From positions 4,216,001-4,280,000 of the forward strand of contig NZ_JAGPYQ010000001.1 of assembly GCF_018070025.1 (NCBI RefSeq): a DNA stretch of 64,000 nucleotides. The letters run 5' to 3'. Below the pieces are notes generated by a model. The model worked only from the letters and a program-made list of their open reading frames with translations, searched no databases and was not told where the DNA came from. The position numbers and the translations under genes were made by a program. This document shows, in pieces, positions 1 to 64,000 of the stretch. The DNA is from Streptomyces liliiviolaceus (GTDB lineage Bacteria; Actinomycetota; Actinomycetes; Streptomycetales; Streptomycetaceae). The number at the start of each line of letters is the position of its first letter. Within the stretch, counting starts at the first letter, position 1.

Positions 1-1063
1 CCTGATCGCCGGCGGCTGCGCCCTCAGCGGTACGGCCGGCTCCCTCACGGCGATGGCGGCCTGGAGCGGTGTCATGGGCCTCGGACACCTCTCCTTCGTG
101 ATCGGCGCCCAGTCGCTCGTGGCCCGCCAGTCCGCGCCCCACGAACAGGACCGCAACTTCGGCCACTTCACCATCGGCGCCTCGCTCGGCCAGCTCGTCG
201 GACCGATCGCCGCGGGCGCCCTGATCGGTGGCCCCGACATGGCGGGCACCAGCGCCCTCGCCCTGCTGGTCGCGGGCGGCGTCGCGGCGTTCTCGTTCGT
301 CTCCCTGTGGCGCATCGAGGACCGTACGCCGTCCACGTCCCGTACGGGATCGGGTGGACGTGTGCCCGTGCACCGCATCCTGCGGACCCGGGGCGTGCCC
401 GCGGGCATCTTCATCAGCCTCGCCGTGCTCTCCGCGACGGACATCCTCACCGCGTATCTGCCGGTGGTCGGCGAACACCGGGGCATCGCGCCCTCCGTGA
501 TCGGCCTGCTGCTCAGCCTGCGCGCGGCGGCGACCATCGCCTGCCGGCTGGTGATGACGCCCATGCTGCGGCTGCTGGGCCGGGCCGCGCTGCTCACCAC
601 GACCTGTCTGCTGGCGGCCCTGCTGTGCGCCGGGATCGCGCTGCCCGTGCCCGTCTGGGCGCTCGCCGTGATCCTTGCCGTGCTCGGCTTCTGCCTGGGC
701 GTCGGCCAGCCCCTGTCGATGACCACGGTCGTCCAGGCCGCCCCGGACGACGCCCGCTCCACCGCCCTCGCCCTGCGGCTGACCGGCAACCGGCTCGGGC
801 AGGTCGCCGCGCCCGCCACCGCGGGCCTGATTGCCGGAGTCGCGGGCGTGGCCGCGCCGTTCGTGATGCTCGGGGCGCTGCTGCTGATCGCCTCGGGGCT
901 GGGGCTGCGACAGGGGCGTACCGCGCCGGGGGCCGTCGCAGGAGCAGGAGGAGAAGCAACAGCAGGAGGAAAAGCGGGAGGAGTCGGAACGGATGCGGGC
1001 CGGGACGCGACCGTGCCCTCTCCTGAACTGGAGAAACGCCGAACAGGCCGCGGCAGCGCCTGA
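1..1063 (+). CDS. MFS transporter, C-terminal part (5' end outside window)
   Basis: The reading frame is open from the first complete codon (position 2), so the gene begins upstream of the window. The visible part has about eight hydrophobic helices rich in Ala, Leu, Val and Gly with short basic loops, such as the loop after the G-G-R-V-P-V-H-R stretch, as expected for the second half and part of the first half of a major facilitator superfamily exporter in the membrane. The last 45 residues are a Gly/Ala/Glu-rich soluble tail. The substrate cannot be told. The next gene, an ABC ATPase, lies 160 bp downstream on the same strand and need not be co-transcribed. Confidence 0.8.
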   Translation, partial: LIAGGCALSGTAGSLTAMAAWSGVMGLGHLSFVIGAQSLVARQSAPHEQDRNFGHFTIGASLGQLVGPIAAGALIGGPDMAGTSALALLVAGGVAAFSFVSLWRIEDRTPSTSRTGSGGRVPVHRILRTRGVPAGIFISLAVLSATDILTAYLPVVGEHRGIAPSVIGLLLSLRAAATIACRLVMTPMLRLLGRAALLTTTCLLAALLCAGIALPVPVWALAVILAVLGFCLGVGQPLSMTTVVQAAPDDARSTALALRLTGNRLGQVAAPATAGLIAGVAGVAAPFVMLGALLLIASGLGLRQGRTAPGAVAGAGGEATAGGKAGGVGTDAGRDATVPSPELEKRRTGRGSA

Positions 1064-1226
1064 GTTGCGGCGATTCGAGGTGTTCAAAGGGTTCCCCGGG
1101 GCCCGCGCGGTCCGTTAGCTTCCGTGACTCACAGGTCTCGTACGTACCCGTACGGGCCGTCCGAACCGTCAGGCCGCGGAGCATCGTGAGCATCGGTGCC
1201 CCGTGGGCCCCCGGGGGTCACGTCCC

Positions 1227-2585
1227 ATGTCACGTGCCGTCTCTCTTCACCAGGTGAGCAAGTCCTACACGCAGGGCGTCCGCGTGGTGCAGCGGCTGTC
1301 GCTGGACATCGAGCCCGGTGAGTTCCTGGTGCTCCTCGGCCCCTCCGGCTGCGGCAAGTCGACCGTGCTGAGAATGATCGCCGGACTTGAGGAGCCCACC
1401 GAGGGGGAGGTGCGGCTCGACGGGGAGTATGCCAACCATCTCGCGCCCGCCGAACGGCACATGGCGATGGTCTTCCAGAACTACGCGCTCTACCCGACCA
1501 TGAACAGCCGCGCGAACATCGGCTTCCCCCTGCGTATCGAGGAACCCGGCCGGGACCCGGGCCCGCGGGTGGAGGCAACGGCCCGGATGCTCGGCATCGA
1601 GGACCTCCTGGACCGTTTCCCCCACCAGCTCTCCGGCGGGGAGCGCCAGCGAGTGGCCATGGGCCGGGCGATCGCCCGGCACCCCTCCGCCTTCCTGATG
1701 GACGAACCGCTGGCCAACCTGGACGCCAAGCTGCGCAGCCATCTGCGGGCGGAGATCGCCCGGCTCACCCGGGACCTGGACGTCACGACGCTGTACGTCA
1801 CCCACGACCAGGCGGAGGCGATGTCCCTCGGGGACCGGGTGGCCGTGCTGCGCGGCGGGGTGCTCCAGCAGCTCGGTACCCCGCGCGCGGTCTACGCGCT
1901 GCCGGAGAACGTCTTCGTCGCCGCCTTCATCGGCACCCCAAGGATCAATCTCCTGCGGGGTGTCGTGCTCGCCCCGCTCGACGGGGCGATGTCGATCGGC
2001 CTCGGCCGCCAGGCCCTGGTCCTGCCCGAACCGCTGTCCCCGGACCACAGGCTGCTCCGGGTGCAGCAGGGGCGGGAGGTCATCGTGGGGCTGCGCTCCG
2101 AGGCCGTCCGCCTGGCGCGGCCCACGCGGGCGCGGCCCGGGGAGGTGGCGATCAGCGGGCTCGTCGAGCATGTGGAGTTCCAGGGGCATGAGGTGCTGGT
2201 GCACCTCGACACCGGTTCGCAGCCCGCGCTGGTACCGGAGCTGGAGGCGCCGCGGCCGGTGGCGCGGGCGGGTGGGCGCCGCCGTCGGGAGGGCGGGGTG
2301 TTCGACCGGCTGCGGCTGCGGGGGCGGGCCGCGGGGGCGCTGCGGGCCGGGCCCGTGGTGGTGCTGGAGCGTGCGGCCGAGGCCGGGCCGGAGCCGGTGT
2401 CCGAGCCGGTGTCGGCGGAGGCTCGGCTGCCGGGGGATCTCATCGTGCGTACGACGCCGGACCACGCGCTGCGCCCGGGGATGCAGGTGCCGCTGCTCGT
2501 GGACCTCGCGCACCTGTTCGTCTTCGACCACGACGGCATCCGCATCTCCCCGGCCCCGACGAAACTCCCGAACCTGGAGGGTTGA
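1227..2585 (+). CDS. ABC transporter ATP-binding protein, sugar-import (MsmK/UgpC) type
   Basis: This 452-residue protein should power an ABC importer, probably for sugars or polyols, at the inner face of the membrane. It has Walker A G-P-S-G-C-G-K-S-T at 38-46, the Q-loop in V-F-Q-N-Y-A-L-Y-P near 82-90, the signature L-S-G-G-E at 135-139, Walker B F-L-M-D-E-P at 156-161, and the switch histidine in V-T-H-D-Q at about 193. The C-terminal 200 residues match the TOBE/MOP-like extension of this subfamily but are longer than the usual 360-380-residue total, with a Gly/Arg-rich insertion around 335-395. The ATG at 1227 gives the conventional N-terminus M-S-R-A-V; an upstream in-frame start at 1203 adds only an unconserved leader. 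No permease or binding protein gene is adjacent, so it may serve several importers, as MsiK does. Confidence 0.88.
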   Translation: MSRAVSLHQVSKSYTQGVRVVQRLSLDIEPGEFLVLLGPSGCGKSTVLRMIAGLEEPTEGEVRLDGEYANHLAPAERHMAMVFQNYALYPTMNSRANIGFPLRIEEPGRDPGPRVEATARMLGIEDLLDRFPHQLSGGERQRVAMGRAIARHPSAFLMDEPLANLDAKLRSHLRAEIARLTRDLDVTTLYVTHDQAEAMSLGDRVAVLRGGVLQQLGTPRAVYALPENVFVAAFIGTPRINLLRGVVLAPLDGAMSIGLGRQALVLPEPLSPDHRLLRVQQGREVIVGLRSEAVRLARPTRARPGEVAISGLVEHVEFQGHEVLVHLDTGSQPALVPELEAPRPVARAGGRRRREGGVFDRLRLRGRAAGALRAGPVVVLERAAEAGPEPVSEPVSAEARLPGDLIVRTTPDHALRPGMQVPLLVDLAHLFVFDHDGIRISPAPTKLPNLEG

Positions 2586-2642
2586 GAGCGGGGAGGGTGG
2601 GGGTGGGTGCGGATTATCGGCTGCGGGTGAGCTGTGGCTGGC

Positions 2643-2777
2643 CGCGCAGTTCCCCGCGCCCCTAAAAGACGCCCCCACCCCACCAGGACCGCAAGGAACG
2701 TCGCAACCAACCACGACGCACCCGCAGCTATCCATCCACGTCACCCCCACCCCCTAAGGGGCGCGGGGAACGGCGCG
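2643..2777. repeat. Inverted pair of Streptomyces-type intergenic palindromic units
   Basis: The left arm (2643-2664) contains CAGTTCCCCGCGCCCCTA and the right arm (2754-2777) contains TAAGGGGCGCGGGGAAC, so the two are inverted copies about 90 bp apart. GGGGCGCGGGGAAC-type units are common between Streptomyces genes. They fill most of the 317-bp gap between the ABC ATPase and the aldehyde dehydrogenase and could act as a terminator or as a repetitive extragenic element. No gene is seen in this gap. Confidence 0.7.
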
Positions 2778-2840
2778 GGCAGTCGCAGCGGGCCCCCGCC
2801 CGACGAGCCGGGTCGGCCCCCGCACCCCCACCCCTGGCGG

Positions 2841-2901
2841 TCAAAAACTAACACCGCTAGTTTGTAGCGTGGACGACGACACCCCCACCCGCGGGAGGAC
2901 C
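2841..2901 (+). promoter_or_regulatory. Operator-like inverted repeat and RBS before the aldehyde dehydrogenase
   Basis: AAACTA (2845-2850) and TAGTTT (2858-2863) form a 6-7-6 inverted repeat about 40 bp before the ATG at 2903, in an AT-rich patch of otherwise very GC-rich DNA. This looks like a TetR-family-sized operator or promoter element. A strong ribosome site GGGAGGA sits at about 2892-2898. The regulator is not in the window. Confidence 0.4.
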
Positions 2902-2902
2902 C

Positions 2903-4291
2903 ATGAACGCACACGACGGCATGTACATCGACGGCGCCTGGCGCCCCGCCGCCGGCCCGGACACGATCGCCGTCGTGAACCCGGCCGACGAGCAGCTCAT
3001 CGCCCACGTCCCGGCCGGCACGATCGAGGACGTGGACGCAGCGGTCCGCGCCGCCCGCGCAGCCTTCCCGGCCTGGGCCGCCACCCCGCCCGCCGAGCGA
3101 GCCGCCCGCATCGGCGCCCTCCGCGACGTCCTCGTCGCCCGCAAGGACGAGATCGCCGAGACGGTCACCGCCGAACTCGGCTCACCGCTGAAGTTCTCCC
3201 AGGCCGTACACGTCGGCGCCCCCATCGCGGTAGCGGGCTCGTACGCCGACCTCGCCGCCTCCCACCCCTTCGAGGAGAAGGTCGGCAACTCCACCGTCTA
3301 CCTCGAACCCGTCGGCGTGGTCGGTGCCATCACGCCCTGGAACTACCCCCTGCACCAGATCGTCGCCAAGGTCGCCCCCGCCCTCGCGGCCGGCTGCACG
3401 GTCGTACTGAAGCCCGCCGAGGACACCCCGCTGACCGCCCAGCTCTTCGCGGAGGCGGTCCACGAGGCGGGCGTCCCGGCCGGTGTCTTCAACCTCGTCA
3501 CCGGCCTCGGCCCGGTCGCCGGCCAGGCGCTCGCCGAGCACGAAGGCGTGGACCTGGTCTCCTTCACGGGCTCCACGGCCGTCGGCCGGCAGATCGGCGC
3601 GACGGCGGGCGCGGCCGTCAAGCGCGTCGCCCTCGAACTGGGCGGCAAGTCCGCCAACGTCATCCTGCCGAGCGCGGACCTCGCGAAGGCCGTCAACGTC
3701 GGCGTCGCCAACGTGATGTCCAACTCCGGCCAGACGTGCAGCGCCTGGACCCGCATGCTGGTGCACGACTCCCAGTACGACGAGGCCGTGACCCTGGCCG
3801 CCGACGCCGCCGCGAAGTACGGCGAGCGCATCGGCCCGGTCGTCAACGCCAAGCAGCGGGACCGCGTGGTGGGTTACATCGAGAAGGGCGTCGGCGACGG
3901 CGCCCGACTGGTCGCGGGCGGCCCCGAATCCCCCCGGGAGCAGGGCTACTTCGTCAGCCCGACCGTCTTCGCGGACGTCACCCCCGAGATGGCGATCGCC
4001 CAAGAGGAGATCTTCGGCCCGGTCCTGTCGATCATCCGGTACGAGGACGAGGCGGACGCGCTCCGGATCGCCAACGGCACGGTGTACGGGCTCGCGGGCG
4101 CCGTCTGGGCCGGGGAGGAGTCGGAAGCCGTGGCCTTCGCACGACGCCTGGACACCGGACAGGTCGACATCAACGGCGGACGCTTCAACCCCCTTGCCCC
4201 CTTCGGCGGTTACAAGCAGTCGGGCGTCGGCCGCGAACTCGGCTCGCACGGACTGTCCGAATACCTCCAGACCAAGTCCCTCCAGTTCTGA
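2903..4291 (+). CDS. NAD(P)-dependent aldehyde dehydrogenase family protein
   Basis: The enzyme should oxidise an aldehyde to the carboxylic acid with NAD(P)+ in the cytosol. At 462 residues it is normal length. It shows the cofactor-site P-W-N-Y-P motif (near 146), F-T-G-S-T (near 222), the general-base Glu245 in L-E-L-G-G-K-S, the nucleophile Cys279 in G-Q-T-C-S-A, and E-E-I-F-G-P near 368. The ATG at 2903 follows GGGAGGA. An alcohol dehydrogenase starts 69 bp downstream, so the pair could convert an alcohol through an aldehyde to an acid. Closest known types are betaine- or phenylacetaldehyde-like dehydrogenases; the substrate cannot be assigned from sequence. Confidence 0.9.
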   Translation: MNAHDGMYIDGAWRPAAGPDTIAVVNPADEQLIAHVPAGTIEDVDAAVRAARAAFPAWAATPPAERAARIGALRDVLVARKDEIAETVTAELGSPLKFSQAVHVGAPIAVAGSYADLAASHPFEEKVGNSTVYLEPVGVVGAITPWNYPLHQIVAKVAPALAAGCTVVLKPAEDTPLTAQLFAEAVHEAGVPAGVFNLVTGLGPVAGQALAEHEGVDLVSFTGSTAVGRQIGATAGAAVKRVALELGGKSANVILPSADLAKAVNVGVANVMSNSGQTCSAWTRMLVHDSQYDEAVTLAADAAAKYGERIGPVVNAKQRDRVVGYIEKGVGDGARLVAGGPESPREQGYFVSPTVFADVTPEMAIAQEEIFGPVLSIIRYEDEADALRIANGTVYGLAGAVWAGEESEAVAFARRLDTGQVDINGGRFNPLAPFGGYKQSGVGRELGSHGLSEYLQTKSLQF

Positions 4292-4341
4292 AGATCCAGA
4301 GATCAGAGATCAGAGATCCGGAGATTCAGAGATCCAGAGTC
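4292..4341 (+). repeat. Short imperfect tandem repeat between the two dehydrogenase genes
   Basis: The spacer is built from five or six imperfect copies of an AGATCCAGAG / AGATCAGAG unit. It is purine-rich and has no strong stem-loop. It separates the aldehyde dehydrogenase stop from the ribosome site (AGGAG, about 4345) of the alcohol dehydrogenase and may reflect replication slippage. Confidence 0.6.
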
Positions 4342-4359
4342 CTAGGAGCGTTGTACTTC

Positions 4360-5250
4360 ATGACCCGCGCCGCTGTGCTGCCCGCCGTCGGGGCCCCACT
4401 GGAGATCACCGAGATCGATCTGCCCGAGCCCGGCCCCGGGCAGGTGCGGATCCGCCTCGCCGCCGCCGGCGTCTGCCACTCCGATCTGTCACTGACCAAC
4501 GGCACCATGCGGCTGCCGGTGCCCGCCGTGCTCGGCCATGAGGGAGCGGGGACCGTCGTCTCCGTCGGACCCGGGGTCGGCCATGTCGCACCCGGCGACG
4601 AGGTGGTCCTCAACTGGGCCCCCTCCTGCGGTAGTTGCCACGCCTGCTCACTGGGCGAGGTGTGGCTGTGCGCCAACGCGCTGGCGGGGGCCGCGAACGT
4701 CTACGCCCACCGTTCCTCCGACGGGACGGATCTCCACCCCGGCCTGAACGTCGCCGCGTTCGCCGAGGAGACGGTGGTGGCCGCCGGCTGCGTACTCCCG
4801 GCTCCGACCGGTATCCCCCTGGCGGACGCGGCCCTGCTCGGCTGCGCCGTCCTCACCGGCTACGGAGCCGTGCACTACTCGGCCCAGGTCCGCTCCGGTG
4901 AGACGGTCGCGGTCTTCGGCGTCGGCGGCGTGGGACTCGCGGCGATCCAGGCCGCGCGCATCGCCGGTGCCTCCACGATCGTCGCGGTGGACGTGTCGTC
5001 GGAGAAGGAGTCCCTGGCCCGCGCCGCCGGAGCCACCGAGTACGTGATCGCCTCCGACACCACCGCCCGCGAGATCCGCGGACTCACCGGCAAGCAGGGC
5101 GTGGACGTGGCCGTGGAGTGCGCGGGCCGCGCCGTCACGATCCGTACCGCGTGGGAGTCCACCCGCCGTGGCGGCCGTACGACGGTCGTCGGCATCGGCG
5201 GCAAGGACCAGCAGGTCACCTTCAACGCCCTGGAGCTCTTCCACCGTCGG
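4360..5250 (+). pseudogene. Zinc-dependent alcohol dehydrogenase, C-terminally truncated
   Basis: The first 297 residues are a clean class III-type zinc alcohol dehydrogenase. Visible are the catalytic zinc ligands in G-V-C-H-S-D and G-H-E-G-A-G, the structural-zinc lobe C-G-S-C-H-A-C-S-L-G-E-V-W-L-C, and the NAD site G-V-G-G-V-G near 185. After L-E-L-F-H (about 5247) the sequence leaves the family: the expected 60-70 residues of the C-terminal catalytic lobe are missing and the frame runs into unrelated DNA. The same frame stays open to 5871 by chance and ends in a separate gene. This is the junction between metabolic and accessory DNA. The truncated enzyme is probably inactive. Confidence 0.8.
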
Positions 5251-5252
5251 GT

Positions 5253-5405
5253 GACGCGAATTACCGTCTCGTACACGAGTTTCCCGAGCCGGACAAGAAC
5301 GGACGTACTGAAGTGGAGATGCGACGCTTTCCGCAGATTTACAAGCCTCAGGGAATCGCGCACATTTTTGGTGAATTCCTCCTGTCGCGTGGCTTCTTGG
5401 ACTAG
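5253..5405 (+). pseudogene. C-terminal fragment of an unrecognised protein fused at the junction
   Basis: Directly after the alcohol dehydrogenase breakpoint a different frame encodes about 50 residues with a protein-like composition, including H-E-F-P-E-P-D-K-N-G and Q-G-I-A-H-I-F-G-E-F, ending at TAG 5403-5405. There is no start codon or ribosome site, and codon third positions are less GC-rich than in the neighbours. I read it as the tail of a gene brought in with the accessory DNA; its family is not recognised. Confidence 0.4.
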
Positions 5406-5490
5406 CCGCCGCAACTCCGGGGGGAGCGGAATCGTGCCACTCCCCCGAGTCCACGCAGAAATCCGTGATCGGGTAAAGGGGAAACTGATC

Positions 5491-5871
5491 ATGAAGCTCA
5501 TTTCGTGCGAGACCGGCAGGGAGATCACGAAAGGCCGGAGGCTTCGCGGTCTGTCGGGTGGTGCGGCTGGACTGGTCTGGAAGTTCGAGCGGATCGTTGA
5601 GCACCCTTCAGGTGAGCACCGTGTGCACGTGTCGCGTCACGGAGGAAGGTTGGGGCGGATTCATCGCAGGTTCCACCCGAGCGTATTCGGGTGCGAGGTC
5701 ACGGCGATGATCACGTGGCGCCGGGCCATCCGTAACACGACCGTCCGCGCCTGGGCGAAGGCGGACGACTATCTGTTGGCGGGACTCTTCGCGTTGGTCC
5801 CTCTGGCTTTCTTCGAGCACTTCCACTGGGCCGAGGTCATCGTTTCCGCTCTCGGGATGGACGGGCACTAG
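5491..5871 (+). CDS. Hypothetical protein with one hydrophobic segment
   Basis: This 126-residue protein starts at ATG 5491 behind AAAGGGGAA. The N-terminal 75 residues are basic (Arg/His/Lys-rich), and a hydrophobic stretch near 95-112 (L-A-G-L-F-A-L-V-P-L-A-F-F) could be a single membrane helix. No family is recognised. It is the first intact gene after the junction and precedes a conserved promoter module, so it may belong to the element. Confidence 0.6.
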   Translation: MKLISCETGREITKGRRLRGLSGGAAGLVWKFERIVEHPSGEHRVHVSRHGGRLGRIHRRFHPSVFGCEVTAMITWRRAIRNTTVRAWAKADDYLLAGLFALVPLAFFEHFHWAEVIVSALGMDGH

Positions 5872-5895
5872 GGAAACAGCCAGGTCAGAGGTGGG

Positions 5896-5923
5896 TTCAC
5901 ATATCCCAAAGTTCCACTATTGT
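5896..5923 (+). promoter_or_regulatory. Sigma70-like promoter shared with the DUF932 gene
   Basis: TTCACA (5896-5901), a 16-bp spacer and TATTGT (5918-5923) form a promoter-like pair. The 100 bp from here to the start codon are close in sequence to the DNA before the gene at 6996, including GCGGTGGCCCCGCC and the GAAGGGGAA ribosome site, which suggests a duplicated leader and shared control. Confidence 0.6.
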
Positions 5924-5992
5924 TGGAGTTATTCGGGGGGCGGTGGCCCCGCCCCCCGAACCGCAGATGCCAACGCCGAAGGGGAAGCGACC

Positions 5993-6592
5993 GTGGCAGA
6001 ACAGGAAACCCGGCAGATGCTGCCGGAGGTTCAGAAGTACCTCGCTAGCATCGAAGCAGCCACGGCAGCCCGGCAGGAAGCCTTGCGTGAAGTACACGCG
6101 AAGTACGCGGGCCGGTACGTCGACACCAAAGACGGTCAGCTCCAACTCGCCGCCTACAACCAGGCGTCCAACACGGCTTACGACGCGTGCGAGGAGGCCC
6201 GGACAGCCGCATGGGAAGCCTTGACGACGTCCGACGATCCGCTTGTGAAGTGGATCGCCAAGAACTGCGCCAACTACCGCTCAGAGGCCCAGCACGTCCT
6301 GACGGCCCTTCCTGCCACGGTCGAGGAACTCGACGCAGTGGCAGCATCGAACGACTGGTGCCCGGTATGGGCGGAGTTCAGGCAACAGGCCATGGACGCA
6401 GAGGTCATTCCCGACCCCAACCGTTTGATCGCCGCCCGTGAAGCGCTCTTCGAATGCATCGATCGGGAGGGCTGCTGTCCTATGAGGGCGACGTCAAGGA
6501 GCCGAATCGACACGGCTCTCGACGCTCTGATTGAGGAGTCCGTAAGGGCCGCAGCCAGCGCCACGGGCCGCATGTCGCCACAGCCCGCGTAG
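5993..6592 (+). CDS. Hypothetical protein of the plasmid-like module
   Basis: The GTG at 5993 follows GAAGGGGAAGC and gives 199 residues. The protein is hydrophilic and mostly helical, rich in Ala and Glu, with five Cys (C-E-E-A, N-C-A-N, W-C-P and F-E-C-I...G-C-C-P) and no membrane helix. An upstream in-frame ATG at 5891 would place the promoter inside the gene and is rejected. The family is not recognised. It shares its promoter and leader with the DUF932 gene 400 bp downstream, so the two are probably expressed together. Confidence 0.7.
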   Translation: MAEQETRQMLPEVQKYLASIEAATAARQEALREVHAKYAGRYVDTKDGQLQLAAYNQASNTAYDACEEARTAAWEALTTSDDPLVKWIAKNCANYRSEAQHVLTALPATVEELDAVAASNDWCPVWAEFRQQAMDAEVIPDPNRLIAAREALFECIDREGCCPMRATSRSRIDTALDALIEESVRAAASATGRMSPQPA

Positions 6593-6608
6593 CGGCACCA
6601 CCAAACCG

Positions 6609-6658
6609 CCGTGCCCTGCCCCTCTCCCTCCCCCCGTCACGGGGGGGGCGGGGCACGG
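6609..6658 (+). terminator. Strong GC-rich stem-loop after the hypothetical gene
   Basis: CCGTGCCC...CCCC and GGGGCGGGGCACGG can pair around an inner CCCCCCGTCACGGGGGG hairpin. It lies 17 nt after the stop at 6592 and before the next promoter at 6902, so it is a likely terminator without a clear U-tract, as is common in Streptomyces. Confidence 0.55.
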
Positions 6659-6901
6659 CTCCGGCCGCCTCGCCGATCGCTGCCGCCGGCGAAGTGCAGG
6701 GCGCCGAGATCCGCACCCCTGTGACGGGCTCTGCGCCCACCACGCACCCATACGTGCAACATGCGTAGCGGCCACGTGGCTAAAGGGGCCGCAGCCCACC
6801 GCCCTGTGGGCATGCAGTCGCCCACCGCCCCATGGTGCGCTGAGCCGCCCGCTTGCCCAGGATCGGCGAGCACGAGCAGGTATACGCGGTTCAGGGGTGG
6901 G

Positions 6902-6929
6902 TTCACACAATCCAGCGATTAACTATTAT
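6902..6929 (+). promoter_or_regulatory. Sigma70-like promoter of the DUF932 gene
   Basis: TTCACA (6902-6907), a 16-bp spacer and TATTAT (6924-6929) match the promoter at 5896-5923 in both hexamers and spacing. The downstream leader is also conserved. A related TATTAT lies before ssb at 10966. Confidence 0.65.
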
Positions 6930-6995
6930 TGCAGTTAGTCGGGAGGCGGTGGCCCCGCCTTCCGACTCCGCAGAAATCAACGTCGAAGGGGAACC

Positions 6996-8201
6996 GTGAG
7001 TATCACCGACGTGAACATCGCATTCGCTGCCGAGAAGGCCGCCCAGATCGAGGCTGTCCGCGGGCAAGAGCGCGCCCTACAGACCCGTGTGGACCGGGGC
7101 GAGGTCCGCATGATCGGCTCCGACCGGTACGAAGTCCTCACAGGCTGGGATCGGGGTGAGACGTTCACCGTCTCGCGCAACGCCGAGGGGCAAGTACAGC
7201 AGATCCTCGCCAACCACGGGCTCGACGAGCGAGCCGATGGCGCCATCGCCCTCTATACGTCCTCCCCAGCCTGGCACGGCCTGGGCCAGATCATCCCAGG
7301 AGGCACCGCGGACATCGACGAGGTACTACGTCTGTCCGGGCTCGACTTCGAGGTCACCACGGTGCCCGCACTGTACGAATGGCAGGGCGAGACACGCGAG
7401 CACGCCGACCAACAGCACACCGTCCGAACTGACACCGGCGCAGCCCTCGGCGCAGTGGGCTCCCGGTACATGCCCATCCAGAATCGCGCGGGGTTCGTGT
7501 TCCTTCAGGAACTGGTGAGCCGCTATGACGTGGTGTGGGAGTCCGCAGGACTCCTGCGCGGCGGGAAGCGCGTGTTCATCTCCATCCGCCTCCCGGAGAC
7601 GGTCGTCGTGGACGCCGACGGCATCAACGACATCGTGGTGCCGTACATCGCCGTCATGAACGACCACTCCGGCAACGGCCAGTTCCAGTGCGTCGTCACA
7701 CCGTGGCGGCCCGTCTGCGCCAATACCGAGCGGTTCGCCGTCCGTGACGCAGCCACCCGCTGGGCCGTCCGGCACACCGCCGGAGCCACCAGTCAGATCA
7801 AGGAAGCCCGCCGCACCCTGGGGCTCTCCTCCCAGTACTTCGAGCAGTTCACCGACGAAGAGACCGCGCTCGCCCGTACCGACATCGCCATAGCCGATTT
7901 CCACGAGGCGATCGCCGACTTGTGGCCCCTCGACGACGACGCGTCCAGCCGTAAACGGACCAACCACGCCGCCCGGCTGGGGGCCATCACCGAGGTGTTC
8001 CGCACCGAGGGCGAACGCGTCGGACGGACCGCCTACGCGGCCGAACGCGCCATCACCAGCTACCTCGACCACCTCACCCCCCGGCGTCCCCCGACGTCCA
8101 TGACCGAGGAAATCGCCCGCGCCACCGCCGTACTCGAAGGCGCCGACGACGAGATCAAGAGCAGGGCGCACCGGCGCCTGCTCCAGCTCCGCACCCGCTG
8201 A
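6996..8201 (+). CDS. DUF932 (phage/plasmid-like) protein
   Basis: This 401-residue protein starts at GTG 6996 behind GAAGGGGAACC. The central 250 residues match the DUF932 / TIGR03299 'phage/plasmid-like' family: a segment around Y-T-S-S-P-A-W-H-G-L-G, then A-V-M-N-D-H-S-G-N-G and T-P-W-R-P-V-C-A-N-T. These proteins occur on plasmids, ICEs and phages; their biochemical role is unknown. In this window it sits with ssb and replication-relaxation genes under a promoter resembling that of its neighbour, which fits a plasmid-maintenance or establishment function. Confidence in the family is good; function is not known. Confidence 0.85.
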   Translation: MSITDVNIAFAAEKAAQIEAVRGQERALQTRVDRGEVRMIGSDRYEVLTGWDRGETFTVSRNAEGQVQQILANHGLDERADGAIALYTSSPAWHGLGQIIPGGTADIDEVLRLSGLDFEVTTVPALYEWQGETREHADQQHTVRTDTGAALGAVGSRYMPIQNRAGFVFLQELVSRYDVVWESAGLLRGGKRVFISIRLPETVVVDADGINDIVVPYIAVMNDHSGNGQFQCVVTPWRPVCANTERFAVRDAATRWAVRHTAGATSQIKEARRTLGLSSQYFEQFTDEETALARTDIAIADFHEAIADLWPLDDDASSRKRTNHAARLGAITEVFRTEGERVGRTAYAAERAITSYLDHLTPRRPPTSMTEEIARATAVLEGADDEIKSRAHRRLLQLRTR

Positions 8202-8463
8202 GCCCCGAGAGCGGTGGCTCCAGCTGGCAGACCCCGTGCGGGCCGGGAACTTCCCCGAGCCCGGCCCGCGCGGACCCCTCAGAGCGCGGAGCACGCGTTG
8301 CCTCCCGCTCAGGGAGCGCGGAGCGCGCCCACCCCGCTTCGAGGCAGCGCGAAACGTCGGCGGAGCCGGCCACGCGCCAAAAAGACATCCGTTGTGCCCA
8401 GGGGCGCAGTGCGGCCGGCCTTCGTCGCGCACCACCCACCGCCCCGGCCCGTAAGGAGTTCTC

Positions 8464-9282
8464 ATGTCTGCACGCCCGGAGCTCGCCCATCCCGGAGGCG
8501 ACGCCATCGCGGCCGTCATGGGCCGCGCCTTGCACGCGCGGACCGTGTTGTTCCCGGCCCTCGGCGAGGGGAGTCACGAGCTCAGCATCATCGCCGAGCG
8601 GACGGACGGCACGAAGGTGAGCGCCGACCTGCACGTGTCCGTCGAGCCGGGTTCGTGGCGCGTGGATCATTCCGCTGAGGAGTGCGTGCCGTTCTTCGTG
8701 CTGCTGGCGTTCGCCCTGGAGAACAGCATCGTGCGTGAGGCCGTCCTGGTCGCCACAGCCGCCGACGCGGGCATCCGCGCGTGCGGGTGGGACGTACGGG
8801 TCAGATGGCTGCACCTCATTGGCCCGGCCGAACTCCAGAAGCCCGTCACGGTTGCCGTCACCACTGGCGGCGCCGCGCCGTTCGTGGTCTGTCACGCCCT
8901 CGTGCTGCGCCGCCCCCAGGGGATCGCCGAGGAGCGCTCATGGGTGAGAGGCCCATCGTCACGTCGGACGCCGAGTCCGTTTCCGCATGACCGAGCAAGT
9001 CAACGGCCGCTCACTCAGCGGGAAGTTCTTCAACATGCACGGCCGCCGCTACGCGGACTGTCCCTGTGGCCGCCGTCCCAGCCTGACCGACCGGGGCAAC
9101 CTCCGCTGACACAAGCCGCCGAAGGAGTAACCCCACCGACGCCGTCCATGCCCCTCCCCGGTACGGGGGCGTGGACGACCGCCCCGGCCAGCGCGCGCCA
9201 CTGGTCGACTGCCGCCTCGCCCTCACTTCCCTCTCCGGCGAGCGCGAGGCGGCACCCCCCAGCGCACCCGGACGAGCCCTGA
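8464..9282 (+). CDS. Hypothetical protein; C-terminal third may be run-on
   Basis: ATG 8464 lies behind a strong TAAGGAG. Residues 1-160 look like a real protein, with regular alternation of hydrophobic residues and V-P-F-F-V-L-L-A-F-A near 76. After about 8940 the frame becomes a Pro/Ser/Arg/His-rich string that looks non-natural, and a different frame holds a small cysteine-bearing reading frame (8987-9109). The stop at 9280-9282 does lie right at the next gene's ribosome site, as in a coupled pair, so I leave the full frame annotated. A frameshift near 8940 is an alternative. The family is not recognised. Confidence 0.5.
   Translation: MSARPELAHPGGDAIAAVMGRALHARTVLFPALGEGSHELSIIAERTDGTKVSADLHVSVEPGSWRVDHSAEECVPFFVLLAFALENSIVREAVLVATAADAGIRACGWDVRVRWLHLIGPAELQKPVTVAVTTGGAAPFVVCHALVLRRPQGIAEERSWVRGPSSRRTPSPFPHDRASQRPLTQREVLQHARPPLRGLSLWPPSQPDRPGQPPLTQAAEGVTPPTPSMPLPGTGAWTTAPASARHWSTAASPSLPSPASARRHPPAHPDEP
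8987..9109 (+). CDS. Possible 40-residue protein with a C-P-C motif
   Basis: ATG 8987 starts a 40-residue frame, with features R-Y-A-D-C-P-C-G-R-R, inside the doubtful tail of the gene at 8464. Both cannot be the main product. Its composition looks more protein-like than the overlapping frame, but there is no strong ribosome site. It may be a small zinc-binding protein or a chance frame. Confidence 0.35.
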   Translation: MTEQVNGRSLSGKFFNMHGRRYADCPCGRRPSLTDRGNLR

Positions 9283-9293
9283 GGAGTCGCAGC

Positions 9294-10109
9294 ATGACGA
9301 GCCCGAGGCTGACCATCGACACGCCTGCCGGTCCCGTACACGCCACTGTCAGCCCCCGCGACGGCGACGCCGTTGTGTTCGAGCTGGGCGGGGCGATGCG
9401 CGGCAGCGTGCACGTCACCGGCACCACCGACCCCCATCACTGGGACCAGTTCACCGCCGTACGCGCCTGTCTCGGTCCCGTGAACGCCTTCACCACCACC
9501 GCCCCCGACGAGGACCTCCCGCGGCTCGCACGCGGCCGCATCGGCTACTGCGGCAGCCTGACGCTCTACCGCGACCGCTTTGACTGTCCTCAGGTCTCGG
9601 TGCGTCAGCTGTCGGCCACCTCTGATAAGCCGCCGTCGGAGAAGACGGAAGTGGTGCTCACGGCCGTCCTGCGCGGGTGCGCCGAGCACGTCGCGCAGCG
9701 CGCCGATCTGCCCGCAATCCTGGAGGCCTCCCGGCAGCGCGACACCCCCGGCCTGCTGCGCTTCCTCACTTGGTCCGCCGCCTATCACCACGCCGAAGCC
9801 GTCCGTCTGGAGCGCGAAGCCCGGGCAGCGCTCCTCGCACGGAAGGCCGCCGAGGCCGCTTGGCGGACCGCCGCGCAGTGGCTCTCCCTCTCCCCACACC
9901 CGGTCCTGCTGCTGATGCTGGCCGACTGCCCCGACTCGCTGACCCGCAAGATCAGGGGCTTGCAGTGGTGGGGTCCCTACTGTGTCGACGCCGCCGCTGA
10001 AGAGCTCGAGCGCGCACGCCGCGCCCAGGCGGAAGCCGACTCCCTGCGTGCTCAGCAGGGTGGGCGTCCGCCCTGCCGCCGCGGCCTCGCCCTGCCCGAG
10101 GGTGGCTAA
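9294..10109 (+). CDS. Hypothetical protein, helical C-terminal half
   Basis: ATG 9294 follows GAGGAG and gives 271 residues (an earlier in-frame start at 9171 lacks a ribosome site). The N-terminal half has beta-rich composition. Residues 125-260 are Ala/Arg/Glu-rich helices, with E-A-V-R-L-E-R-E-A-R-A-A near 165 and a tail rich in charged residues suggesting a coiled coil. No family is recognised. It lies just before a tRNA-like gene. Confidence 0.6.
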   Translation: MTSPRLTIDTPAGPVHATVSPRDGDAVVFELGGAMRGSVHVTGTTDPHHWDQFTAVRACLGPVNAFTTTAPDEDLPRLARGRIGYCGSLTLYRDRFDCPQVSVRQLSATSDKPPSEKTEVVLTAVLRGCAEHVAQRADLPAILEASRQRDTPGLLRFLTWSAAYHHAEAVRLEREARAALLARKAAEAAWRTAAQWLSLSPHPVLLLMLADCPDSLTRKIRGLQWWGPYCVDAAAEELERARRAQAEADSLRAQQGGRPPCRRGLALPEGG

Positions 10110-10136
10110 GGGCGCTGCCCCGCAATCGAACACCGA

Positions 10137-10210
10137 GGTGCTGTAGCTCAGCTGGTAGAGCGGGGATCTCAAGAGTCCTGAGGCCGTGGGTTCGAGTCCC
10201 GCCGGCGCTA
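10137..10210 (+). tRNA. tRNA-like gene, anticodon CAA, short variable loop
   Basis: A full cloverleaf can be drawn: acceptor stem GGTGCTG (10137-10143) with CGGCGCT (10203-10209), three of its seven pairs being G-U; D-arm GCTC/GAGC; anticodon stem GGGAT/GTCCT; loop CTCAAGA with anticodon CAA (10170-10172); T-arm GTGGG-TTCGAGT-CCCGC; discriminator A10210. No CCA is encoded. CAA reads the Leu codon UUG, yet the variable region (10180-10185) is only six bases, whereas bacterial tRNA-Leu has a long variable arm. It is therefore an atypical, element-borne tRNA or a decaying one whose amino acid I cannot assign. Confidence 0.75.
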
Positions 10211-10242
10211 CTCCAACACCGTCGCGTGCACCTGGAGTTGCG

Positions 10243-10350
10243 ATGACCGACACCGTGATCGCCCCGAATCCCGAGGCACCCGCCGACGTAGCGGCTGCCG
10301 TCCTGGACGCCATCGCGGCGCAGCCCGACGTCTTCGACATGGACAACTGA
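10243..10350 (+). CDS. Small 35-residue reading frame, possibly the head of a broken gene
   Basis: ATG 10243 follows TGGAG. The peptide is acidic and Ala-rich and ends D-M-D-N before TGA 10348-10350. The DNA beyond the stop stays protein-like (A-Y-L-S-E-A-L-R-L) and then shifts into the frame of the next gene. I suspect one ancestral gene split by a nonsense change and a frameshift, but a genuine short peptide is possible. Confidence 0.4.
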   Translation: MTDTVIAPNPEAPADVAAAVLDAIAAQPDVFDMDN

Positions 10351-10439
10351 GCATACCTGTCTGAGGCCCTCCGGCTGCCTCCCGCGAGGCCTCCGCCCTG
10401 ACCTCGCTCGCGCAGGAGATTCGCGCTTCCTGGGAAGAG

Positions 10440-10880
10440 GTGGCGGGCACCGACGGGTTCCCGTTCCGCCCTCCGGCCGACGACCAGGCGATCGTGGACC
10501 TCTACTACGGTCCGGACAAGAGCCGCGGGGACGAGGGCTACACGCTGTACCCCGCCGACATCTGCCGTCACCTGCTCGCCCCCGTCAGGCTCAGGCTCTC
10601 GGACAGCGAGGATTGCGCAGAGGCGAACAGTTCGGCGGTCTTCCACCCGATGGACGGGCCCGACGACGAGAGCCTGCCCTGCGTCGAGATCGCCGGGGTG
10701 CTCGTGTTCGCCTACCTCGATGCCCACCGGGCGGCTGTACGGATATCCGTCGATCTGGACACCACCGCGCGGCAGTTGGTGCAGGCCGACGGCACGGTCC
10801 CGGTGCTGGTGGATCTCGCAGACACCACGGTGTTCGACAACGTCACCCCGCCGCCAGTCCCGTCGGAGCCCACCGGATGA
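10440..10880 (+). CDS. Hypothetical acidic protein, possibly N-terminally truncated
   Basis: The frame is open from 10365 without a good start; GTG 10440 behind GGAAGAGG gives 146 residues. The protein is acidic, with beta-type segments near L-V-F-A-Y-L-D-A-H and V-P-V-L-V-D-L. No family is recognised. The upstream in-frame sequence (A-L-T-S-L-A-Q-E-I-R-A-S-W) also looks coding, which supports an original start further upstream in the small frame at 10243. Confidence 0.5.
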   Translation: MAGTDGFPFRPPADDQAIVDLYYGPDKSRGDEGYTLYPADICRHLLAPVRLRLSDSEDCAEANSSAVFHPMDGPDDESLPCVEIAGVLVFAYLDAHRAAVRISVDLDTTARQLVQADGTVPVLVDLADTTVFDNVTPPPVPSEPTG

Positions 10881-10944
10881 AGAGCCGGTAGCCGGCGCCT
10901 GGCCCGCTGAACCGGGCTCTTGGGCAGGCAGTGCCGACAGGGGG

Positions 10945-10971
10945 TAACCAACTCCCTAGAGCCACTATTAT
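10945..10971 (+). promoter_or_regulatory. Promoter of ssb, related to the two upstream promoters
   Basis: TATTAT at 10966-10971 lies in CACTATTATT, the same context as at 6924, and a weak TAACCA at 10945 is at the right distance. The ribosome site GGAGGT follows at 10980. Confidence 0.45.
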
Positions 10972-10991
10972 TCACATTTGGAGGTGTCCGT

Positions 10992-11447
10992 ATGGCCCCG
11001 TCCGTCACACACGTGTCCGGCACCGTCACCGGAGACGTGGAAGTCCGCTTCACCGGGGACGGCATCGCCGTCTGCCGGTTCCGTCTCACCGCGACCCCCA
11101 CGCAGTGGGACACCGCCGCCCAGAAGTGGCGTGACCTGGACCCGATCCCTTACATCTGCACCGCCTGGCGCAACCTGGCCACCAACTCCACCGAATCCCT
11201 CGTCGACGGAGTCAACGTCCTGGTCAAAGGACGCATCACCGGACTCAAGAACGACTCGATCTACCTGAGCGTCGACGACCTCGGCATCAGCCTGCGCAGG
11301 CGCATCGCCTACACCGAGACCAGCCTCCCCAGCCCGATCGCCGCCCGCCCGTACACCACACCCACTGCACCGCAGCCCGCCACCACAACCCCGCCACCCG
11401 GGCGAACGGGCAGCCCACCCCCGTGGTGGGAGCGGAAGCGGGCCTAG
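10992..11447 (+). CDS. ssb: Single-stranded DNA-binding protein
   Basis: This 151-residue protein coats single-stranded DNA during replication or transfer. Residues 1-105 form the OB-fold: strands around V-S-G-T-V-T-G-D-V-E-V-R-F, F-R-L-T-A-T-P, T-A-W-R-N-L-A and V-L-V-K-G-R-I-T-G. The C-terminal 40 residues are Pro/Thr-rich and end W-W-E-R-K-R-A. The acidic tip that normally recruits partner proteins (D-D-x-P-F type) is absent and replaced by a basic one. It is a paralogue-type, element-borne SSB rather than the housekeeping copy. The ATG at 10992 follows GGAGGT. Confidence 0.9.
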   Translation: MAPSVTHVSGTVTGDVEVRFTGDGIAVCRFRLTATPTQWDTAAQKWRDLDPIPYICTAWRNLATNSTESLVDGVNVLVKGRITGLKNDSIYLSVDDLGISLRRRIAYTETSLPSPIAARPYTTPTAPQPATTTPPPGRTGSPPPWWERKRA

Positions 11448-11779
11448 AACTGGGCCTAGCCCGGCACTTCCACCACAGCGGCCGACGGTACTCCCCCCTT
11501 CCCGTCGATTCTGATCACGCTTCCCCTTCACCCGCCACGGCGCGGCACCGGTTCGCGCCGGTGCCGCGACCTGCCAGAACGAGCCGCACGCACCGCGCTC
11601 ACCGCCCACTCGTCCCCGGCCGGCTCGACGACGACCTCGCCGAGCACACCGCGGCCGAGGTGTGGGACCGGCGCGTCCGCGACGCCGTCAGGGAGCTCCT
11701 CTCCTCCTACCGGCCGCACGAGGAACTCACCCAAACAAAGCTGACCCGCCCGTTCATCATCCCGTCGGACGACAAGTGA
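11423..11779 (+). CDS. Hypothetical protein overlapping the end of ssb
   Basis: GTG 11423 starts within ssb and gives up to 118 residues. Only the last 55 (from L-V-P-G-R-L-D-D-D) have convincing composition: a helix-rich region with A-A-E-V-W-D-R-R-V-R-D-A-V-R-E-L-L. The N-terminal half is Arg/Pro/His-rich and may be untranslated, with the real start unclear. The family is unknown. Confidence 0.4.
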   Translation: MVGAEAGLELGLARHFHHSGRRYSPLPVDSDHASPSPATARHRFAPVPRPARTSRTHRAHRPLVPGRLDDDLAEHTAAEVWDRRVRDAVRELLSSYRPHEELTQTKLTRPFIIPSDDK

Positions 11780-12704
11780 CCCACTGCCCTCGCCGACCGG
11801 GGACCCGCCCCGCTGGGCCTGCGGGCCCGCGGCCGCGAACGGCTGCCCTGGCCGATCGGCAGTGCCGTCGCCATGACCGGAAACCGGATCCCATCGAACA
11901 GACCATCCCCCGCGCCCACAATTTCGCCACCGCCCTCACCAAGGCCCGATCACACGGTCACCGCCATGCCCGCCCACGGCATCGACTCCATCACCCATCA
12001 CACCGCCGCCGGGACAGACGCCGCATCCCTCACCGCCCCGCCGCACGGCCTGGACGGCACCCACCCCCACACGCACACCCCGCTACCGCGTTCCATCCCC
12101 GACAACGGCAGCACCACGGTCAGCCCTCTACCCGCCCGGCACCGAAGCCAGCGGCGCCCGCCTCAGGGCCAGCACCCCATTGCTCTCCGCCCCGGCCCGC
12201 ACCGTGGTCCTCATCGAGGACCTGGACCACAGCCCCGGGAGCCGGCGACTGGGCAGGCACCTCCCTCTCTGCTCCTGTTCGCTGTGCGTCTACGCATCCG
12301 CCGGGACCTCCTGCTGTCCATCGGCGGCCGCGGCTCGCCGACCTGTACGCCGAAGTCGAGCAGGTACGAGGCGACAGTTTCCGCGCCGACTGGCGCATCA
12401 CCGACCTGATCCGGCACGCCAAGACCTGCGGAGCACTGAACGGGCGTCGTCTGTCTCGATGACGGACCCGAGTTCGCTGCGGTCCAGGTGCAAGTCCGCG
12501 CGGCACTGCAGGTGGAGCCCGCAAGCTCCCAGACCTGGCTCGTGACCGCGGCCGCGCCCTGTGCAACGACTGTGCCGGTCGGAGGGATAGGGCGTGGCCT
12601 GTGCGCTGAAGTCGGGCCCGGGCTCCTGCCAGCAGTCGCCTTCCCGGCGATTCCTGCAGAATCCGCCGGCATTTCTCGGACCGATCCGGAAGGTCATACT
12701 GGCC
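11780..12704 (+). other. Gene-poor stretch with decayed coding traces
   Basis: No frame here has convincing composition along its whole length. One trace is the run F-R-A-D-W-R-I-T-D-L-I-R-H near 12370-12430, which looks like the C-terminus of a lost protein. The rest is Pro/His/Thr-rich in all forward frames. I see no RNA gene or repeat. Confidence 0.5.
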
Positions 12705-13052
12705 ATGATGACGACCACCACCCAGCGCCTCCTGGACCTCGCCGCGGCTGCACCGGCCAGCCCCGACAAGGATGTGGTGCTGCTGTTTCTGACTGAGGCG
12801 AACGCCCTGCACGAGCAGGGTTTCGAGGAGCTGCGCTCCATTGTGGCGGCTCGTGTTGCTGGAATGTCGCCGGAGGTCTTGGTGGCGGTCGTGAATGGAG
12901 GGGGTCTGCCGTGCGACGCATCGCAGGATCGCGACGAGTTGGTCTCACTGCTCGCCCTTACCGAGTGGCAGATGACGCCAGCGGCTCTTGCCTACGCTGA
13001 GATGGCCGAGGCTGCCGCCCGCCGCGGTGTGTGTCTGGTCCCCGAAGGGTGA
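12705..13052 (+). CDS. Hypothetical helical protein
   Basis: ATG 12705 (or 12708) gives 115 residues; the upstream frame to 12594 has poor composition. The protein is hydrophilic and helical (L-L-D-L-A-A-A-A, V-V-L-L-F-L-T-E-A-N-A-L), with no motif recognised. It lies 124 bp before the repeated DNA-binding-module protein. Confidence 0.55.
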   Translation: MMTTTTQRLLDLAAAAPASPDKDVVLLFLTEANALHEQGFEELRSIVAARVAGMSPEVLVAVVNGGGLPCDASQDRDELVSLLALTEWQMTPAALAYAEMAEAAARRGVCLVPEG

Positions 13053-13176
13053 AGCCCGCACCCCGGGCGGGGGATTTCCGGGCAGCGAGGTGGACCCGCA
13101 TCCGAATCTTCTGTCATTATCGGAGTTGTGTGCTGGGGAGGCTGGCGCACTTGCCGACTGGACGGACGGTTCCGCG

Positions 13177-13875
13177 ATGGCCTCGTCACGTAAGCCTCGC
13201 CTGGCTGACGCTGCCGAGATCGCGGCCGAGCAGGGACTGACCTCCGCGCGAGTCACCCGCCTGTACAACACGCGAGACAGCAGCGGCTTCCCGGAAATCG
13301 CCGGCATGCGCCGGCGCGCGAGGCTGTGGGACCACGCCGAAGTCACCCGGTGGTTCGCCCAGCGGTCCCTGGCCCGACTCGGCGATCACGCATCACCCTC
13401 TCGCGACGCTGATGAACTGCTGAACGGGGCTGCTGCCTCGAAGTTTTTGGGTTACAAGAACGTCAACCAGGTCACTACCTATGTCCGCGACCACCCCGGG
13501 TACTTCCCCGACCCGGACGTCGTCGAGGAACTGGGCACCCCGGAGCGTCCCTACCGACGGTTGCTGTGGCGGGTGCAGACTCTGCTCGACTGGAAGGCCG
13601 CGCGCCCCGGGAGCGGCCGGTACGTCAGCAGCGAGCGCCCCGCGAAGGCGCTGCCCGATGTGCCGGCCGACGGTGATCCCGATGAACTCCTGGGAGCGAC
13701 TCAGGCCGCGGCGCTGCTCGGCTACAAGAGCGTCGGTTCCTTCTCCAGCAGCCTCGCCCAAGGCAACCTTCCTCTGCTGGAGACGCCCGACGCCCTCTCG
13801 GAGAAGGGCGGGCGCCGGCGGTGGACACGCAAGCGGATCCTCACGCAGGCCGCACAGCGTAGGCAGAAGAGATAA
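13177..13875 (+). CDS. DNA-binding-like protein with three repeated helix-turn-helix modules
   Basis: The 232-residue protein contains three related units: residues 8-60 (A-A-E-I-A-A-E-Q-G-L...L-W-D-H-A-E-V), 72-135 (A-A-A-S-K-F-L-G-Y-K-N-V-N-Q) and 162-220 (A-A-A-L-L-G-Y-K-S-V-G-S). Each looks like an excisionase/MerR-type winged helix (A-A-x-x-L-G-Y-x-S-V followed by R-x-W). Such proteins act as directionality factors or plasmid regulators by binding repeated DNA sites. ATG 13177 is chosen because the upstream extension is not protein-like. A CATTAT hexamer at 13115-13120 in a GGAGTT context resembles the shared promoter of the module. Confidence 0.6.
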   Translation: MASSRKPRLADAAEIAAEQGLTSARVTRLYNTRDSSGFPEIAGMRRRARLWDHAEVTRWFAQRSLARLGDHASPSRDADELLNGAAASKFLGYKNVNQVTTYVRDHPGYFPDPDVVEELGTPERPYRRLLWRVQTLLDWKAARPGSGRYVSSERPAKALPDVPADGDPDELLGATQAAALLGYKSVGSFSSSLAQGNLPLLETPDALSEKGGRRRWTRKRILTQAAQRRQKR

Positions 13876-14261
13876 GGCGCGGCGGTGCAGCGCTGACTCA
13901 CCGCCCTGTGAACGCGGCGCCTGGTGACGGGTTGTTGGTTCCTTGCGGACCGGGTGCCGCACGGTGGCCGGCATGGCGCGGCTCGCCACCGCGCCCCGCA
14001 GCAGTTTCTGCTGCTGCGGACCGGCCATCGCCTCGCCCCCCCCTGCCCGCACCGTGCTCGGCAGAACGACGCCGGATACCTTGCGCCTTTGGCCTGCTGC
14101 CCTTGCCCGTCGGCGCAGCGTCGTGGACGGGTGTTTTGGGGCGCGTCATGCAAGCGTGTCGGCTTCGTGACCATGGTCGGGGCTCCATGGTCGGGGATCT
14201 GGTCGGGGTACCCAGGTTCCCTGCTCCGCAGACGAAGCCCCACGGCTGCACGAGGACGACC
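13876..14261 (+). other. Intergenic, nothing recognised
   Basis: The 386 bp hold open frames only as extensions of the next gene, with poor codon composition. There is no clear terminator or repeat. A ribosome site (GAGG) lies at about 14252. Confidence 0.5.
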
Positions 14262-15161
14262 ATGACCAACTCCGATCTGAACGCCCCGGCCGCCGCTGCT
14301 GGGCCCCTGCGTCACCAGGTGCTGGCCGGGCTGGCCCAGCACCGCATCGCCAGCACCAACCAGCTGCACCGGATGCTGCGGCCGCAAGGCAGCCGGCAAC
14401 TGCTGTCCCGAGCCCTGACCAGACTGCGGACCGACGGCTTCGTCGACTGCACAGTGCTGCCGGATGCGAAGCACTCCCGTACCAAGGCCTGGTACCTCAC
14501 GCCGGAAGGTGCCCGCCTGACACGGGACTTGCCTGCCCTGCGAGGCCGTCCGCCCTATCCCGTCACCTCGCGCACAGCTGCCTCGCTCAGGACGCTGCAC
14601 ACACTCACCGTCGTACGCGCCCACCTGGCCTTCGCCTCAGACGCCCGGCGCCTGGGACACGAACACGGCCCCTGGGACTGGATCCCGGAAGTCTCGCACT
14701 CCATCGGCGAGGGCAACCGGCTCGTGGCCGACGCCGTCATGTACTACACCGTCGTCGAGCCCGAACGCCGCCGGAAACTGCGCGCATTCATCGAAGTGGA
14801 CCGCACCACAATGAGCAGCGAGCGCCTCGCCGCGAAGTTGATCGAGTACGCCAGACTGTTCACTTACGAGACCCAGCCCATCGGCCGCCGCAGACCGACC
14901 CCGGCAGGTCCGGCCTGGCTGCGCTGGTACCCGGTCTTCCCACGCCTCCTGTTCATCCTGACCGGCGCTCCACGGCCCAGACTGGATGATCGGATCAACG
15001 ACCTGCAGGCGATGGTCTCCCATCATCCGCTCGTCGCCTCACTGGCTCACGAAGTCCAACTCGGAGCCGCCACGCTGGAAGACATCGAACACCACGGCCC
15101 CACCCAGGCAATCTGGGTACCACTGGCCGGCGGAAGACCCTGCCCATGGACCAGCCTGTGA
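14262..15161 (+). CDS. Replication-relaxation family protein
   Basis: This 299-residue protein has an N-terminal winged helix (L-R-H-Q-V-L-A-G-L-A-Q-H-R-I, residues 16-29; R-A-L-T-R-L-R-T-D-G-F-V near 50) followed by the family core W-D-W-I-P-E-V-S-H near 145 and F-I-E-V-D-R-T-T-M-S near 186. Members are found on actinobacterial plasmids and ICEs and are thought to act in replication or relaxation of element DNA. ATG 14262 is chosen; the upstream frame is not protein-like. It supports a plasmid/ICE origin of this region. Confidence 0.8.
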   Translation: MTNSDLNAPAAAAGPLRHQVLAGLAQHRIASTNQLHRMLRPQGSRQLLSRALTRLRTDGFVDCTVLPDAKHSRTKAWYLTPEGARLTRDLPALRGRPPYPVTSRTAASLRTLHTLTVVRAHLAFASDARRLGHEHGPWDWIPEVSHSIGEGNRLVADAVMYYTVVEPERRRKLRAFIEVDRTTMSSERLAAKLIEYARLFTYETQPIGRRRPTPAGPAWLRWYPVFPRLLFILTGAPRPRLDDRINDLQAMVSHHPLVASLAHEVQLGAATLEDIEHHGPTQAIWVPLAGGRPCPWTSL

Positions 15162-15206
15162 CACTCCCCAGCAGGCACCCCCACCAACGCACCCGCTCAC
15201 AGGCTG

Positions 15207-15683
15207 TCATGCCGCAGTTGCTGCGGCCGATCCGAAGACGTCGTCGAAGCGGTGCGCCTGCTCTGTGCGCACGAGGTGGAAGGCGCCGCTGTGGTGGCGT
15301 AAGGCGTGTGCGGTGTAGTGGACGACCTCGGCCGGGGTGAGGACTTTCAGGTCGCCGAAGACGTAGTAGAGCGGGGTCGGGGCGTGGGCTGCGGTGAAGA
15401 GGAGACCGGCGGTCACGGTGTCGGCGCTGACGGCGTAGCGGTCGGTGTCGGTGCTGGGCATGCGGTCCTTGGCGTCGATGGTGATCAGGTCGGCGCCGCG
15501 GGCGGCGATCAGGTCGGGGAAGTGCCGCAGGGCGGAGCGGGTCCGGCGCAGGGCCTCGCGTATGGCGGGCGGGTAGGTGCCTTGTCCGCAGGGCTGGACG
15601 GTCCAGCCGCGGGTGCGCAGCGCGGCCGTCACCCGGCGTTCGTGCATGTCGCCTATCGTCTGGCGGTCCTGCCACTGCGTCAC
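15207..15683 (-). CDS. Small PD-(D/E)XK-like nuclease
   Basis: GTG 15683 behind GGGGGAACCAGG gives 158 residues. The core H-F-P-D-L-I-A-A-R-G-A-D-L-I-T-I-D-A-K has the order expected of a PD-(D/E)XK nuclease: a P-D followed, after a beta turn, by D-A-K. A helix with E-R-R-V (residues 15-18) precedes it, as in Holliday-junction-resolvase-like and Mrr-like folds. It is divergent from the gene at 15765. A role in element recombination or in restriction is plausible; the fold is inferred from the motif alone. Confidence 0.55.
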   Translation of the reverse strand: MTQWQDRQTIGDMHERRVTAALRTRGWTVQPCGQGTYPPAIREALRRTRSALRHFPDLIAARGADLITIDAKDRMPSTDTDRYAVSADTVTAGLLFTAAHAPTPLYYVFGDLKVLTPAEVVHYTAHALRHHSGAFHLVRTEQAHRFDDVFGSAAATAA

Positions 15684-15764
15684 CCTGGTTCCCCCTTGGG
15701 TACGTTCCGTGATCCCTGTGCGTGATACGAAGGATTCATAGTTCGTCCTACCCTCCTGGACGCT

Positions 15765-16709
15765 ATGATGCTCCTCATGGCGGCATACGTTGACCCACGC
15801 TTTCGTCCTACGCTCTGGCCCGGAACGCCCGTGCCGGCACCGGAGTTGATGCCTCTTCGCGGGGCGCGGGCCGACGGCGAGTGGATCGTCTGGACCCCGC
15901 AGATCCCTTCCCGCTCGCACACGGTCTCCGTGCCGGAGGACTTCTACCTGCGCGAGTTCATGGAGGTCGACCCCGAGGACCTCGACGCCGTGGCCGCCTT
16001 GATGCGCACATACGGACACCTCGGCGGGAGTATCGACACCGGGAGCTGGGACGTCGACGTGTACGAGCCGCTCAAGGAGCTCACCGAGCGCGACCACCCC
16101 CGCGCGCCGTTCGCCCTGCACGGCGAACTGGCCACGCTGTTCATGACGGAGGCGCAGGCGGCCGTCACCACCTGGCTGGCCCTGCGCCGCGAGGGCGGGC
16201 TCGACGCGCTCATCGAGCCCGAGGTCTCCGAGGAAGAACTGGCCCGGTGGCGTGCGGAGAACCCGGACCAGGAGGAGGTGTGGCCGCGCGACCTGGACCA
16301 CATGCGCGAGCTCGCCATGGAATTCAGGATCACCCACTTGGAGAGTGAGCTGAACGCCGCGCTGAAGCGGTTCAGTATCGGCATCGGCAGTCTGGGCGAC
16401 CGCTACCCCACCATCCTCGCCGTGGCATTTCTCCAGCTCTACAACCACCTCGCCGAGGACGCCACGATCCGTGAGTGCGCGAATGAGACCTGCCGCCGCA
16501 GCTTCGTACGCCAGCGCGGCCGCGCCGCGTACGGGCAGAACCGCACCAGCGGCATCAAGTACTGCACCCGCGAATGCGCCCGCGCCCAGGCCCAGCGCGA
16601 ACACCGCCGGCGCCGCAAACAGCAGACCCCGCCCCTCCAGCAGCCACCGGCCGACAACCCTGCGCCGCAGGACGGCCCCAAGCCCGTCGGCCAGGCGGGA
16701 GCTGAGTGA
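15765..16709 (+). CDS. Zinc-finger protein, CGNR-like C-terminus
   Basis: The protein has 314 residues (ATG 15777 is an alternative start). Residues 1-230 are an acidic, mostly helical domain. The end contains [13 protein letters not shown] (near 237) and I-K-Y-C-T-R-E-C-A (near 263), four cysteines spaced like the CGNR/ABATE-type zinc finger that binds DNA, followed by an Arg/Gln/Pro-rich tail. Its stop overlaps the start of the helicase remnant by 1 nt (TGATG), so the two were translated together. It probably served as DNA-binding partner or regulator of the helicase. Confidence 0.65.
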
Positions 16710-17893
16710 TGATCAGCCTGCGAGAACACCAGGTGGAAGCGAACGCGCGCATCCGCGCGTGGGCGGGATTCCCCACCAGGTCGCCTGTACTTGCACACGG
16801 GCTGCGCGGGACCGTCGTCTGTGCGACCGGGTCCGGAAAGACGATCACCGCCGCGTGGGCGGCGCGGGAGTGCTTCCGCGGCGGGCGGATCCTCGTCATG
16901 GTCCCCACCCTCGACCTGCTCATGCAGACCGCCCAGACGTGCCGACGGGTCAGCCACCGCGGGCCGATGGTCGCGGTGTGCTCACTGGAGAAGGACGAGG
17001 TCCTGGAGCAGCTCGGTGTGCGGACCACCGCCCATCCGATCCAGCTCGCACTGCGGGCGGGGCGCGGGCCGGTGACCGTGTTCGCCACGTACGCCTCACT
17101 CGTGGACCGCGAGGATCCCGAGGATGTTCACGGGCCGGGCGAAAGTACGCGGGCCGCTGGAGACCGCGCTGGCCGGCGGAAAACGCTTGTATGGGCAGGC
17201 GATGGACGGTTTCGACCCCGCCGTCGTCGACGAAGCCCACTCAACCGCCGGTGATCTTGGTCGGCCGAGGGCGGCGATCCACGACAACTCCCGGATCCCG
17301 GCCGACTTCCGGCTCTACCTGACCGCGACTCCACGCATCCTCGCCCCTCCCCGGCCGCAGAAGAGCGCGGACGATCGGGAGCTGGAGATCGCGACGATGA
17401 CCAGCGACCCCGACGGGCCGTACGGTGAATGACTGTTCGAGCTCGGCCTGTCGGAGGCCGTCGAGCGGGGCATCCTCGCCGGGTTCGAGATCGACGTCCT
17501 GGAGATCCGCGCCTCTCCCCCGGCCCCGGCCTGTCGGAGGAGGCGCTGCGCGGGCGGCGCCTGGCACTGCTGCAGACGGCGCTCCTGGAGCACGCCGCCG
17601 CGCGCAACCTCCGCACCGTCATGACGTTCCACCAGCAGGTCGAGGAGGCCGCCGCGTTCGCGGAGGAGATGCCGCGGACCGCGGCCCGGCTGTACGCGAC
17701 CGAAGCCTCCGACCAGGATCCGGCCGGCGCGGAGGCACTGCCGAAGTCGTCAATCGACGCGGAGCTCCACGAGCTGGAAGCCGACCGCCACGTCCCCCCG
17801 GACCGCGTGTGGGCGGCGTGGCTGTACGACGACCACCTCGCCGCCGAACGCCGCTCCGCCAAGGGCGTGCAGTCAGTGTCCACAATCGTGTAA
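16709..17893 (+). pseudogene. Decayed DEAD/DEAH helicase, copy A (N-terminal half)
   Basis: ATG 16709 begins a superfamily-2 helicase: Walker A C-A-T-G-S-G-K-T-I near 38, motif Ia M-V-P-T-L-D-L-L, then a frameshift at about 17124. The next frame continues with D-E-A-H (17227-17238) and motif III L-T-A-T-P (17319-17333), and is ended by TGA (17430-17432) where copy B has Trp. A further 1-nt loss at about 17515 shifts the frame again. The match to copy B (29.9 kb) stops at about 17850, after A-A-E-R-R. The nucleic-acid-stimulated C-terminal helicase lobe is absent. The gene cannot make a working helicase. Confidence 0.8.
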
Positions 17894-18143
17894 GAAGCCC
17901 GCCCGCCGGCACACACGATCTCCTGAACCCGTAACTCCCCCACCACCAGCCGACCACCCACCCGCACGCCGCTCCTTTCAAACCGGGCACCACCCCAGTA
18001 GCGGCACCTCAGCCCGCAGTCCACGCCCCTCCCCCACCCCTGCAGACCACTCCACATGAACGTCGCACACACCCAGATGACGGTTGGTAAAGTCCGTCAC
18101 CCTCACACGCCAAAACGCCGGAAAGGCAAGCTCGCTGCCGACA

Positions 18144-18842
18144 TCAGCGAGGACAGGCGTGCCCCTCCGCCCGGTGCCCCATCCACACCGCGACATCACA
18201 CACCCGCAACACACTCACCGTCTCCGGCACCCCCGCGACCTGGCGCAGCTCCAGCAGTTGGCGGTGCAAAGCAACGTCGTTTTCACGCAGCGCGGTGTGG
18301 AGGGCGAGCCAGAAGGACGACGGCCGGCCGACGGCGCAGCGGACGACGCGGTCATAGACCGGGAGCAGCCGCGGACGCTTGCGGGCCAGAAGCTTGCCCG
18401 CGATCACCCATCCGACATCGGGCTGGTCGCGCAGGAGATGCCAGGCCTGGTCCGCCGGCGAGTCGTCGGCCACGACGTCCGCGTCGGCGTCGACCATGTT
18501 GATGTCCGTGGGTATGGCGTGCAGCAGGCCGGAGAGCCGCGCGCCGAGAGGGCCCTCCAGAATGTCCAGCGCGACAGACGCGGGAACGGTGACCGACAAG
18601 GTCTGCACCGCGACCAGGTCCTCCGCCGTGACCCGGTCGGCAACCTCCGGCCGATCTCCCCCACCCGCCAGATGCTCGAACCGACTGCCGGTGAACGCCA
18701 CCACGCCGGACGGCAGACCGATACCGAAGTAGCGGCGCAGATCATCCACAACACGCTCTGCGCCCAGCAGTACGCGCAAACGCTTACTCAACGGCGACAA
18801 CGCCCCATCAGATACGCCCGGCGTTGCGGTGGAAACGGCCAT
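18144..18842 (-). CDS. DUF6308 family protein
   Basis: ATG 18842 behind GGAG gives 232 residues. The sequence has the pattern I know from Streptomyces DUF6308 proteins: F-E-H-L-A-G-G-G-D-R-P near 58, the helix V-G-W-V-I-A-G-K-L-L-A-R-K-R-P-R near 145, Y-D-R-V-V-R-C and the end V-S-V-L-R-V-C-D-V-A-V-W-M. The L-L-A-R-K-R-P-R-L-P-V-Y-D segment resembles a helix-hairpin-helix base-excision fold, but this is speculative. Function is unknown. It is the last of a set of minus-strand genes running from 23.1 kb and may be co-transcribed with the conjugation operon. Confidence 0.65.
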   Translation of the reverse strand: MAVSTATPGVSDGALSPLSKRLRVLLGAERVVDDLRRYFGIGLPSGVVAFTGSRFEHLAGGGDRPEVADRVTAEDLVAVQTLSVTVPASVALDILEGPLGARLSGLLHAIPTDINMVDADADVVADDSPADQAWHLLRDQPDVGWVIAGKLLARKRPRLLPVYDRVVRCAVGRPSSFWLALHTALRENDVALHRQLLELRQVAGVPETVSVLRVCDVAVWMGHRAEGHACPR

Positions 18843-18992
18843 GAGAACTCCATCCTGCGTCGAGATCGTCAGCGGGTCAGCGGGTAAGCGGGTGAGCGGC
18901 GCCGGAAGGTCCTGCCCGAGAAGCATGCGGCAAGCCGGTCGGTGGGCACACAGGATTACCGACCATCAGCTGGTGGAGGAACTCCGGTGCAG

Positions 18993-20864
18993 CTACGGCA
19001 GGGCGTTGACGAGAGGCTTGAGGGCACTGTCCATCAACCCACCGTGTCGGGCTGGTGCGTCGGGCTGTGCTCGCAGGACGTGCAGTATGTGGTCACGTAC
19101 GGCGGCGTTGCGCAAGCTGCCGGACTGCTTGCTGCGCAGGATGTCGAGGAGGCTGGGGCCGGAGACGTCCTGCAAGGCTTCGATCATCTCCAGTTCTTCG
19201 ACGTCGACGATCTCCACCAGATCCGTGTCCGGCGTCGTGAACAGCCCCTTCTTCCGAGCGCGTTCACGGATCACGGTCAGGGTGATGGGGTTGACAGGGA
19301 AGCCTTCCGGCAGCACGAGTAGCGGCAGGAAGCGACGATCGCTGGCAGCAGGAGCGCCGGTGAGAGCAGCCTCGTCGCCGCGCAGCGCAGCAATGGTCGC
19401 GTCGATCTGGTCGAGTTCGTCGACGAGTTTGTCGATGTCCTCGATCTGTGATTCGCCGGGTACGGCAGTGGCGGCTTCGCGGCGTAGCTGGGTGGTGGTG
19501 ACCTCTATGACGATCCAGGTGCCGGGATAGTCAATCGCGGCGTCGGCTATGCGCTGGCCCTGGACGGTGTAGGCGGCCTTGAGTTCGGCGTCGTCGTAGA
19601 CCCGGCGCGTGGTGCCTTCGTCTCTGGTAATCGCGTGCAGGACTTCGCTGACGTACAGCTCACTGCAGTGGCGCAGGGTCTGCTTGGCCCGGGCGGCCAT
19701 CTTGCGGTGACCGGTGGGCTTGGTTCGCCCTGACGGCGGGAACTCGATGTCCCAGATCGGCAGCCATCCAAAAGCCCGGCTGATCAGGTGACGGGGATCA
19801 AGGATCAGCAGCCGGTCCTCGGGCAGGCGGATCACGGGCCACTGCTGGAAAGGATCGAAGGACCATTCGGTGCGCTGTTCGGGGCGTTCGCCGCGTACGG
19901 CCTCCCGCATGCCGGGCAGGTGGTTGGTGATCAGCGCCAGGACTGCCTCGACGCGCTCCGCGGGCATGGTCAGGCCAGCCAGTTCACCCGGCTCGATGAC
20001 GAACCGCCCCATCGTGGTGCGCAGCCACAGATAGCCGGCGACGCCCGCCAGGTCCTCCAGGCGGGCGCCGGTGCATGCCTGGTAGGTCTGGCTGAGGTCG
20101 ACGATTCCCGGCTCGCCGTAGTGTTCGGCGGGCAGTTGCAGCCAGCGCCGCGCGTATCGGGCGAGGACGCCCGGGACGGACCAACCGCGGTGGAAGTGCT
20201 GGTTGGCGATGAGTTCGCGGCCCAATGTGCCGGGCCGGTCCGTGATGACGCTCGGGCCGGGATCAGGGTGGCGGCCCATGGCCTGGGTGAGACTGAAGAG
20301 AGCACCGACGATGTCCCCGTCGGGGGGATCGTCCGGCGCTGTGTCCGGGGATACTTCCAGGGCCATGCGAGCCAGCAGCATGAGGGCCTGCGGCACAAGC
20401 AGCCTGCGGGTCTCGTCCCGGAGCAGGTTCCGGGCGCGGCTGCGGACCGGCTCATCCAGCCACTCCCCGGCGAAGTGAGCCTCGACTGCCTGCACGGACA
20501 CACCGGGAAGCTCCAAGGCGTTGAGCACCCGGGCACAAAACCGTGTGACGCCTTCAAGAGGAAGGCGCTCCAGCTGACGCATGGCGTAGTCGACGGGCAG
20601 TTCGAACCCGAAGATCTCATCAGGGGTGAGATACGCCGCTCCCAGGTCGATCGGCGCGGGTGGCTGGACGGTGGCGGGCACCAGCAGCCCGCTGGAGTGC
20701 TCGTTCCAGCGGGGCACGAGAGCCGTCGCGGTGGAGCCCTGCAGTACCGGACGACCGGCCGAGGGATCGGCCAGGTAGCCGGTACGCAAAGACGCGGGCT
20801 CGGCATCCGTGAACGCCTTGCTCAGCGTTTCGATCTTCTGGGCGAGGCGCTCTGCCGCGTTCAT
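18993..20864 (-). CDS. Large protein of unknown function downstream of the E1/JAB gene
   Basis: ATG 20864 (GTG 20870 is an alternative) gives 623 residues with no signal peptide or membrane helix. Residues 1-400 are helical and not recognised. Around 430-460 the run A-D-A-A-I-D-Y-P-G-T-W-I-V-I-E-V-T-T has the strand-turn-strand order of a PD-(D/E)XK nuclease core, but the last motif residue is Thr rather than Lys, so it may be a relic or another alpha/beta domain. It starts 133 bp after the E1/JAB stop on the same strand. By position it is the best candidate for the target or effector of the ubiquitin-like system; this is inference. Confidence 0.65.
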   Translation of the reverse strand: MNAAERLAQKIETLSKAFTDAEPASLRTGYLADPSAGRPVLQGSTATALVPRWNEHSSGLLVPATVQPPAPIDLGAAYLTPDEIFGFELPVDYAMRQLERLPLEGVTRFCARVLNALELPGVSVQAVEAHFAGEWLDEPVRSRARNLLRDETRRLLVPQALMLLARMALEVSPDTAPDDPPDGDIVGALFSLTQAMGRHPDPGPSVITDRPGTLGRELIANQHFHRGWSVPGVLARYARRWLQLPAEHYGEPGIVDLSQTYQACTGARLEDLAGVAGYLWLRTTMGRFVIEPGELAGLTMPAERVEAVLALITNHLPGMREAVRGERPEQRTEWSFDPFQQWPVIRLPEDRLLILDPRHLISRAFGWLPIWDIEFPPSGRTKPTGHRKMAARAKQTLRHCSELYVSEVLHAITRDEGTTRRVYDDAELKAAYTVQGQRIADAAIDYPGTWIVIEVTTTQLRREAATAVPGESQIEDIDKLVDELDQIDATIAALRGDEAALTGAPAASDRRFLPLLVLPEGFPVNPITLTVIRERARKKGLFTTPDTDLVEIVDVEELEMIEALQDVSGPSLLDILRSKQSGSLRNAAVRDHILHVLRAQPDAPARHGGLMDSALKPLVNALP

Positions 20865-21003
20865 CGGCACTCCCGTCGTGCGGTAATCGCTGGCCGTGAA
20901 CTACCGGCTGCCGGTGTCACGTTGTTGCGGATTTCAGTGTTCGTCTCGTGGGCCGGGCGGCCAAGCGGATATGCGTGGTCCCGATGCTTCTGGCCGGGTG
21001 CTT

Positions 21004-22497
21004 TCATCGGAGTCGGTGCAGGAGGTCGTCGACGGCGCGCCAGGCGCGGAGCGGCCAGCGGCGTACCGCACGGGCACGAGCATCGCGGACCTGTTCAGCG
21101 GCCCGGTGCCGTCCCGTGACGGTGACGGGGGCGTCGTCGCCGAGCGCCCGCAGCATGCCGTCGTAGGGGCAGCCCGTCTCGCAGCCATTCTCGCGGTGGT
21201 CGAGGGTGGCGGTGGTCAGGTGGTACAGGTGGGCGCCGGTGTCGGCGATCCCGCCCGGTGCGGTCGTCATGGTGACGAACTGATTCAGCTGCGCGGCCGC
21301 GGCGCTGTTGGAGAAGACGAAGACGTTCTCCTTGCGGCGCAGCGGGTGGTCGGCGGGCAGGCCGGTGATGTAGGCCGGGTCGTCGAGGGAGCCGTCACGT
21401 TCGGCCTGGACGTGGGCGGGGTCGTACTGGCCCAGGCATTCCATGCAGGCGCGGCCGGGGGCGGCGATGTGGGCGCGCCATTCGGCGCCGCGCAGGCGTC
21501 CGCCGCGGGCGTCGACCGCGATGCCACCGTCGACAACGGGGATGAGGTGGGCGTAGGCGAGGAGGTTGAGGACGGCGCGGGGCCAGGGCCGGTCGACGCA
21601 GGAGAAGATCACGTCGCAGTCGGCTGCGGCGGCGAACCCGTCCGGCTCGGCCACGCTCAGCTCGTATGGCGCCGCCCGGAAGTTGAGGGCGGTGGCCGCG
21701 CGGCGAGAGGTGCGGGCGGCGAGGCGGGCCTTGGCCCGGTGCAGGCGCACATCACGGATGGTGGCGTGCAGGAGCCGGTCGAGGTTGAGCTCCTCTACGG
21801 TGTCGAAGTCGAACAGGCTCAGGTTCTGGAAGCCGGTGCGGGCCAGGGCTTCGACGACAAGCATGCCGACCGAGCCGCATCCGACGACACCGACATGCAG
21901 ACGGGCCAGGTCGTCCTGGGTTGTCTGTCCCCAGGCGGAGACGGTACGCAGCTGCCGGTTCGTAGCCGGCGGCGCGGGAAAGAGGCGGTCGTTGACGGTG
22001 ACCGTCAGACGGCCGCCGACCACCCGGACGCTCTCTGCCTCGGTAGGAACGTAGCGGCGGCGGGCCTCCTGCTGCCAGATACGTGCGCCGAATCCGGCAT
22101 CCGCGCCCGCGAAGGTCAGACCGACCAGCGAATGTCCGGTGATCACCTGGGTCTGCGCGGCGAAGGACACCTCAGCCTCGTGATCAATCGTGTTCAGTCG
22201 CTGCCATCCCCGGCCTTGGGGATGGGCGTGGACGAAGCCGAGCCCGCAGCCGTGCTCGGCCGCGAGCGCGGCGGCGCGCAGGAAGTAGGCGCTGGTGAAG
22301 TCCACCGTGCCGTGCACAATCCGCTCGCCGTCCTGCGGCAGCACCACCTCGGTGAGCAGGGCTGTGGTGCGGCTGGCGCCGGTGCTCGGCCGCCACAGCA
22401 CAAAAGTGCAGTCCTCCTGCCCGTCCCCACGGCGCAGGTGATCCGTCAGGCGCTGGGCGGTGACGCTGGTCATCGCGACCGAGAAGCGGCTGATCAT
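21004..22497 (-). CDS. E1-like (ThiF) activating enzyme fused to an N-terminal JAB peptidase domain
   Basis: The 497-residue protein joins two activities. Residues 30-170 form a JAB/JAMM metalloprotease-like domain with Glu50, His90-x-His92-Pro and Asp105; the usual Ser three residues before Asp is Asn102. Residues 195-450 form a ThiF/E1 domain: nucleotide loop G-C-G-S-V-G at 206-211, F-D-F-D at 229-232, N-L-D-R at 238-241, a candidate catalytic Cys300 in F-S-C-V-D, and two Cys pairs (351/354 and 439/443) that could bind zinc. It would adenylate the C-terminus of the Ubl protein, and the JAB part could process or remove it. ATG 22497 overlaps the E2 stop by 4 nt (ATGA). Confidence 0.88.
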   Translation of the reverse strand: MISRFSVAMTSVTAQRLTDHLRRGDGQEDCTFVLWRPSTGASRTTALLTEVVLPQDGERIVHGTVDFTSAYFLRAAALAAEHGCGLGFVHAHPQGRGWQRLNTIDHEAEVSFAAQTQVITGHSLVGLTFAGADAGFGARIWQQEARRRYVPTEAESVRVVGGRLTVTVNDRLFPAPPATNRQLRTVSAWGQTTQDDLARLHVGVVGCGSVGMLVVEALARTGFQNLSLFDFDTVEELNLDRLLHATIRDVRLHRAKARLAARTSRRAATALNFRAAPYELSVAEPDGFAAAADCDVIFSCVDRPWPRAVLNLLAYAHLIPVVDGGIAVDARGGRLRGAEWRAHIAAPGRACMECLGQYDPAHVQAERDGSLDDPAYITGLPADHPLRRKENVFVFSNSAAAAQLNQFVTMTTAPGGIADTGAHLYHLTTATLDHRENGCETGCPYDGMLRALGDDAPVTVTGRHRAAEQVRDARARAVRRWPLRAWRAVDDLLHRLR

Positions 22498-22865
22498 GCG
22501 CAGGATCCGTTCCCCAGCTGCGTGAACAGGGTGCGCAGGTGCCGCAGATAGCCGCGGACCGTACGGTCCTGCGCCCAGTCGGAGGGCGGCCGGCTCCAGT
22601 GCTCCCACTCCTGCCCCAGCGGAGACGTGTGCACCGCGCCCTGCGGATGCCCCAGGCACGGGCTGATGTGCGGGCCGTGCGGGGCCGACAGCGGCCAGTC
22701 CGGCACCAGCTCCAGCCCGACGCGCACCGTCGTCCCGGCCCGCGGGCCGACCTCGACGAGGTAGTCAAAGACCGCGAAGTTGCCGCTCTGCTCCACCGTG
22801 TAGCCGGCCCGGCGCAGGCCCGCGAGCATCCCCGCGGGCCCTGCCTGCGGCATCACCGCGGTCAT
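22494..22865 (-). CDS. E2-like ubiquitin-conjugating protein (prokaryotic E2 type)
   Basis: The 123-residue protein has the compact form of the prokaryotic E2 families that occur beside multi-ubiquitin and ThiF genes. Visible are Y-L-V-E-V-G near 36, the central H-G-P-H-I-S-P-C-L-G-H-P near 63-74 with Cys70 as the only internal cysteine, a W-x-x-W pair at 87-90, and a C-terminal amphipathic helix (R-G-Y-L-R-H-L-R-T-L-F). Cys70 is the likely thioester site; Cys122 at the very end is an alternative. It overlaps the genes on both sides by 4 nt. The assignment rests on context and motif order. Confidence 0.75.
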   Translation of the reverse strand: MTAVMPQAGPAGMLAGLRRAGYTVEQSGNFAVFDYLVEVGPRAGTTVRVGLELVPDWPLSAPHGPHISPCLGHPQGAVHTSPLGQEWEHWSRPPSDWAQDRTVRGYLRHLRTLFTQLGNGSCA

Positions 22866-23125
22866 GCGGTCGGGGTCGGGCCGGTGGAGACCGACACGAA
22901 CGTCTCCCGCTCATGCACGGTGATCTCTTCCTCCCCACGGCCGGCGAACGAGTGCTGATGCCTGCCGGTGATCCGGACCAGGTAGTGCGTGCCCGCGTCG
23001 ATACCAGCCAGGCCCAGGACCGCGTTCGGCGTCGTGCGCTTCGTCACCGCGACCGGCTCGCCGTCCACGGTGACGGTCACCGTCTTGCCGCTGATCTCCT
23101 CGTGCTGGATGTCTGCCGTCGTCAT
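22862..23125 (-). CDS. Ubiquitin-like beta-grasp protein (multiubiquitin-domain type)
   Basis: ATG 23125 behind GGGGAGG gives 87 residues with one beta-grasp unit: V-T-V-T-V-D-G-E-P-V, a helix at T-T-P-N-A-V-L-G-L-A, and strands Y-L-V-R-I-T-G and E-E-I-T-V-H-E-R-E-T-F. It ends in V-S-V-S-T-G-P-T-P-T-A, the tail type of the Multi_ubiq family, and has no C-terminal Gly-Gly. It is presumably the modifier activated by the E1 and passed to the E2. The stop overlaps the E2 start (ATGA). Confidence 0.8.
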   Translation of the reverse strand: MTTADIQHEEISGKTVTVTVDGEPVAVTKRTTPNAVLGLAGIDAGTHYLVRITGRHQHSFAGRGEEEITVHERETFVSVSTGPTPTA

Positions 23126-23144
23126 AACGGCCACCTCCCCTTCC

Positions 23145-23171
23145 TCCCGGCCCGCCTGTGGCGGGCCGGGA
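23145..23171 (-). promoter_or_regulatory. Long perfect hairpin in the leader of the Ubl operon
   Basis: TCCCGGCCCGC (23145-23155) and GCGGGCCGGGA (23161-23171) form an 11-bp perfect stem with a 5-nt loop, ending about 5 nt before the Ubl ribosome site. No U-tract follows on the minus strand. It could be a terminator, an attenuator or an mRNA-stabilising element that controls the Ubl-E2-E1 genes. Confidence 0.6.
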
Positions 23172-23180
23172 GATACGAAA

Positions 23181-23199
23181 GGCGGGCTCGAAGCCCGCC
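23181..23199 (-). terminator. Intrinsic terminator at the end of the small basic protein gene
   Basis: GGCGGGCT and AGCCCGCC form an 8-bp stem with a 3-nt loop that overlaps the TAG at 23199-23201. On the minus strand TTTCG follows. It would end or attenuate transcription before the Ubl operon. Confidence 0.65.
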
Positions 23200-23351
23200 T
23201 ACTTGCTCTTCTTCGAGCCGCGCGACGCGCGCTCGTTCACCGTCGTCGACGGGTGCCTACGCACCGTCGACTGCTTCACAAACCGGCCCGTGACCGCACT
23301 CCGACCACGCTTCCCACCAGACCCACTCGCCTTACTGGCCTTGCCGGACAT
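23199..23351 (-). CDS. Small basic protein, paralogue of the one at 32.2 kb
   Basis: ATG 23351 gives 50 residues. The core GRSAVTGRFVKQSTVRRHP, followed by T-T-V-N-E, is nearly identical to the protein at 32175-32306; both ends are Lys/Ser-rich. Such short R-S-A-x-T-G-x-F-V-type proteins occur next to regulator genes in many bacteria, with unknown function. Here both copies sit next to an XRE-ImmA/IrrE pair. The size and charge would fit a nucleic-acid-binding or regulatory peptide. Confidence 0.7.
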   Translation of the reverse strand: MSGKASKASGSGGKRGRSAVTGRFVKQSTVRRHPSTTVNERASRGSKKSK

Positions 23352-23475
23352 GACACACCTCCTGTTCCCAGAGGCCACATCGGCCCCTGCCAACACACCC
23401 AGGACAGCACGCACGGCACCACATTGGCAACATTTTTTGAGTGACAATTTCCCTGTCGTATGTTGACACAAGAAA

Positions 23476-23498
23476 GCCGCCCGACATGAACGGGCGGC
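23476..23498 (-). terminator. Terminator of the XRE-ImmA operon
   Basis: GCCGCCCG and CGGGCGGC form an 8-bp stem with a 7-nt loop, followed on the minus strand by TTTCTTG. It lies 20 nt after the ImmA/IrrE stop. Confidence 0.75.
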
Positions 23499-23518
23499 CT
23501 TCGAGGACGCAGGGCCGC

Positions 23519-24037
23519 TTACGCCATTGGACCCGCGAGGATGCCGAGATTGATCAGCCGGTAACTCATGGCCATTTCGCTCATCTCAAAGCGCCCGGCC
23601 ATGAGGTGCACCAACTCCTGGGCCGTACGGAACTCGGCCTCGCGTGCTGCGCGACGCACCATGGGCTCAGGAGCCAGCAGAGCCGCCGCGAAGCGGTTGG
23701 CTTCCATCTCCTCACGATCCGTGGCCATGCTTGAGACCGTGTCACGGAAGTTGACACGGGTATCGGTGTCCAGGATCAGCGGCCGGCCGCGATGCAGTCG
23801 CAGGTGCCCGAGTTCATGAGCCACCGTAAAACGCCGCCGGTTCTCGTGGTGCTTCTGGTTCACACCGATGACCTGCTCGTCTCCCCGGCGCAGCAGCATG
23901 CCGGAAACGTCGTCCGGCATCTCCTGCGGGACGACAAGCACACCCAGCTTTTCCGCAATCAGCGCCGGGTTGATGGGCGCCTCGTCGATGCCGAACTGCG
24001 TCAACAGCGCCTTGGCCGCCGCGTCAGACCTGGCCAT
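23519..24037 (-). CDS. ImmA/IrrE family metallopeptidase, copy 1
   Basis: This 172-residue zinc peptidase has the motif V-A-H-E-L-G-H-L-R-L-H near 80-90 (HExxH) and the downstream E-E-M-E-A-N-R-F-A-A-A-L-L near 118-130 that supplies the third ligand. Members cleave or inactivate a partner XRE repressor, as ImmA does to ImmR, or drive a damage response, as IrrE does. ATG 24037 lies 14 nt inside the XRE gene, so translation is coupled. Confidence 0.88.
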   Translation of the reverse strand: MARSDAAAKALLTQFGIDEAPINPALIAEKLGVLVVPQEMPDDVSGMLLRRGDEQVIGVNQKHHENRRRFTVAHELGHLRLHRGRPLILDTDTRVNFRDTVSSMATDREEMEANRFAAALLAPEPMVRRAAREAEFRTAQELVHLMAGRFEMSEMAMSYRLINLGILAGPMA

Positions 24038-24350
24038 CGCGCACCCTCCGTTCAAACGCCTCCGACGCCACAGACGCCACCGCGTCCGCAAGATAGTCCG
24101 GCAGCCCGTTCACCTGGCCGGGCTCCTGCAGTCCCGGCAGCAGGTCGGCCGGCTCCACCCCGAGCGCTGACGCGAGGCGCACCAACCGGTACGGCGGAGG
24201 AGCTTGCGCGCCGGACTCGATGTTCGTGATCGACCCGCGCGTCAGTCCCGCCTTCCGAGCCAGCAACTCCTGCGTCAGCTTCGCTCGCGCCCTCGCCACG
24301 CGCACCCGCCGACCAATCTCGGCATTGAAGTCCCGCTCAACATCGTCCAC
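24024..24350 (-). CDS. XRE-family repressor, copy 1 (ImmA partner)
   Basis: GTG 24350 behind GGGGAG gives 108 residues; an upstream ATG at 24470 adds a Gly-rich unconserved leader and is rejected. The helix-turn-helix is clear: V-A-R-A-R-A-K-L-T-Q-E-L-L-A-R-K-A-G-L-T-R-G-S-I-T-N-I-E-S-G near 17-46. It would bind operators near its own promoter and be relieved by the ImmA/IrrE protein. The pair sits directly upstream of the small basic protein and Ubl genes on the same strand, so it could control them. Confidence 0.82.
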   Translation of the reverse strand: MDDVERDFNAEIGRRVRVARARAKLTQELLARKAGLTRGSITNIESGAQAPPPYRLVRLASALGVEPADLLPGLQEPGQVNGLPDYLADAVASVASEAFERRVRDGQV

Positions 24351-24738
24351 GCCGCTCCCCGCGATGACAGCCACACTGACATTCCAACTTAGCCCACCCT
24401 CACCAAGACCACCACAGCCGCCCCGTACTAAACCCTCGGCCAGACCGTTTCGGCAGATTCCCGCTGCCACAGTCCTGGTCCAGGATCACCTTGATCTGGC
24501 TGCCAGCTCTGAGCCGCCGAACCCTCCCGAGGAAGTCCCTCTCTGACAGCCTCGGCTGAGGCACCCGTCTTGTCGGGAGTACGCGGGGCGCCGGGCCCGC
24601 AAAAGCCTGCGGTACGCGCCGCACGTGCTCTTTCGGCGCCCGCCTGCCTAGAAGCGCTGCCGAAGCAGGGTTCTTCCGGCGAACGCTGATGCCTTCACCG
24701 GGCTTGTCACAGTGACGTCCGAGCGAAAGGAAACGTCG
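24351..24738. other. Intergenic region before the XRE operon
   Basis: No gene is convincing. The XRE promoter should lie in the AT-richer patch at 24370-24400 (around AAGTTGGAATGTCAG on the minus strand). No inverted repeat as clear as the one at 32.35 kb is seen. Confidence 0.4.
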
Positions 24739-25029
24739 ATGCTGTCGATGGCACTGGCCCGCGCCGCGGTGCGCCCCCTTACGAGGGCGTGTGGTGGGAT
24801 GTGGCAAACGGTACGCAGCTGGGTTGAGGGTCGGCAGGCCCGGCTGTTCGAGCGTGAGCGCCGGACCACCCTTCAGACCGTGCCCGCCGCGGTCCCGCAC
24901 GGCGCGTGGATCGTCGACCGCCGCGCGGACGGGAGCAGCCTGGAGCTGCTCATCCCGCCGGGCGGCTCATACCCCGATGTGCATGAAGGGCGCCCACAGT
25001 CCGGGGCTTCCGGGATACTGCTCCCGTAG
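24739..25029 (+). CDS. Hypothetical protein converging on the CHAT gene
   Basis: ATG 24739 gives 96 residues. The first 74 look genuine (basic helix W-Q-T-V-R-S-W-V-E-G-R-Q-A-R-L-F-E-R-E, then G-A-W-I-V-D-R-R-A-D-G-S-S-L-E-L-L-I-P-P-G). The last 20 overlap the 3' end of the CHAT gene on the other strand and may be run-on beyond a lost stop. Function is unknown. Confidence 0.5.
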   Translation: MLSMALARAAVRPLTRACGGMWQTVRSWVEGRQARLFERERRTTLQTVPAAVPHGAWIVDRRADGSSLELLIPPGGSYPDVHEGRPQSGASGILLP

Positions 25030-28000
25030 CCGCCGGGTGGCCACGTGCAGGGCGATCGCGGTGAGCCCGGTGCGCGGAGGAAGGGTGCCCGCGGCGGTCA
25101 GGTGCGTGTACAGGGTCGTCGCGGTGCGCGCGGCGACCTGGTCCTCGACCGCCCACAGCGTCCCGACGACGTGCGCGGCGCCTGCGGCGAGGAAAGAGGA
25201 GGCCAGATGCACAGCTTCGTCCGGCAGCCGCTCGCCGGCTGCGCTCGAACTGCACGCAGACAGCATCACCAGTCGCGTCCCGTCGAGCCGGTGGTGCAGC
25301 AGGTCACGCACCGACAGAGCCCCGTCCGCGAGCACCAGTCGGTTCGCGGACGGGTCCTGCCAGTCCGTCACACCGTGGCATGCGAAGTGCACAATGGGAT
25401 GCTGGCCAAGCTCGGAGAGCACGGTGGCGCGGCTCGCCTCACCGTCAGCCAACAGCGTGGTTTGCGGCATCATCTGGGCCACGGCCTCCGCCTCTTGGTG
25501 CGCATACGGCAGCGGAGGTACTCCCGGCGTGTTGGGCATCGCGACAACCAGGGCGCGACCGTGTCGACCCGCAAGGTGCGGCAACTCGCGGCGTGCCCGG
25601 CGGCGGCTCGCGGCCAGAGCCTGGACAGTTGGCGTGTAGGAGGAGACCACTCGGTCCAAAGCCGAGTCCCCGCCGTCTTGGTGGCGACCTGCGGCGTGCA
25701 GCGGCAGGCACGCCAGCAACCCGACTGGGCACCACCACACGCGCGGCCAGGGCCCGTCGTTGGCGGGCGTCGCGGTGACACCCAGGCTTTCCAGCACCGG
25801 CCCGACCGCGGAATCCCACAGCCACGCAAGTGTCTGAGAAACCTGCGACTGCGCACCCCACACCTTCCTGTGGAAGTTGTTCACGTGCGTAGCCAACTCA
25901 TCTGGTGTGAGGCCCGGCAGGGGTATGACATGCAGCGCGTCCCGTGGCCCCGCGCCCAGTACGAGTGCGTCGCTGCGGTGTCCGGCGACGTTCACAACGA
26001 TGACCGGGCCGTCATCGGGGTCCGGTCGCAGGTCATCGACCGTAAGCGGAAGGAGGAAGCGGCTGAAGCCGGGCAGCGCGCGGATCCGAGCGATCGTCTC
26101 CTCAAAGCGCATGCCGCCCGACAGCCGCGCGTCCGCATCGGCCTCAGGGGCCGACAGGGCGTCTCGCAGCCGCTGGAACTCGGCGTACAAGGCCGGCTCG
26201 CGCTCGGCCAGTTCCTCCAGCTCACCGCGCGCGGTGAGCACCTCACCGAGCAGGATGCCCCGGGCCTGCTCCAGCAGTTCCAGGGCGAGCCCCGGACGCC
26301 CCGCGTCGAGCGCGGCGGCGGCGGCCTCGGAGCCAAGTCCGGCTAGCCGCCCGAGCCGGTACTCACGGTCATCCCGGCTTAGCGAGGGCGGTGCAATGCG
26401 CGGCAGCAGTCCCACGGCCAGCTCAAAGCCCTTGACGGTCTCGGCAGAGTCGCCGTCCCGGCGGGCTGCGTCCGCATAGGCCCACGCGGCCCTCATCCGG
26501 ATCAGCGGGGGTGCGTCCGGAGGCTCGGCAGCGGCCCAAAGCGCCATGCGGCCTTCTGCGGCATCCTGTGGGTCACGGGCGTGGTCGTGCCGCAGACGCA
26601 GGGCATTGCCCAGATTGGCAAGCTGAGCGGCCCGGCCGGAATGCTTGTACGGAAGGGCCGCGACCGCCATCCGCAGCAGCCCGATCGTTTCATCCAGGTC
26701 GTCAACAGCGCCTGCGCCACACTCGAAGCGCGTGCGCAGGATCGCGCCAAGATTACCGAGGCGGGCAGGCCACGCCGGGTGATCACCGGGCGTGGACTCG
26801 ACCGCCGTGCGGGCGGCCTCCACCGCTTCCGCCAGCATTGAGGGATCGCTGGTCAGCGTATGGCGGCTGCGCAGGGCGTTGGCGAGATTGCTCAGCTGCG
26901 CGGCGCGCTCGGGGTGCCCGGGCGCCAGCAGGGGGATAGCCGCGCGCAGCAAAGTGATCGCCTCATCGAGATCCTCACGGGCGCCGCCGTTCAGGAAACG
27001 GGCCCGCAGCATCGCCGCCAGGTTGCTCATCCGGCCAGCCTGCACCTGGTGGTCCTCGGGCATCGACTCGACCGCCGTCCGGGCGTACGCAATTGCCTCT
27101 GTAAGAGCCGCCGAGTCACCGATGTGCTGGTGGAGCAGCCACAGTGCCGTGCTGATCTGTGCGGCCGCTGCCGGGTGGCCTGGATCTGTGGACGGGAGGC
27201 TGGTCAGGATCGAGCGCCGTAGGCGGACAGCCTCGAACAGGTCCTCTTGGTGGCCGGCGTGGTGGAAGCGTTCCTGGAGCGCGGCGGCCAGGCCGGCGAG
27301 CATGTCGGCCCGGTGCGCGTGATCCTCAGGGATCAGTGTGGCGGCTTCCCGGGCGGCGCGCATCGCTTCCCCCAGGCCTGCGGGGTCGCCGGTGCGGTTG
27401 TGCCAGCCGAGCAGGGCCTGGCCGAGGACGTGCAGCCGTGCCGGGTACTCCGGTGAGCCCGGAGGCGTCTGCGTGAGTGCCTCGCGCAGGAAACTCAGCG
27501 CCTCGGAGAGCGCGCGCTCGTCGCCGGTCCGGGAGAAGGTCTCGTACAGGACGGCCCCGAGGTCGCCGGACGTATGGGCGCGGCTGGCGCCGTCCAATGC
27601 GGCCTGCACCGCTCGCCGCGCGGCGTGCACGGCCTCTTCAAACCCCGCGGGATCCCTTTTGTGGCCGAAGCGGGCGAGTAGCGCGACTGACAGGACGGTC
27701 CAGGCCATGCTCCCGTTCACCGTGCGGGTGAGCTGTGTCTCGGCGCGCGCGGTGTCGAGGCAGACCGTCAAGGCCTCCTCGTCGCCGGTGTCCTCGTACA
27801 GGGACAGCAGCGCTTCGGTGAACTGCAGCAGGATCAGGGGACGGTCTGGCGATGCCTCGGGTGCGCCGTCGAGTGCCGCCGACAGGAGTTGCACGGCCGT
27901 TCGCAGGTCGGCGGGGTCGCGGGTGCTGCCGTACCGGTCAAGGTACGGCTGTGCCATGCCGCTCCAGGTGACCGGACTCTCCTGCTGTCCCGGGTCGGCA

Positions 28001-28338
28001 GAGGTGTCGATCAGCGGCAGCAAGGGGTCAGGGACCGCCAGGGGGTCGCGGCGGTGAATGCGGGAGAAGAGCGCGACCGCCGCCGCGAAGTCGTCGTCCT
28101 CTTCCTCGTCCCTGGAGTCTTCTCCGCTCAGGCAGTAGCGGTTCCAGTGCACGAGGGCCGCGACGCGGAGCGCCTCCAGAATCGCCGGCTCCGCATCGGG
28201 ATCCCTGCACTCCGGCGGAAGGGCGGCCACGAGGACACGGGCCTGCCGGGCGGCCATGTCGTCCAAAAGCGGTGCAGCGTCGCCGCACTCGGCCAGTGCG
28301 GCGAGCCGGGCCTGCAGGGCTGCAAGCAGAGCGGCCAT
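24967..28338 (-). CDS. TPR-CHAT protease (caspase-like)
   Basis: This 1123-residue protein has an N-terminal array of tetratricopeptide-like helical pairs (about 20-700; units such as A-Y-A-R-T-A-V-E-S-M-P-E-D-H and L-G-N-L-G-A-I-L-R-T-R) and a C-terminal CHAT domain with the dyad His988 in V-H-F-A-C-H-G and Cys1029 in M-L-S-A-C-S-S. CHAT proteases cut partner proteins after activation; in CRISPR-linked (Craspase) and gasdermin systems they are defence effectors. It is the third gene of a minus-strand set after a sigma factor and a small protein, 113 bp downstream of the latter. A proteolytic sensor or effector role is likely; its target is unknown. Confidence 0.88.
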   Translation of the reverse strand: MAALLAALQARLAALAECGDAAPLLDDMAARQARVLVAALPPECRDPDAEPAILEALRVAALVHWNRYCLSGEDSRDEEEDDDFAAAVALFSRIHRRDPLAVPDPLLPLIDTSADPGQQESPVTWSGMAQPYLDRYGSTRDPADLRTAVQLLSAALDGAPEASPDRPLILLQFTEALLSLYEDTGDEEALTVCLDTARAETQLTRTVNGSMAWTVLSVALLARFGHKRDPAGFEEAVHAARRAVQAALDGASRAHTSGDLGAVLYETFSRTGDERALSEALSFLREALTQTPPGSPEYPARLHVLGQALLGWHNRTGDPAGLGEAMRAAREAATLIPEDHAHRADMLAGLAAALQERFHHAGHQEDLFEAVRLRRSILTSLPSTDPGHPAAAAQISTALWLLHQHIGDSAALTEAIAYARTAVESMPEDHQVQAGRMSNLAAMLRARFLNGGAREDLDEAITLLRAAIPLLAPGHPERAAQLSNLANALRSRHTLTSDPSMLAEAVEAARTAVESTPGDHPAWPARLGNLGAILRTRFECGAGAVDDLDETIGLLRMAVAALPYKHSGRAAQLANLGNALRLRHDHARDPQDAAEGRMALWAAAEPPDAPPLIRMRAAWAYADAARRDGDSAETVKGFELAVGLLPRIAPPSLSRDDREYRLGRLAGLGSEAAAAALDAGRPGLALELLEQARGILLGEVLTARGELEELAEREPALYAEFQRLRDALSAPEADADARLSGGMRFEETIARIRALPGFSRFLLPLTVDDLRPDPDDGPVIVVNVAGHRSDALVLGAGPRDALHVIPLPGLTPDELATHVNNFHRKVWGAQSQVSQTLAWLWDSAVGPVLESLGVTATPANDGPWPRVWWCPVGLLACLPLHAAGRHQDGGDSALDRVVSSYTPTVQALAASRRRARRELPHLAGRHGRALVVAMPNTPGVPPLPYAHQEAEAVAQMMPQTTLLADGEASRATVLSELGQHPIVHFACHGVTDWQDPSANRLVLADGALSVRDLLHHRLDGTRLVMLSACSSSAAGERLPDEAVHLASSFLAAGAAHVVGTLWAVEDQVAARTATTLYTHLTAAGTLPPRTGLTAIALHVATRRLREQYPGSPGLWAPFMHIGV

Positions 28339-28450
28339 CACCGTAGGCCTGCCGGGCCACCGAGCGAGTGATCAGCCCACGCCGGAGGGATGCCGTACGA
28401 GCCCAAGCTGGCGGTTGTACGGCATCTCGCCCGCGCACGCCGGGAAAGAA

Positions 28451-28771
28451 TCAATCGCGGCCTGTCCGTCCCGTTGCAGGTGTGCCGGAGTCGTCGGCGC
28501 GCAGTTCGCCGCTCTCCGGGCTCTCGGAGACATCCCAGGTGCGAGGGTGTGCAGCGATCTCCTCCCATACCAGGGCCCCGATGAGGTCGTGGCGGGCGGC
28601 ACGGCGTTCAGCGACGCCGCGTGCAGCCTCGTCGAGCAGTTCGTCCTCGCTCAGCGCGGAGACATCACGGACGGCCTGTCGGCGGGCAGCCTCCGCTTTG
28701 ATCCCGCCGAGCCAGGGGTTCGCGGCACCGGACCCGGGAGCGGCCTGGCCGGAATCCTTCGCGTACGTCAT
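28451..28771 (-). CDS. Small helical protein between the sigma factor and the CHAT protease
   Basis: ATG 28771 behind GGAGG gives 106 residues; it overlaps the sigma-factor stop by 4 nt (ATGA). It is hydrophilic, with charged helices (I-K-A-E-A-A-R-R-Q-A-V-R-D, E-D-E-L-L-D-E-A-A-R-G-V-A) and no membrane helix or zinc motif, so it is not a standard anti-sigma factor. Tight coupling with the sigma gene suggests it binds the sigma factor or links it to the protease. Confidence 0.65.
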   Translation of the reverse strand: MTYAKDSGQAAPGSGAANPWLGGIKAEAARRQAVRDVSALSEDELLDEAARGVAERRAARHDLIGALVWEEIAAHPRTWDVSESPESGELRADDSGTPATGRTGRD

Positions 28772-29577
28772 GACTGTGCCTCCGGACGTTCTTCGAGAAG
28801 CGCCGAAAGTGCCCTGCGTGCCCGGAACAGGCGGGTACGCACGGTCGGCACCGGGATACCGAGGAGCGGGGCGATGTCCTGCGGGTCCAGGTCGGACATC
28901 GACAGCGTGAGCACTTCCTGGTGCGCGGGGCTCAGACGCAGGAAGGCACGTGCCAGGTCGGCGCGTGCGATGACGGCTTCGGCTGCGGCGGCGCCATCGG
29001 CGACCGGCACGGGAAGCGCGGCGTCGAGTGCCCGCGTGCGATTCCGGGCCCGCAACCACCTGAGGGCGAGCCGCCAGGCGACCTTGATGGTGTAGGCGAG
29101 AGGGTTGTCCATCCTGGACACCCGCTCCCAGCGTTCGTAGACGATCACGAACGCCTCCTGTGTGATGTCCTCGGCCTGGGTGGGATCGTCGCGCAACAGG
29201 ACTCCGATCGCGCGCCGGGTCCGCTCAAAATTCTCGCGGACGAAGAAGGCCTCAAGGCCGGTCGCGGCAGTATTTGTACGCGGCGCCTCGGACGTAGGGG
29301 CCCGTGGCGCGGCGACCTCAGTGAAGGTGATCCGCTCGGCGTCGCCGCCTGCGGGCAGCACGAGGTGGTCCTCGTCCAGCGCGTCGGTGGGCGGCCCGCC
29401 TCGGTGGGCGGCAGGCCGAACTGAGGGCGCCGGGGCCAGGGCGACGTCTCGGAACCGTAACCCCGTGTCGTCGGAGGACGGCTCGGAACACGGATCAAGG
29501 TGCGGCTCGGTGTCTGGTGGCGGCTGGGCTGGGAGCGCTTTGGCCACGAGCGGCTCCTGCTCGCCGGATCCGTTCAC
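28768..29577 (-). CDS. RNA polymerase sigma-70/ECF-like factor with long N-terminal extension
   Basis: The 269-residue protein has a disordered Pro/Ala-rich first 100 residues, then region 2 (D-D-P-T-Q-A-E-D-I-T-Q-E-A-F-V-I-V-Y-E-R-W near 131-151, and N-P-L-A-Y-T-I-K-V-A-W near 158) and region 4 (L-S-P-A-H-Q-E-V-L-T-L-S-M-S-D-L-D near 218 with helix-turn-helix I-P-V-P-T-V-R-T-R-L-F-R-A-R-R near 243). It would direct RNA polymerase to a special promoter set. The start is GTG 29577. The extension of over 90 residues is unusual for an ECF factor. It heads the CHAT operon. Confidence 0.82.
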   Translation of the reverse strand: MNGSGEQEPLVAKALPAQPPPDTEPHLDPCSEPSSDDTGLRFRDVALAPAPSVRPAAHRGGPPTDALDEDHLVLPAGGDAERITFTEVAAPRAPTSEAPRTNTAATGLEAFFVRENFERTRRAIGVLLRDDPTQAEDITQEAFVIVYERWERVSRMDNPLAYTIKVAWRLALRWLRARNRTRALDAALPVPVADGAAAAEAVIARADLARAFLRLSPAHQEVLTLSMSDLDPQDIAPLLGIPVPTVRTRLFRARRALSALLEERPEAQS

Positions 29578-29924
29578 AGATGCGTCCTTCCCTCCGTAAC
29601 GGACAGTCAGTCAGCGCGGACGGTTCCGGGGGACTCCAGGCGGCCGATCGCACGTAATACCCGGACAAGGAACGAGGAGGGGGCCGCGTTCCCCGCACGA
29701 GCCAGTTTTTTTTCCAGCGGCTCCCGAGGGAACTGCATGAGGCGCAGCCACTCGAAGATCCTGCCGCTCAAGCAAGGCGGAGACTTCGCCTACGTCCGGG
29801 AGAGCTGCCGCCCAACCTCGAGCGCATCGACCGCTCCGGGCGCCGCTATGAGAAGCCGTCCACCTCACGAACATGTGCATCACGAAGAGCGCAGGTCAGC
29901 TCCTACCCGTACACCTCTCCGCTC
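29578..29924. other. Intergenic region before helicase copy B
   Basis: This should carry the promoter of the minus-strand sigma-CHAT operon. On the plus strand a short protein-like run L-P-P-N-L-E-R-I-D-R-S-G-R-R-Y-E-K-P (about 29810-29860) in the helicase frame is a remnant of another gene. A T8 run lies at 29705-29712. No complete gene is seen. Confidence 0.4.
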
Positions 29925-32086
29925 GGTAAAACGGACGAGGCCCACGGAACCGCTGGCGATCTTGGCCGTCCGTGGGCAGCGATCCACGACAACGCCCGTA
30001 TCCCGGCGGACTTCCGGTTCTACCTCACTGCCACCCCTCGCATCCTCGCCGCGGCCCGCCCGCAGAAGGGCACGGACGGCCAGGAGGCCGAGATCGCGAC
30101 CATGGCCGACGACCCGGAGGGCACCTACGGCACGTGGCTCGCAGAGCTGGGTCTGAGCGAGGCCATCGAACGCGAAATCCTTGCCGGATTCGAGATCGAC
30201 GTGCTCGAGATTCGCGATCCCTCGCCGGTTCTCGGGGAATCGGAGGAGGCGCGGCGGGGCCGGCGCCTGGCGCTCCTGCAGACCGCACTTCTGGAGCACG
30301 CCGCGGCGTACAACCTCCGTACGCTCATGACGTTCCACCAGAAGGTCGAAGAAGCCGCGGCGTTCGCGGACAAGCTGCCCGAGACCGCTGCCGAGCTGTA
30401 CGCCAACGACGCGTCCGACGCCGACCTGGCCGCCGCGGACAAGCTCCCCGCGTCCTCGATCGACGCGGAATTCTACGAGCTGGAGGCCGGCCGCCACGTC
30501 CCCCCGGACCGAGTGTGGTCGGCCTGGCTCTGCGGCAACCACCTCGTGGCCGAACGCCGAGAGGCGCTGCGCCAGTTCGCCAACGGCATCGACGCAGCCG
30601 GGCACCGGGTCCACCGCGCGTTCCTCGCCAGCGTTCGCGTCCTCGGGGAAGGCGTCGACATCACCGGCGAGCGAGGAGTCGAAGCGGTGTGCTTCGCCGA
30701 CACCCGCGGCTCGCAGGTGGAGATCGTGCAGAACATCGGCCGGGCACTGAGGCTCAACAAGGACGGCTCCACCAAGGTCGCCAGGATCATCGTGCCGGTG
30801 TTCCTGGAGTCGAACGAGGACCCGACCGACATGGTCGCCTCCGCGAGCTTCAAGCCGCTCGTAGCGGTCCTCCAGGGCCTGCGCTCGCATGATGAGCGCC
30901 TGGTCGAGCAGCTCGCCTCCCGCGCGCTCACCAGCGGCAAGCGCAAGGTCCACGTCCAGCGCGACGAGAACGGGCAGATCGTCGGGGCCCGCGGCGGGAG
31001 CGACGGCGAGGACCAGGACCACGACGACGACACCGACGCCGCTACCGAGTCTGCGCTGCTGCACTTCTCCAGCCCACGCGACGCCGCGACCATCGCCGCG
31101 TTCCTCCGTACTCGGGTGTACCGGCCGGAGTCCCTGGTGTGGCTGGAGGGCTACCAAGCCCTCATCCGGTGGCGGGCGGAGAACGAGATCACCGGCCTCC
31201 ACGCCGTGCCCTACGACACCGAGGTCGAGGTCGGGACGACGAAGACGTTTCCGCTTGGCCGGTGGGTACACCAGCAGCGCAAGGCGCTGCGGACCGGGGA
31301 GCTGGAGGAGCGGCGCAAGACCCTCCTGGACGCCCCGGAGGCCGGGATGCTCTGGGAACCGGGCGAAGAAGCGTGGGAGGCCAAGCTGGCCGCCCTGCGG
31401 TCGTACCGGCGGGCCACCGGGCACCTCGCGCCGCGTCAGGACGCCGTCTGGGGCGAGGGCGACGCGATGGTGCCCATCGGACAGCACATGGCCAACCTCC
31501 GGCGCAAAGGCGCCAAAAACGGCCTGGGCAAGGACCCGGAGCGGGCCTCCGCACGCGCGCAGCAGCTGACGCAGATCGACCCCGACTGGAACTGCCCCTG
31601 GCCGCTGGACTGGCAGCGCCATTACCGCGTCCTCGCGGACCTGGTCGACGCCGACGGCCAGCTGCCAGACATCGCACCCGGCGTGCTGATGGACGGCGAC
31701 GACATCGGCAAGTGGCTCCAGCAGCAGACCCAGCCCGGCACCCGGGCGCAGCTGTCGACCGAGCAGCAGGAGCGGCTGACCCAGCTGGGCGTCACGCCCG
31801 TGGAGGCGCCGTCTCCCGCACCGGCCGCCAAGGGTGCGACGAAAAGGCCAGAGCAAGGCGCAGCAGGCGTTCCAGCGGGGGCTTGGCGGCGCTCGCGCAG
31901 TGGGTCGAGAGGGAGGGCCAGCGGTCGGTTCCTCGCGGCCACAGCGAAGAGATCGCGGTCGGCGGCGAGGCGGAGCCGGTGGCCGTGAAGCTGGGTGTGT
32001 GGGTCTCCAACACCAAAACGAGGCGGGACAAGCTCACCCAGGACCAGCTCGACGCACTGCGCGAGTTGGGGGTGGAGTGGGCGTAG
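29925..32086 (+). pseudogene. Decayed helicase, copy B (C-terminal part with helicase-associated domains)
   Basis: From G-K-T-D-E-A-H (29925) this copy follows the same protein as copy A but lacks the ATP-binding N-terminus. It keeps motif III (L-T-A-T-P), the C-terminal lobe (V-L-G-E-G-V-D-I-T-G and Q-N-I-G-R-A-L-R), an acidic Asp-rich linker near 31010 and helicase-associated repeats (L-G-R-W-V-H-Q-Q-R and I-G-Q-H-M-A-N-L-R-R). Near the end the frame slips twice: at the AAAA run near 31842 and near 31890. The normal terminus (L-R-E-L-G-V-E-W-A) is reached in a third frame at 32086. From ATG 30102 one frame runs to 31988. It cannot be an active helicase. Confidence 0.8.
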
Positions 32087-32101
32087 GTATCTGCCGGAAT
32101 G

Positions 32102-32140
32102 GAAGAGAAGGTTCACCGTTGGCCGGTGAACCTTCTCTTC
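32102..32140. terminator. Long bidirectional terminator hairpin
   Basis: GAAGAGAAGGTTCACCG (32102-32118) pairs perfectly with its complement at 32124-32140 around a 5-nt loop, a 17-bp stem. It lies between the helicase remnant end (plus strand) and the end of the small basic protein gene (minus strand) and can serve both. Confidence 0.85.
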
Positions 32141-32174
32141 GGGATGGGTGTGCGGACGGGCTACGTCCGCGCAC

Positions 32175-32306
32175 CTACTTCTTCTTCTTGGGGGTCTCGT
32201 TGACCGTGGTCTTGGGGTGGCGCTTGACAGTGGACTGCTTGACGAACTTGCCGGTGATCGCGCTGCGTCCGCGGCCGGCGCTGGAGGTGGAGGTCTTCTT
32301 GGGCAT
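32175..32306 (-). CDS. Small basic protein, paralogue of the one at 23.2 kb
   Basis: ATG 32306 gives 43 residues. The core GRSAITGKFVKQSTVKRHP followed by T-T-V-N-E differs from the copy at 23.2 kb at only a few positions; both ends are Lys-rich. It is divergent from the XRE-ImmA pair at 32.4 kb across an operator-rich 130 bp. Function is unknown; the repeated pairing suggests the peptide and the XRE-ImmA switch work together. Confidence 0.75.
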   Translation of the reverse strand: MPKKTSTSSAGRGRSAITGKFVKQSTVKRHPKTTVNETPKKKK

Positions 32307-32338
32307 GGTGGACTGGTTCCCTTCGAGCTAGCCTGACT

Positions 32339-32387
32339 GTCTCGACTTCGAGACGGTACGTCGAGACTAGATCACCAGTGTCGTGAT
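32339..32387. promoter_or_regulatory. Operator-rich divergent promoter of small basic protein and XRE-ImmA
   Basis: GTCTCGAC (32339-32346) and GTCGAGAC (32360-32367) form an inverted repeat, with an inner TCTCGA-CT-TCGAGA palindrome at 32340-32353. A second inverted repeat ATCAC-7-GTGAT follows at 32371-32387. These are the expected binding sites of the XRE protein encoded at 32437. Confidence 0.7.
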
Positions 32388-32436
32388 AGTCAAACAGTGT
32401 TTCGGAAGTGACTCCTCTGGGATCGGAAGGACCGAA

Positions 32437-32814
32437 GTGGCCAAGGACCAGATCGACGTCGACGCGCTCTACTCGGCGCTCGACGCCCAGCGAACCGCCC
32501 GCGAGCTCTCCTGGCGGCAACTGGCCAAGGAACTTCAGGTCAGCCCGTCCTTGCTCTCCCGGATGGCCAACGGATTGCGCCCGGACGCGGACGCCTTCAT
32601 CACCCTGGTTCAGTGGCTCGGAGTCCCGGCCGAGCAGTTCGCAGTGGGGGGTGAGGCGCCTGCGCAGCGAGATGAGCCAGAGCTTGTCACGCAAATCGGA
32701 TCACTGCTCCGGGCACGTAAGGACCTCGAACCCGAGGACGTCGCGTATCTGGAGGTCGTCATAAACGCCACGGTGCGCCGTGTGAAGGCCTTGCCACGGG
32801 ACAAGGAGGCGTAG
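32437..32814 (+). CDS. XRE-family repressor, copy 2 (ImmA partner)
   Basis: GTG 32437 behind GGAAGG gives 125 residues. The helix-turn-helix is L-S-W-R-Q-L-A-K-E-L-Q-V-S-P-S-L-L-S-R-M-A-N-G near 21-43. The C-terminal half is helical and acidic. Inverted repeats just upstream suit autoregulation. Its stop overlaps the ImmA start by 1 nt (TAGTG). It is only distantly similar to copy 1. Confidence 0.82.
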   Translation: MAKDQIDVDALYSALDAQRTARELSWRQLAKELQVSPSLLSRMANGLRPDADAFITLVQWLGVPAEQFAVGGEAPAQRDEPELVTQIGSLLRARKDLEPEDVAYLEVVINATVRRVKALPRDKEA

Positions 32815-33392
32815 TGCGAAGAGGGTTCAAGGCCGAGGCGAAGCGCCTGGCGCTGGAGGTCAGGGAAGAACTCGGCGTCACGACGCACGAAGCGATGGAC
32901 CCGTACACCCTCGCCGAGCTCTACGGCATCGACGTCTTCACCCTGCACGACGTCACCGAAGACCACTCCGAAGCGACAGCCGCCCTGCGCCACTTCACCG
33001 AAATCCGGCCCGATGTCTTTTCCGCAGCGGTCCTGTGCCTTGGCCGCCGCCTGGTGATCGTGGAGAACTCCGGGCACGAACGACCCCGGCGGTCTTCCAC
33101 CCTCGCACACGAGATGTCCCATATCCTCCTTGAACACAAGTTCACTACGCTGCTTCGCACCTCGGGACGCGAGTGCCGCAACAGCGACCACGACCAGGAG
33201 AGCGAAGCAGCAGAACTCTCCGGGGAACTGCTCCTTCCTTCGGATGCGGCCCGCCGACTGGCCTACAACGGTGTAGACGACGAATCTGTGGCTGCCCGCT
33301 TCGGTATCAGCACCGAGTTCGCGCGCTGGCGGATGAATGTCACGGGAGCCCGACTCATAGCTCAACGTGCAAAGGCCCGAAGCAGCCGCTGA
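32814..33392 (+). CDS. ImmA/IrrE family metallopeptidase, copy 2
   Basis: The 192-residue protein has L-A-H-E-M-S-H-I-L-L-E-H near 99-110 (HExxH) and a following E-S-E-A-A-E-L-S-G-E-L-L-L-P near 129 with the third-ligand Glu. The start is GTG 32814, coupled to the XRE gene. It would switch off its partner repressor in response to a signal. It carries a longer C-terminal helical part than copy 1. Confidence 0.88.
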   Translation: MRRGFKAEAKRLALEVREELGVTTHEAMDPYTLAELYGIDVFTLHDVTEDHSEATAALRHFTEIRPDVFSAAVLCLGRRLVIVENSGHERPRRSSTLAHEMSHILLEHKFTTLLRTSGRECRNSDHDQESEAAELSGELLLPSDAARRLAYNGVDDESVAARFGISTEFARWRMNVTGARLIAQRAKARSSR

Positions 33393-33586
33393 CACACTGC
33401 AGCGGTTCTCCGTCGCCTGGTATGCCGACAGCCATACCAGGCAGTGAAACCGAGCAAATTCAGTTGCAGTTGAGCAGGCGCTACGAGGCGCTCGCACCTC
33501 GTCCACAGCACAATAGGGCAGCACCATGCTCTTCAGGTGAGCTGGCAACACGGGCCCTCGGGTCCGCATTGCCAGCGCGAGCAAGG

Positions 33587-34168
33587 TCAGAGTTTTGTAG
33601 CGGCTGGATCCACGGTTTCTTCGTCGAGGAGGGCTCCGAAGTGCCCGAAGACCCACCCGTCAATCATCTGCGAGTAAGCGTCGATGAGGTCCTGAGGGAG
33701 AGACTGGCGCGGTTCTTCGAAGTGGAATCCCCATTGCGAGACGATGTTGTCACCTTCCGCCAGATCTAGAACCGCAGAGCGCAGACGGCGGACATGCCCG
33801 AGAATGTGGCGCTCTCGAACGACGCTGATATGCCCCACGCTGGCACCCTCATGCGCAATGAAGTTTCTTGCCTCTTTGGCCCGCCGTAGGCACTCCATGA
33901 TCTCGTCAGAAGTCGAGATCTTGCCAGTCAGGCGGCTCAGCGTGACAGCAAGCATTTTGTCGACTGGCAGGCTGGTAATCATGCCGTCATCGTCCATGAC
34001 GATCTCGACGCCACTCTCGTGCATTTCAACCAGGTTGATGCACCGGACCATCCAACGGCACTTCTCCTCGAACGCGTTAGCGAGATGAAGGGAACGTCCA
34101 GCCGCTAGAAACAGAGCGTCGAGTAGCTCCGGCTGACGAGGCGGTAAGTATCCCAAAGACCAAGTCAT
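33587..34168 (-). CDS. HEPN-like hypothetical protein
   Basis: The 193-residue protein starts at ATG 34168 behind AGGAAC. It is all-helical, and residues near 100 read A-K-E-A-R-N-F-I-A-H-E, matching the R-x4-6-H signature of HEPN domains, many of which are RNases in toxin-antitoxin and abortive-infection systems. Its codons are less GC-rich than the average here, a sign of recent transfer. No antitoxin-like gene is adjacent. The call rests on the motif and helical pattern. Confidence 0.5.
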   Translation of the reverse strand: MTWSLGYLPPRQPELLDALFLAAGRSLHLANAFEEKCRWMVRCINLVEMHESGVEIVMDDDGMITSLPVDKMLAVTLSRLTGKISTSDEIMECLRRAKEARNFIAHEGASVGHISVVRERHILGHVRRLRSAVLDLAEGDNIVSQWGFHFEEPRQSLPQDLIDAYSQMIDGWVFGHFGALLDEETVDPAATKL

Positions 34169-34813
34169 GTTCCTACGGTAATGACGATGTCCACCCGATA
34201 TCGGTTGTCTCCGTACGCGGACGACGAGGGAAACCTTGACACCGCGCGTCTCTCGCCGCCGCCCACGGCAGCGGCTCCGCCTACTGGCTGTTCCTCACCA
34301 TGATCGTCGACTGAAACATCTCCACCTTCGGCGTAATCCCCTATCCGGGGTGCCGTTGAGGGGCGTTGACCATCGTGTAACGGCGCGGCGGGCTGGCCGG
34401 CCCCCGCGTACCAGCTACGCGCGCCCCGGTACCCGGCCGTCGCCGTGCCGCCCCTCCCGCGCGCGGGTGAGCCGCCACATATGGGCACCTCCTGGCCGCC
34501 GCTGGACGCCACCTTCCAGGAAGCAGCCGTGGCATCTGGTTGAAGAACGCGCAGGCCGTCGCCCGAAACACTGTCGAGATCGAGCGGCGGCGCGCCGAGG
34601 GGTGGCCGGTGGAGTCGTCGGCTGGGGCACTGCCCGACATGCCGGTCAGGCACACGAACGGATGCAGCAGGGCCCCCGGTTCCCCTGCTGCGCCGAGACG
34701 CGGTTATGCAGGTTCCGGTTACGTGCGAGGCGTTGGCTCGATGAACAGTGCCTCCATGGGTTTGCTGCGGTGAGGTCGCAGCACTTCCAGCCATGTAACT
34801 CCGTCATCCAGGA
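34169..34813. other. Gene-free stretch left of the IS110 element
   Basis: No frame is convincing. Traces include a short membrane-like run G-S-A-Y-W-L-F-L-T-M-I-V-D ending at 34313. It probably represents old insertion or gene debris. Confidence 0.5.
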
Positions 34814-34831
34814 GACGTCCCAATGACGATG

Positions 34832-36028
34832 TCAAGCCGCCGCGGTGACAGGTGGTGCGGCTTGGTAGCACGCTCCGTCGCGGATCATGGCCCACAAGAC
34901 GTTGGCCCGGCGTCGGGCGAGCGCCAGCAGCGCCTGCTTATGCCCCTTCCCCTCGGCCCGCTTACGCTCGTAGAACCGCTTCGAGGCCGGGCAGCCGCGG
35001 AGACTGGCGAAGGCGGAGAGGTAGAAGGCGCGGAGCAGGCCGCGGTGGTAGCGGCTGGGGCGGTGGAGATTGCCGCTGACGCGACCGGAGTCGCGGGGGA
35101 CGGGGGCGAGGCCGGCGTAGCCTGCGAGGCGGTCGGCGGTGCCGAAGGCGTCCATGTCCCCGCCGGTCGCGGCCAGGAATTCCGCGCTCAGCAGGGTGCC
35201 CATACCGGGCAGGCTCTGGATCACTTCGGCGTGCGGGTGCTCGCGAAACCGGGCCTCGATGAGAGTGTCGAGCTCGGCGATCTCCTCATCGAGGGCCATC
35301 ACCCCCTTCGAGAGTCGAGCCACCATGGTGGCCGCGAGTTTCTCGCCGGGCAGGGCGGTGAACTGCTCCTCGGCCGCCTCCACAACGGTCCGGGCCAGGG
35401 CCGCGCTGCTGCAGACCTTGCGGTTCTTCAGCCACGTGGCGATGCGGGGAGCTCCGGCGCGACGGATCGCGGCTGGGGTCTGGTAGCCGGTCAGCAGCAT
35501 GACCGGTCCCTTCTTCGTCAGCTCCAACGAGCGTTCCAACGCAGGAAAGATTTCCAGGAGTTGGGCACGCAGTCGGTTGATCCCTCGGGTCCGGTCGCAG
35601 ACCAGATCGGTGCGGCGAGTGACCAGAGTGCGCAGGTCGACGGATATCTCGTCGCCGGGCCGCAGAATGCCGAGGTCGGTGCGCATGCGGGCCTGGTCGG
35701 CGATGACGAAGGCGTCCCTCGCGTCGGTCTTGGCCTGGCTCCGGTAGCCGGCCGACGCACGGTGGACGGCCAGGCCCGTGATGTAGGTGATGTGCTGGTC
35801 GTGGCTGACCAGCAGGCCGAGCAGGAGTGCGGCCCCGCCGTAGTTGATGTCCACCGCCCACAGCACGTCCTGCGACAGCTCCAGCACGTCGGCCACGAGC
35901 TTGAGCAGTTCAGTCTCATCGTTCAGCACCCGCCGTGACAGCAGCCGCTTGCCCTGGGCATCGATCACCACGCAGTGGTGATGTTCCTTGCCGATGTCCA
36001 CTCCGGCCCAGATCTCGGGCACAGCCAC
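34832..36028 (-). CDS. IS110-family transposase/recombinase
   Basis: GTG 36028 behind GGAGG gives 398 residues. The N-terminal RuvC-like DEDD domain begins I-W-A-G-V-D-I-G-K-E-H-H-H (first Asp near 7) and has D-A-R-D-A near 103. The C-terminal Tnp_20 domain has G-M-G-T-L-L-S-A-E-F near 260 and the catalytic serine in A-P-V-P-R-D-S-G near 295. Length and motifs look intact, so it may be active. IS110 recombinases use an element-encoded bridge RNA to choose donor and target. Confidence 0.93.
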   Translation of the reverse strand: MAVPEIWAGVDIGKEHHHCVVIDAQGKRLLSRRVLNDETELLKLVADVLELSQDVLWAVDINYGGAALLLGLLVSHDQHITYITGLAVHRASAGYRSQAKTDARDAFVIADQARMRTDLGILRPGDEISVDLRTLVTRRTDLVCDRTRGINRLRAQLLEIFPALERSLELTKKGPVMLLTGYQTPAAIRRAGAPRIATWLKNRKVCSSAALARTVVEAAEEQFTALPGEKLAATMVARLSKGVMALDEEIAELDTLIEARFREHPHAEVIQSLPGMGTLLSAEFLAATGGDMDAFGTADRLAGYAGLAPVPRDSGRVSGNLHRPSRYHRGLLRAFYLSAFASLRGCPASKRFYERKRAEGKGHKQALLALARRRANVLWAMIRDGACYQAAPPVTAAA

Positions 36029-36250
36029 CTCCGCCAGCTCGTCGTACAGGAACCCAGTAGACGACCTCGCCGACGTTGTCCTACACAGCGATCGCGTCGC
36101 GTCTCCCAATTAGCGGTCGAGTCGTCGCGGGGCTCCGGGCGGCCAAGTCTCCTGAGCCATCCGAACGGCGAACCCATGCCAGCCATACCCGGAACCCCTG
36201 GGCCCACCGATCTTACGAATGATCAGTTCAGACCCACATCAAGAAGGTAG
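36029..36250 (-). other. Non-coding end of the IS110 element, candidate bridge RNA region
   Basis: The 220 bp upstream of the transposase, inside the element, carry no gene. In the IS110 subgroup the bridge RNA is encoded in this non-coding end. I can see no decisive structure by eye, so this is a location, not a demonstrated RNA. Beyond the element, 36260-36393 also holds no gene. Confidence 0.35.
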
Positions 36251-36393
36251 GACGTCCCATGTATCCGAAGCCGTTCCACCCTAGATCGACACAGCAGCGT
36301 TCAGCCTGCTGGTCAGGTGTTGGCGCAGGAGATGTTGCCACCGCCGCCCCAGGCCTTTCGAGGCCTGGGGCTCACGCTGTTGGTCGAAGGTGG

Positions 36394-37701
36394 CTACCGC
36401 AGTGCATGCTGATAGCCCTCGAGTCGGTCGATCAGGATCTCCCCGGCGGGGGTCAGGACGTGAGGCTCGTGCGCTCCCATGTCGGCCAGCAGGTCGGAGA
36501 CGAGTGCGCAGGCCACGACGACGGCCTCTCGCTGGTCGGTGACGAGGGCGGCGAGATCGCCGGTGGTCTGCGCAGGAACTGCTGGGAACGGCATCGCGGG
36601 GCCATGGGTGAAGCCGTGCTCCGAGACGATCAGGTACACGGGTTTGTCGCTGTCGTCGAACCGGTGGAGTGCGGCGGACAGCACCATGTCGCCGGCCGAT
36701 CCGGTCTCCGCCGCCCAGGCTGCGGCAGCCTGGACCAGCGCCACGAGATCGAACTCGAGTCCGCGCTGGAACAGCCGCTTGGGGCCGTCGGAGTTGTACT
36801 GATCTTTCTGGAGGTTGATGGGCAGCGCCGCGTAGAAGCTGCCGTCCTGGTGGAGCTGTCCGGTCGGTACGCCCTCGAAGCGGACCTGGCGGCGGCCGAC
36901 CAGCACGGGGCGGGCCGGCTGCACATTGTTGTTCACGCATTCGCGAGCGAGCTCATCGAAGCGATCGAACGCCACGTCCCGATCCGCCCGTGTGCTCACG
37001 GGATAGGTGCCGCGGACGGCCGGAACGGCGGCCAGGGAGACCCAGCCCGGGTAGTCGGTCACCTTGGGGCGCCCGCCGTGGGCCGTGCTGGTCAGGTAGC
37101 CCGACAGGTAGGCAAGGCCCGCGTCGGCGACCTGGTGGAGGCGGTCGACGTCGTCGGAGGCGGCCTGGAAGCGGTCACGGTAGCGCTGGGCGATCTCGGA
37201 TTCGGCGAGCGTGCGGGTCGTGGTGCCGTGCCGAACGTGGACACGGAAGTGGTAGTCGTTGCCCGGGGCCGCGACCGCGTGCGGGGCCTGGGTGCTCGGG
37301 GGCACGGTGAGCACCCAGTAGATCTTGCCGTCGTGGAGAGCGGACTTCACCGATCGCACGCCCACGTTGGGAACGACGGGCTGGATCCAGTTCGCGAGCA
37401 CCTGGCGGATCCACTCCTCGCCGCGGCCGGGTGCCGGACCGTCAGGGGCCAGGGCGTGGGCGTGGTCCTGTTTGCCGTCGTCGACGCCAATGACGACCAT
37501 GCCGCCAGCGGTGTTGGCCATGGCGGACACGTCCTTGGCGAGTTCCTTCTTGCCCGGGTCGGTGCCTGGGTAGAAGTCCTTCTTCCAGTCGAGGTCGATG
37601 CTCTCGGGGATCTGGCTGTCGACCGCGCGCTGCAGATCGTCCTCGGTGAGGTGATCGGGGTGCTGTCCCAGGGCGGCAGTGAGCCGTGCAGGTAGAGCCA
37701 T
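36394..37701 (-). CDS. AlbA_2 (Schlafen-type) domain protein
   Basis: The 435-residue protein starts M-A-L-P-A-R-L. Residues 28-160 show the AlbA_2 divergent-AAA pattern: E-S-I-D-L-D-W-K-K-D-F near 33-43, K-E-L-A-K-D-V-S-A-M-A-N-T-A-G-G near 52-67, then V-V-I-G-V-D-D. The rest is an alpha/beta region without a known motif. Schlafen/AlbA_2 proteins bind nucleic acid and are frequent in defence islands and as regulators. It is co-directional with the membrane protein, kinase and AbiTii-like genes downstream in coordinate. Confidence 0.75.
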   Translation of the reverse strand: MALPARLTAALGQHPDHLTEDDLQRAVDSQIPESIDLDWKKDFYPGTDPGKKELAKDVSAMANTAGGMVVIGVDDGKQDHAHALAPDGPAPGRGEEWIRQVLANWIQPVVPNVGVRSVKSALHDGKIYWVLTVPPSTQAPHAVAAPGNDYHFRVHVRHGTTTRTLAESEIAQRYRDRFQAASDDVDRLHQVADAGLAYLSGYLTSTAHGGRPKVTDYPGWVSLAAVPAVRGTYPVSTRADRDVAFDRFDELARECVNNNVQPARPVLVGRRQVRFEGVPTGQLHQDGSFYAALPINLQKDQYNSDGPKRLFQRGLEFDLVALVQAAAAWAAETGSAGDMVLSAALHRFDDSDKPVYLIVSEHGFTHGPAMPFPAVPAQTTGDLAALVTDQREAVVVACALVSDLLADMGAHEPHVLTPAGEILIDRLEGYQHALR

Positions 37702-37844
37702 CGGAACTCCAGTGTCTTCACCACATGCTGCTGACGATCGCCAGCCAGATCACGCTAAAGGGGATCACCGGGCCGCCACCACACAATTTCCGTAACCCGG
37801 GCCCGTCGTCCTGTCTGTCGCTCCGCGCGCTTGCCCGGCAGAGG

Positions 37845-37876
37845 AGAGATCCCGGGCTGTCATGCCCGGGATCTCT
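37845..37876 (-). terminator. Perfect 13-bp stem-loop after the membrane protein gene
   Basis: AGAGATCCCGGGC (37845-37857) pairs with GCCCGGGATCTCT (37864-37876) around TGTCAT. It lies about 120 bp beyond the membrane-protein stop at 37999. No gene is seen in the 37702-37998 gap. Confidence 0.7.
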
Positions 37877-37998
37877 CACTTTCTCGCGACGCGGGTCAGC
37901 GCCGTTCGATGGTCTGCCCCCTGGTGGCCGCCCTGTTGCGCGCGGGCCTGTCTTCGTTCCTCTTCTCCGTGCCGACAAGAGCCGGGTTGACCAGGGAG

Positions 37999-38568
37999 TC
38001 AACGAGACTGGGCGGGGGCGGAGGTGGCGGAGGAGGAGGGGGCGGTGGGTTCCCTTGGTTCTGTGCGTTTGCCATGGCCGTCAGTGTGCAGCACGAGACT
38101 GACAGTCGAGAGGAAGATCCCGGCGGCGACGGCGGCCATCGTGACCGTCCATCGTTTCGTCTTCCGCTGGTGCAGGACGTCGTTCCTCTCGAAGAAGCGC
38201 ACCCGCGTTCCCGCGAGCTCCCCCAGCGCTGCGCCCTTCGTAGACCGTGCGTAGGCCGCCAGGGTCGCCCTCGGCTCTAGGTCCTCGTACGCGGCAAGGT
38301 TGAACACCGAGATGCCGAAACCGACGGCAACCGCGTATGCCACGAAGGCCGCAGCGCCGCTGAACGGCTCGAAGCTCCGGGAAGCCAGGAACTGAGCGGC
38401 CGTGGCCGCGAACCCCACCAGGAAGACCGCTTTGGTGTCGACCTTCGCGCCCGATTCCGACTGCCGCGCCAGACGCGCCGCGAGTTCACTGTTGATCAAC
38501 TCCAGGGTCTGTTCCTGATCCTGGAGTTCTTGCGGCGTCATCGGAGGCGGGGGTGGTACAGCGGCCAT
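37999..38568 (-). CDS. Small membrane protein, PycTM/SLATT-like layout
   Basis: ATG 38568 (GTG 38586 possible) gives 189 residues. After a Pro-rich and acidic N-terminus come a helix pair near 46-92 (A-V-F-L-V-G-F-A-A-T-A-A-Q-F-L and F-V-A-Y-A-V-A-V-G-F-G-I), a cytosolic loop, and a third hydrophobic helix near 142-160, then a Ser/Thr-rich tail. The motif K-V-D-T-K-A before helix 1 and the 2+1 helix layout resemble Pycsar-type (PycTM) and SLATT pore effectors. No cyclase is adjacent, so the role is open. Confidence 0.45.
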   Translation of the reverse strand: MAAVPPPPPMTPQELQDQEQTLELINSELAARLARQSESGAKVDTKAVFLVGFAATAAQFLASRSFEPFSGAAAFVAYAVAVGFGISVFNLAAYEDLEPRATLAAYARSTKGAALGELAGTRVRFFERNDVLHQRKTKRWTVTMAAVAAGIFLSTVSLVLHTDGHGKRTEPREPTAPSSSATSAPAQSR

Positions 38569-38617
38569 CTGCTGATGATGCCGCACGCCTGTGACAGTCC
38601 GTTCCGGGCGGGGACGA

Positions 38618-39151
38618 TCAACGGTCGAGTGCGGGAAGGCTGGCCAGGCCGGTGTCGAGCACGATGTGGTCGACGGTCTCCTTCAAGGTGCTGTCGGCAC
38701 CGATGACGGTCTCGGTGGCGCCGGGCAGGAGATCGAGTTCCCGGTACCACTCCCGCAGCTGCGGCTCGCTGACCTCGCTCGCGATCGGTTTGGTGGCGTG
38801 GCGGGCGAGGCTCTGCTCGAACGGCACGTGTAGGTAGTAGCCGTGGGTCGGGCCGCGATGATCGGTGCGCAGCTGGGCGAGCATGTCGCCGTAGTGGTCG
38901 GCGTAGGGGATGCCTTCGACGACCACGTGGTAGCCGGCGTCCAGGGCGTAGCGGGCGGTCAGGTCGATCAGGCCGATGTTCGCGGCACCTGGCCGGTCCC
39001 GCTCACGCAGGACGATCCGGCGCAGGTTGTCCTGGCCGACAACAGCCAGGCCGCGGCCGAAGCGGTCACGGATGCCGGCTGCGACGGACGACTTCCCCGA
39101 CGCGCTGTTGCCCCGCAGCACGACCAGCCGGGTTTCTTCGGTGCCCACCAT
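38618..39151 (-). CDS. P-loop kinase (AAA_33/zeta-toxin-like)
   Basis: ATG 39151 gives 177 residues. Walker A is L-R-G-N-S-A-S-G-K-S-S near 11-21, and the lid region has arginines in R-D-R-P-G near 45 and H-A-T-K near 121. V-V-V-E-G-I-P-Y near 68 matches the second acidic motif of nucleoside/zeta-type kinases. It would phosphorylate a small molecule or antibiotic; the substrate is unknown. It lies in the same minus-strand set as the AbiTii-like and membrane-protein genes. Confidence 0.7.
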   Translation of the reverse strand: MVGTEETRLVVLRGNSASGKSSVAAGIRDRFGRGLAVVGQDNLRRIVLRERDRPGAANIGLIDLTARYALDAGYHVVVEGIPYADHYGDMLAQLRTDHRGPTHGYYLHVPFEQSLARHATKPIASEVSEPQLREWYRELDLLPGATETVIGADSTLKETVDHIVLDTGLASLPALDR

Positions 39152-39200
39152 CACGACGATCACGCTACCGGCGGCCAGCGACAACATGCGAAACGACTGA

Positions 39201-39228
39201 CGGGTCGCGGGAGTTCTCCCGCGACCCG
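39201..39228 (-). terminator. Stem-loop terminator of the AbiTii-like gene
   Basis: CGGGTCGCGGG (39201-39211) and CCCGCGACCCG (39218-39228) form an 11-bp perfect stem with loop AGTTCT, 13 nt after the stop at 39241. Confidence 0.75.
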
Positions 39229-39240
39229 CTGCACCTTCGG

Positions 39241-40245
39241 TCAGCCGACGTCCGAGGCGTCCCCCTGAAGAGCATGCAAGCTGATGATCTCGCCGCAGAT
39301 GATGTAGGTGTTCAGCGCGCACAGATTGGCCGTCTCAAAGGCCATAGCCGCGTGCACAGCCTTGTTGGTCATGGTGTCCACGGCTACGAACCGCTCGTAG
39401 AGACCGGTGATCATGACGTCGGTCAGCTTGTTGTTCGACTTGCTCTCGATCGCCTGCTTGGTGAACTCGAACAGCCGGTTGCGGTGGTGGGCATCGTCGA
39501 GGAGGTGGCCCGTAGTCGACGGCTGGTCCTGCGGCGGCAGCACGTGGTCGACAACGGCCTTGAGGATGCGGCGGCACGTTGTGATGGCCTGCGAGAGCTC
39601 CTCCGCGACGTCCCGATCGGGCGAGGTCTCGGCTGCTTCCTGGAGTCGCCGGTAGACCGCGCTGAACTGCTGGAGGAGCTCAGGAACACCGTCGGCCAGG
39701 AGCTTGTCCACCTTGGCGCGGTAACCGCCGAAGATGGACTCGTTGATGCCGCTGTAGCCGAAACGGCGCTCCCAGGAACAGAGCAAGGCGAACGTCAGAT
39801 GACGCGTCTTGGCGACAATCCGACCGTTCCGTTCTCTCGATGCCAGGTCGTCCCTGTAATCGAAGCGCTCACCGCTCTCTTTGAGTTCTCGGAGTTCCGC
39901 CTCCCAGAAATCAATCTCCGCCAGCGAGTGAGCGACCACCAAATCCTTATCGCCGTCCGTCGTGAACTTCCGGTCATCTATGTACTGGGCGAGAGCTTCC
40001 TCGGCAGGTCCGGTGCCGCTCCCCCAGGTAGAAGGATCCTCCATCAGCATGCGGGAGATCTCACCGTTACTCCGCCGGCTACCCCCTGGAGGCCGCAGTT
40101 CGAGGGAGAGACGGATCGCGTGCCGGGTGTCACCCACCAGGTTGGCGATTCGGACAGCACGCCGGACCGAAACATCCAGAGGCTTGTCGTCGAAATCGTC
40201 CAGCGCCTGCCGCACGAGCTGAAGAAGGTAATCGCTTGATGCCAC
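39241..40245 (-). CDS. AbiTii-like protein
   Basis: The 334-residue, all-helical protein begins Y-L-L-Q-L-V-R-Q-A-L-D-D-F with V-R-R-A-V-R-I-A-N-L-V-G near 28, the pattern of the N-terminal AbiTii domain found in abortive-infection-type loci, though its usual W-x-x-x-E-L-x-G-Y motif is not evident. The C-terminal 200 residues are helical with R-F-V-A-V-D-T-M-T-N-K-A-V-H-A near 300. It lies close to kinase, membrane and AlbA_2 genes, which favours a defence role. The family call is tentative. Confidence 0.4.
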   Translation of the reverse strand: MASSDYLLQLVRQALDDFDDKPLDVSVRRAVRIANLVGDTRHAIRLSLELRPPGGSRRSNGEISRMLMEDPSTWGSGTGPAEEALAQYIDDRKFTTDGDKDLVVAHSLAEIDFWEAELRELKESGERFDYRDDLASRERNGRIVAKTRHLTFALLCSWERRFGYSGINESIFGGYRAKVDKLLADGVPELLQQFSAVYRRLQEAAETSPDRDVAEELSQAITTCRRILKAVVDHVLPPQDQPSTTGHLLDDAHHRNRLFEFTKQAIESKSNNKLTDVMITGLYERFVAVDTMTNKAVHAAMAFETANLCALNTYIICGEIISLHALQGDASDVG

Positions 40246-40472
40246 GACAGAATCTTAGAAAAGGCGCGGTCACCTCCGCAGCGCATTTTCGCACTGTCCT
40301 GCCATACCCCCCCCGGTCTCAGGCGGGCGGCCCGTCGCAGCGACCGGCCCCACTGCCGCCCGCCGCTTCGCGCCATCCACCGGAGCTCGTAGCACGTCGA
40401 AGCCACCGAAGGGACGGTCTCGCGCTACCAGCCGCCGGCGTCTCCCCCGTACTGCGCCCACAGCTCATGCGC

Positions 40473-40979
40473 CTAGTCGGCAACGGCGCGGGCGGCGCTC
40501 CGCTGCCCCGGGAGCGCCCGTTCGTTGGCCACCACTCTGTTCAGGACGTCACACAGCGCGGCGGCGAGCGTCACCATCGCGTCGTCGATCACCGGCTCGC
40601 CGACCCGGGCGTGGAAGGTGAGGTCGAGTTCGGCGAGCTGGACGAGTTGGCCGGCTTCGCCGCGGCGGAGGTCGGCGCGGTAGGCGGCGATCAGCTCCGG
40701 ATCGACGACGGGATCGAGGACAGCACATGCCTCGTCGGCGAGGACGACGCCAAGACCGTAGCCTTCGCGCGCCGGAGAAGCGTGGTCGGCGAGGACGGTG
40801 CTGACGAGGCCGGCGACAGCGAACGCCCGGCGGGCCCGGGCGAGCAGCACCACCGGTGGGGCCGGCCGACCTGCCACCGGTCCGGTCAGAGCTCGGGCCT
40901 CGTGGGTGAGCACCTCGGGAAGGCGCCGGTCGCCCGGCTCGCTCGCGGTCCTCCTGCGACGGTAGCCGCGGCGGCGCAC
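40473..40979 (-). CDS. Hypothetical helical protein
   Basis: GTG 40979 gives 168 residues; a start nearer L-P-E-V-L-T-H-E-A (about 40917) is also possible. The conserved-looking part has L-L-A-R-A-R-R-A-F-A-V-A-G-L-V-S-T-V-L and L-A-A-A-L-C-D-V-L-N-R-V-V. No family is recognised. It starts 17 bp after the stop of the gene at 40996, so they form an operon. Confidence 0.5.
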   Translation of the reverse strand: MRRRGYRRRRTASEPGDRRLPEVLTHEARALTGPVAGRPAPPVVLLARARRAFAVAGLVSTVLADHASPAREGYGLGVVLADEACAVLDPVVDPELIAAYRADLRRGEAGQLVQLAELDLTFHARVGEPVIDDAMVTLAAALCDVLNRVVANERALPGQRSAARAVAD

Positions 40980-40995
40980 GGCCGGGAGGCCGCGT

Positions 40996-41337
40996 TCAGA
41001 CGGGAGGCTGCAGGAACGCGGCCTGGACGCGCAGCAGATGCGTCTCGGGGCGGGTCTTCTCGTAGCAGTCCATGACCTTCTGGTATCGGCCCGCCGCGAA
41101 GTCGCGGCGGGCCTGGTCTTCCTCGTCGTCCAGACCGCAGGCGATCGCCAGGGCGGCGCCTTCACGCAGGGCGTCCCGCTTGGTCGCGTAGACCCACACG
41201 TCCAGCCGTCCGCTGCCGGAGTAGCCGCGGTGCGCCAGGGTCCACACCGCCGGAGCCCGAGTCGTCTGCGTCGAGCCGTCCGGCCGATGCAGACGCGAGG
41301 CCACCTGCTGCTTGATGAACCCGGAAGAGTCGCTCAC
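40996..41337 (-). CDS. Hypothetical protein
   Basis: GTG 41337 gives 113 residues. It has a compact alpha/beta pattern (A-P-A-V-W-T-L-A-H-R-G-Y-S-G-S-G-R-L-D-V near 28-48; Y-A-T-K-R-D-A-L-R-E-G-A near 52) of a type often seen on Streptomyces plasmids and ICEs, with a C-terminal helix. Function is unknown. It is divergent from the gene at 41359. Confidence 0.55.
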   Translation of the reverse strand: MSDSSGFIKQQVASRLHRPDGSTQTTRAPAVWTLAHRGYSGSGRLDVWVYATKRDALREGAALAIACGLDDEEDQARRDFAAGRYQKVMDCYEKTRPETHLLRVQAAFLQPPV

Positions 41338-41358
41338 CCGGGCACGGTATCGACGGTC

Positions 41359-42051
41359 ATGCTGCGGTGTGACCCGTTCTCGGCAAGCCCCGTCGGGGCC
41401 GCGTCTGATCCGTCCGGGGGGGGCGGGCAAGCCGCGACTGCACAGTCCGGGACCGTGGGCCCTTTGACGTGCGGGGCCGTGGATTGCGCTCCGGTGCCCG
41501 AGCCGCTGCAGCAGGCCCTTCACCAGTTGGTCTCCGAGGCGGTGATGAACTGTCAGGAGGTCCTGCGCTACACCGAGCCGAACGTCGCGCACGACTGGAC
41601 CCGGATGACGCTGTACCGGGCCACGGACGCCTCCGACACCCTGGACATGGCCTCCCTGCTGATCGCCGCGTACTGCCAGCAGCACACCGACATCTCCCTG
41701 GACACCCTCGCTTCCTACCTCCAGACCCGCCAGCAGCGCAGCCGGGCGGCCGGCCCCCGCGAGTCGGACCGACAGAAGATCGCCGGAATGCTCGGTACAG
41801 CACCCCCGCCCGAGAACGACTCCAACGCCCGCCGGTGGTACTCCTGGGGCAGCGGATATGCCAGCGGCGGGCCGATGTCCGAGGCCGATGAGCAACAGGT
41901 GTTCACCGAGGCATGGCATGTTCTGCACGGGCTGCGGGCCCGGCTGTGTGACGACGTCGACGCACTGGACAACTATCTGCCGCCGCCCGTCGCGGCCCTG
42001 GCGCGGAAGGTAGCCGAAGTCCTGGAAGAGCCGCAGCCAGCCACCGTGTGA
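41359..42051 (+). CDS. Hypothetical protein
   Basis: ATG 41359 gives 230 residues, but the first 40 are Gly/Ser-rich, and GTG 41478 or 41493 may be the true start. The body is helical (A-L-H-Q-L-V-S-E-A-V-M-N-C-Q-E-V-L, then M-A-S-L-L-I-A-A-Y-C) with an acidic C-terminus. The family is unknown. Confidence 0.55.
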   Translation: MLRCDPFSASPVGAASDPSGGGGQAATAQSGTVGPLTCGAVDCAPVPEPLQQALHQLVSEAVMNCQEVLRYTEPNVAHDWTRMTLYRATDASDTLDMASLLIAAYCQQHTDISLDTLASYLQTRQQRSRAAGPRESDRQKIAGMLGTAPPPENDSNARRWYSWGSGYASGGPMSEADEQQVFTEAWHVLHGLRARLCDDVDALDNYLPPPVAALARKVAEVLEEPQPATV

Positions 42052-42659
42052 TCGCGGTGCCACAGACCGACCGCGCGCACCAACCTCGCCCTGCCCCCTC
42101 GACATAGGGGACCCATTTCCTCGATCCGGTGGATGCCGGTCGCCGGGTCGCAGTGCACCGGAACGTACAGGCGTAAGCCGGCGTCCCGTGACCGTGAGCC
42201 AGTCCCCGGCCACGGGACACCGCTGGTCTCCAGCTCGCGCCCGGCGAGCGGACCACCCGCGAGTCGAACTATCACAGCACTACCTCTTCCGGCGAGAGCG
42301 TCCCGCCTCACCCTTTGGTGGGGCTCAGCGTCTGGAGGACAGCACCGGAGTGCCGGCGGCTTCTCTCCCGGCCGGGCCCGCCGCGCAGCCGGACCGATCG
42401 CGCCCCGGTCCCCGGCCGCGGCCGCGGCCGAACCGCCCATCCCGCCCGTCCCTTCCTCCTTCACTCCAGCCAGGGGACGCGGGCAGAGCAGCCGCAACGG
42501 GGATGTCAGCACACCGACCACCACCAAAAGGCGTGGTGACCTGCGCGAAGCCGTAGACGGTCCGCCGGGCCGCGCAACAGCAGGCGCACCCCCTGTCACA
42601 ACCTCCAGCGCAGCCCTTGTCGCCCCCCCCCCGTGCTCCTGGTCGACCGGGGCAACCGG
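42052..42659. other. Gene-free 608 bp carrying one copy of a dispersed repeat
   Basis: Open frames here are Arg/Pro/Gly-rich and unconvincing. The region contains the dispersed repeat at 42311-42370. Confidence 0.5.
42311..42370. repeat. Dispersed intergenic repeat, copy 1
   Basis: About 60 bp match 49943-50007, with an identical 26-bp core (42332-42357) that contains GGACAGCACCGGAGTGCC; CACCGGAGTGCCGG can fold on itself. Similarity continues weakly through a following CCGCGGCCG-rich stretch. The element is non-coding and of unknown function. Confidence 0.6.
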
Positions 42660-42896
42660 TCACGCGGACTGGACGGCTCCGTGGGCGCGGGCGAGGTGGC
42701 GCAGCTCGGACCGTGCCGCCGGCACCGCAGGGACGGTCTCCCAGTAGGGGTGCCACCACAGCCGTACGGACAGGAGCAGCAGGCGGCGGCGCAGGGCAGT
42801 GGTGTCGTGGGGCTGGTGTGCGGTGAGGGCTTGGTAGGTGGTGTTCCAGGCGGCTTGCGTCTGCACCAGGTCGTCAGGGAAGTGGTTCGCATCCAT
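42660..42896 (-). CDS. Hypothetical 78-residue protein
   Basis: ATG 42896 gives a small helical protein (F-P-D-D-L-V-Q-T-Q-A-A-W-N, then A-L-R-R-R-L-L-L-L-S-V-R-L-W-W-H-P-Y-W). I recognise the pattern from small Streptomyces proteins but not a function. Codon composition differs from the flanking DNA. Confidence 0.6.
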   Translation of the reverse strand: MDANHFPDDLVQTQAAWNTTYQALTAHQPHDTTALRRRLLLLSVRLWWHPYWETVPAVPAARSELRHLARAHGAVQSA

Positions 42897-43874
42897 ACCA
42901 GCATTAGATCGCTTGTTCGAATTTCGTGTCACTTCGGACCCCCCGCCCCCGGCGCGGCAGATCGGGTGCGGACCAGCGTGGTCGGCCTGATGATGGTCGG
43001 GTCCCGGAACCTTGCACGGAAGCGCGCCCCGATGCCTGGATGTCCGCGTCACCTCTCAGCGCACCCCGTGCCCGCCTGTCCCTGCCCGTTCTTCCTCGCC
43101 GGACGGGCGGCAAGGGGTGCGCTGAGAGGGTTGTCCGCCCCCGACCACGCCAGCAGAGAAGGCTGACCTGCGAGGATCAACAACGCCGGAGACAGGCGGG
43201 CTACCCGATGTCCTACCACCTGTTCTCCCCCATGCCCTACCCGTTGCCCTCCCCCATGACCTCCCTGCTGTCCGGCACCAGGCCCCGGCCGCGCGCACCC
43301 TGCCGACGCGCGCGAGCAGACGGCAAACGCCCGATCCCGAGGATGGGCTGCAGGGCGGCACCGACGCCGGGGAGAACATCCGTGCCGCCCTGCAACGCGG
43401 GTCCGGCCGCGCTCACACGACCGGACCCTCCAATGGCTTTCTGCCGACCGTCCTACCGGCTCCGCCAGCTGTCATCACCCACACCGGTGAAACCGGCCGG
43501 GCCGCCACGGTGAGCCCGCAACGCCGGGACTGTCGGTGGAGGTTGCGGCTCACCCGCTCCCGCGCGGTACGAGGCGCAGGGGCACCGGCGGGGCCGGGGG
43601 CGCTTCGGGTATGTATCTTCGCTGCGAGTAATCGTGCTGGCCAGCGCGGGACGCCACCGCCGGCGGTGGCTGGCTGTCGTCGCGCGGCCCGGCCCCCTCG
43701 CACGATGCCGAAGGCTCCCGCGCCGCCCGGTAGCCTGCCGCGTGTCCGGACGCGGCGTGGACGGGCCACGCCCATATCGGGAAGACCGGTAGGCGGTCAT
43801 CTGGCTAACAGCCCGCCTTCACGAGGAGACCGACACCTTGATTGACCGGTATGGGCGTTCGAAGAGAGCTCCGC
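42897..43874. other. Gene-free kilobase with a long inverted repeat
   Basis: No frame has convincing composition and no RNA gene is seen. The main structure is the inverted repeat at 43052-43129. Confidence 0.5.
43052..43129. repeat. Long perfect inverted repeat (hairpin)
   Basis: CCTCTCAGCGCACCCC (43052-43067) and GGGGTGCGCTGAGAGG (43114-43129) are perfect 16-bp complements. Pairing continues with gaps inward through CCCGCCTGTCC / GGACGGGCGG to give a stem of nearly 30 bp around a loop of about 18 nt. It may be a small mobile-element relic, a terminator or a structured RNA. Confidence 0.7.
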
Positions 43875-44288
43875 TCAGCGTCGGCCGTCGAGGGCCTCCT
43901 GGACTGTGCCGAAAGGCGCGAAGACCTGTTTGAGTGCGGTGGCCTCAAGAATGCGCAGGTGTCGGGGCGCGGCGCATACCAGAACCAGGTGGCCTCCTTG
44001 TTCCAGGGCCCTGCGGCGCGTGCGGCAGAGCAGGCCCAGGGCAGAGCAGTCGAGGAAGTCCACCAGCCGCAGGTCTACGAGGGCCTGAGCGCCGGGCTCG
44101 GCCGTGGCGGCGTCGGTGTGTGTCCGAAGGTCGGGCACGGTGCACAGGTCGAGGGCGCCGCGTGCCTCGACCACGGTGAATCCACCCTGTCGGTAGCTGC
44201 GCGCACTGCGGCACGGTGCAGGAAGGCCAGTCAGCTCCGGCTGGTGTCGGGGCGGCTCCGGCACGGGGTTCGCCTTCTGGATCTCCAT
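43875..44288 (-). CDS. STAS-domain anti-sigma factor antagonist
   Basis: This 137-residue protein has the STAS fold: F-T-V-V-E-A-R-G-A-L-D near 37, then V-D-L-R-L-V-D-F-L-D-C-S-A-L-G near 90-104, whose Ser is the phosphorylation site, and V-L-V-C-A-A-P near 122. It would bind an anti-sigma kinase and free a sigma factor. No kinase is adjacent. ATG 44288 lies behind AGGAA. The 334 bp upstream (44289-44622) hold a CCCCC-GT-GGGGG hairpin and no gene. Confidence 0.82.
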   Translation of the reverse strand: MEIQKANPVPEPPRHQPELTGLPAPCRSARSYRQGGFTVVEARGALDLCTVPDLRTHTDAATAEPGAQALVDLRLVDFLDCSALGLLCRTRRRALEQGGHLVLVCAAPRHLRILEATALKQVFAPFGTVQEALDGRR

Positions 44289-44622
44289 AGCGGTTCCTGA
44301 TGTAAGCCCCCGTGGGGGAGCGCGAGGCGTCGAGGCGTGACCAAGGACCGGGGCAACAACCGTCTACGTCGAGAGACAGCGGGTACGCGCAGGTCCGGAC
44401 GTCTGACGCTTCACCTGCACGGGGGGTGTCTGTGGTGCAGCACTGACGATCGGGGTGGACGGGCGATCGGACGCATCGGCCCGATCTGGGTGCCGGGCCG
44501 GTGCGGGGTGGCCGCATCGGCCCGGCCGGTGGAGAGGGCCGTCATGTGTCAGGGGTGCCTCGGTGTTTCAGGCGTGCCCCGGTGCGAGTGGATCGGTGCA
44601 TGGCGGCCTGGTGACGGTGGCC

Positions 44623-44874
44623 CTACTTCTTGGAGATGTAGAGGTCCCAGTTGTGACCCATGTCCGTGGCGTAGACGCACTGGTACGCCTTCCATTCCTT
44701 GATCTGCACACCGCGGTCGCCGACCTTGATGCAGGTGGACTTGAAGACGTAGTCGCTGTGGTAGGTCCAGTCGGCTGCCAGCGCCTGGCCGACGCACAGA
44801 AGGGCCGCCAGAACGGTCGCGGTGAAAGTGACGGCCGTGCGGCCGCCGCGGTTGATACGGATCGACAGGGACAT
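44623..44874 (-). CDS. Small secreted protein
   Basis: ATG 44874 behind a perfect AGGAGG gives 83 residues. A signal peptide is evident: S-I-R-I-N-R-G-G-R, a hydrophobic stretch V-L-A-A-L-L-C-V, and cleavage after A-L-A at about 33. The mature 50 residues contain Y-V-F-K-S-T-C-I-K-V and Y-Q-C-V-Y-A, two Cys that could form a disulfide. No family is recognised. Confidence 0.75.
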   Translation of the reverse strand: MSLSIRINRGGRTAVTFTATVLAALLCVGQALAADWTYHSDYVFKSTCIKVGDRGVQIKEWKAYQCVYATDMGHNWDLYISKK

Positions 44875-45127
44875 CGGAGTCCTCCTGGTGCTGGGCCGGC
44901 CCGGCGTGTTCCGGGCGCTGCTGGACTTGAGCATCGGAGCCGGGTCGGCGCACCGGTAGCGGTTGCCGGTTTCCTGCTCGGCCGGATACCCGTAAACCCG
45001 CCTTGACGTGCTCTTTTCCGTCTGCGGTACGCGTCGTGCCCGGGCGTCACCACAGGGCGGCGCGCGCAGTTGAGAGGGGAAGAGGCCGTGTTCGCGGCTG
45101 GCGGGCGGTGGGTGGGAAGGGCGTGCG

Positions 45128-48100
45128 ATGGAACCCGAGGGCGATGGCGTCACTTTCGGAGGGGAGCTGCGGCGTCTGCGCGGCGAGGCGGGCATGTCGC
45201 TGGCGCATCTCGCTCGGGAGCTGGGGACGGGAAAGGGGTATCTGAGTCGGCTGGAGCGCGGGCTGCAGCGGCCGAGTGAACCGTTCGCCCGGTGCTGCGA
45301 CCAGGTGCTCGGCGCTGGCGGCGCGCTGCTGGCGCTGGCGGCCGGGCCGGGTGCGGGGGTGTGTCCGTACCCGGGGTTGACGTCGTTTCGCGCGCAGGAC
45401 ACGCGCTGGTTCTTCGGCCGGGAGCGGGCGGCCGCCGATCTGCTGGGACTGCTGTGCGATCCGAGCACGGCCGGGCAGCCGGCGGTGGTGATCGGCCCTT
45501 CGGGCGTCGGGAAGTCGTCGCTGCTGCGGGCTGGGCTGGCCGCGGCCGTCGCGCGCGGTGCGCTGCCCGCGCGTGGCCCCGGGACGCCGCAGACCCTGTA
45601 TCTGACGCCCACCGCGAGCCCGGATGCCGAGCTGCGTGCGTGCGGGGCGCGGCAGCCGCTCGACTCGTACGCGCTGGTGGTCGTGGACCAGTTCGAGGAA
45701 CTGTTCACCCTGTGCGAGGAACCGGCCGAACGCGAAGCGTTCATCGCGCGGGTGTGCCGCCTGGCCGCCGATGGGCTGCCGGTGGTGCTCGGTGTCCGTG
45801 CCGACTTCTACGGGCACTGCCTGGCCCATCCCCCGCTGGTGTCCGCGCTGCGTACGCGTGCGCTGCCACTGGGGCCCATGGGCTTGCCTGAGCTGCGCCG
45901 GGCGATCACCGAACCTGCTGCCACCGAGGGGCTGTCGCTGGAGCCGGGGCTGGTGGAGGTGCTCCTGCGGGACCTGGGCGCCACCCCCAGCACCGGACGA
46001 TGTGATTCCGGGACGCTCCCGCTGCTGTCCCACACGCTGCGCGCCACCTGGCAGCACCGCATGGACAGGGTGCTCACGGTCGCCGGGTACGAGGGCACCG
46101 GGGGTGTGCACGGGGCCGTCGCGGCCAGCGCCGAACGCGTCCATGCCCAACTGGAGCCTGAGGACCGGGGTGCGGTGCGGCAGGTGATGCTGAGCATGGT
46201 GCGGGTCGGCGACAGCGCGGGGGACGTCCGGGTGCCGGCCGACCGCGACGCGCTCACCCGGTCGGATCCGCGCGCGGACACGGTCGTCGAGGCGTACACC
46301 CAGGCCCGGCTGCTGACGGCCGACACCACCAGTGTGGAGATCAGCCACGAGGCCCTGCTGCGGGCCTGGCCGCGGCTGCGCGGATGGATCGACGACGGCC
46401 GCACCGCGCTGCGCACCAAGCAGGAGGTCGACGACGCCGCGCGCCGGTGGGCCGAAGGCGGGCGGGACCCGGGACTGCTGTACCGGGGCACCGCGCTCCT
46501 GCTCGCCGAGCAGGCCGGACCCGGTACGAGCGTGCACGCCGCCGCGTTCCTGGCCGCCGCCCGCGACCAGGAAGAGCGCCAGGTGCGCACGCAGGCCCGG
46601 TTCGTGCGCAGGCTGCGCCATGCCGTCGTCGCGCTGGCCGTGCTCCTGGTCCTGGCCGTCGCCGGCGGACTGATCGCAGTGCAGCAGAAGGCCCTGGCCG
46701 ACAGCCGTACCCGCCAGGCGTGGTCGCAGCGTGCGGCCAGCCGCGCCGACCAGCTGCGGGCGAGCGATCCCGCGCTCGCGGCGCAGGTCGCGGTGGCGGC
46801 CCGGCAGTTCGCCGACACCCCCGAGGCCCGCAGCGCCGTGCTGAGCTCGGGCGGCGCGCCGACAGTCACCCGGCTGGCGGCGTTCACCGAGACCGTCACC
46901 GGTTTGGCGGTCGGTGTGCACGACACGGTTCTGGCGACCGCCGACGCCGGCGAGGGCCTGCGCCTGTGGGACCTGACCACGAAACGCACCCCCGTCCCGG
47001 CCCTGGACGTGGTCCCGCCCTCCCCCGTCGCGGATCTGGCCTTCGCCGGGCGCACTCTGGTGACCGTTCACGAGGACGGCCTCGTCCGGACCTGGCGGGT
47101 GTCCGACGCCCGCACCCTGGGCGAACCGGCCGAGGTCTACCGCCATGACGCGGCCGTGTCGGTGGCGCTCTCGGCCGACGGGCGCACCATCGCCTCCGCC
47201 GACGGGGACGGCGGCATCCGGGTGCACCGGCCGAACGGGCGCAGCCCGGTGTCACTGTCGGTCGGGTCCCGACCGGCCGGAGTGGCACTGTCCGGCGCGG
47301 GCGACCTGCTCGCCTCGGGCGACATCGGCGGACCGCGTGCCTGGCGGCTCGGATCCGGCGCACCCGAGCCGGTGGACCTGGACGGCGGCTTCGAGGCCAA
47401 GAGCGTGGCGGTGCGCCAAGACGGGCGGGAGATGGCCTTCGGCAGCGACGACCACACAGTACGGCTGTGGCGCGCGTTGGGCGCACCGCCCAGGACGCTG
47501 CACGAGCACCGGGAGGACGTGTCAGCCCTCACCTACCAGACCTCGGACAGAGGCTCGGGAGAGCTGGTGAGCGGGTCGGTCGACCGCGACGTGCTGGTGT
47601 GGCGGGGCGGACGGCCGGCGCAGACTTTGCGGCACCCCGACACGGTGCTGGACATCCGCCCGGCCGGCCGGTTCGTCGTCACGCGCGCCGCCGACAACGT
47701 CGTACGCGTGTGGCGGCTTCCCGCACCGGCCGTCGACGCGGGACAGGGCAATCTCCAGGCGGTCGCCTACCGGCCCGACGGGAAACTCCTCGCCACGGCA
47801 GGCTGGGACGGCACCGTCGGGCTGTGGGACAGTGCCGACGCCCGCCGTCCACGCCTGATCCGGCGGCTCCGCACGGGCGGGGAGGTGGTGTTCACGCTGG
47901 CCATCGCCGACCGGGGCAAGCTGCTGGCCACCGGCGACAAGCGCGGTCGGCTGACACTCTGGGACATCGGGAATCCGGCCGGGGCCACGCACCTGAAGAC
48001 CGTCACCGCCGTCCACGGCGGAGCCGTCAGCACGGTCGCCCTGTCCCCCGACGGACGCAGGGCCGTGACCGGCGGCCAAGACGGGGTGGCCCGCCTGTGG

Positions 48101-48772
48101 AATCTCGACGACCCGCGCAGGCCGGTGCTCACCGGCGGCCGCTGCCGCCACACGGAATCGGTGTTCGCGACGGCCTTCACCCGGAACGGGACGCTGCTGG
48201 CGACCGGTGGGGTCGACCGGACCGTACGGCTGTGGGACACCACCGACCCCGCCCGCTGCGTGCCGCTGTCCCGGCCCGGCGGTACGCAGGCCGGGACCGT
48301 CTCCGGCATCGCGTTCTCGCCGTCCGGGGACCTGCTGGCCACCGGCGGCTACGACAGCACGATCCAACTGTGGGACGTGTCCGACCCGCACAGCCCGCGC
48401 TCCCTCGCCCCCCTGCCCGGACACCTCAGCCGGGTCTACGACCTGGCATTCGCTCCCGGCGGGAAGATCCTGGGGACCGTCAGCGCCGACCAGAGCGCCC
48501 GGCTGTGGGACGTGTCCGACCCGCACCACCCCACCACCGTCGCCGCCCTCACCGGGCACAAGGCCGGGGTGGAGGGCCTGGCCTTCCACCCCACGCGCCC
48601 GCTGCTGTCCACCGTGGGGGACGACGGCGCTCTGCGGTCATGGGACATCCGGCCACAGCCGGTCGCCGCCGGCCTGTGCGCGCGGGCCGGGGCCGTGCTC
48701 ACCGCCCCGGAGTGGGACCGGCTGCTGCCCGGACTGCCCTACCGCCGCCCCTGCCCCGGCGACGGTGCCTGA
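45128..48772 (+). CDS. HTH - STAND NTPase - transmembrane - WD40 protein
   Basis: This 1214-residue multi-domain protein has an XRE helix-turn-helix (residues 10-60; M-S-L-A-H-L-A-R-E-L-G-T-G-K-G-Y-L-S-R), a nSTAND1 NTPase with Walker A G-P-S-G-V-G-K-S at 123-130 and Walker B V-V-V-D-Q-F-E-E-L near 187-195, a hydrophobic helix near 500-517, and about 12 WD40 blades from 590 to 1190 (V-R-L-W-D-T and L-W-D-V-S-D-P type ends). Such proteins sense a ligand with the WD40 part and change state on ATP binding. Predicted membrane anchoring of a protein with a DNA-binding-like N-terminus is odd. ATG 45128 is the natural start. Confidence 0.88.
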   Translation: MEPEGDGVTFGGELRRLRGEAGMSLAHLARELGTGKGYLSRLERGLQRPSEPFARCCDQVLGAGGALLALAAGPGAGVCPYPGLTSFRAQDTRWFFGRERAAADLLGLLCDPSTAGQPAVVIGPSGVGKSSLLRAGLAAAVARGALPARGPGTPQTLYLTPTASPDAELRACGARQPLDSYALVVVDQFEELFTLCEEPAEREAFIARVCRLAADGLPVVLGVRADFYGHCLAHPPLVSALRTRALPLGPMGLPELRRAITEPAATEGLSLEPGLVEVLLRDLGATPSTGRCDSGTLPLLSHTLRATWQHRMDRVLTVAGYEGTGGVHGAVAASAERVHAQLEPEDRGAVRQVMLSMVRVGDSAGDVRVPADRDALTRSDPRADTVVEAYTQARLLTADTTSVEISHEALLRAWPRLRGWIDDGRTALRTKQEVDDAARRWAEGGRDPGLLYRGTALLLAEQAGPGTSVHAAAFLAAARDQEERQVRTQARFVRRLRHAVVALAVLLVLAVAGGLIAVQQKALADSRTRQAWSQRAASRADQLRASDPALAAQVAVAARQFADTPEARSAVLSSGGAPTVTRLAAFTETVTGLAVGVHDTVLATADAGEGLRLWDLTTKRTPVPALDVVPPSPVADLAFAGRTLVTVHEDGLVRTWRVSDARTLGEPAEVYRHDAAVSVALSADGRTIASADGDGGIRVHRPNGRSPVSLSVGSRPAGVALSGAGDLLASGDIGGPRAWRLGSGAPEPVDLDGGFEAKSVAVRQDGREMAFGSDDHTVRLWRALGAPPRTLHEHREDVSALTYQTSDRGSGELVSGSVDRDVLVWRGGRPAQTLRHPDTVLDIRPAGRFVVTRAADNVVRVWRLPAPAVDAGQGNLQAVAYRPDGKLLATAGWDGTVGLWDSADARRPRLIRRLRTGGEVVFTLAIADRGKLLATGDKRGRLTLWDIGNPAGATHLKTVTAVHGGAVSTVALSPDGRRAVTGGQDGVARLWNLDDPRRPVLTGGRCRHTESVFATAFTRNGTLLATGGVDRTVRLWDTTDPARCVPLSRPGGTQAGTVSGIAFSPSGDLLATGGYDSTIQLWDVSDPHSPRSLAPLPGHLSRVYDLAFAPGGKILGTVSADQSARLWDVSDPHHPTTVAALTGHKAGVEGLAFHPTRPLLSTVGDDGALRSWDIRPQPVAAGLCARAGAVLTAPEWDRLLPGLPYRRPCPGDGA

Positions 48773-48796
48773 CCGGGGCCGCGCGCCGTGCGGGCG

Positions 48797-49759
48797 TCAG
48801 CCGCCGCTGCCGTCGACAGCCGCCACGGCGGCCTCGACCGCCTTCGCCCGCGCCGCCGCCGACGCGCGGATTGCCGGCTTGTGCTCCAGGTGGACGAAGA
48901 GAGCGCCGGCCGCCCGCGTCTGTGCCCCCACCGGATTGCAGGTGGCCGCCAGGTCCTTGAAACGCCCGCCGCCCGTGTACGTCCCGGCGGTGATCCCGCG
49001 CTCCCCCAGCTCACCGCCCAGCCGGGCCAGATGCGCGCCGGGCCGCGGGGCCGCGCCCTGCGTCTTTCGCTCCACCCCGTCACTGATCACGACATCGGGG
49101 TACCCGGCCTTGTCCTTGAACCCGTGATACTGCAGCACCCACCCGCCGCGCCGCAGCAGGCTCCTGTGGACCGCCAGGAACGCGCTCCTGTCGTTGCGGG
49201 CCATGTCCGAGGCGCTGAAGGCGCACTTCGTGACCGGGCCGCCCGCGTCCCGCTTGGTCCCCGCGACCAGCAGCGCCCGTGCCCCCAGCCGCTGGAACGC
49301 CTCCAGGGCGAACTGCTCAGTGTGCAGATCACTCTGCGGATGCGGGGCCTCCACCAGCACCTTCCTCCTCCCCTGCCCCGGATCGATCACGAACGTGCCC
49401 CAGCACATCCGGCACGGGACCGCCTCACGCAGTACGCCGTACGTACGTCCCGCGGCCCGGTCACGGACCTCCTCGACCCGATAGCCCGACGACCGTACGG
49501 CTGCTGCGGCGTCGGCGAGACGACCCGACCGGATCAGGCCGGCCGCCCTCCCCAGAGCATCGACCTCCCGCTCGTGCCCCTCCACGAAGCGCCCGGAGCC
49601 GATGCCCTCGTACACATCCGCCAAGTAGGCCCGCAACGAGACGACCTCCCGCGGCGCCTCCCGGGACGGCACCACAGCAGCCGGCGCCGCCGGAGCCGCC
49701 CCGGCCGACAGCACGGACAGCAGAAGGGACGCCGACGCGACCTTCTCGAACCTCTTCAT
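48797..49759 (-). CDS. Secreted protein with a metallo-hydrolase-like motif
   Basis: ATG 49759 behind AAGGGG gives 320 residues. A signal peptide (M-K-R-F-E-K-V-A-S-A-S-L-L-L-S-V) ends after A-P-A near 25. The body has E-A-P-H-P-Q-S-D-L-H-T-E near 146 with closely spaced His, Asp and Glu that could bind a metal, and V-L-Q-Y-H-G-F near 218 with another His. This resembles zinc amidohydrolase or peptidase folds (N-formylglutamate amidohydrolase or M14 type), but no family is certain. It is convergent with the STAND-WD40 gene. Confidence 0.6.
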   Translation of the reverse strand: MKRFEKVASASLLLSVLSAGAAPAAPAAVVPSREAPREVVSLRAYLADVYEGIGSGRFVEGHEREVDALGRAAGLIRSGRLADAAAAVRSSGYRVEEVRDRAAGRTYGVLREAVPCRMCWGTFVIDPGQGRRKVLVEAPHPQSDLHTEQFALEAFQRLGARALLVAGTKRDAGGPVTKCAFSASDMARNDRSAFLAVHRSLLRRGGWVLQYHGFKDKAGYPDVVISDGVERKTQGAAPRPGAHLARLGGELGERGITAGTYTGGGRFKDLAATCNPVGAQTRAAGALFVHLEHKPAIRASAAARAKAVEAAVAAVDGSGG

Positions 49760-49942
49760 CACAACCCCTTGAAGTCGAATGACTACAGATAGTAGCCGTC
49801 TCGTGTATCCTGTTCCCCGAGGGTTCACCGCAGCCGAATGGACGGCTCTCCGGCCGACACCAGCAGCTGACCAGGCCAATAGAACCCCGGCGCGACTCGC
49901 GTACCAGCGGTTCAAACACCACTCCCGGCGTCGACGCCGCCC

Positions 49943-50007
49943 CCACCCCTTGGTAGAGCTCAGCGCCTACTGGAGGACAGCACCGGAGTGCCGGCAGCTT
50001 CCCTCCC
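49943..50007. repeat. Dispersed intergenic repeat, copy 2
   Basis: This copy matches 42311-42370, with the identical core at 49970-49995. It lies in the 435-bp gene-free gap (49760-50194) between the secreted-protein gene and the ligase remnant. Confidence 0.6.
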
Positions 50008-50194
50008 AGCCCGGCCACCGGACCGACGGCGGGGCTGCGCGCGCCTCGATCTCCGGCCGCGGCCGTACCGCTCATCCCGCAGCGAGACGCTGCTGAGACC
50101 ACGTCCTTCCAGACGTGCGAGCATGCCGCACCCGAACCTGTACGCCATTGAGGCTCTCCGGCGGCAACCACCGTCGGGTTCACAGGTCACGTCC

Positions 50195-50861
50195 TCCAGG
50201 ATTCAGCGAACCCGCGCGCTTCCGCGTTCGACGTCTTGCGCCTGGCGGGCACCGACACCACGGCGTGGACCTACGAGCGGCGCCGCGCGGCCCCTGTGGA
50301 GTTGTTCCGCGCGCACCGGCTGGCGGCGGCGTGGGCACTGTGTCCGTCGACCACCGACCCGGCCACCGTGCACGAATGGCTGACCACGTGTACCACGGTC
50401 GGGATGGAGGGCGTGGTGTTTAAAAGGCTGGACGGCCCATACCGGCCCACCGCCAGAGGGTGGTTGAAGTACAAGGTGCGCGAGACGACCGAGGCCATCG
50501 TCTGCGCCGTCACCGGCCCGACCACGGCACCGCGCACGCTGCTGCTCGGCAGATACGACACCATCGGACGCCTGCAGTACACCGGCCGCACCACCCCCTG
50601 CCCCGAACGGCGGCCCGCATCCTCGGTGGTCTACTCACCCCCGCGGGCCCCGAACATCCGTGGCCAAGCTGGTCGTTCTCCGCCGAGTGGGGCACACGCG
50701 AGACGCTGGACGTCACGACGGTCCGGCCCGAACTGGTCGTGGAAGTCGGCGTCGATGTCGCCCGCAACGCCTCCGGCCGGTGGGGCCACCCCGCCAGCTG
50801 GCACCGTGCCAGGCCTGACCTTGCGTCCGACGACGTCACACTCTTCAACGACCCCGGGTAA
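50195..50861 (+). pseudogene. ATP-dependent DNA ligase remnant
   Basis: The frame at 50215-50610 contains A-F-D-V-L-R-L-A-G-T-D, then G-M-E-G-V-V-F-K-R (ligase motif IV) and W-L-K-Y-K-V-R (motif V) of LigD-type ATP ligases. A frameshift at about 50608 moves the OB-fold part (P-E-L-V-V-E-V-G-V-D and F-N-D) into another frame ending at 50861. The N-terminal nucleotidyltransferase part with the adenylated lysine is missing. The gene is dead; the longest frame continues to 51012 by chance. Confidence 0.75.
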
Positions 50862-50935
50862 GTGTCATCGCTCCGGCCTGTACACAGACGTTCTCACAGG
50901 CACACACCAACAGCAGCCATCTCACAAGCATGTCA

Positions 50936-52207
50936 CTACATCCCCGGCACTCCGACTGAAGCATAAAACCAGGCTGGCAGCTTGGTCTCTTCATCCGGCA
51001 CCGCTGAAATGACCTGCCCAAACGTCAGGCGACGTGCACTCGACAGATCGGCCACGGACAGATTGGCTTCCGTGAAAGTCGCCTCGCGCAGGTTGGCCTC
51101 CGTAAAGGTCGCCCGGCGTAGGTTGGCCTTCGTGAGCGTCGCCCCGCGCAGGTAGGCCTCCGTGAACGCCGCCCCAACCAGATCGGTCTCCGTGAGCGTC
51201 GCCTCGCGCAGGTTGGCCCCGGTGAAGGTCGCCTTGTGCAGGTTGGCCTCCGTGAAAGTCGCCCCGCGCAGGTAGGCCTCCGTGAACGCCGCCCCAACCA
51301 AGTTGGCCCCTGTGAACGTCGCGCTGGGCAAGCTGGCCTCCGTGAAGGTCGCCTTGTACAGCTGGGCACCTGCGAACGTCGTCTTGTACAGCTGGGCTTC
51401 GGTGAAGGTCGCCTTGTACAGGTAGGCCCCGGTGAACGTCGCCCCGGACAGGTTCGCCCCCGTGAGGTCAGCTTCGTTGAGTTGGACGCCGGCCAGGTGG
51501 AGGCCGCTGAGATCGAGGCGTTCACGCCGGTCGACATGAGTGCGGGACTCGCGGCGGGTAAGAGCTGTAAGCGCGGCCTGTACATCGGCATCCGGCTTGG
51601 GAGGCAGCGGGTCGGCGTGCGGACCGCGGTGGGGATCGTCAGGGCCGGGCGGGGGGACGGTGTGAGGGGCTCGGTGGCGGATGAAGTGTCCGAGGACGTG
51701 AGCGGCGTCGGTGGCGGCCTGTTCGGGAGCGTCCTGCACAATCTGTTCGAGGGCGAGGATGCCGCCGATGCGGACGTAGATCTCGCCGGAGCCGAGGCGT
51801 TCGAGGGCTTTGGTAAAGCGGTCAGTGATCTGGCCGCGGCGGGTGAGGCGGTAGGTGCGGGCGGTGTAGAGCAGGGCGATGCCGGCCCCGAGGGCGGCCG
51901 TGAACGCGACCACGGCGGTGCGCAGGCCGGTCACGAGGGCCGCCGACCCCTTCTTCGCCTCAGCCTTGTCGATGGGGTCGGGGCCGATGACGTAGGGACC
52001 CCACCAGATCAGCCAGGGCAGCACCACGAACAGCACAAAGGCTCCGGCCACCATCAGAGCAGTCGTTGCCCGCCGCCGGTTGCGCGCCTTCTGCCGGACC
52101 CGCGACCGACCCTGATCCAGCTCGGTCATGGCCTCCCAAACGGCCTGACGCTGCAGGCGACGCTCTCGCTGCTCTTGGAGGGCACGCAGGAGGTGGAGTG
52201 TTCTCAT
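50936..52207 (-). CDS. Membrane-anchored pentapeptide-repeat protein
   Basis: ATG 52207 gives 423 residues; an earlier start is less likely. Two hydrophobic helices near 45-70 (V-A-G-A-F-V-L-F-V-V-L-P-W-L) and 95-125 precede a helical linker (I-T-D-R-F-T-K-A-L-E-R-L-G-S). About 30 consecutive A-(D/N/T)-L-x-x pentapeptides then form a right-handed quadrilateral helix from 240 to 392 (units such as A-T-F-T-E, A-N-L-R-E). The array copies are so alike that recent duplication is likely. Function is unknown; such arrays mimic DNA or act in stress sensing. Confidence 0.85.
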   Translation of the reverse strand: MRTLHLLRALQEQRERRLQRQAVWEAMTELDQGRSRVRQKARNRRRATTALMVAGAFVLFVVLPWLIWWGPYVIGPDPIDKAEAKKGSAALVTGLRTAVVAFTAALGAGIALLYTARTYRLTRRGQITDRFTKALERLGSGEIYVRIGGILALEQIVQDAPEQAATDAAHVLGHFIRHRAPHTVPPPGPDDPHRGPHADPLPPKPDADVQAALTALTRRESRTHVDRRERLDLSGLHLAGVQLNEADLTGANLSGATFTGAYLYKATFTEAQLYKTTFAGAQLYKATFTEASLPSATFTGANLVGAAFTEAYLRGATFTEANLHKATFTGANLREATLTETDLVGAAFTEAYLRGATLTKANLRRATFTEANLREATFTEANLSVADLSSARRLTFGQVISAVPDEETKLPAWFYASVGVPGM

Positions 52208-52424
52208 GCCCCATACATGCCGGTAAGACAGCATCCGGTTGCAACCGAACAACCGACGGACCACAGGCGCGAACAGCGAGCGCCCGTCTGGCACCATCCA
52301 GGCCAAGGCCCCTCGTCCAACGACCTCCCCCAGCCTTTCGTTACCGCTCTGAGATGTCGTGGACACGCACAAACGGCAAGCACGGTGCCGTATGCCGGAT
52401 TCGTCCTACGGCATCAACTTCGGT

Positions 52425-52937
52425 TCACAACGTACTGACGGCCGTGTGAGCTGCTGAAATAAACTCGTCGAGCCGGTCGCGGAACCGTTCCTGTGCTTCG
52501 TCGAAGTCCTCCCGAGCCTGCGGTTTCTCCAGCGAAACATGCCACAGAGCCGAGTTGGCTTCTGCAGCTGCTTCCAGTACAGCGCGAGCGGCTTGGGCTA
52601 CGGTGTCGGATCCTTCGAGCACGATGACGCGCACGCAGCGCATGAGCGGGTCGAAGCCGTCGCGCAGTTGCACCCGGGTCTCCTCGATACGGGTCAGCCG
52701 GGCTGCGTGATCGGTGAGCTGCACGTAGGCATCACCGACACGCCAGTACAACTCGCCGATCACATGGGCCTGCTCCATCAAATCCAAGTAGGCGATACGC
52801 CGGCTGCTTCGTAAGTGGTCCCGGCGCTGTCCCTCGATGGACGTCTCCGCCTGGACTCTCGCCGCCCGCGCGTTGCCGACCGTGGTCACCCAGCTCGCCA
52901 GGACCGCTGTGCCGCCAGTGAAGACCGCTACCCACAC
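52425..52937 (-). CDS. Hypothetical membrane-anchored protein
   Basis: GTG 52937 gives 170 residues. A single N-terminal hydrophobic helix (V-A-V-F-T-G-G-T-A-V-L-A-S-W-V) is followed by a long helical, charged domain that could be a coiled coil (Q-L-T-D-H-A-A-R-L-T-R-I-E-E-T-R). This layout is common in actinobacterial proteins of unknown role. It lies upstream of the pentapeptide gene on the same strand. Confidence 0.6.
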   Translation of the reverse strand: MWVAVFTGGTAVLASWVTTVGNARAARVQAETSIEGQRRDHLRSSRRIAYLDLMEQAHVIGELYWRVGDAYVQLTDHAARLTRIEETRVQLRDGFDPLMRCVRVIVLEGSDTVAQAARAVLEAAAEANSALWHVSLEKPQAREDFDEAQERFRDRLDEFISAAHTAVSTL

Positions 52938-53224
52938 CGTGCTGTCCCCCCACCACTAGCCCAGTGTCGACGCCGCACTCCAGGCTGTCGAGACGGCCTC
53001 CGTTCTCTGCCCGGTCTGCAACCAGCCATGTGTCTCCGTCAGTTCCGTCGGGCCTGAGCCCACGTCTGTCCCTGCGTCAAACTGAACGGCGCGGCCTGCG
53101 CCGGCGACCCGTCGGTCGTCCTGGTCATGCACAGCGAGGTATACACGTCGGTTTCCGACATGGCATCAGTCCGTCTGCTCATGGGCGCGGCGCGGAGCAG
53201 AATGCGCGGATTCCTTCCGGCTCT

Positions 53225-53686
53225 TCACGAGTGGGCCGGCGCGTCGGTCCGCAGATGAGTGAGCAGGGCCCGTACCTGCTCGGGGTCGTCGCCGTCCGTG
53301 GTGAAGGACAAGATCGCCTGCAGAACGTGACGGGCGCGGTCGCCGGTGGTCTGGACGTCGTCGCCTGCGCTGGTCGCCCAGCCGGAAATCATGCTCAACG
53401 CCACGGTGGTCATGTGAGAGATGAGGCCCTGCCGCAGCTCGGCCACTGCTCTGTCCTGCTCGGCGCCCTCCAGGCGGGCGATGCCGGTGACCACCAGCAG
53501 CATGTTCTGCACCCGGCTGGCACCGTAGCGGGCCACCAACACCGCCAGCGGCAGCTCACTCTGACCGCCACCCACCAGAACGGCCAGCGCGTCATCCTCA
53601 TCGGCCCATGCCGCTTCCAGCGTCGCGATCACCCGCATGACCTCATCCGCGGTCAGCTCCGGTTCCATGGACGGCACCGTAGCCAT
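53225..53686 (-). CDS. Hypothetical helical protein
   Basis: ATG 53686 (or 53668) gives 153 residues, all-helical and acidic (L-T-A-D-E-V-M-R-V-I-A-T-L-E-A-A-W-A-D-E). No motif is recognised. The 306 bp upstream up to the antitoxin gene hold no other gene. Confidence 0.6.
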   Translation of the reverse strand: MATVPSMEPELTADEVMRVIATLEAAWADEDDALAVLVGGGQSELPLAVLVARYGASRVQNMLLVVTGIARLEGAEQDRAVAELRQGLISHMTTVALSMISGWATSAGDDVQTTGDRARHVLQAILSFTTDGDDPEQVRALLTHLRTDAPAHS

Positions 53687-53954
53687 CCCGCACCGTTCCG
53701 GGGGGGTCTTACACAGCTTCTGGGAGGCAGGGCCCGGTGACGGGCGTTGTACGACGGGTCCGGCTGGCAGGTCGTTCGGTGGCGCGGCTGGGAGGGTGTG
53801 GGAGAGCGCCGGTGCTGTAGCCGGAGCGGGTCCTCGCATCCGCGAGCACCCGCCACCGGAACGCGGGAAGGCGTCCTTTTTATCCTTTTTATCTCGCTTT
53901 GGTGCTGGAGGTGGGTCCGGGCAGTCGTGCAGCCGTTGGCGCTCCACGGCGACA

Positions 53955-53984
53955 GGTACCTCATTTGGTACCGGACGGGGTACC
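53955..53984 (+). promoter_or_regulatory. Triple operator upstream of the toxin-antitoxin unit
   Basis: Three perfect GGTACC palindromes start at 53955, 53967 and 53979, spaced exactly 12 bp apart, ending 8 nt before the antitoxin ATG and overlapping the expected promoter. Equal spacing of slightly more than one helical turn suits cooperative binding of an autoregulatory ribbon-helix-helix antitoxin. Confidence 0.75.
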
Positions 53985-53992
53985 TTGGAGAT

Positions 53993-54199
53993 ATGCCTGC
54001 ACTCAACGTGGAATTCAGCGAAGAAGAGATGGCGCGGCTGCGTGATCGGGCGGCTCTGACGGGCCGGAGCCTGAAGCAGCACGTGCACGACGTGACGGTG
54101 GAGGAAGCCGACCGGCTCGCCTTCGTGGAAGGCGCCGTTGCCGAGGCGGCCCGGGTCCTGCCCGGCATCGAGGCGCGCTTCCCCGCAGGGCAGCGGTGA
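53993..54199 (+). CDS. Antitoxin, ribbon-helix-helix type
   Basis: ATG 53993 with GGAG just upstream gives 68 residues. A short strand (A-L-N-V-E-F) is followed by two helices (E-E-E-M-A-R-L-R-D-R-A-A and S-L-K-Q-H-V-H-D-V-T-V-E-E-A), the ribbon-helix-helix pattern. It would bind the triple GGTACC operator and neutralise the toxin, whose start overlaps its stop by 4 nt (GTGA). Confidence 0.75.
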   Translation: MPALNVEFSEEEMARLRDRAALTGRSLKQHVHDVTVEEADRLAFVEGAVAEAARVLPGIEARFPAGQR

Positions 54200-54579
54200 G
54201 CGCGATCATCCGTGTCGACGTCGGCTGGGTCCTGCAGGTCCAGTCCGCGATCTCCCCGCTGAACGTGCCCATCGCCGACTGGGGCGCCCTGGGGTTCATG
54301 GCCGACCGGCACACCTTCGCGCGCGAGCGCGGCGTCCCCTACTACGAGGAACCCGCGGCCCGGGCCGCGACCTTCCTACACACCGCGCTGCTGCTGCGCC
54401 CCTTCACCGACTACAACCTCGTCATCGGATGGGCCTGCACCAGCCAGTACATGCACCTCTCCGGCCAGCCCCTGCAGGCCAAGGACGACGACCTGTACGA
54501 CCTCGCCCAGGCCGTCCGTGCGCAGGAAGCCGATCTGCGGGCCATCGCGCAGCGCCTGGAAGCCTGGCGCAGCCGGTGA
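54196..54579 (+). CDS. Doc/Fic-like toxin component
   Basis: GTG 54196 gives 127 residues. The pattern V-D-V-G-W-V-L-Q-V-Q-S-A near 7, D-W-G-A-L-G-F-M near 29 and L-R-P-F-T-D-Y-N-L-V-I-G-W near 68 matches the small Doc/Fic toxins of Streptomyces, though the usual H-P-F-x-D/E-G-N-K catalytic loop is altered (Arg for His, Tyr for Gly). Doc-type toxins modify translation factor EF-Tu. The altered loop may mean another activity or inactivity. Confidence 0.7.
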   Translation: MSAIIRVDVGWVLQVQSAISPLNVPIADWGALGFMADRHTFARERGVPYYEEPAARAATFLHTALLLRPFTDYNLVIGWACTSQYMHLSGQPLQAKDDDLYDLAQAVRAQEADLRAIAQRLEAWRSR

Positions 54580-54770
54580 CCCCCGTGCAGGGATCTGCAT
54601 TCGTCAGCTACATGCCGCCCGTCGGCGGAGCGAAGCAGACGCTGCCCGAACTGACGGACCACTGCCGCCCGGCCGGAGAGAAGACGCATCCAGAGCACGC
54701 CTACCCCTCCACCGGCCCAGCGATCTGCCGTCGCTGCGGCATGGAGGAGAAAGCAGGGGCCGGCATGTGA
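54576..54770 (+). CDS. Third gene of the toxin-antitoxin unit, CxxC protein
   Basis: GTG 54576 overlaps the toxin stop by 4 nt (GTGA) and gives 64 residues. It has I-C-R-R-C-G near the C-terminus, plus His/Cys in L-T-D-H-C-R-P and H-P-E-H-A, consistent with a small zinc site. No family is known. Its coupling to the toxin suggests a part in the same system. Confidence 0.5.
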   Translation: MTPVQGSAFVSYMPPVGGAKQTLPELTDHCRPAGEKTHPEHAYPSTGPAICRRCGMEEKAGAGM

Positions 54771-54892
54771 TCCGTGACTTCGGGTGATCGCTCAGATGCC
54801 GCAGAGGGCTTCTTCCTGCACCGCGTTCAGGGGCGGCTGCGTTGTCTGTCTGACGTTCCCGGCCGCAGGCCGGGGTGCCCTCCGGAGGAACC

Positions 54893-55336
54893 GTGCAGTT
54901 CACTGTCCTGCCGGTCCGCGGGCAGCCCGCCTCCCCCGTGCCGGGGCAGGCCTTCCCGGTCCAGGACAACGGGGACGACTACAGCCTCAAGACGGCTTTC
55001 CAGTTGCTGTATGCCGATCCGGACAGTGCGGTCAGGGAGATCGGCGGGGTCACGATCGGGCGGCCGGGTGCAGGGGGCGCCGCAGACGGTGCAGTGGGCG
55101 TGGGCGAGGGAGAGCGCGGAGGCCGGGGTGTGGGCGCGGGCGGGCCCGGCCGGGCAGAGCGTGTCCTCGATGACGGCGGCCGGGGCGGGCCGGGGCGGCA
55201 CGCACGGACACGGTGGCGTGGCGGTGGCGGGGTGTTCGCTCAGGAGCGGTCCGGTGCGGCCGCGGGGCGGGTGCGGCGGCCGTCGGGCCGGCGGCCGATC
55301 TCGCGGGCGACGGTGTCGAGTTCGCTGCTGCTGTAG
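54893..55336 (+). CDS. Doubtful hypothetical frame
   Basis: GTG 54893 behind GGAGGA starts a frame whose first 59 residues look coding (Q-D-N-G-D-D-Y-S-L-K-T-A-F-Q-L-L-Y). The rest is Gly/Arg-rich and overlaps the 3' end of the gene at 55240 on the other strand. It may be a truncated gene head. A minus-strand frame at 55070-55200 with H-C-T-V-C-G competes. Confidence 0.35.
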   Translation: MQFTVLPVRGQPASPVPGQAFPVQDNGDDYSLKTAFQLLYADPDSAVREIGGVTIGRPGAGGAADGAVGVGEGERGGRGVGAGGPGRAERVLDDGGRGGPGRHARTRWRGGGGVFAQERSGAAAGRVRRPSGRRPISRATVSSSLLL

Positions 55337-55662
55337 GCGGTGCGGATGCCGGAGGGGGTCATGCCGGTGGCCTGGGCGAGGGCGTCGAGTTTGTAGGGGC
55401 GGTCGCCGTGGAACTCGCGGCCGTAGGCGAGGAGATGGCGGATCTCGCGGTCGGCGGCCTCGCGGCGGGCGCGGGCGTTGCCGAGGGCGAGCAGCAGGGC
55501 GTCCTCGCCGAGGCCGTCGCACTGGGCTTCGAGGGCGGATGCGTCGGCGGTGCGGGCCCGTTCGGCCTGTTCGCGCACGTCGGGGTAGAGCTCTTCGGGT
55601 GTGACGTCGCCGGGCTGCGGCAGCGGGATGCGGATGGCTGTGATGTCACCGATCAAATCCAT
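55240..55662 (-). CDS. Hypothetical protein with a C-terminal helix-turn-helix
   Basis: ATG 55662 gives 140 residues. The first 90 are acidic helices. The segment L-D-A-L-A-Q-A-T-G-M-T-P-S-G-I-R-T-A-Y near 93-111 is a helix-turn-helix. A palindrome immediately upstream suggests autoregulation. It is probably a plasmid- or element-type regulator. Confidence 0.6.
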   Translation of the reverse strand: MDLIGDITAIRIPLPQPGDVTPEELYPDVREQAERARTADASALEAQCDGLGEDALLLALGNARARREAADREIRHLLAYGREFHGDRPYKLDALAQATGMTPSGIRTAYSSSELDTVAREIGRRPDGRRTRPAAAPDRS

Positions 55663-55665
55663 AAA

Positions 55666-55697
55666 TGCGATTGTCGCAAAATACTGTGATGATCGCA
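55666..55697 (-). promoter_or_regulatory. Operator at the promoter of the HTH gene
   Basis: TGCGA-TTG-TCGCA (55666-55678) is a perfect palindrome with a third half-site TCGCA at 55693-55697, in an AT-rich patch just upstream of the start at 55662. Confidence 0.6.
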
Positions 55698-56054
55698 ATA
55701 GTGGGGTTGGACGCCCTGTGAGCGCCGGGGCCACTTGTCCCAGGCGTCAGGAGCGGGCGACGGACCGGTGAGGCATGTGCTTCTCGGGCACCGTGCCCGA
55801 AGCAGCTGCACCGAGGCCGTTCATGACCGGGTGCTGCCAGAGCGATCGCCCCCGGTACGAGCAGCAGCCACCGGGAGCCCGGACACCGGCAGCTGCCCGT
55901 CACCCAGGCTGCCGGAAGGGGCCGGTCCGCAATGCTGTCCCGGGCGGCGGAACCACCGCCCGCCGGGCGCCCGGCATCCGCCCGGGCACGGCACGGCGGG
56001 ATCCCGGGCCCGCCCCCTGCGGCGGTGCCGGGCCGCAGGCGGGAACCAGCCGGG

Positions 56055-56080
56055 TTGCGCAGGGAGTTGCGCCTGCGCAA
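56055..56080 (-). terminator. Stem-loop after the methyltransferase gene
   Basis: TTGCGCAGG (56055-56063) and CCTGCGCAA (56072-56080) form a 9-bp stem with an 8-nt loop, 25 nt beyond the methyltransferase stop. The rest of the 55698-56105 gap shows no gene. Confidence 0.55.
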
Positions 56081-56105
56081 GACGTCCTCCGCGGCAAGGG
56101 AGCCG

Positions 56106-56801
56106 TCATGAACCACCCGTGCGGAACGCCGTCACCAGGAGCGTGTCGGCGCCCCGCGGGTCTGCCCGGCCGGACAGCACCTCGGTGCGGATCCGGGTGA
56201 ACCCGGCTTCATCGAGGAGTTTCGTCCACACGTGTTCCTGGAGCACCCAGCGGCGCAGGGTGGCGGTCTCACCGTGCGGTGTCTTCGCGGCGATGTCGGT
56301 GTGCTGCACGTCAAGGCGGGCGGGCGCGCCGCCGAGGTGATGGGCGAGGGTGGAGAACACCAGCCGCCCGCCGGGGCGCAGCGCGCGTGCCACTGCGGGC
56401 AGCAGGCCGTACGGGTCGGTGAAGTCGGCGGCGCCGAAGACGCTGTAGAGCACGTCGTAGATGCCCGCGCTGGTGTGCAGATGCTCGGTCACGTCACGGT
56501 GGATCAGGCGCAGGCGCGGGGCGAGATGGCCGTACAGGGTGCCGGCCGCGGCGTGCTGGGCGGGCGAGGCGTCGACGGCGTCGATACGGGCGGGCCGGTG
56601 GTGGACGGCCAAGTGGGCGGCGTGCCGGGCGGCCCCGGCGCCGAGGTCGCCCACGCACCGGCCGGTGACCGTGCCGAGGAGGTCGATTCCGGGGCCGCTG
56701 TCCTGGCCCCAGGTCCACAAAAAGCGGTCGGGCACGGCGTGGTCGGTGGCGTTGCGGGCGCGGCCGTAGTGGTGCCAGAGGTCTGGGGTGGGGACGGTCA
56801 C
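56106..56801 (-). CDS. SAM-dependent methyltransferase
   Basis: GTG 56801 gives 231 residues. The class I fold is clear: G-D-L-G-A-G-A-A-R near 42-50 (motif I), I-D-A-V-D-A-S near 65 (motif II), Y-D-V-L-Y-S-V-F-G-A near 108, and L-R-P-G-G-R-L-V-F-S near 135. The start of the protein (D-L-W-H-H-Y-G) resembles small-molecule methyltransferases of secondary metabolism. The substrate is unknown. Earlier in-frame GTGs exist, so the start is uncertain. Confidence 0.8.
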   Translation of the reverse strand: MTVPTPDLWHHYGRARNATDHAVPDRFLWTWGQDSGPGIDLLGTVTGRCVGDLGAGAARHAAHLAVHHRPARIDAVDASPAQHAAAGTLYGHLAPRLRLIHRDVTEHLHTSAGIYDVLYSVFGAADFTDPYGLLPAVARALRPGGRLVFSTLAHHLGGAPARLDVQHTDIAAKTPHGETATLRRWVLQEHVWTKLLDEAGFTRIRTEVLSGRADPRGADTLLVTAFRTGGS

Positions 56802-56920
56802 CCGGCCCACCCTGGCGGGCACGGCCGGCAGGCGGGCGCATTCGGCGAAATCCCACCCGGAACGCGCACAAGCGGTCCCGGCCGAGTGGCCGGGACCCCT
56901 GTGCCCCGTGCGGGGGATTC

Positions 56921-59197
56921 TTATACGCCGGGGGTGATATCCGGGTCTCTCAGCCCCTTCATGAGCTCGGTGATGACCTCGCGGTCCCGCTCCTCGTCGC
57001 TGTACGGGCCTGGTGCGGCGGTCTCCTGACGGGGCGCGAAGCGTGGCACCTTGCGAAGCGTGGCGAACCGGTCGACCCACTTCTGGACGGTGGCGAAGTC
57101 CTCAGCGAACTCGTCGTCCGCGCCACCTTCATAGCCCTGGTCGAACAGAAACTGCAGCAGCGTCTCCAGCGGATGAGCGTCGAACAAGGATGCATCCTCA
57201 CCGGCGACCAGGTGAAGCGCCTCGAGCGCGCACTCGACGAGAGCCTCCAGCAGGGGGCCGCTCAGCGAGCCGCCGGGAACCTCCTTCAGGTTTTCATAGA
57301 GGCCGATGGCCCCGTACCAGTTGCCGCCCTCGACCTGCTCCGCCAGGTCCAGCCGGATTGCGTCCGCTACTTCACCGGCGAAGCGCGCCACGTCCTTATG
57401 GGCGATGAGCCGGCTGCCTGTCATGGCATGCACCAGACTGACGAGGTGCTCGACGTGCTCGCCGTGCCAGTGGTCCGGGCCCCTCTCCTTGACGACATGC
57501 GCCGCCAGCGGAGCGGAGTCCAACAGCTCGGCAGTCTCCAGGATCCACTGGAGGTTGGACGCCTCGCTCTCGTCTGCGACTTCAGGGGACCACTCAATGA
57601 ATTCCGCCGTCCCCAGCACCGCGGACTCGGTCCGTGCGGCTTCCGCCTTGAGTTGGGCGAGAATGCCGGCCCCGTCCGCTATTCCGGCCGCGTCGATCAG
57701 GCTGTGAATCTGCACCGGGTCGACCAGCGCGCCCAGGAGCGCGGCCATCGGGGCCCGCCCGGCGTCGAGATGGAAGCGGAGGTAGTCCGCGATCGACGGA
57801 TTGTGGAAGGACACCGTGTGCTGCGCAACGGCGACCATCGTGCCGTCCAGCACCTGCAGCGCCCGGTGGAAGGCCCGGACGTCTGCCTCCAGCCCACGCT
57901 CCTTGCGATACCAGGACCAGGATTCGCTCAGCGTGTCCAGTGTGGCCGTGCGCAGGGTGAAGAGAACTTCGAGCAGATGCACCGCGGCGTCGGTCAAATC
58001 GTTCTCCACGATCCGCTCCCAGATGCGGCGGGGATCGTCAAGGTTCTTCCGTACGGCGGCGGCGACGTCCTGCTCCTGCCGAGCGGCGAGCCGGAGCGTC
58101 TCCTCGATCAGTCGGGGGCTGAAGTTGGGGTGCTCGACGATGGGCTGCCACACTGCCCGGTCGGCGAACGGCCTCTTCTGCTCGGCGGGCAGCTCCGCGT
58201 GGTGGACGTGGTTGTAGAGGATCTGGCCCCTGACACCGAGGCTCAGGTCGGTGAGGTGGACGACGCTGGTCGCCCGTGTGACGTCCGGGGTGCCGAGCCT
58301 GTCGTGCTTCAGCAAAGCGTGCTCCAGAATGTAGTCACGGGTCGTCATCACCAGTGCCTTGTCCGGAGCCTCCTGGATTTCCCGGATGATGTCGATGAGG
58401 CGGGCGTCCTCGTTCTTGTTGAGCTGGGACTCCAGCGTCGTCTGGCCCAGGAAGTCGTCATAAAGGAACAGTTGGGGCGTGTCCTCGCGCCACAGCGCCG
58501 CGATCTCCTCGGCATCCTGCGAGATCTCATGCACCTCGTACCCGTTGCCCATGAGCCACGCAGCGAGCATCAGGGCCACCGTCGTCTTGCCCACCCCCGG
58601 GATCCCGGCGATGACGCAGACGCGCTGCTCGTCCAGGATGGCCTTCGCCCGGTCGAAGCCTTCGTGCGGGACGAAGGTGTCCGCCGCGCGCGGGATCCGC
58701 TTGCGCAACCAGGACGAGCGCACGTACTTCTCCTGGTTCAGCACCGTCTGCAGTACGGCGGTGCCGCTCAGCCAGAGACGGAAGTGGCGCCGGACCAGCT
58801 CGGGTCTGCTCTGCAGTTCGGCGACGATCTCGTCCACACCGTAGAGGTCGCCGGTGGTGCGCACGTAAGGAGCGAACGCATCGCGAATCGTGTCCTTGCC
58901 GTCGACGGTCAGGCCCACGCTCGTGGCGATGAGGTACCGGGCCGGCTTCAGCGCGAGGACCTTGGGCAGCTCCTCCTTGACCAGGCGCCTCGTCAGCGTC
59001 GCCTGCGCAGCCTTGGGCCAGTGCTTGCACTGGACGACCGTCATGGTTCCGTCCGCCGCCGTGTGACGCAGATCGATCCCCCGGTCCCGGCCGCGTGGGA
59101 AGAGCTCTAGCGGCATGCCGAGAATCTCACCGAAAAGATCCCGGCAGACGACCTCGAAATCATGGTCCGTCAGGCGTCCCAAGTCGAAAGAATCCAT
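56921..59197 (-). CDS. Nuclease-nSTAND3 NTPase, antiviral-type conflict protein
   Basis: The 758-residue protein starts at ATG 59197 behind GAAGGCGG. Residues 1-130 are a Mrr/PD-(D/E)XK nuclease domain: F-E-V-V-C-R-D-L-F near 14-22, R-G-I-D-L-R near 39-44 with Asp42, and V-V-Q-C-K-H-W near 54-60 with Lys58. Residues 180-420 are a STAND NTPase: Walker A G-I-P-G-V-G-K-T-T at 198-206, Walker B L-F-L-Y-D-D-F near 243-249, and M-T-T-R near 280. The remaining 340 residues are a helical sensor array. The design matches Avs-like defence proteins that recognise a phage protein and unleash nuclease activity. Confidence 0.85.
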   Translation of the reverse strand: MDSFDLGRLTDHDFEVVCRDLFGEILGMPLELFPRGRDRGIDLRHTAADGTMTVVQCKHWPKAAQATLTRRLVKEELPKVLALKPARYLIATSVGLTVDGKDTIRDAFAPYVRTTGDLYGVDEIVAELQSRPELVRRHFRLWLSGTAVLQTVLNQEKYVRSSWLRKRIPRAADTFVPHEGFDRAKAILDEQRVCVIAGIPGVGKTTVALMLAAWLMGNGYEVHEISQDAEEIAALWREDTPQLFLYDDFLGQTTLESQLNKNEDARLIDIIREIQEAPDKALVMTTRDYILEHALLKHDRLGTPDVTRATSVVHLTDLSLGVRGQILYNHVHHAELPAEQKRPFADRAVWQPIVEHPNFSPRLIEETLRLAARQEQDVAAAVRKNLDDPRRIWERIVENDLTDAAVHLLEVLFTLRTATLDTLSESWSWYRKERGLEADVRAFHRALQVLDGTMVAVAQHTVSFHNPSIADYLRFHLDAGRAPMAALLGALVDPVQIHSLIDAAGIADGAGILAQLKAEAARTESAVLGTAEFIEWSPEVADESEASNLQWILETAELLDSAPLAAHVVKERGPDHWHGEHVEHLVSLVHAMTGSRLIAHKDVARFAGEVADAIRLDLAEQVEGGNWYGAIGLYENLKEVPGGSLSGPLLEALVECALEALHLVAGEDASLFDAHPLETLLQFLFDQGYEGGADDEFAEDFATVQKWVDRFATLRKVPRFAPRQETAAPGPYSDEERDREVITELMKGLRDPDITPGV

Positions 59198-59302
59198 ACC
59201 GCCTTCGCACAATCGCAGTGGTGCCGTCGGGCCCCATTCTCCACCGGCCGACCACCACCACAACTCTGACCATCTCAGACGGACTCCACCCGCTCCGATC
59301 CC

Positions 59303-59512
59303 ATGATCGTCAGGCGGTTCCTGGTAGCACATCCGGGACGGCCGGGGCTGTTTCGTGGCTGCCTCGCCTGGAGGCTCGCCGCCGAGGCCACCGTGTGCAC
59401 GGTGGCCGACCGCGTGTGGCGTCCATCAGATGAGGTTGTCGTCACCGGTGGAGACCCGGAACGCTTGCCCCAGGCGGTGGGTGGCTTGCTGCCGCCTTGG
59501 GCGAGCGTCTGA
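59303..59512 (+). CDS. Possible small hypothetical protein
   Basis: ATG 59303 gives 69 residues with reasonable codon use and mixed alpha/beta composition (E-A-T-V-C-T-V-A-D-R-V-W and V-V-V-T-G-G-D-P). There is no ribosome site of note and no family. It may be a chance frame. Confidence 0.35.
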   Translation: MIVRRFLVAHPGRPGLFRGCLAWRLAAEATVCTVADRVWRPSDEVVVTGGDPERLPQAVGGLLPPWASV

Positions 59513-59568
59513 AGCGGGAACGGCTAGAGAGTGACTCCCCGATCATGACTCTCGGCCATACTGCCTAT

Positions 59569-60003
59569 ATGTCCTCGTCACTTCGGCCTCCTGCGCTGCG
59601 TCCCTGCGAGAGCTGTCCTTATCGGCGTGATGTGCCTGCGGGGATCTGGGCCAGTGAGGAGTATGCGAAGCTCCGGCGTTACGACGCCGACACTCCTGAT
59701 CAGCCCACAGGGCTGTTCCAGTGTCATCAGGCCGATGCAGACAGTGCTGTCCGGCGCGTCTGTGGCGGGTGGGCTGGGTGCCACGAGGGCAGGGAACTGC
59801 TCGCCCTACGCTTGGCGTTGCTCGATGGCCGCATCGATACCGTCACGTACAAGGCTGTGGTCGAGTACGTGTCGCCGGTGCCGCTGTTCTCGTCGGGCAG
59901 CGAGGCAGGAGCTCACGGGGAATCGGGCATCGAAACGCCGGATGAGAGGGCCCGCCGCCTGATTAACAAGATCAATCGGACACGCAACGACCTCGTGCAG
60001 TAG
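59569..60003 (+). CDS. DUF6283 family protein
   Basis: ATG 59569 gives 144 residues (59545 is an alternative). The pattern C-E-S-C-P-Y-R-R-D-V-P-A-G near 14-26, F-Q-C-H-Q near 51 and V-C-G-G-W-A-G-C-H near 65-73 is typical: conserved Cys and His that could bind a metal. DUF6283 occurs on Streptomyces plasmids, phages and islands; function is unknown. Confidence 0.7.
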   Translation: MSSSLRPPALRPCESCPYRRDVPAGIWASEEYAKLRRYDADTPDQPTGLFQCHQADADSAVRRVCGGWAGCHEGRELLALRLALLDGRIDTVTYKAVVEYVSPVPLFSSGSEAGAHGESGIETPDERARRLINKINRTRNDLVQ

Positions 60004-60013
60004 AAGTTCTTGG

Positions 60014-60951
60014 TCAACAACGGAGCCAGATGAGGAGTGCGGCCGCAGTGACGGTGCCGAGGTAGATGTCTCGGCGTTTGTCATAGCGGGTGGCGACGGC
60101 TCGGAACTGCTTGATCTTGTTGATCGCTCGCTCGACGGTGTTCCTCGCTTTGTACCGGGTCTTGTCGAAGCCTGGCGGTCGGCTGCCGTCTGAACCTCGG
60201 CGGCAACGGGCAGTTCTGGAGTCGCTTTTCTCCGGGAGCACGTGCCGGATGCCGCGTCGGCGCAGGTCGCTACGGATCAGGCTGTTGCTGTACGCCTTGT
60301 CGGCACCGACGCTGTCCGGCAGTCTCCGTGGTCGGCCCGTGCCGAGTCGCGGAACGCGGATCTTGTCCATGCCCGCTTCGAACTGCGTGCAGTCCGCCCG
60401 TTGTCCGGGGGTGAGGACCAGGGAGAGCGGGCGGCATCTGCCGTCTGCCGCCAGATGATTTTTGAGTCAGCCCGCCGCGGGAGCGGCCGAGGGCCTCACC
60501 GGCCGCTCCGCCTCATCCAGGAACAGGCGTCGGCGCATGTGCGCACGCAAGTGAACTAATCTTTACAGGGCCCCTTTTGATGCATGCGGGGGTGCTGGTG
60601 GCGGATCGGTCGAGGCGCCGGCGGCGTGCTGGTGGGCCGGATCGAGGTGGAGTCGACGTTGATGTTCCAGTCGATGTCACCCACCGCGTCGGCGACGGCC
60701 TGGACGTGCTGGAGCAGTCGGTCCCAGGTGCCTTCGGCCGACCACCGGGCATGGCGCTTATGGATGGTCTGCCATGGGCCGAAATGCTTGGGCAGCTTGC
60801 GCCACTGGCAGCCGGTGCTGAGCCGATGAATGATTCCGTTGATCACCTGCCGGTGATCCCGCCACCGGCCGCACCGGTTGTCACTCCTGGGGAGCAGCGG
60901 TTCAAGCACTGCCCACTCGCCGTCCGTGAGATCTCCCCTTGCGTCTTCCAC
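60014..60951 (-). pseudogene. IS5-family transposase remnant
   Basis: The upstream half (60556-60951, from GTG 60951) has the IS5-type D-L-T-D-G-E-W-A-V-L-E-P-L-L-P start and the first catalytic Asp in N-V-D-S-T-S. It ends at an internal stop. The C-terminal half (60014-60370) carries V-G-A-D-K-A-Y-S and N-T-V-E-R-A-I-N-K-I-K with the other acidic residues. Between them (60371-60555) the frame is broken. The element cannot transpose on its own. Confidence 0.8.
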
Positions 60952-61142
60952 TCGGTGACAGGCTCGCCGTAGAGGTCGTCGATGCTGGACTGGTCGGCGA
61001 GGTCGACCACCAGCGTGCCCGGTGCTGAAAGCGGCTGCAGCGGCGAGCCAAGCGTCAGCAGCAGGCCGTCACCGCGGAGTTGGCCGGTCCATTCCATGGC
61101 ACCCTGACTGATCAGCCAGGTGATCGACTCGGTTGAGAGCAT
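60952..61142 (-). pseudogene. N-terminal fragment of a gene cut by the IS5 insertion
   Basis: ATG 61142 starts 63 residues of good composition (S-T-E-S-I-T-W-L-I-S-Q-G-A-M-E-W, then D-L-Y-G-E-P-V-T-E-W-K-T) that run directly into the transposase start. The pattern resembles the N-terminus of dCTP deaminase/dUTPase-like proteins, but I am not certain. The rest of the gene is not downstream. Confidence 0.55.
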
Positions 61143-61238
61143 GACTCACTCCCGAAGATGTAGGCAGCGCTGTGGGCATCGCCTTTCGGATCGAAGGCAG
61201 ATGCTGAAATGTTCCCCGGGATAGTCCGCGATATCTAT

Positions 61239-61254
61239 ATGTCCGATAGGACAT
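61239..61254. promoter_or_regulatory. Perfect inverted repeat in the LysR promoter region
   Basis: ATGTCC-GATA-GGACAT is a perfect 6-4-6 inverted repeat in an AT-rich patch between the divergent gene fragment (61142) and the LysR gene (61351). It is a good candidate operator for the LysR protein. Confidence 0.65.
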
Positions 61255-61350
61255 TTTAAGGTTTTCTCGGGGTGAAATGCGGAGAAGTTCAGTTCTGCTG
61301 GCCGTGCGAACAGTGCAAGCTGGTTGCGGCCGCATCAGGGAAGGAGCGTG

Positions 61351-62421
61351 ATGGTGCCGTCGTTGCCGTCCGGACCGTTGAAGGTGCCGGGCCCGGAAGG
61401 GTTCCGCGCTGACCTGATGGCCTGTTCCCCGGACTTGCTGGATCTGACCTGGGACCAGATGAGGACGCTGATCGTCGTCCGTGAGGCGGGGACCGCGCTG
61501 GCCGCGGCGAAGGTCCTCGGGCGTGAGCAGTCCAGCGTGCAGAAGCAGCTCGACATCCTCAATCGCAACTTCCAGGCTCTCACCGGTGAGTTGCTGGTGG
61601 TCAAGCAGGGACGGGGCAGGGACTTCCTGTTCACCCCGACCGGTCTGGAGGTCGTCGAGCGGGCCCGGGCGACGTTCGCCGACTGGCTGCAGGGCATCGC
61701 CGACTCCCGCCGCCGGCTCGGCTCGACGCTGACGGTGGGTACGACCGAGTTCACCCTCGGATTCCTGGGGCGGGTGTGGGAGAGGGTAGCCCCGCAGCTG
61801 CTGGAGCGGGAGGTCGAGCTGAAGGTCGTGCATGTGCGGACCCGCGACTTCTGGAAACGCCTGGACTCCAACCAGGTCGACCTGCTGTGCGGCGGGCTTG
61901 CGGCCGAGGCCGCCGCCGAGCGAGTCGCCCCCGAGTACGACTTCCTCGAATGGCATCGCGAAGGCCTGGCCCTGCTGACGAACCTCACGGTGCGCGAGCT
62001 CGCCGCCAGGACCGTCGGCGTCGACCGGCTGCGGACGCTGCCGCTGGTCATCCCCTCCCACGGGGTGATAACCGACTTCGTCGAGCGCTGGTACGGCCCG
62101 GACTTCCGTTCGCAGCTGCAGATCGCCGCCGAGATCGACGACATCTATTACGGACTTGCCCTGCTGCGATCCCGCATGACCTATGGGTGCATGCTGTGTG
62201 CCCGCTCCATCGGCGAGGCTGCCGTCGACGGGCGCCTGCCCACCAGCGAAGACTTCCGGCTCATCGACTTCGCCGACGACTTCGACCCCATGCTCCAGCT
62301 GATTTCCGGTGTCTTCGCCCGCAAGGGCGAACGCGAAACCTATGACGCCTCCCACCCGCTCAACGTCCTTTGGGACGCCTTCCGTGACGAGGCCGCCTCC
62401 GGTAGGCCCCTGCCCCTGTGA
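61351..62421 (+). CDS. LysR-family transcriptional regulator
   Basis: ATG 61351 (GTG 61348 possible) behind AAGGAG gives 356 residues. The winged helix (L-T-W-D-Q-M-R-T-L-I-V-V-R-E-A-G-T-A-L-A-A-A-K-V-L-G-R-E-Q-S-S-V-Q-K-Q-L) lies near 32-67 and an effector-binding domain follows from 135 (L-T-V-G-T-T-E-F-T-L-G). It is longer than usual because of a 30-residue N-terminal extension. It sits 15 bp upstream of, and in the same direction as, the nuclease-methyltransferase fusion. LysR genes are usually divergent from their targets, so this tandem pairing is less typical and suggests co-transcription. Confidence 0.8.
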   Translation: MVPSLPSGPLKVPGPEGFRADLMACSPDLLDLTWDQMRTLIVVREAGTALAAAKVLGREQSSVQKQLDILNRNFQALTGELLVVKQGRGRDFLFTPTGLEVVERARATFADWLQGIADSRRRLGSTLTVGTTEFTLGFLGRVWERVAPQLLEREVELKVVHVRTRDFWKRLDSNQVDLLCGGLAAEAAAERVAPEYDFLEWHREGLALLTNLTVRELAARTVGVDRLRTLPLVIPSHGVITDFVERWYGPDFRSQLQIAAEIDDIYYGLALLRSRMTYGCMLCARSIGEAAVDGRLPTSEDFRLIDFADDFDPMLQLISGVFARKGERETYDASHPLNVLWDAFRDEAASGRPLPL

Positions 62422-62436
62422 CCTTAAGGACCCCTC

Positions 62437-63771
62437 GTGCTGCTGGCCTCGGTCAACCTCAACAAGCGTCTCGGCGCCGCCGGCGCCCGCGCTAACCTCG
62501 CCGCCTGGCTCCGCGAGCACGGTGTGACGGCCCTGCTCGCCCAGGAGCCATTCAAGCCCGCCGACCGGACACCGCCCGCGCTCGGCGGCTTCACCTTCGC
62601 CGGCGGCGACGGACACCTGGCCGCCTGGACCAGCGAAGACCTCGCCCCTGCGGCCGTATCCTCACCCAGGACGTGGGTCCAGCGGATCGAGCTGGAGTGG
62701 CTGGCCGTCCTCCAGGTGCATCTCGACGCCTATGCCGGCACCGCCCGGGTCGCCCAGCTGGCCGAACTCGCTGCCATGGCCGCCGCCCAGGACGGTCGCC
62801 CTCTGCTGATCTGCGGGGACTTCAACCTCGCCCCCCGCCCCGAGGACGGCCTGTTCGGCGAGGAAATCAGCACCTTCACCACCGACGCCGAACGCAAGTC
62901 GCTGCAACAGCTGATGCAGGGAGCGGGTCTGGTCGACACCACCGCCGAGACAGCGCCCGCCTTCACTTTCGAGCGGGTCTTCTCCGGCAAGCCCAGCCGC
63001 TTCCGCTGCGACCTCGCCCTGCTCAGCGACCATCTGACCGCGACAACCACCATCACCCCGGACGCGACCGTGCGGACCGGCCCCAGAGCGTTCACCGACC
63101 ACTCCGCGCTCCTGATCGACCTGCCCGTCACCGGCCAGGCGGGCGAGCCGGACGACGTGCTCTTCGCGCTGAGCGAGCTCACCGGGCACAACTCCGCAGC
63201 CCCGGCCCAGAGGGAGTACAAGCCCCACAGGACGGCAATGAGCCGCCAGGCCCCCTCCCCGGCCTCCCGAGCCGTAACCGAGCACCTGACCGGCCCCCTC
63301 GGCGTCAGAAGCGTCCTGGACCACGGCTGTGGCCGCGGCGCCGACATCGCCCACTACCGCTCGGCGGGCCTGGATGCCGAAGGCTTCGACCCGCACGACG
63401 ACTTCGGCTGGCCCCGCCCCGAGCGGACCGGCTTCGACCTGGTCACCTCGATGTTCGTCCTCAACGTGCTGCCCGACCCCTGGCAGCGGATCCAGGCACT
63501 CAAAGACGCGGCGTCCTTCGCCCGCCCCGGCGGCCATGTCGTGGTCGTCACCCGCTCACCGGAGGAGATCACCAAGGCTGCCGCGGACGGCGGCTGGACG
63601 GCCCACCACGACGGCTTCTGGTCCAGCCAGAGCAAAGGGACCTTCCAGCGCGGCATCGACCCAGGAGAGATCACCGCCCTCGCCCGCCGGGCCGGCCTCA
63701 CCCCCGCCGCCGTCCCCGGGCTGCCGCTGCCCGGGGTCTGCCATGCCGTCCTGGCCAAGCCCCGGACGTGA
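62437..63771 (+). CDS. Endonuclease/exonuclease/phosphatase - methyltransferase fusion
   Basis: GTG 62437 behind AAGGA gives 444 residues. Residues 1-235 are an EEP domain: S-V-N-L-N near 5, Q-E-P near 36, I-C-G-D-F-N-L near 126-132 and F-T-D-H-S-A near 220. Residues 265-440 are a class I methyltransferase: H-R-T-A-M-S-R near 265, V-L-D-H-G-C-G-R-G-A-D near 289-299, V-T-S-M-F-V-L-N-V near 329, and A-R-P-G-G-H-V-V-V-V-T near 358. The second part resembles the methyltransferases associated with DNA phosphorothioation. Fusion of a nuclease or phosphatase with a methyltransferase suggests a nucleic-acid-modifying defence or repair enzyme. Confidence 0.8.
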   Translation: MLLASVNLNKRLGAAGARANLAAWLREHGVTALLAQEPFKPADRTPPALGGFTFAGGDGHLAAWTSEDLAPAAVSSPRTWVQRIELEWLAVLQVHLDAYAGTARVAQLAELAAMAAAQDGRPLLICGDFNLAPRPEDGLFGEEISTFTTDAERKSLQQLMQGAGLVDTTAETAPAFTFERVFSGKPSRFRCDLALLSDHLTATTTITPDATVRTGPRAFTDHSALLIDLPVTGQAGEPDDVLFALSELTGHNSAAPAQREYKPHRTAMSRQAPSPASRAVTEHLTGPLGVRSVLDHGCGRGADIAHYRSAGLDAEGFDPHDDFGWPRPERTGFDLVTSMFVLNVLPDPWQRIQALKDAASFARPGGHVVVVTRSPEEITKAAADGGWTAHHDGFWSSQSKGTFQRGIDPGEITALARRAGLTPAAVPGLPLPGVCHAVLAKPRT

Positions 63772-63855
63772 ATCGCGTACCAACCAACGTCCCCAGCCGC
63801 ATACACAGTTGTGCACGAAGCCCTGTGCCCACTCTTCGCTGAGGACGGCTTGCGG

Positions 63856-64000
63856 TCAGCGGTTGCCCGTCCAAACGATCCGGTCGGCGAAGCCGCCCCG
63901 CTCACTCGCCTTGGTCTCACGGATCTTCTCCATCTGATCCGCATCGACCCCCAGGTCCGCGGCGAGCGCGCGCACGACCTCCAGCACGTCCGCGAGTTCC
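63856..64000 (-). CDS. MazG-like NTP pyrophosphohydrolase, C-terminal part
   Basis: The frame is open through the window end, so the start is outside. The visible 47 residues contain E-L-A-D-V-L-E-V-V-R-A-L and E-K-I-R-E-T-K-A-S-E-R-G-G-F, and end I-V-W-T-G-N-R, as in actinobacterial phosphoribosyl-ATP pyrophosphohydrolase-like (MazG-fold) proteins that hydrolyse nucleoside triphosphates. The E-x-x-D metal motif is visible. Confidence 0.7.
   Translation of the reverse strand, partial: ELADVLEVVRALAADLGVDADQMEKIRETKASERGGFADRIVWTGNR

Follow-up and report, generated by a model that had tools for sequence, protein, structure and literature searches.

A Bub-type protein-conjugation operon of Streptomyces liliiviolaceus under a probable DNA-damage switch

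Gene content and class of the operon

We analysed a 64,000-nucleotide stretch of the Streptomyces liliiviolaceus genome (the window). Three ORFs on its minus strand (21004-23125) encode, in order, a ubiquitin-like protein (Ubl), an E2-like protein and a JAB-E1 protein, and both junctions (Ubl/E2 and E2/JAB-E1) are ATGA overlaps, as a first-pass annotation had described (Table 1). Relatives were found for each of the three proteins, and other genomes show the same gene order, which excludes chance ORFs. The strand, an upstream HTH/M78 (CapH/CapP-like) gene pair, a conserved 50-aa ORF and a downstream 623-aa ORF were absent from that annotation.

Table 1. Features of the operon and its neighbourhood in the window
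Feature	Coordinates	Strand	Remarks
Downstream protein, facultative neighbour	18993..20864	minus	623 aa; adjoins the operon in L003, L005, L008, L036
JAB (JAMM)-E1 (ThiF) fusion, BubCD-like	21004..22497	minus	497 aa; ThiF 6.9e-28, Citrobacter BubCD 2.2e-23 over residues 14-405, conservation
E2-fold protein (BubB-like, Prok-E2_E kin)	22494..22865	minus	123 aa; Ser91 invariant, Cys70 not conserved
Ubl (BubA-like)	22862..23125	minus	87 aa; single beta-grasp domain, tail STGPTPTA-COOH
Basic ORF, apparently leading the transcription unit	23199..23351	minus	50 aa; between the HTH/M78 pair and Ubl
Putative CapH operator upstream of operon	23442..23458	.	CGACAGGGAAATTGTCA (minus strand); 2 mismatches to TGACAG-N5-CTGTCA
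CapP-like M78 metallopeptidase	23519..24037	minus	172 aa; HELGH; PADLOC capP 5.3e-34, Peptidase_M78 3.3e-20
CapH-like HTH repressor	24024..24350	minus	108 aa; GTG start inferred; HTH_31 2.1e-13, PADLOC capH 7.6e-8
Putative CapH operator, capH promoter	24365..24381	.	TGTCAGTGTGGCTGTCA (minus strand); 1 mismatch to TGACAG-N5-CTGTCA

By sequence and gene order, the three genes make up an operon of the Bub ("bacterial ubiquitination-like") class, corresponding to type 6e of Iyer et al. 2006, a layout that bears out the earlier description of a ubiquitin-like conjugation operon of the kind reported by Aravind and co-workers. As described by Iyer, Burroughs and Aravind (2006), type 6e comprises one to three Ubl repeats, an RWD-like E2 and a JAB-E1. 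The window has the same gene content and order, with an E2-like protein lacking the catalytic cysteine between Ubl and an N-terminal JAB fused to E1; it differs in the conserved Ser/Ala end of its Ubl, and no metal-binding (DUF6527-like) gene was found with it. The single 497-aa ORF confirms that JAB and E1 form one polypeptide.

The profiles named in the first-pass annotation (Multi_ubiq, Prok-E2, JAB and ThiF) gave a mixed outcome. ThiF was detected in the window JAB-E1, in which Prok-JAB remained below its cut-off, and the window Ubl and E2-fold proteins matched no Pfam family above cut-off. The Ubl and E2 assignments stand by kinship: at E <= 0.01, Multi_ubiq (PF14452; one to three domains in this class) matched 23 of 58 aligned Ubl relatives, the alignment holding 58 of 121 Ubls, and Prok-E2_E (PF14462) matched 36 of 55 aligned E2 relatives, out of 135 E2s. 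Structure models agreed with the beta-grasp and E2-like folds proposed earlier; the best matches were multi-ubiquitin proteins for the Ubl and Citrobacter BubB for the E2-fold protein. Sequence searches of solved structures gave nothing significant with the Ubl profile, the window E2-fold protein or a Variovorax Ubl.

The closest solved relatives are BubCD and BubB of the Citrobacter Bub system (BubA, BubB, BubCD; PDB 9ea4, 9ea5, 9ea8, 9eae, 9eav). This system shares with the window a JAB-E1 alignable over both domains, an E2-fold partner with a [W/Y]-x-x-W-S motif and a beta-grasp Ubl, and a related C. koseri plasmid locus (L030) also has genes for an ATP-binding and a DNA-binding protein before the operon. 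L030 differs in that a single 363-aa protein combines Ubl and E2, with Gly where the two are presumed to join; its JAB loop has no Trp-Gln, its E1 is without the Cys4 cysteines, and a DUF6527 gene comes next. The multiubiquitin cassette of Synechocystis pSYSX likewise unites an HTH/M78 pair, multiubiquitin, E2 and ThiF, but its Ubl protein is longer and ends in TTTEG, DUF6527 is present and the pair is divergent to the operon. The first-pass annotation had called Bil (BilABCD) operons related. Ubl, E2, JAB and E1 do occur together in both, but the kinship is looser than that to Bub: in Bil (PMC11354881) JAB and E1 are separate proteins, the Ubl has two domains and the E2 is of the CEHH cysteine type, whereas the window has one JAB-E1 polypeptide, one Ubl domain and no conserved Cys. 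Its further statement that the locus lacks a cyclic-nucleotide synthase and is not a type II CBASS is upheld: PADLOC scans of the three core proteins and of four neighbouring ones listed no CD-NTase, the listing for the E1 covering 25 of its 29 matches.

The downstream 623-aa protein matched no family. Its conserved stretch, IADAAIDY..TWIV.EVTT.QL, possibly contains a nuclease-like motif, as judged by eye. A relative (74%) occurs in genome G104, which is absent from the genomes with a JAB-E1 match; the protein was therefore rejected as an obligate effector and is probably not a core part. The 50-aa ORF is 88-98% identical in close Streptomyces-type loci and 68% in L040, and was not detected in L041 and L042; scanned as a longer 90-aa ORF, it matched no family above cut-off. 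The operon adjoins a CHAT-domain gene; at a greater distance lie a second HTH/M78 pair and a gene related to helicases.

Ubl tail, catalytic residues and clade

The Ubl has no C-terminal Gly-Gly and ends T-G-P-T-P-T-A in the ORF, as noted earlier. Gly was found in the last four residues in none of 16 loci of the window's type and in 11 of 12 stand-alone Ubls outside the window's clade (exception, L065), and in five fused Ubl-E2 proteins outside the clade a Gly lies close to the presumed junction, which was located by eye. That is, the window type lacks the Gly tail of Citrobacter and other Gly-tailed Bub systems. A terminal Ser/Ala is kept in 16/16 clade loci, whose tails end -x-[Ser/Ala], and the close kin of the window that lie outside this count (L035-L042) all end STGPTPT[A/S] (8/8). 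The groups were separated by Gly in the last four residues; terminal Ser/Ala alone fails as a separator, since an Ala or Ser end is also seen outside the clade, in L026, L034 and L065. The tail counts exclude the partial, broken or unexamined loci L014, L023-L025, L028, L043-L045, L048-L050 and L052-L062. These data suggest that the mature Ubl in the clade probably ends in Ser/Ala. No title or abstract opening in our literature search named such a tail; the full texts of the two key Bub papers, Ye et al. 2026 and Gong et al. 2025, lay outside the search, and absence from print is not claimed.

Although the E2 fold proposed earlier is supported, its suggested thioester site, Cys70, was rejected: only 3 of 135 aligned proteins have Cys there, and the window protein is one of them. 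Ser91, by contrast, is present in 135/135. In the JAB domain, the JAMM His/His/Asp (His90/His92/Asp105) previously assigned is kept in all 140 aligned JAB-E1 proteins. The glutamate paired with it in the first-pass annotation, Glu50, exists but is not conserved, whereas Glu28 is, and Glu28 is most likely the JAMM glutamate. Asn102 does replace the usual Ser, but it is no hallmark beyond close kin: the 121 close proteins divide into 61 with N and 60 with S at this position, and all 19 distant loci have S. We read it as a clade-level substitution and not as a sign of an inactive JAB. Cys300, the candidate E1 thioester site, is kept in 120/121 close proteins and 18/19 distant loci; however, MoeB has Cys at the same aligned place, so this conservation proves little and the assignment was dropped. 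The E1 retains its ATP-site residues (G206/G211/D230/D232/N238/R241/K256/D302) and four cysteines (Cys4; 351/354/439/443), which we take to be of the Zn type as in MoeB.

In the tree, the JAB-E1 belongs to a distinct clade with full support, which spans seven phyla (by record title) and carries a Trp-Gln insertion in the JAB catalytic loop. The tree had 43 rows (the window, 12 of 120 close proteins and 30 loci); L047 and L051 were placed in groups by the JAB loop alone. With two DUF6527 queries, tblastn found DUF6527 in L029, L030 and L033 only, of 45 loci, and it is annotated in L064, L065, L067-L070, L072 and L073; the window type lacks such a gene after E1. Outside the clade, DUF6527 was not found in L026, L027 and L034 (tblastn) and not annotated in L063 and L066, so it is not universal among Gly-tailed Bub and not strictly defining. 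Since the tail, JAB-loop and DUF6527 differences coincide with one tree split, they can be counted together only once, as a single evolutionary event.

The relatives used were the best 120 of 2866 JAB-E1 matches (8000 candidates scored), 120 of 120 Ubl matches and the best 120 of 375 E2 matches. Near-full-length copies occur in only 9 of 295 Streptomyces genomes, the window's own included. Relatives were found in 131 plasmid records and 0 phage records, with two weak viral-contig matches (26-27% over ~120 residues); a phage or viral carrier was rejected.

Upstream regulator pair and its exchange

Overlapping genes for an HTH repressor and an HExxH M78 protease lie directly upstream of this candidate immune operon, as in CapH+CapP controllers, and the protease matches capP strongly. 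According to PMC13373217, CapH+CapP is a DNA-damage switch, and regulators of this kind also control BREX, Pycsar, CBASS and DISARM operons. The HTH protein of the window pair scored higher with RmrA (9.5e-10) than with capH, and the M78 protein also matches RmrA models.

Putative CapH operators lie at both promoters (Table 1). HTH (CapH-like) relatives (94-96%) occur in L004, L006 and L010, where the same perfect palindrome stands at both the capH and operon promoters; it is imperfect in the window. Across the genome to which the window belongs, sites matching the pattern with up to 2 mismatches were not enriched (192 vs 220 in the reversed control). Given this and their one and two mismatches, the window operators rest on position and relatives, and the four CapHP loci are ~90% alike and thus not independent. 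A first guess, TGTC-N7-GACA, was at chance level.

Near-identical operons elsewhere follow an unrelated HTH/M78 module and a different palindrome. Nine Streptomyces-type loci have a HigA/M78-type module at the regulator position; the HigA part in L003 matches PD-Lambda-2_B, and the 125-aa partner, called HigB-like by position, matched neither Pfam nor PADLOC. LexA (L012) and a STAS-domain/ATPase pair (L011) occur as other partners. On this comparison of gene neighbourhoods, the exchange of the upstream module is a natural regulator swap. No damage regulator was recognised in 7 of 15 more distant loci of this type (L017-L019, L021, L022, L047, L071), of which L047 was not inspected and L019 and L021 only in part. 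The CapH-CapP-like pair with its swap, and the Ser/Ala-tailed, Trp-Gln JAB-E1 clade, are what this analysis adds to the first-pass annotation.

Predicted mechanism and alternative explanations

The locus is probably a Bub-type operon for protein conjugation that a DNA-damage switch controls, and its predicted function is likely stress- or phage-induced protein conjugation. The CapH-like repressor would silence its own gene and the operon through the paired palindromes. DNA damage or phage DNA would yield single-stranded DNA, upon which the CapP-like protease would cut CapH and the operon would be expressed; this step follows published CapH+CapP, with homology, gene order and the shared palindrome as support here. 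The E1, with its ATP site kept, would adenylate the Ubl C-terminus with ATP. The Ubl would then be transferred, probably as an oxyester, to the invariant Ser91 on the E2-fold protein and from there to target proteins, because no dedicated E1 or E2 thioester cysteine was recognised. The JAB would remove Ubl from conjugates and, where both are one polypeptide, separate Ubl from E2; its Trp-Gln loop may read the Ser/Ala tail, as conservation suggests.

Ubiquitin chemistry as taught relies on glycine and cysteine. We propose tentatively, at somewhat under even confidence, that throughout this widespread clade the Ubl is conjugated via the carboxylate of a C-terminal Ser/Ala, not glycine, passing through an oxyester at the serine of an E2 without cysteine, and is removed by a JAB that recognises -x-[S/A] via its Trp-Gln loop. 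The clade seems to keep neither glycine nor cysteine, yet retains the rest of the machinery, and so tests how far this chemistry can drift. Conventional glycine chemistry, in which JAB cleavage of the five terminal residues, PTPTA, would uncover Gly82 for conjugation, is rather unlikely. Gly82 is kept in 111 of 115 motif-bearing Ubls, most stand-alone Ubls outside the clade have one to three residues after Gly, and the Citrobacter structures point to fusion processing (BubA spans residues 155-229, and the numbering continues into BubB, aligned 240-361). However, residues 229 and 230 in C. koseri L030 are Asn and Gly, which is no proof of a cut exactly after Gly. Moreover, Gly is missing at the Gly82 place in 9 of the 16 clade loci that all keep the terminal Ser/Ala; conservation to the last residue is unexpected for a discarded tail, a Gly-Pro bond would have to be cleaved, and in the Ubl-E2 fusion of L017 the tail is retained as far as Ser, ahead of the linker. 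It is highly improbable that the Ubl is a ThiS/MoaD-like sulfur carrier for a small-molecule pathway, forming no protein conjugates: the E1 belongs to the ThiF/MoeB superfamily and has presumably MoeB-like cysteines, but the Ubl lacks the Gly-Gly for a thiocarboxylate, the E2-fold partner has an invariant Ser, the nearest relatives are BubCD/BubB, and an unsystematic look at the window and annotated plasmid loci noticed no biosynthetic genes beside the operon.

Kopfmann et al. (PMC4963859) viewed the same gene association as toxin-antitoxin, reporting a COG2856/DUF955 protein in loci adjacent to 70% of PF14452 proteins. A stabilising module with no regulatory role for the cassette would suit the nine HigA/M78-type loci and the PD-Lambda-2_B match, but seems improbable here given the palindrome that the capH promoter shares with the operon promoter in L004, L006 and L010, swap partners that are regulators and the published damage switch. 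The regulator swap upstream of near-identical operons is a natural experiment on wiring candidate immune operons to DNA damage, and it suggests that the "toxin-antitoxin" pairs reported beside multiubiquitin genes in 2016 are switches. It is quite possible, if a little short of an even chance, that the benefit is a general DNA-damage or stress response and not primarily anti-phage, which is compatible with the mechanism proposed here. According to PMC13373217, Bub operons are not known to protect against phage; phage records contained no relatives, and the viral contigs gave two weak matches. On the other hand, the same regulator kind also controls operons such as BREX and DISARM, the CHAT-domain gene lies alongside and the HTH/M78 and helicase-related genes further away, and occurrence in so many plasmid records is expected of accessory genes.

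The operon and its genes

The Ubl, E2-fold and JAB-E1 genes form a real Bub/6e operon (bacterial ubiquitination-like, type 6e). It lies on a Streptomyces-like chromosome, and the closest named relatives among the matches listed come from Streptomyces. The kind itself is already known; the new parts are a clade variant and a regulator swap. The first-pass annotation had claimed ATGA overlaps at the junctions, and these were read at both Ubl/E2 and E2/E1.

Features of the window and of the compared loci
Feature	Source	Coordinates	Strand	Remark
HTH gene (CapH-like)	window	24024-24350	minus	first in transcription order
M78 metallopeptidase gene (CapP-like)	window	23519-24037	minus	overlaps HTH gene
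50-aa basic ORF	window	23199-23351	minus	between M78 gene and Ubl
Ubl	window	22862-23125	minus	
E2-fold protein	window	22494-22865	minus	
JAB-E1 fusion	window	21004-22497	minus	
623-aa ORF	window	18993-20864	minus	after JAB-E1
1124-aa CHAT-domain protein	window	24967-28341	minus	directly upstream of CapH-like gene
Helicase-associated protein	window	30102-31988		beside second HTH + M78 pair
Second HTH + M78 pair	window	32383-33392	plus	
HigA-like HTH/M78 protein with 125-aa partner	L003	7469-9037		
LexA-like repressor	L012	8669-9271		divergent to operon
In-frame stop within Ubl frame	L011	9342-9568		Paractinoplanes lichenicola
Second ThiF-like E1	G000 C3 (L002, L060)	42886-43422		other contig of same genome

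The 50-aa ORF, apparently the first gene of the operon, is Lys/Arg-rich and strongly conserved and could be a substrate, a regulator or a leader. The 623-aa protein carries a conserved IADAAIDY..TWIV.EVTT.QL, which we take to resemble a PD-(D/E)XK nuclease motif; no family match was found for this protein. In genome G068, a relative at 54% occurs close to each end of the same chromosome.

Conserved residues and the clade

The E2-fold protein was compared across 135 sequences (121 proteins among the matches listed and 14 loci). Cys70, proposed earlier as the thioester site, is Cys in only 3 of them, including the window's own protein, and the proposal was dropped. Ser91 is Ser in 135/135, even in members less than 20% identical. 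The Citrobacter pathway reportedly uses an oxyester, in agreement with the invariant Ser91, which may carry one here.

Among 140 JAB-E1 proteins (the query, 120 relatives among the matches listed and 19 distant loci), His90, His92 and Asp105 of JAB were invariant. The JAMM glutamate had been placed at Glu50, a position that varies; Glu28, which aligns with a Glu in Citrobacter BubCD, is instead kept in at least 97%. Asn102 in place of the JAMM Ser proved to be no hallmark: the 121 close proteins are split between Asn (61) and Ser (60), and the distant ones have Ser in 19/19. The E1 ATP-site residues were invariant across 13 diverse aligned rows, and Cys351, 354, 439 and 443 presumably resemble the MoeB zinc cysteines. 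Cys300 was not retained as the suggested E1 thioester site: it is widely kept, yet the aligned MoeB place is also Cys, and MoeB is not known to form a thioester there.

The C-terminal end of the Ubl was P-T-[P/Q]-x-[S/A] in 115 of 121 proteins (the query and all 120 matches), and over all 121 the final residue was Ser (79), Ala (37) or something else (5). The other six proteins appear truncated, shifted or extended, one having four residues beyond the motif. All 16 window-type loci (window, L011-L013, L015-L022, L031, L032, L047, L071) have the terminal Ser/Ala, with a stop codon directly after it in 15; the L017 frame continues into an E2 domain. A counterpart of Gly82 was present in only 7 of these loci, and Gly in the last four residues in none of the 16. 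Of 12 stand-alone Ubls outside the clade (L026, L027, L029, L033, L034, L051, L063-L066, L072, L073), 11 include a Gly among their final four residues, the exception being L065; in five Ubl-E2 fusions outside it (L030, L067-L070), a Gly lies close to where the junction is presumed, as judged by eye. Terminal Ser/Ala per se is found outside the clade too (L026, L034, L065). These alignments suggest that the mature Ubl of the clade would end in Ser/Ala.

In a tree of 43 JAB-E1 proteins, a 100/100 branch parts 27 with a Trp-Gln insertion, located between the JAMM His and Ser/Asn-x-x-Asp, from 16 without it; the tree is unrooted, and "clade" presumes a root outside. Trp-Gln was seen in 119/121 close JAB-E1 proteins. 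Per record titles, the clade spans Actinomycetota, Chloroflexota, Planctomycetota, Pseudomonadota, Gemmatimonadota, Bacteroidota and Thermodesulfobacteriota, several rows being metagenome bins. It differs from the structurally studied Citrobacter Bub type in the Ubl end, the JAB loop and the accessory gene. By tblastn of 45 loci, DUF6527 was found only in L029, L030 and L033; it is annotated in eight more plasmid loci outside the clade and is missing from some loci there as well. Since the tail, JAB-loop and DUF6527 differences share one tree split, they count as one event.

Regulatory modules upstream of the operon

The operon is predicted to be under a CapHP-like switch. The HTH protein matched PADLOC capH (7.6e-8), RmrA scoring above it, and the M78 protein matched capP (5.3e-34) with HELGH kept. 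L004, L006 and L010, which have the same HTH/M78 pair as the window, each contain two and only two perfect copies of the palindrome GACAG-N5-CTGTC, one at the start of capH and one ahead of the 50-aa ORF; elsewhere in 34 loci only two further matches occurred, with one more in L041, outside those 34. At the corresponding positions the window carries imperfect sites, which deviate from TGACAG-N5-CTGTCA by 1 and 2 mismatches and are the two best matches in its 64 kb. The operator evidence is positional, because the relaxed pattern was not enriched genome-wide (192 sites vs 220 for the control). PMC13373217 reports CapW or CapH+CapP adjoining 219/544 Bub operons and says that protection from phage by Bub has yet to be demonstrated. 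According to PMC4963859, 70% of PF14452 proteins adjoin loci with a COG2856/DUF955 protein, neighbours interpreted there as toxin-antitoxin.

The distinct Streptomyces-type loci number 13 (window, L003-L010, L036, L040-L042; four more have identical JAB-E1). CapHP was present in 4 of them and another module in 9, including L008, whose contig stops short of the HigA part. This second module pairs a HigA-like HTH/M78 protein with a partner of 125 aa and stands in place of CapHP upstream of near-identical operons. In L003 the HTH/M78 protein matched PADLOC PD-Lambda-2_B (1.3e-29); no family match was found for the partner. A different palindrome, TTTCAT-N15-ATGAAA, precedes the same 50-aa ORF in 6 of the 9 loci.

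A recognisable regulator was found in at least 8 of 15 more distant loci: a LexA-like repressor in L012, a STAS/ATPase pair in L011, likened to CapK+CapS with the ATPase match below cut-off, and HTH/M78 or M78 forms or HigA/RelE in L013, L015, L016, L020, L031 and L032. By eye, a cytosine methylase-like gene lies alongside the LexA-like gene.

Distribution and neighbouring genes

The operon is distributed like a sporadic, mobile accessory system. Within the genus, 50 of 295 Streptomyces genomes matched at E <= 1e-3, mostly generic ThiF; in 9, the window's own counted, the JAB-E1 is nearly full-length and 70-100% identical. Across the phylum, 12/296 genomes matched the wider family at E <= 1e-30. 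Relatives occurred in 131 plasmid records, 36 of them with 80% or more of the query covered, all below 60% identity, and none were found in the phage records searched. The operon probably carries out protein conjugation and may act in phage defence.

The CHAT-domain protein (CHAT 4e-45, TPR match below cut-off) is possibly a separate defence or cell-death gene. The helicase-associated protein shows similarity to a portion of type IIG restriction enzymes (PADLOC 5e-17), and the second ThiF-like E1 of the genome has 32% identity. The stop within the L011 Ubl frame reflects either a broken gene or a sequencing error.
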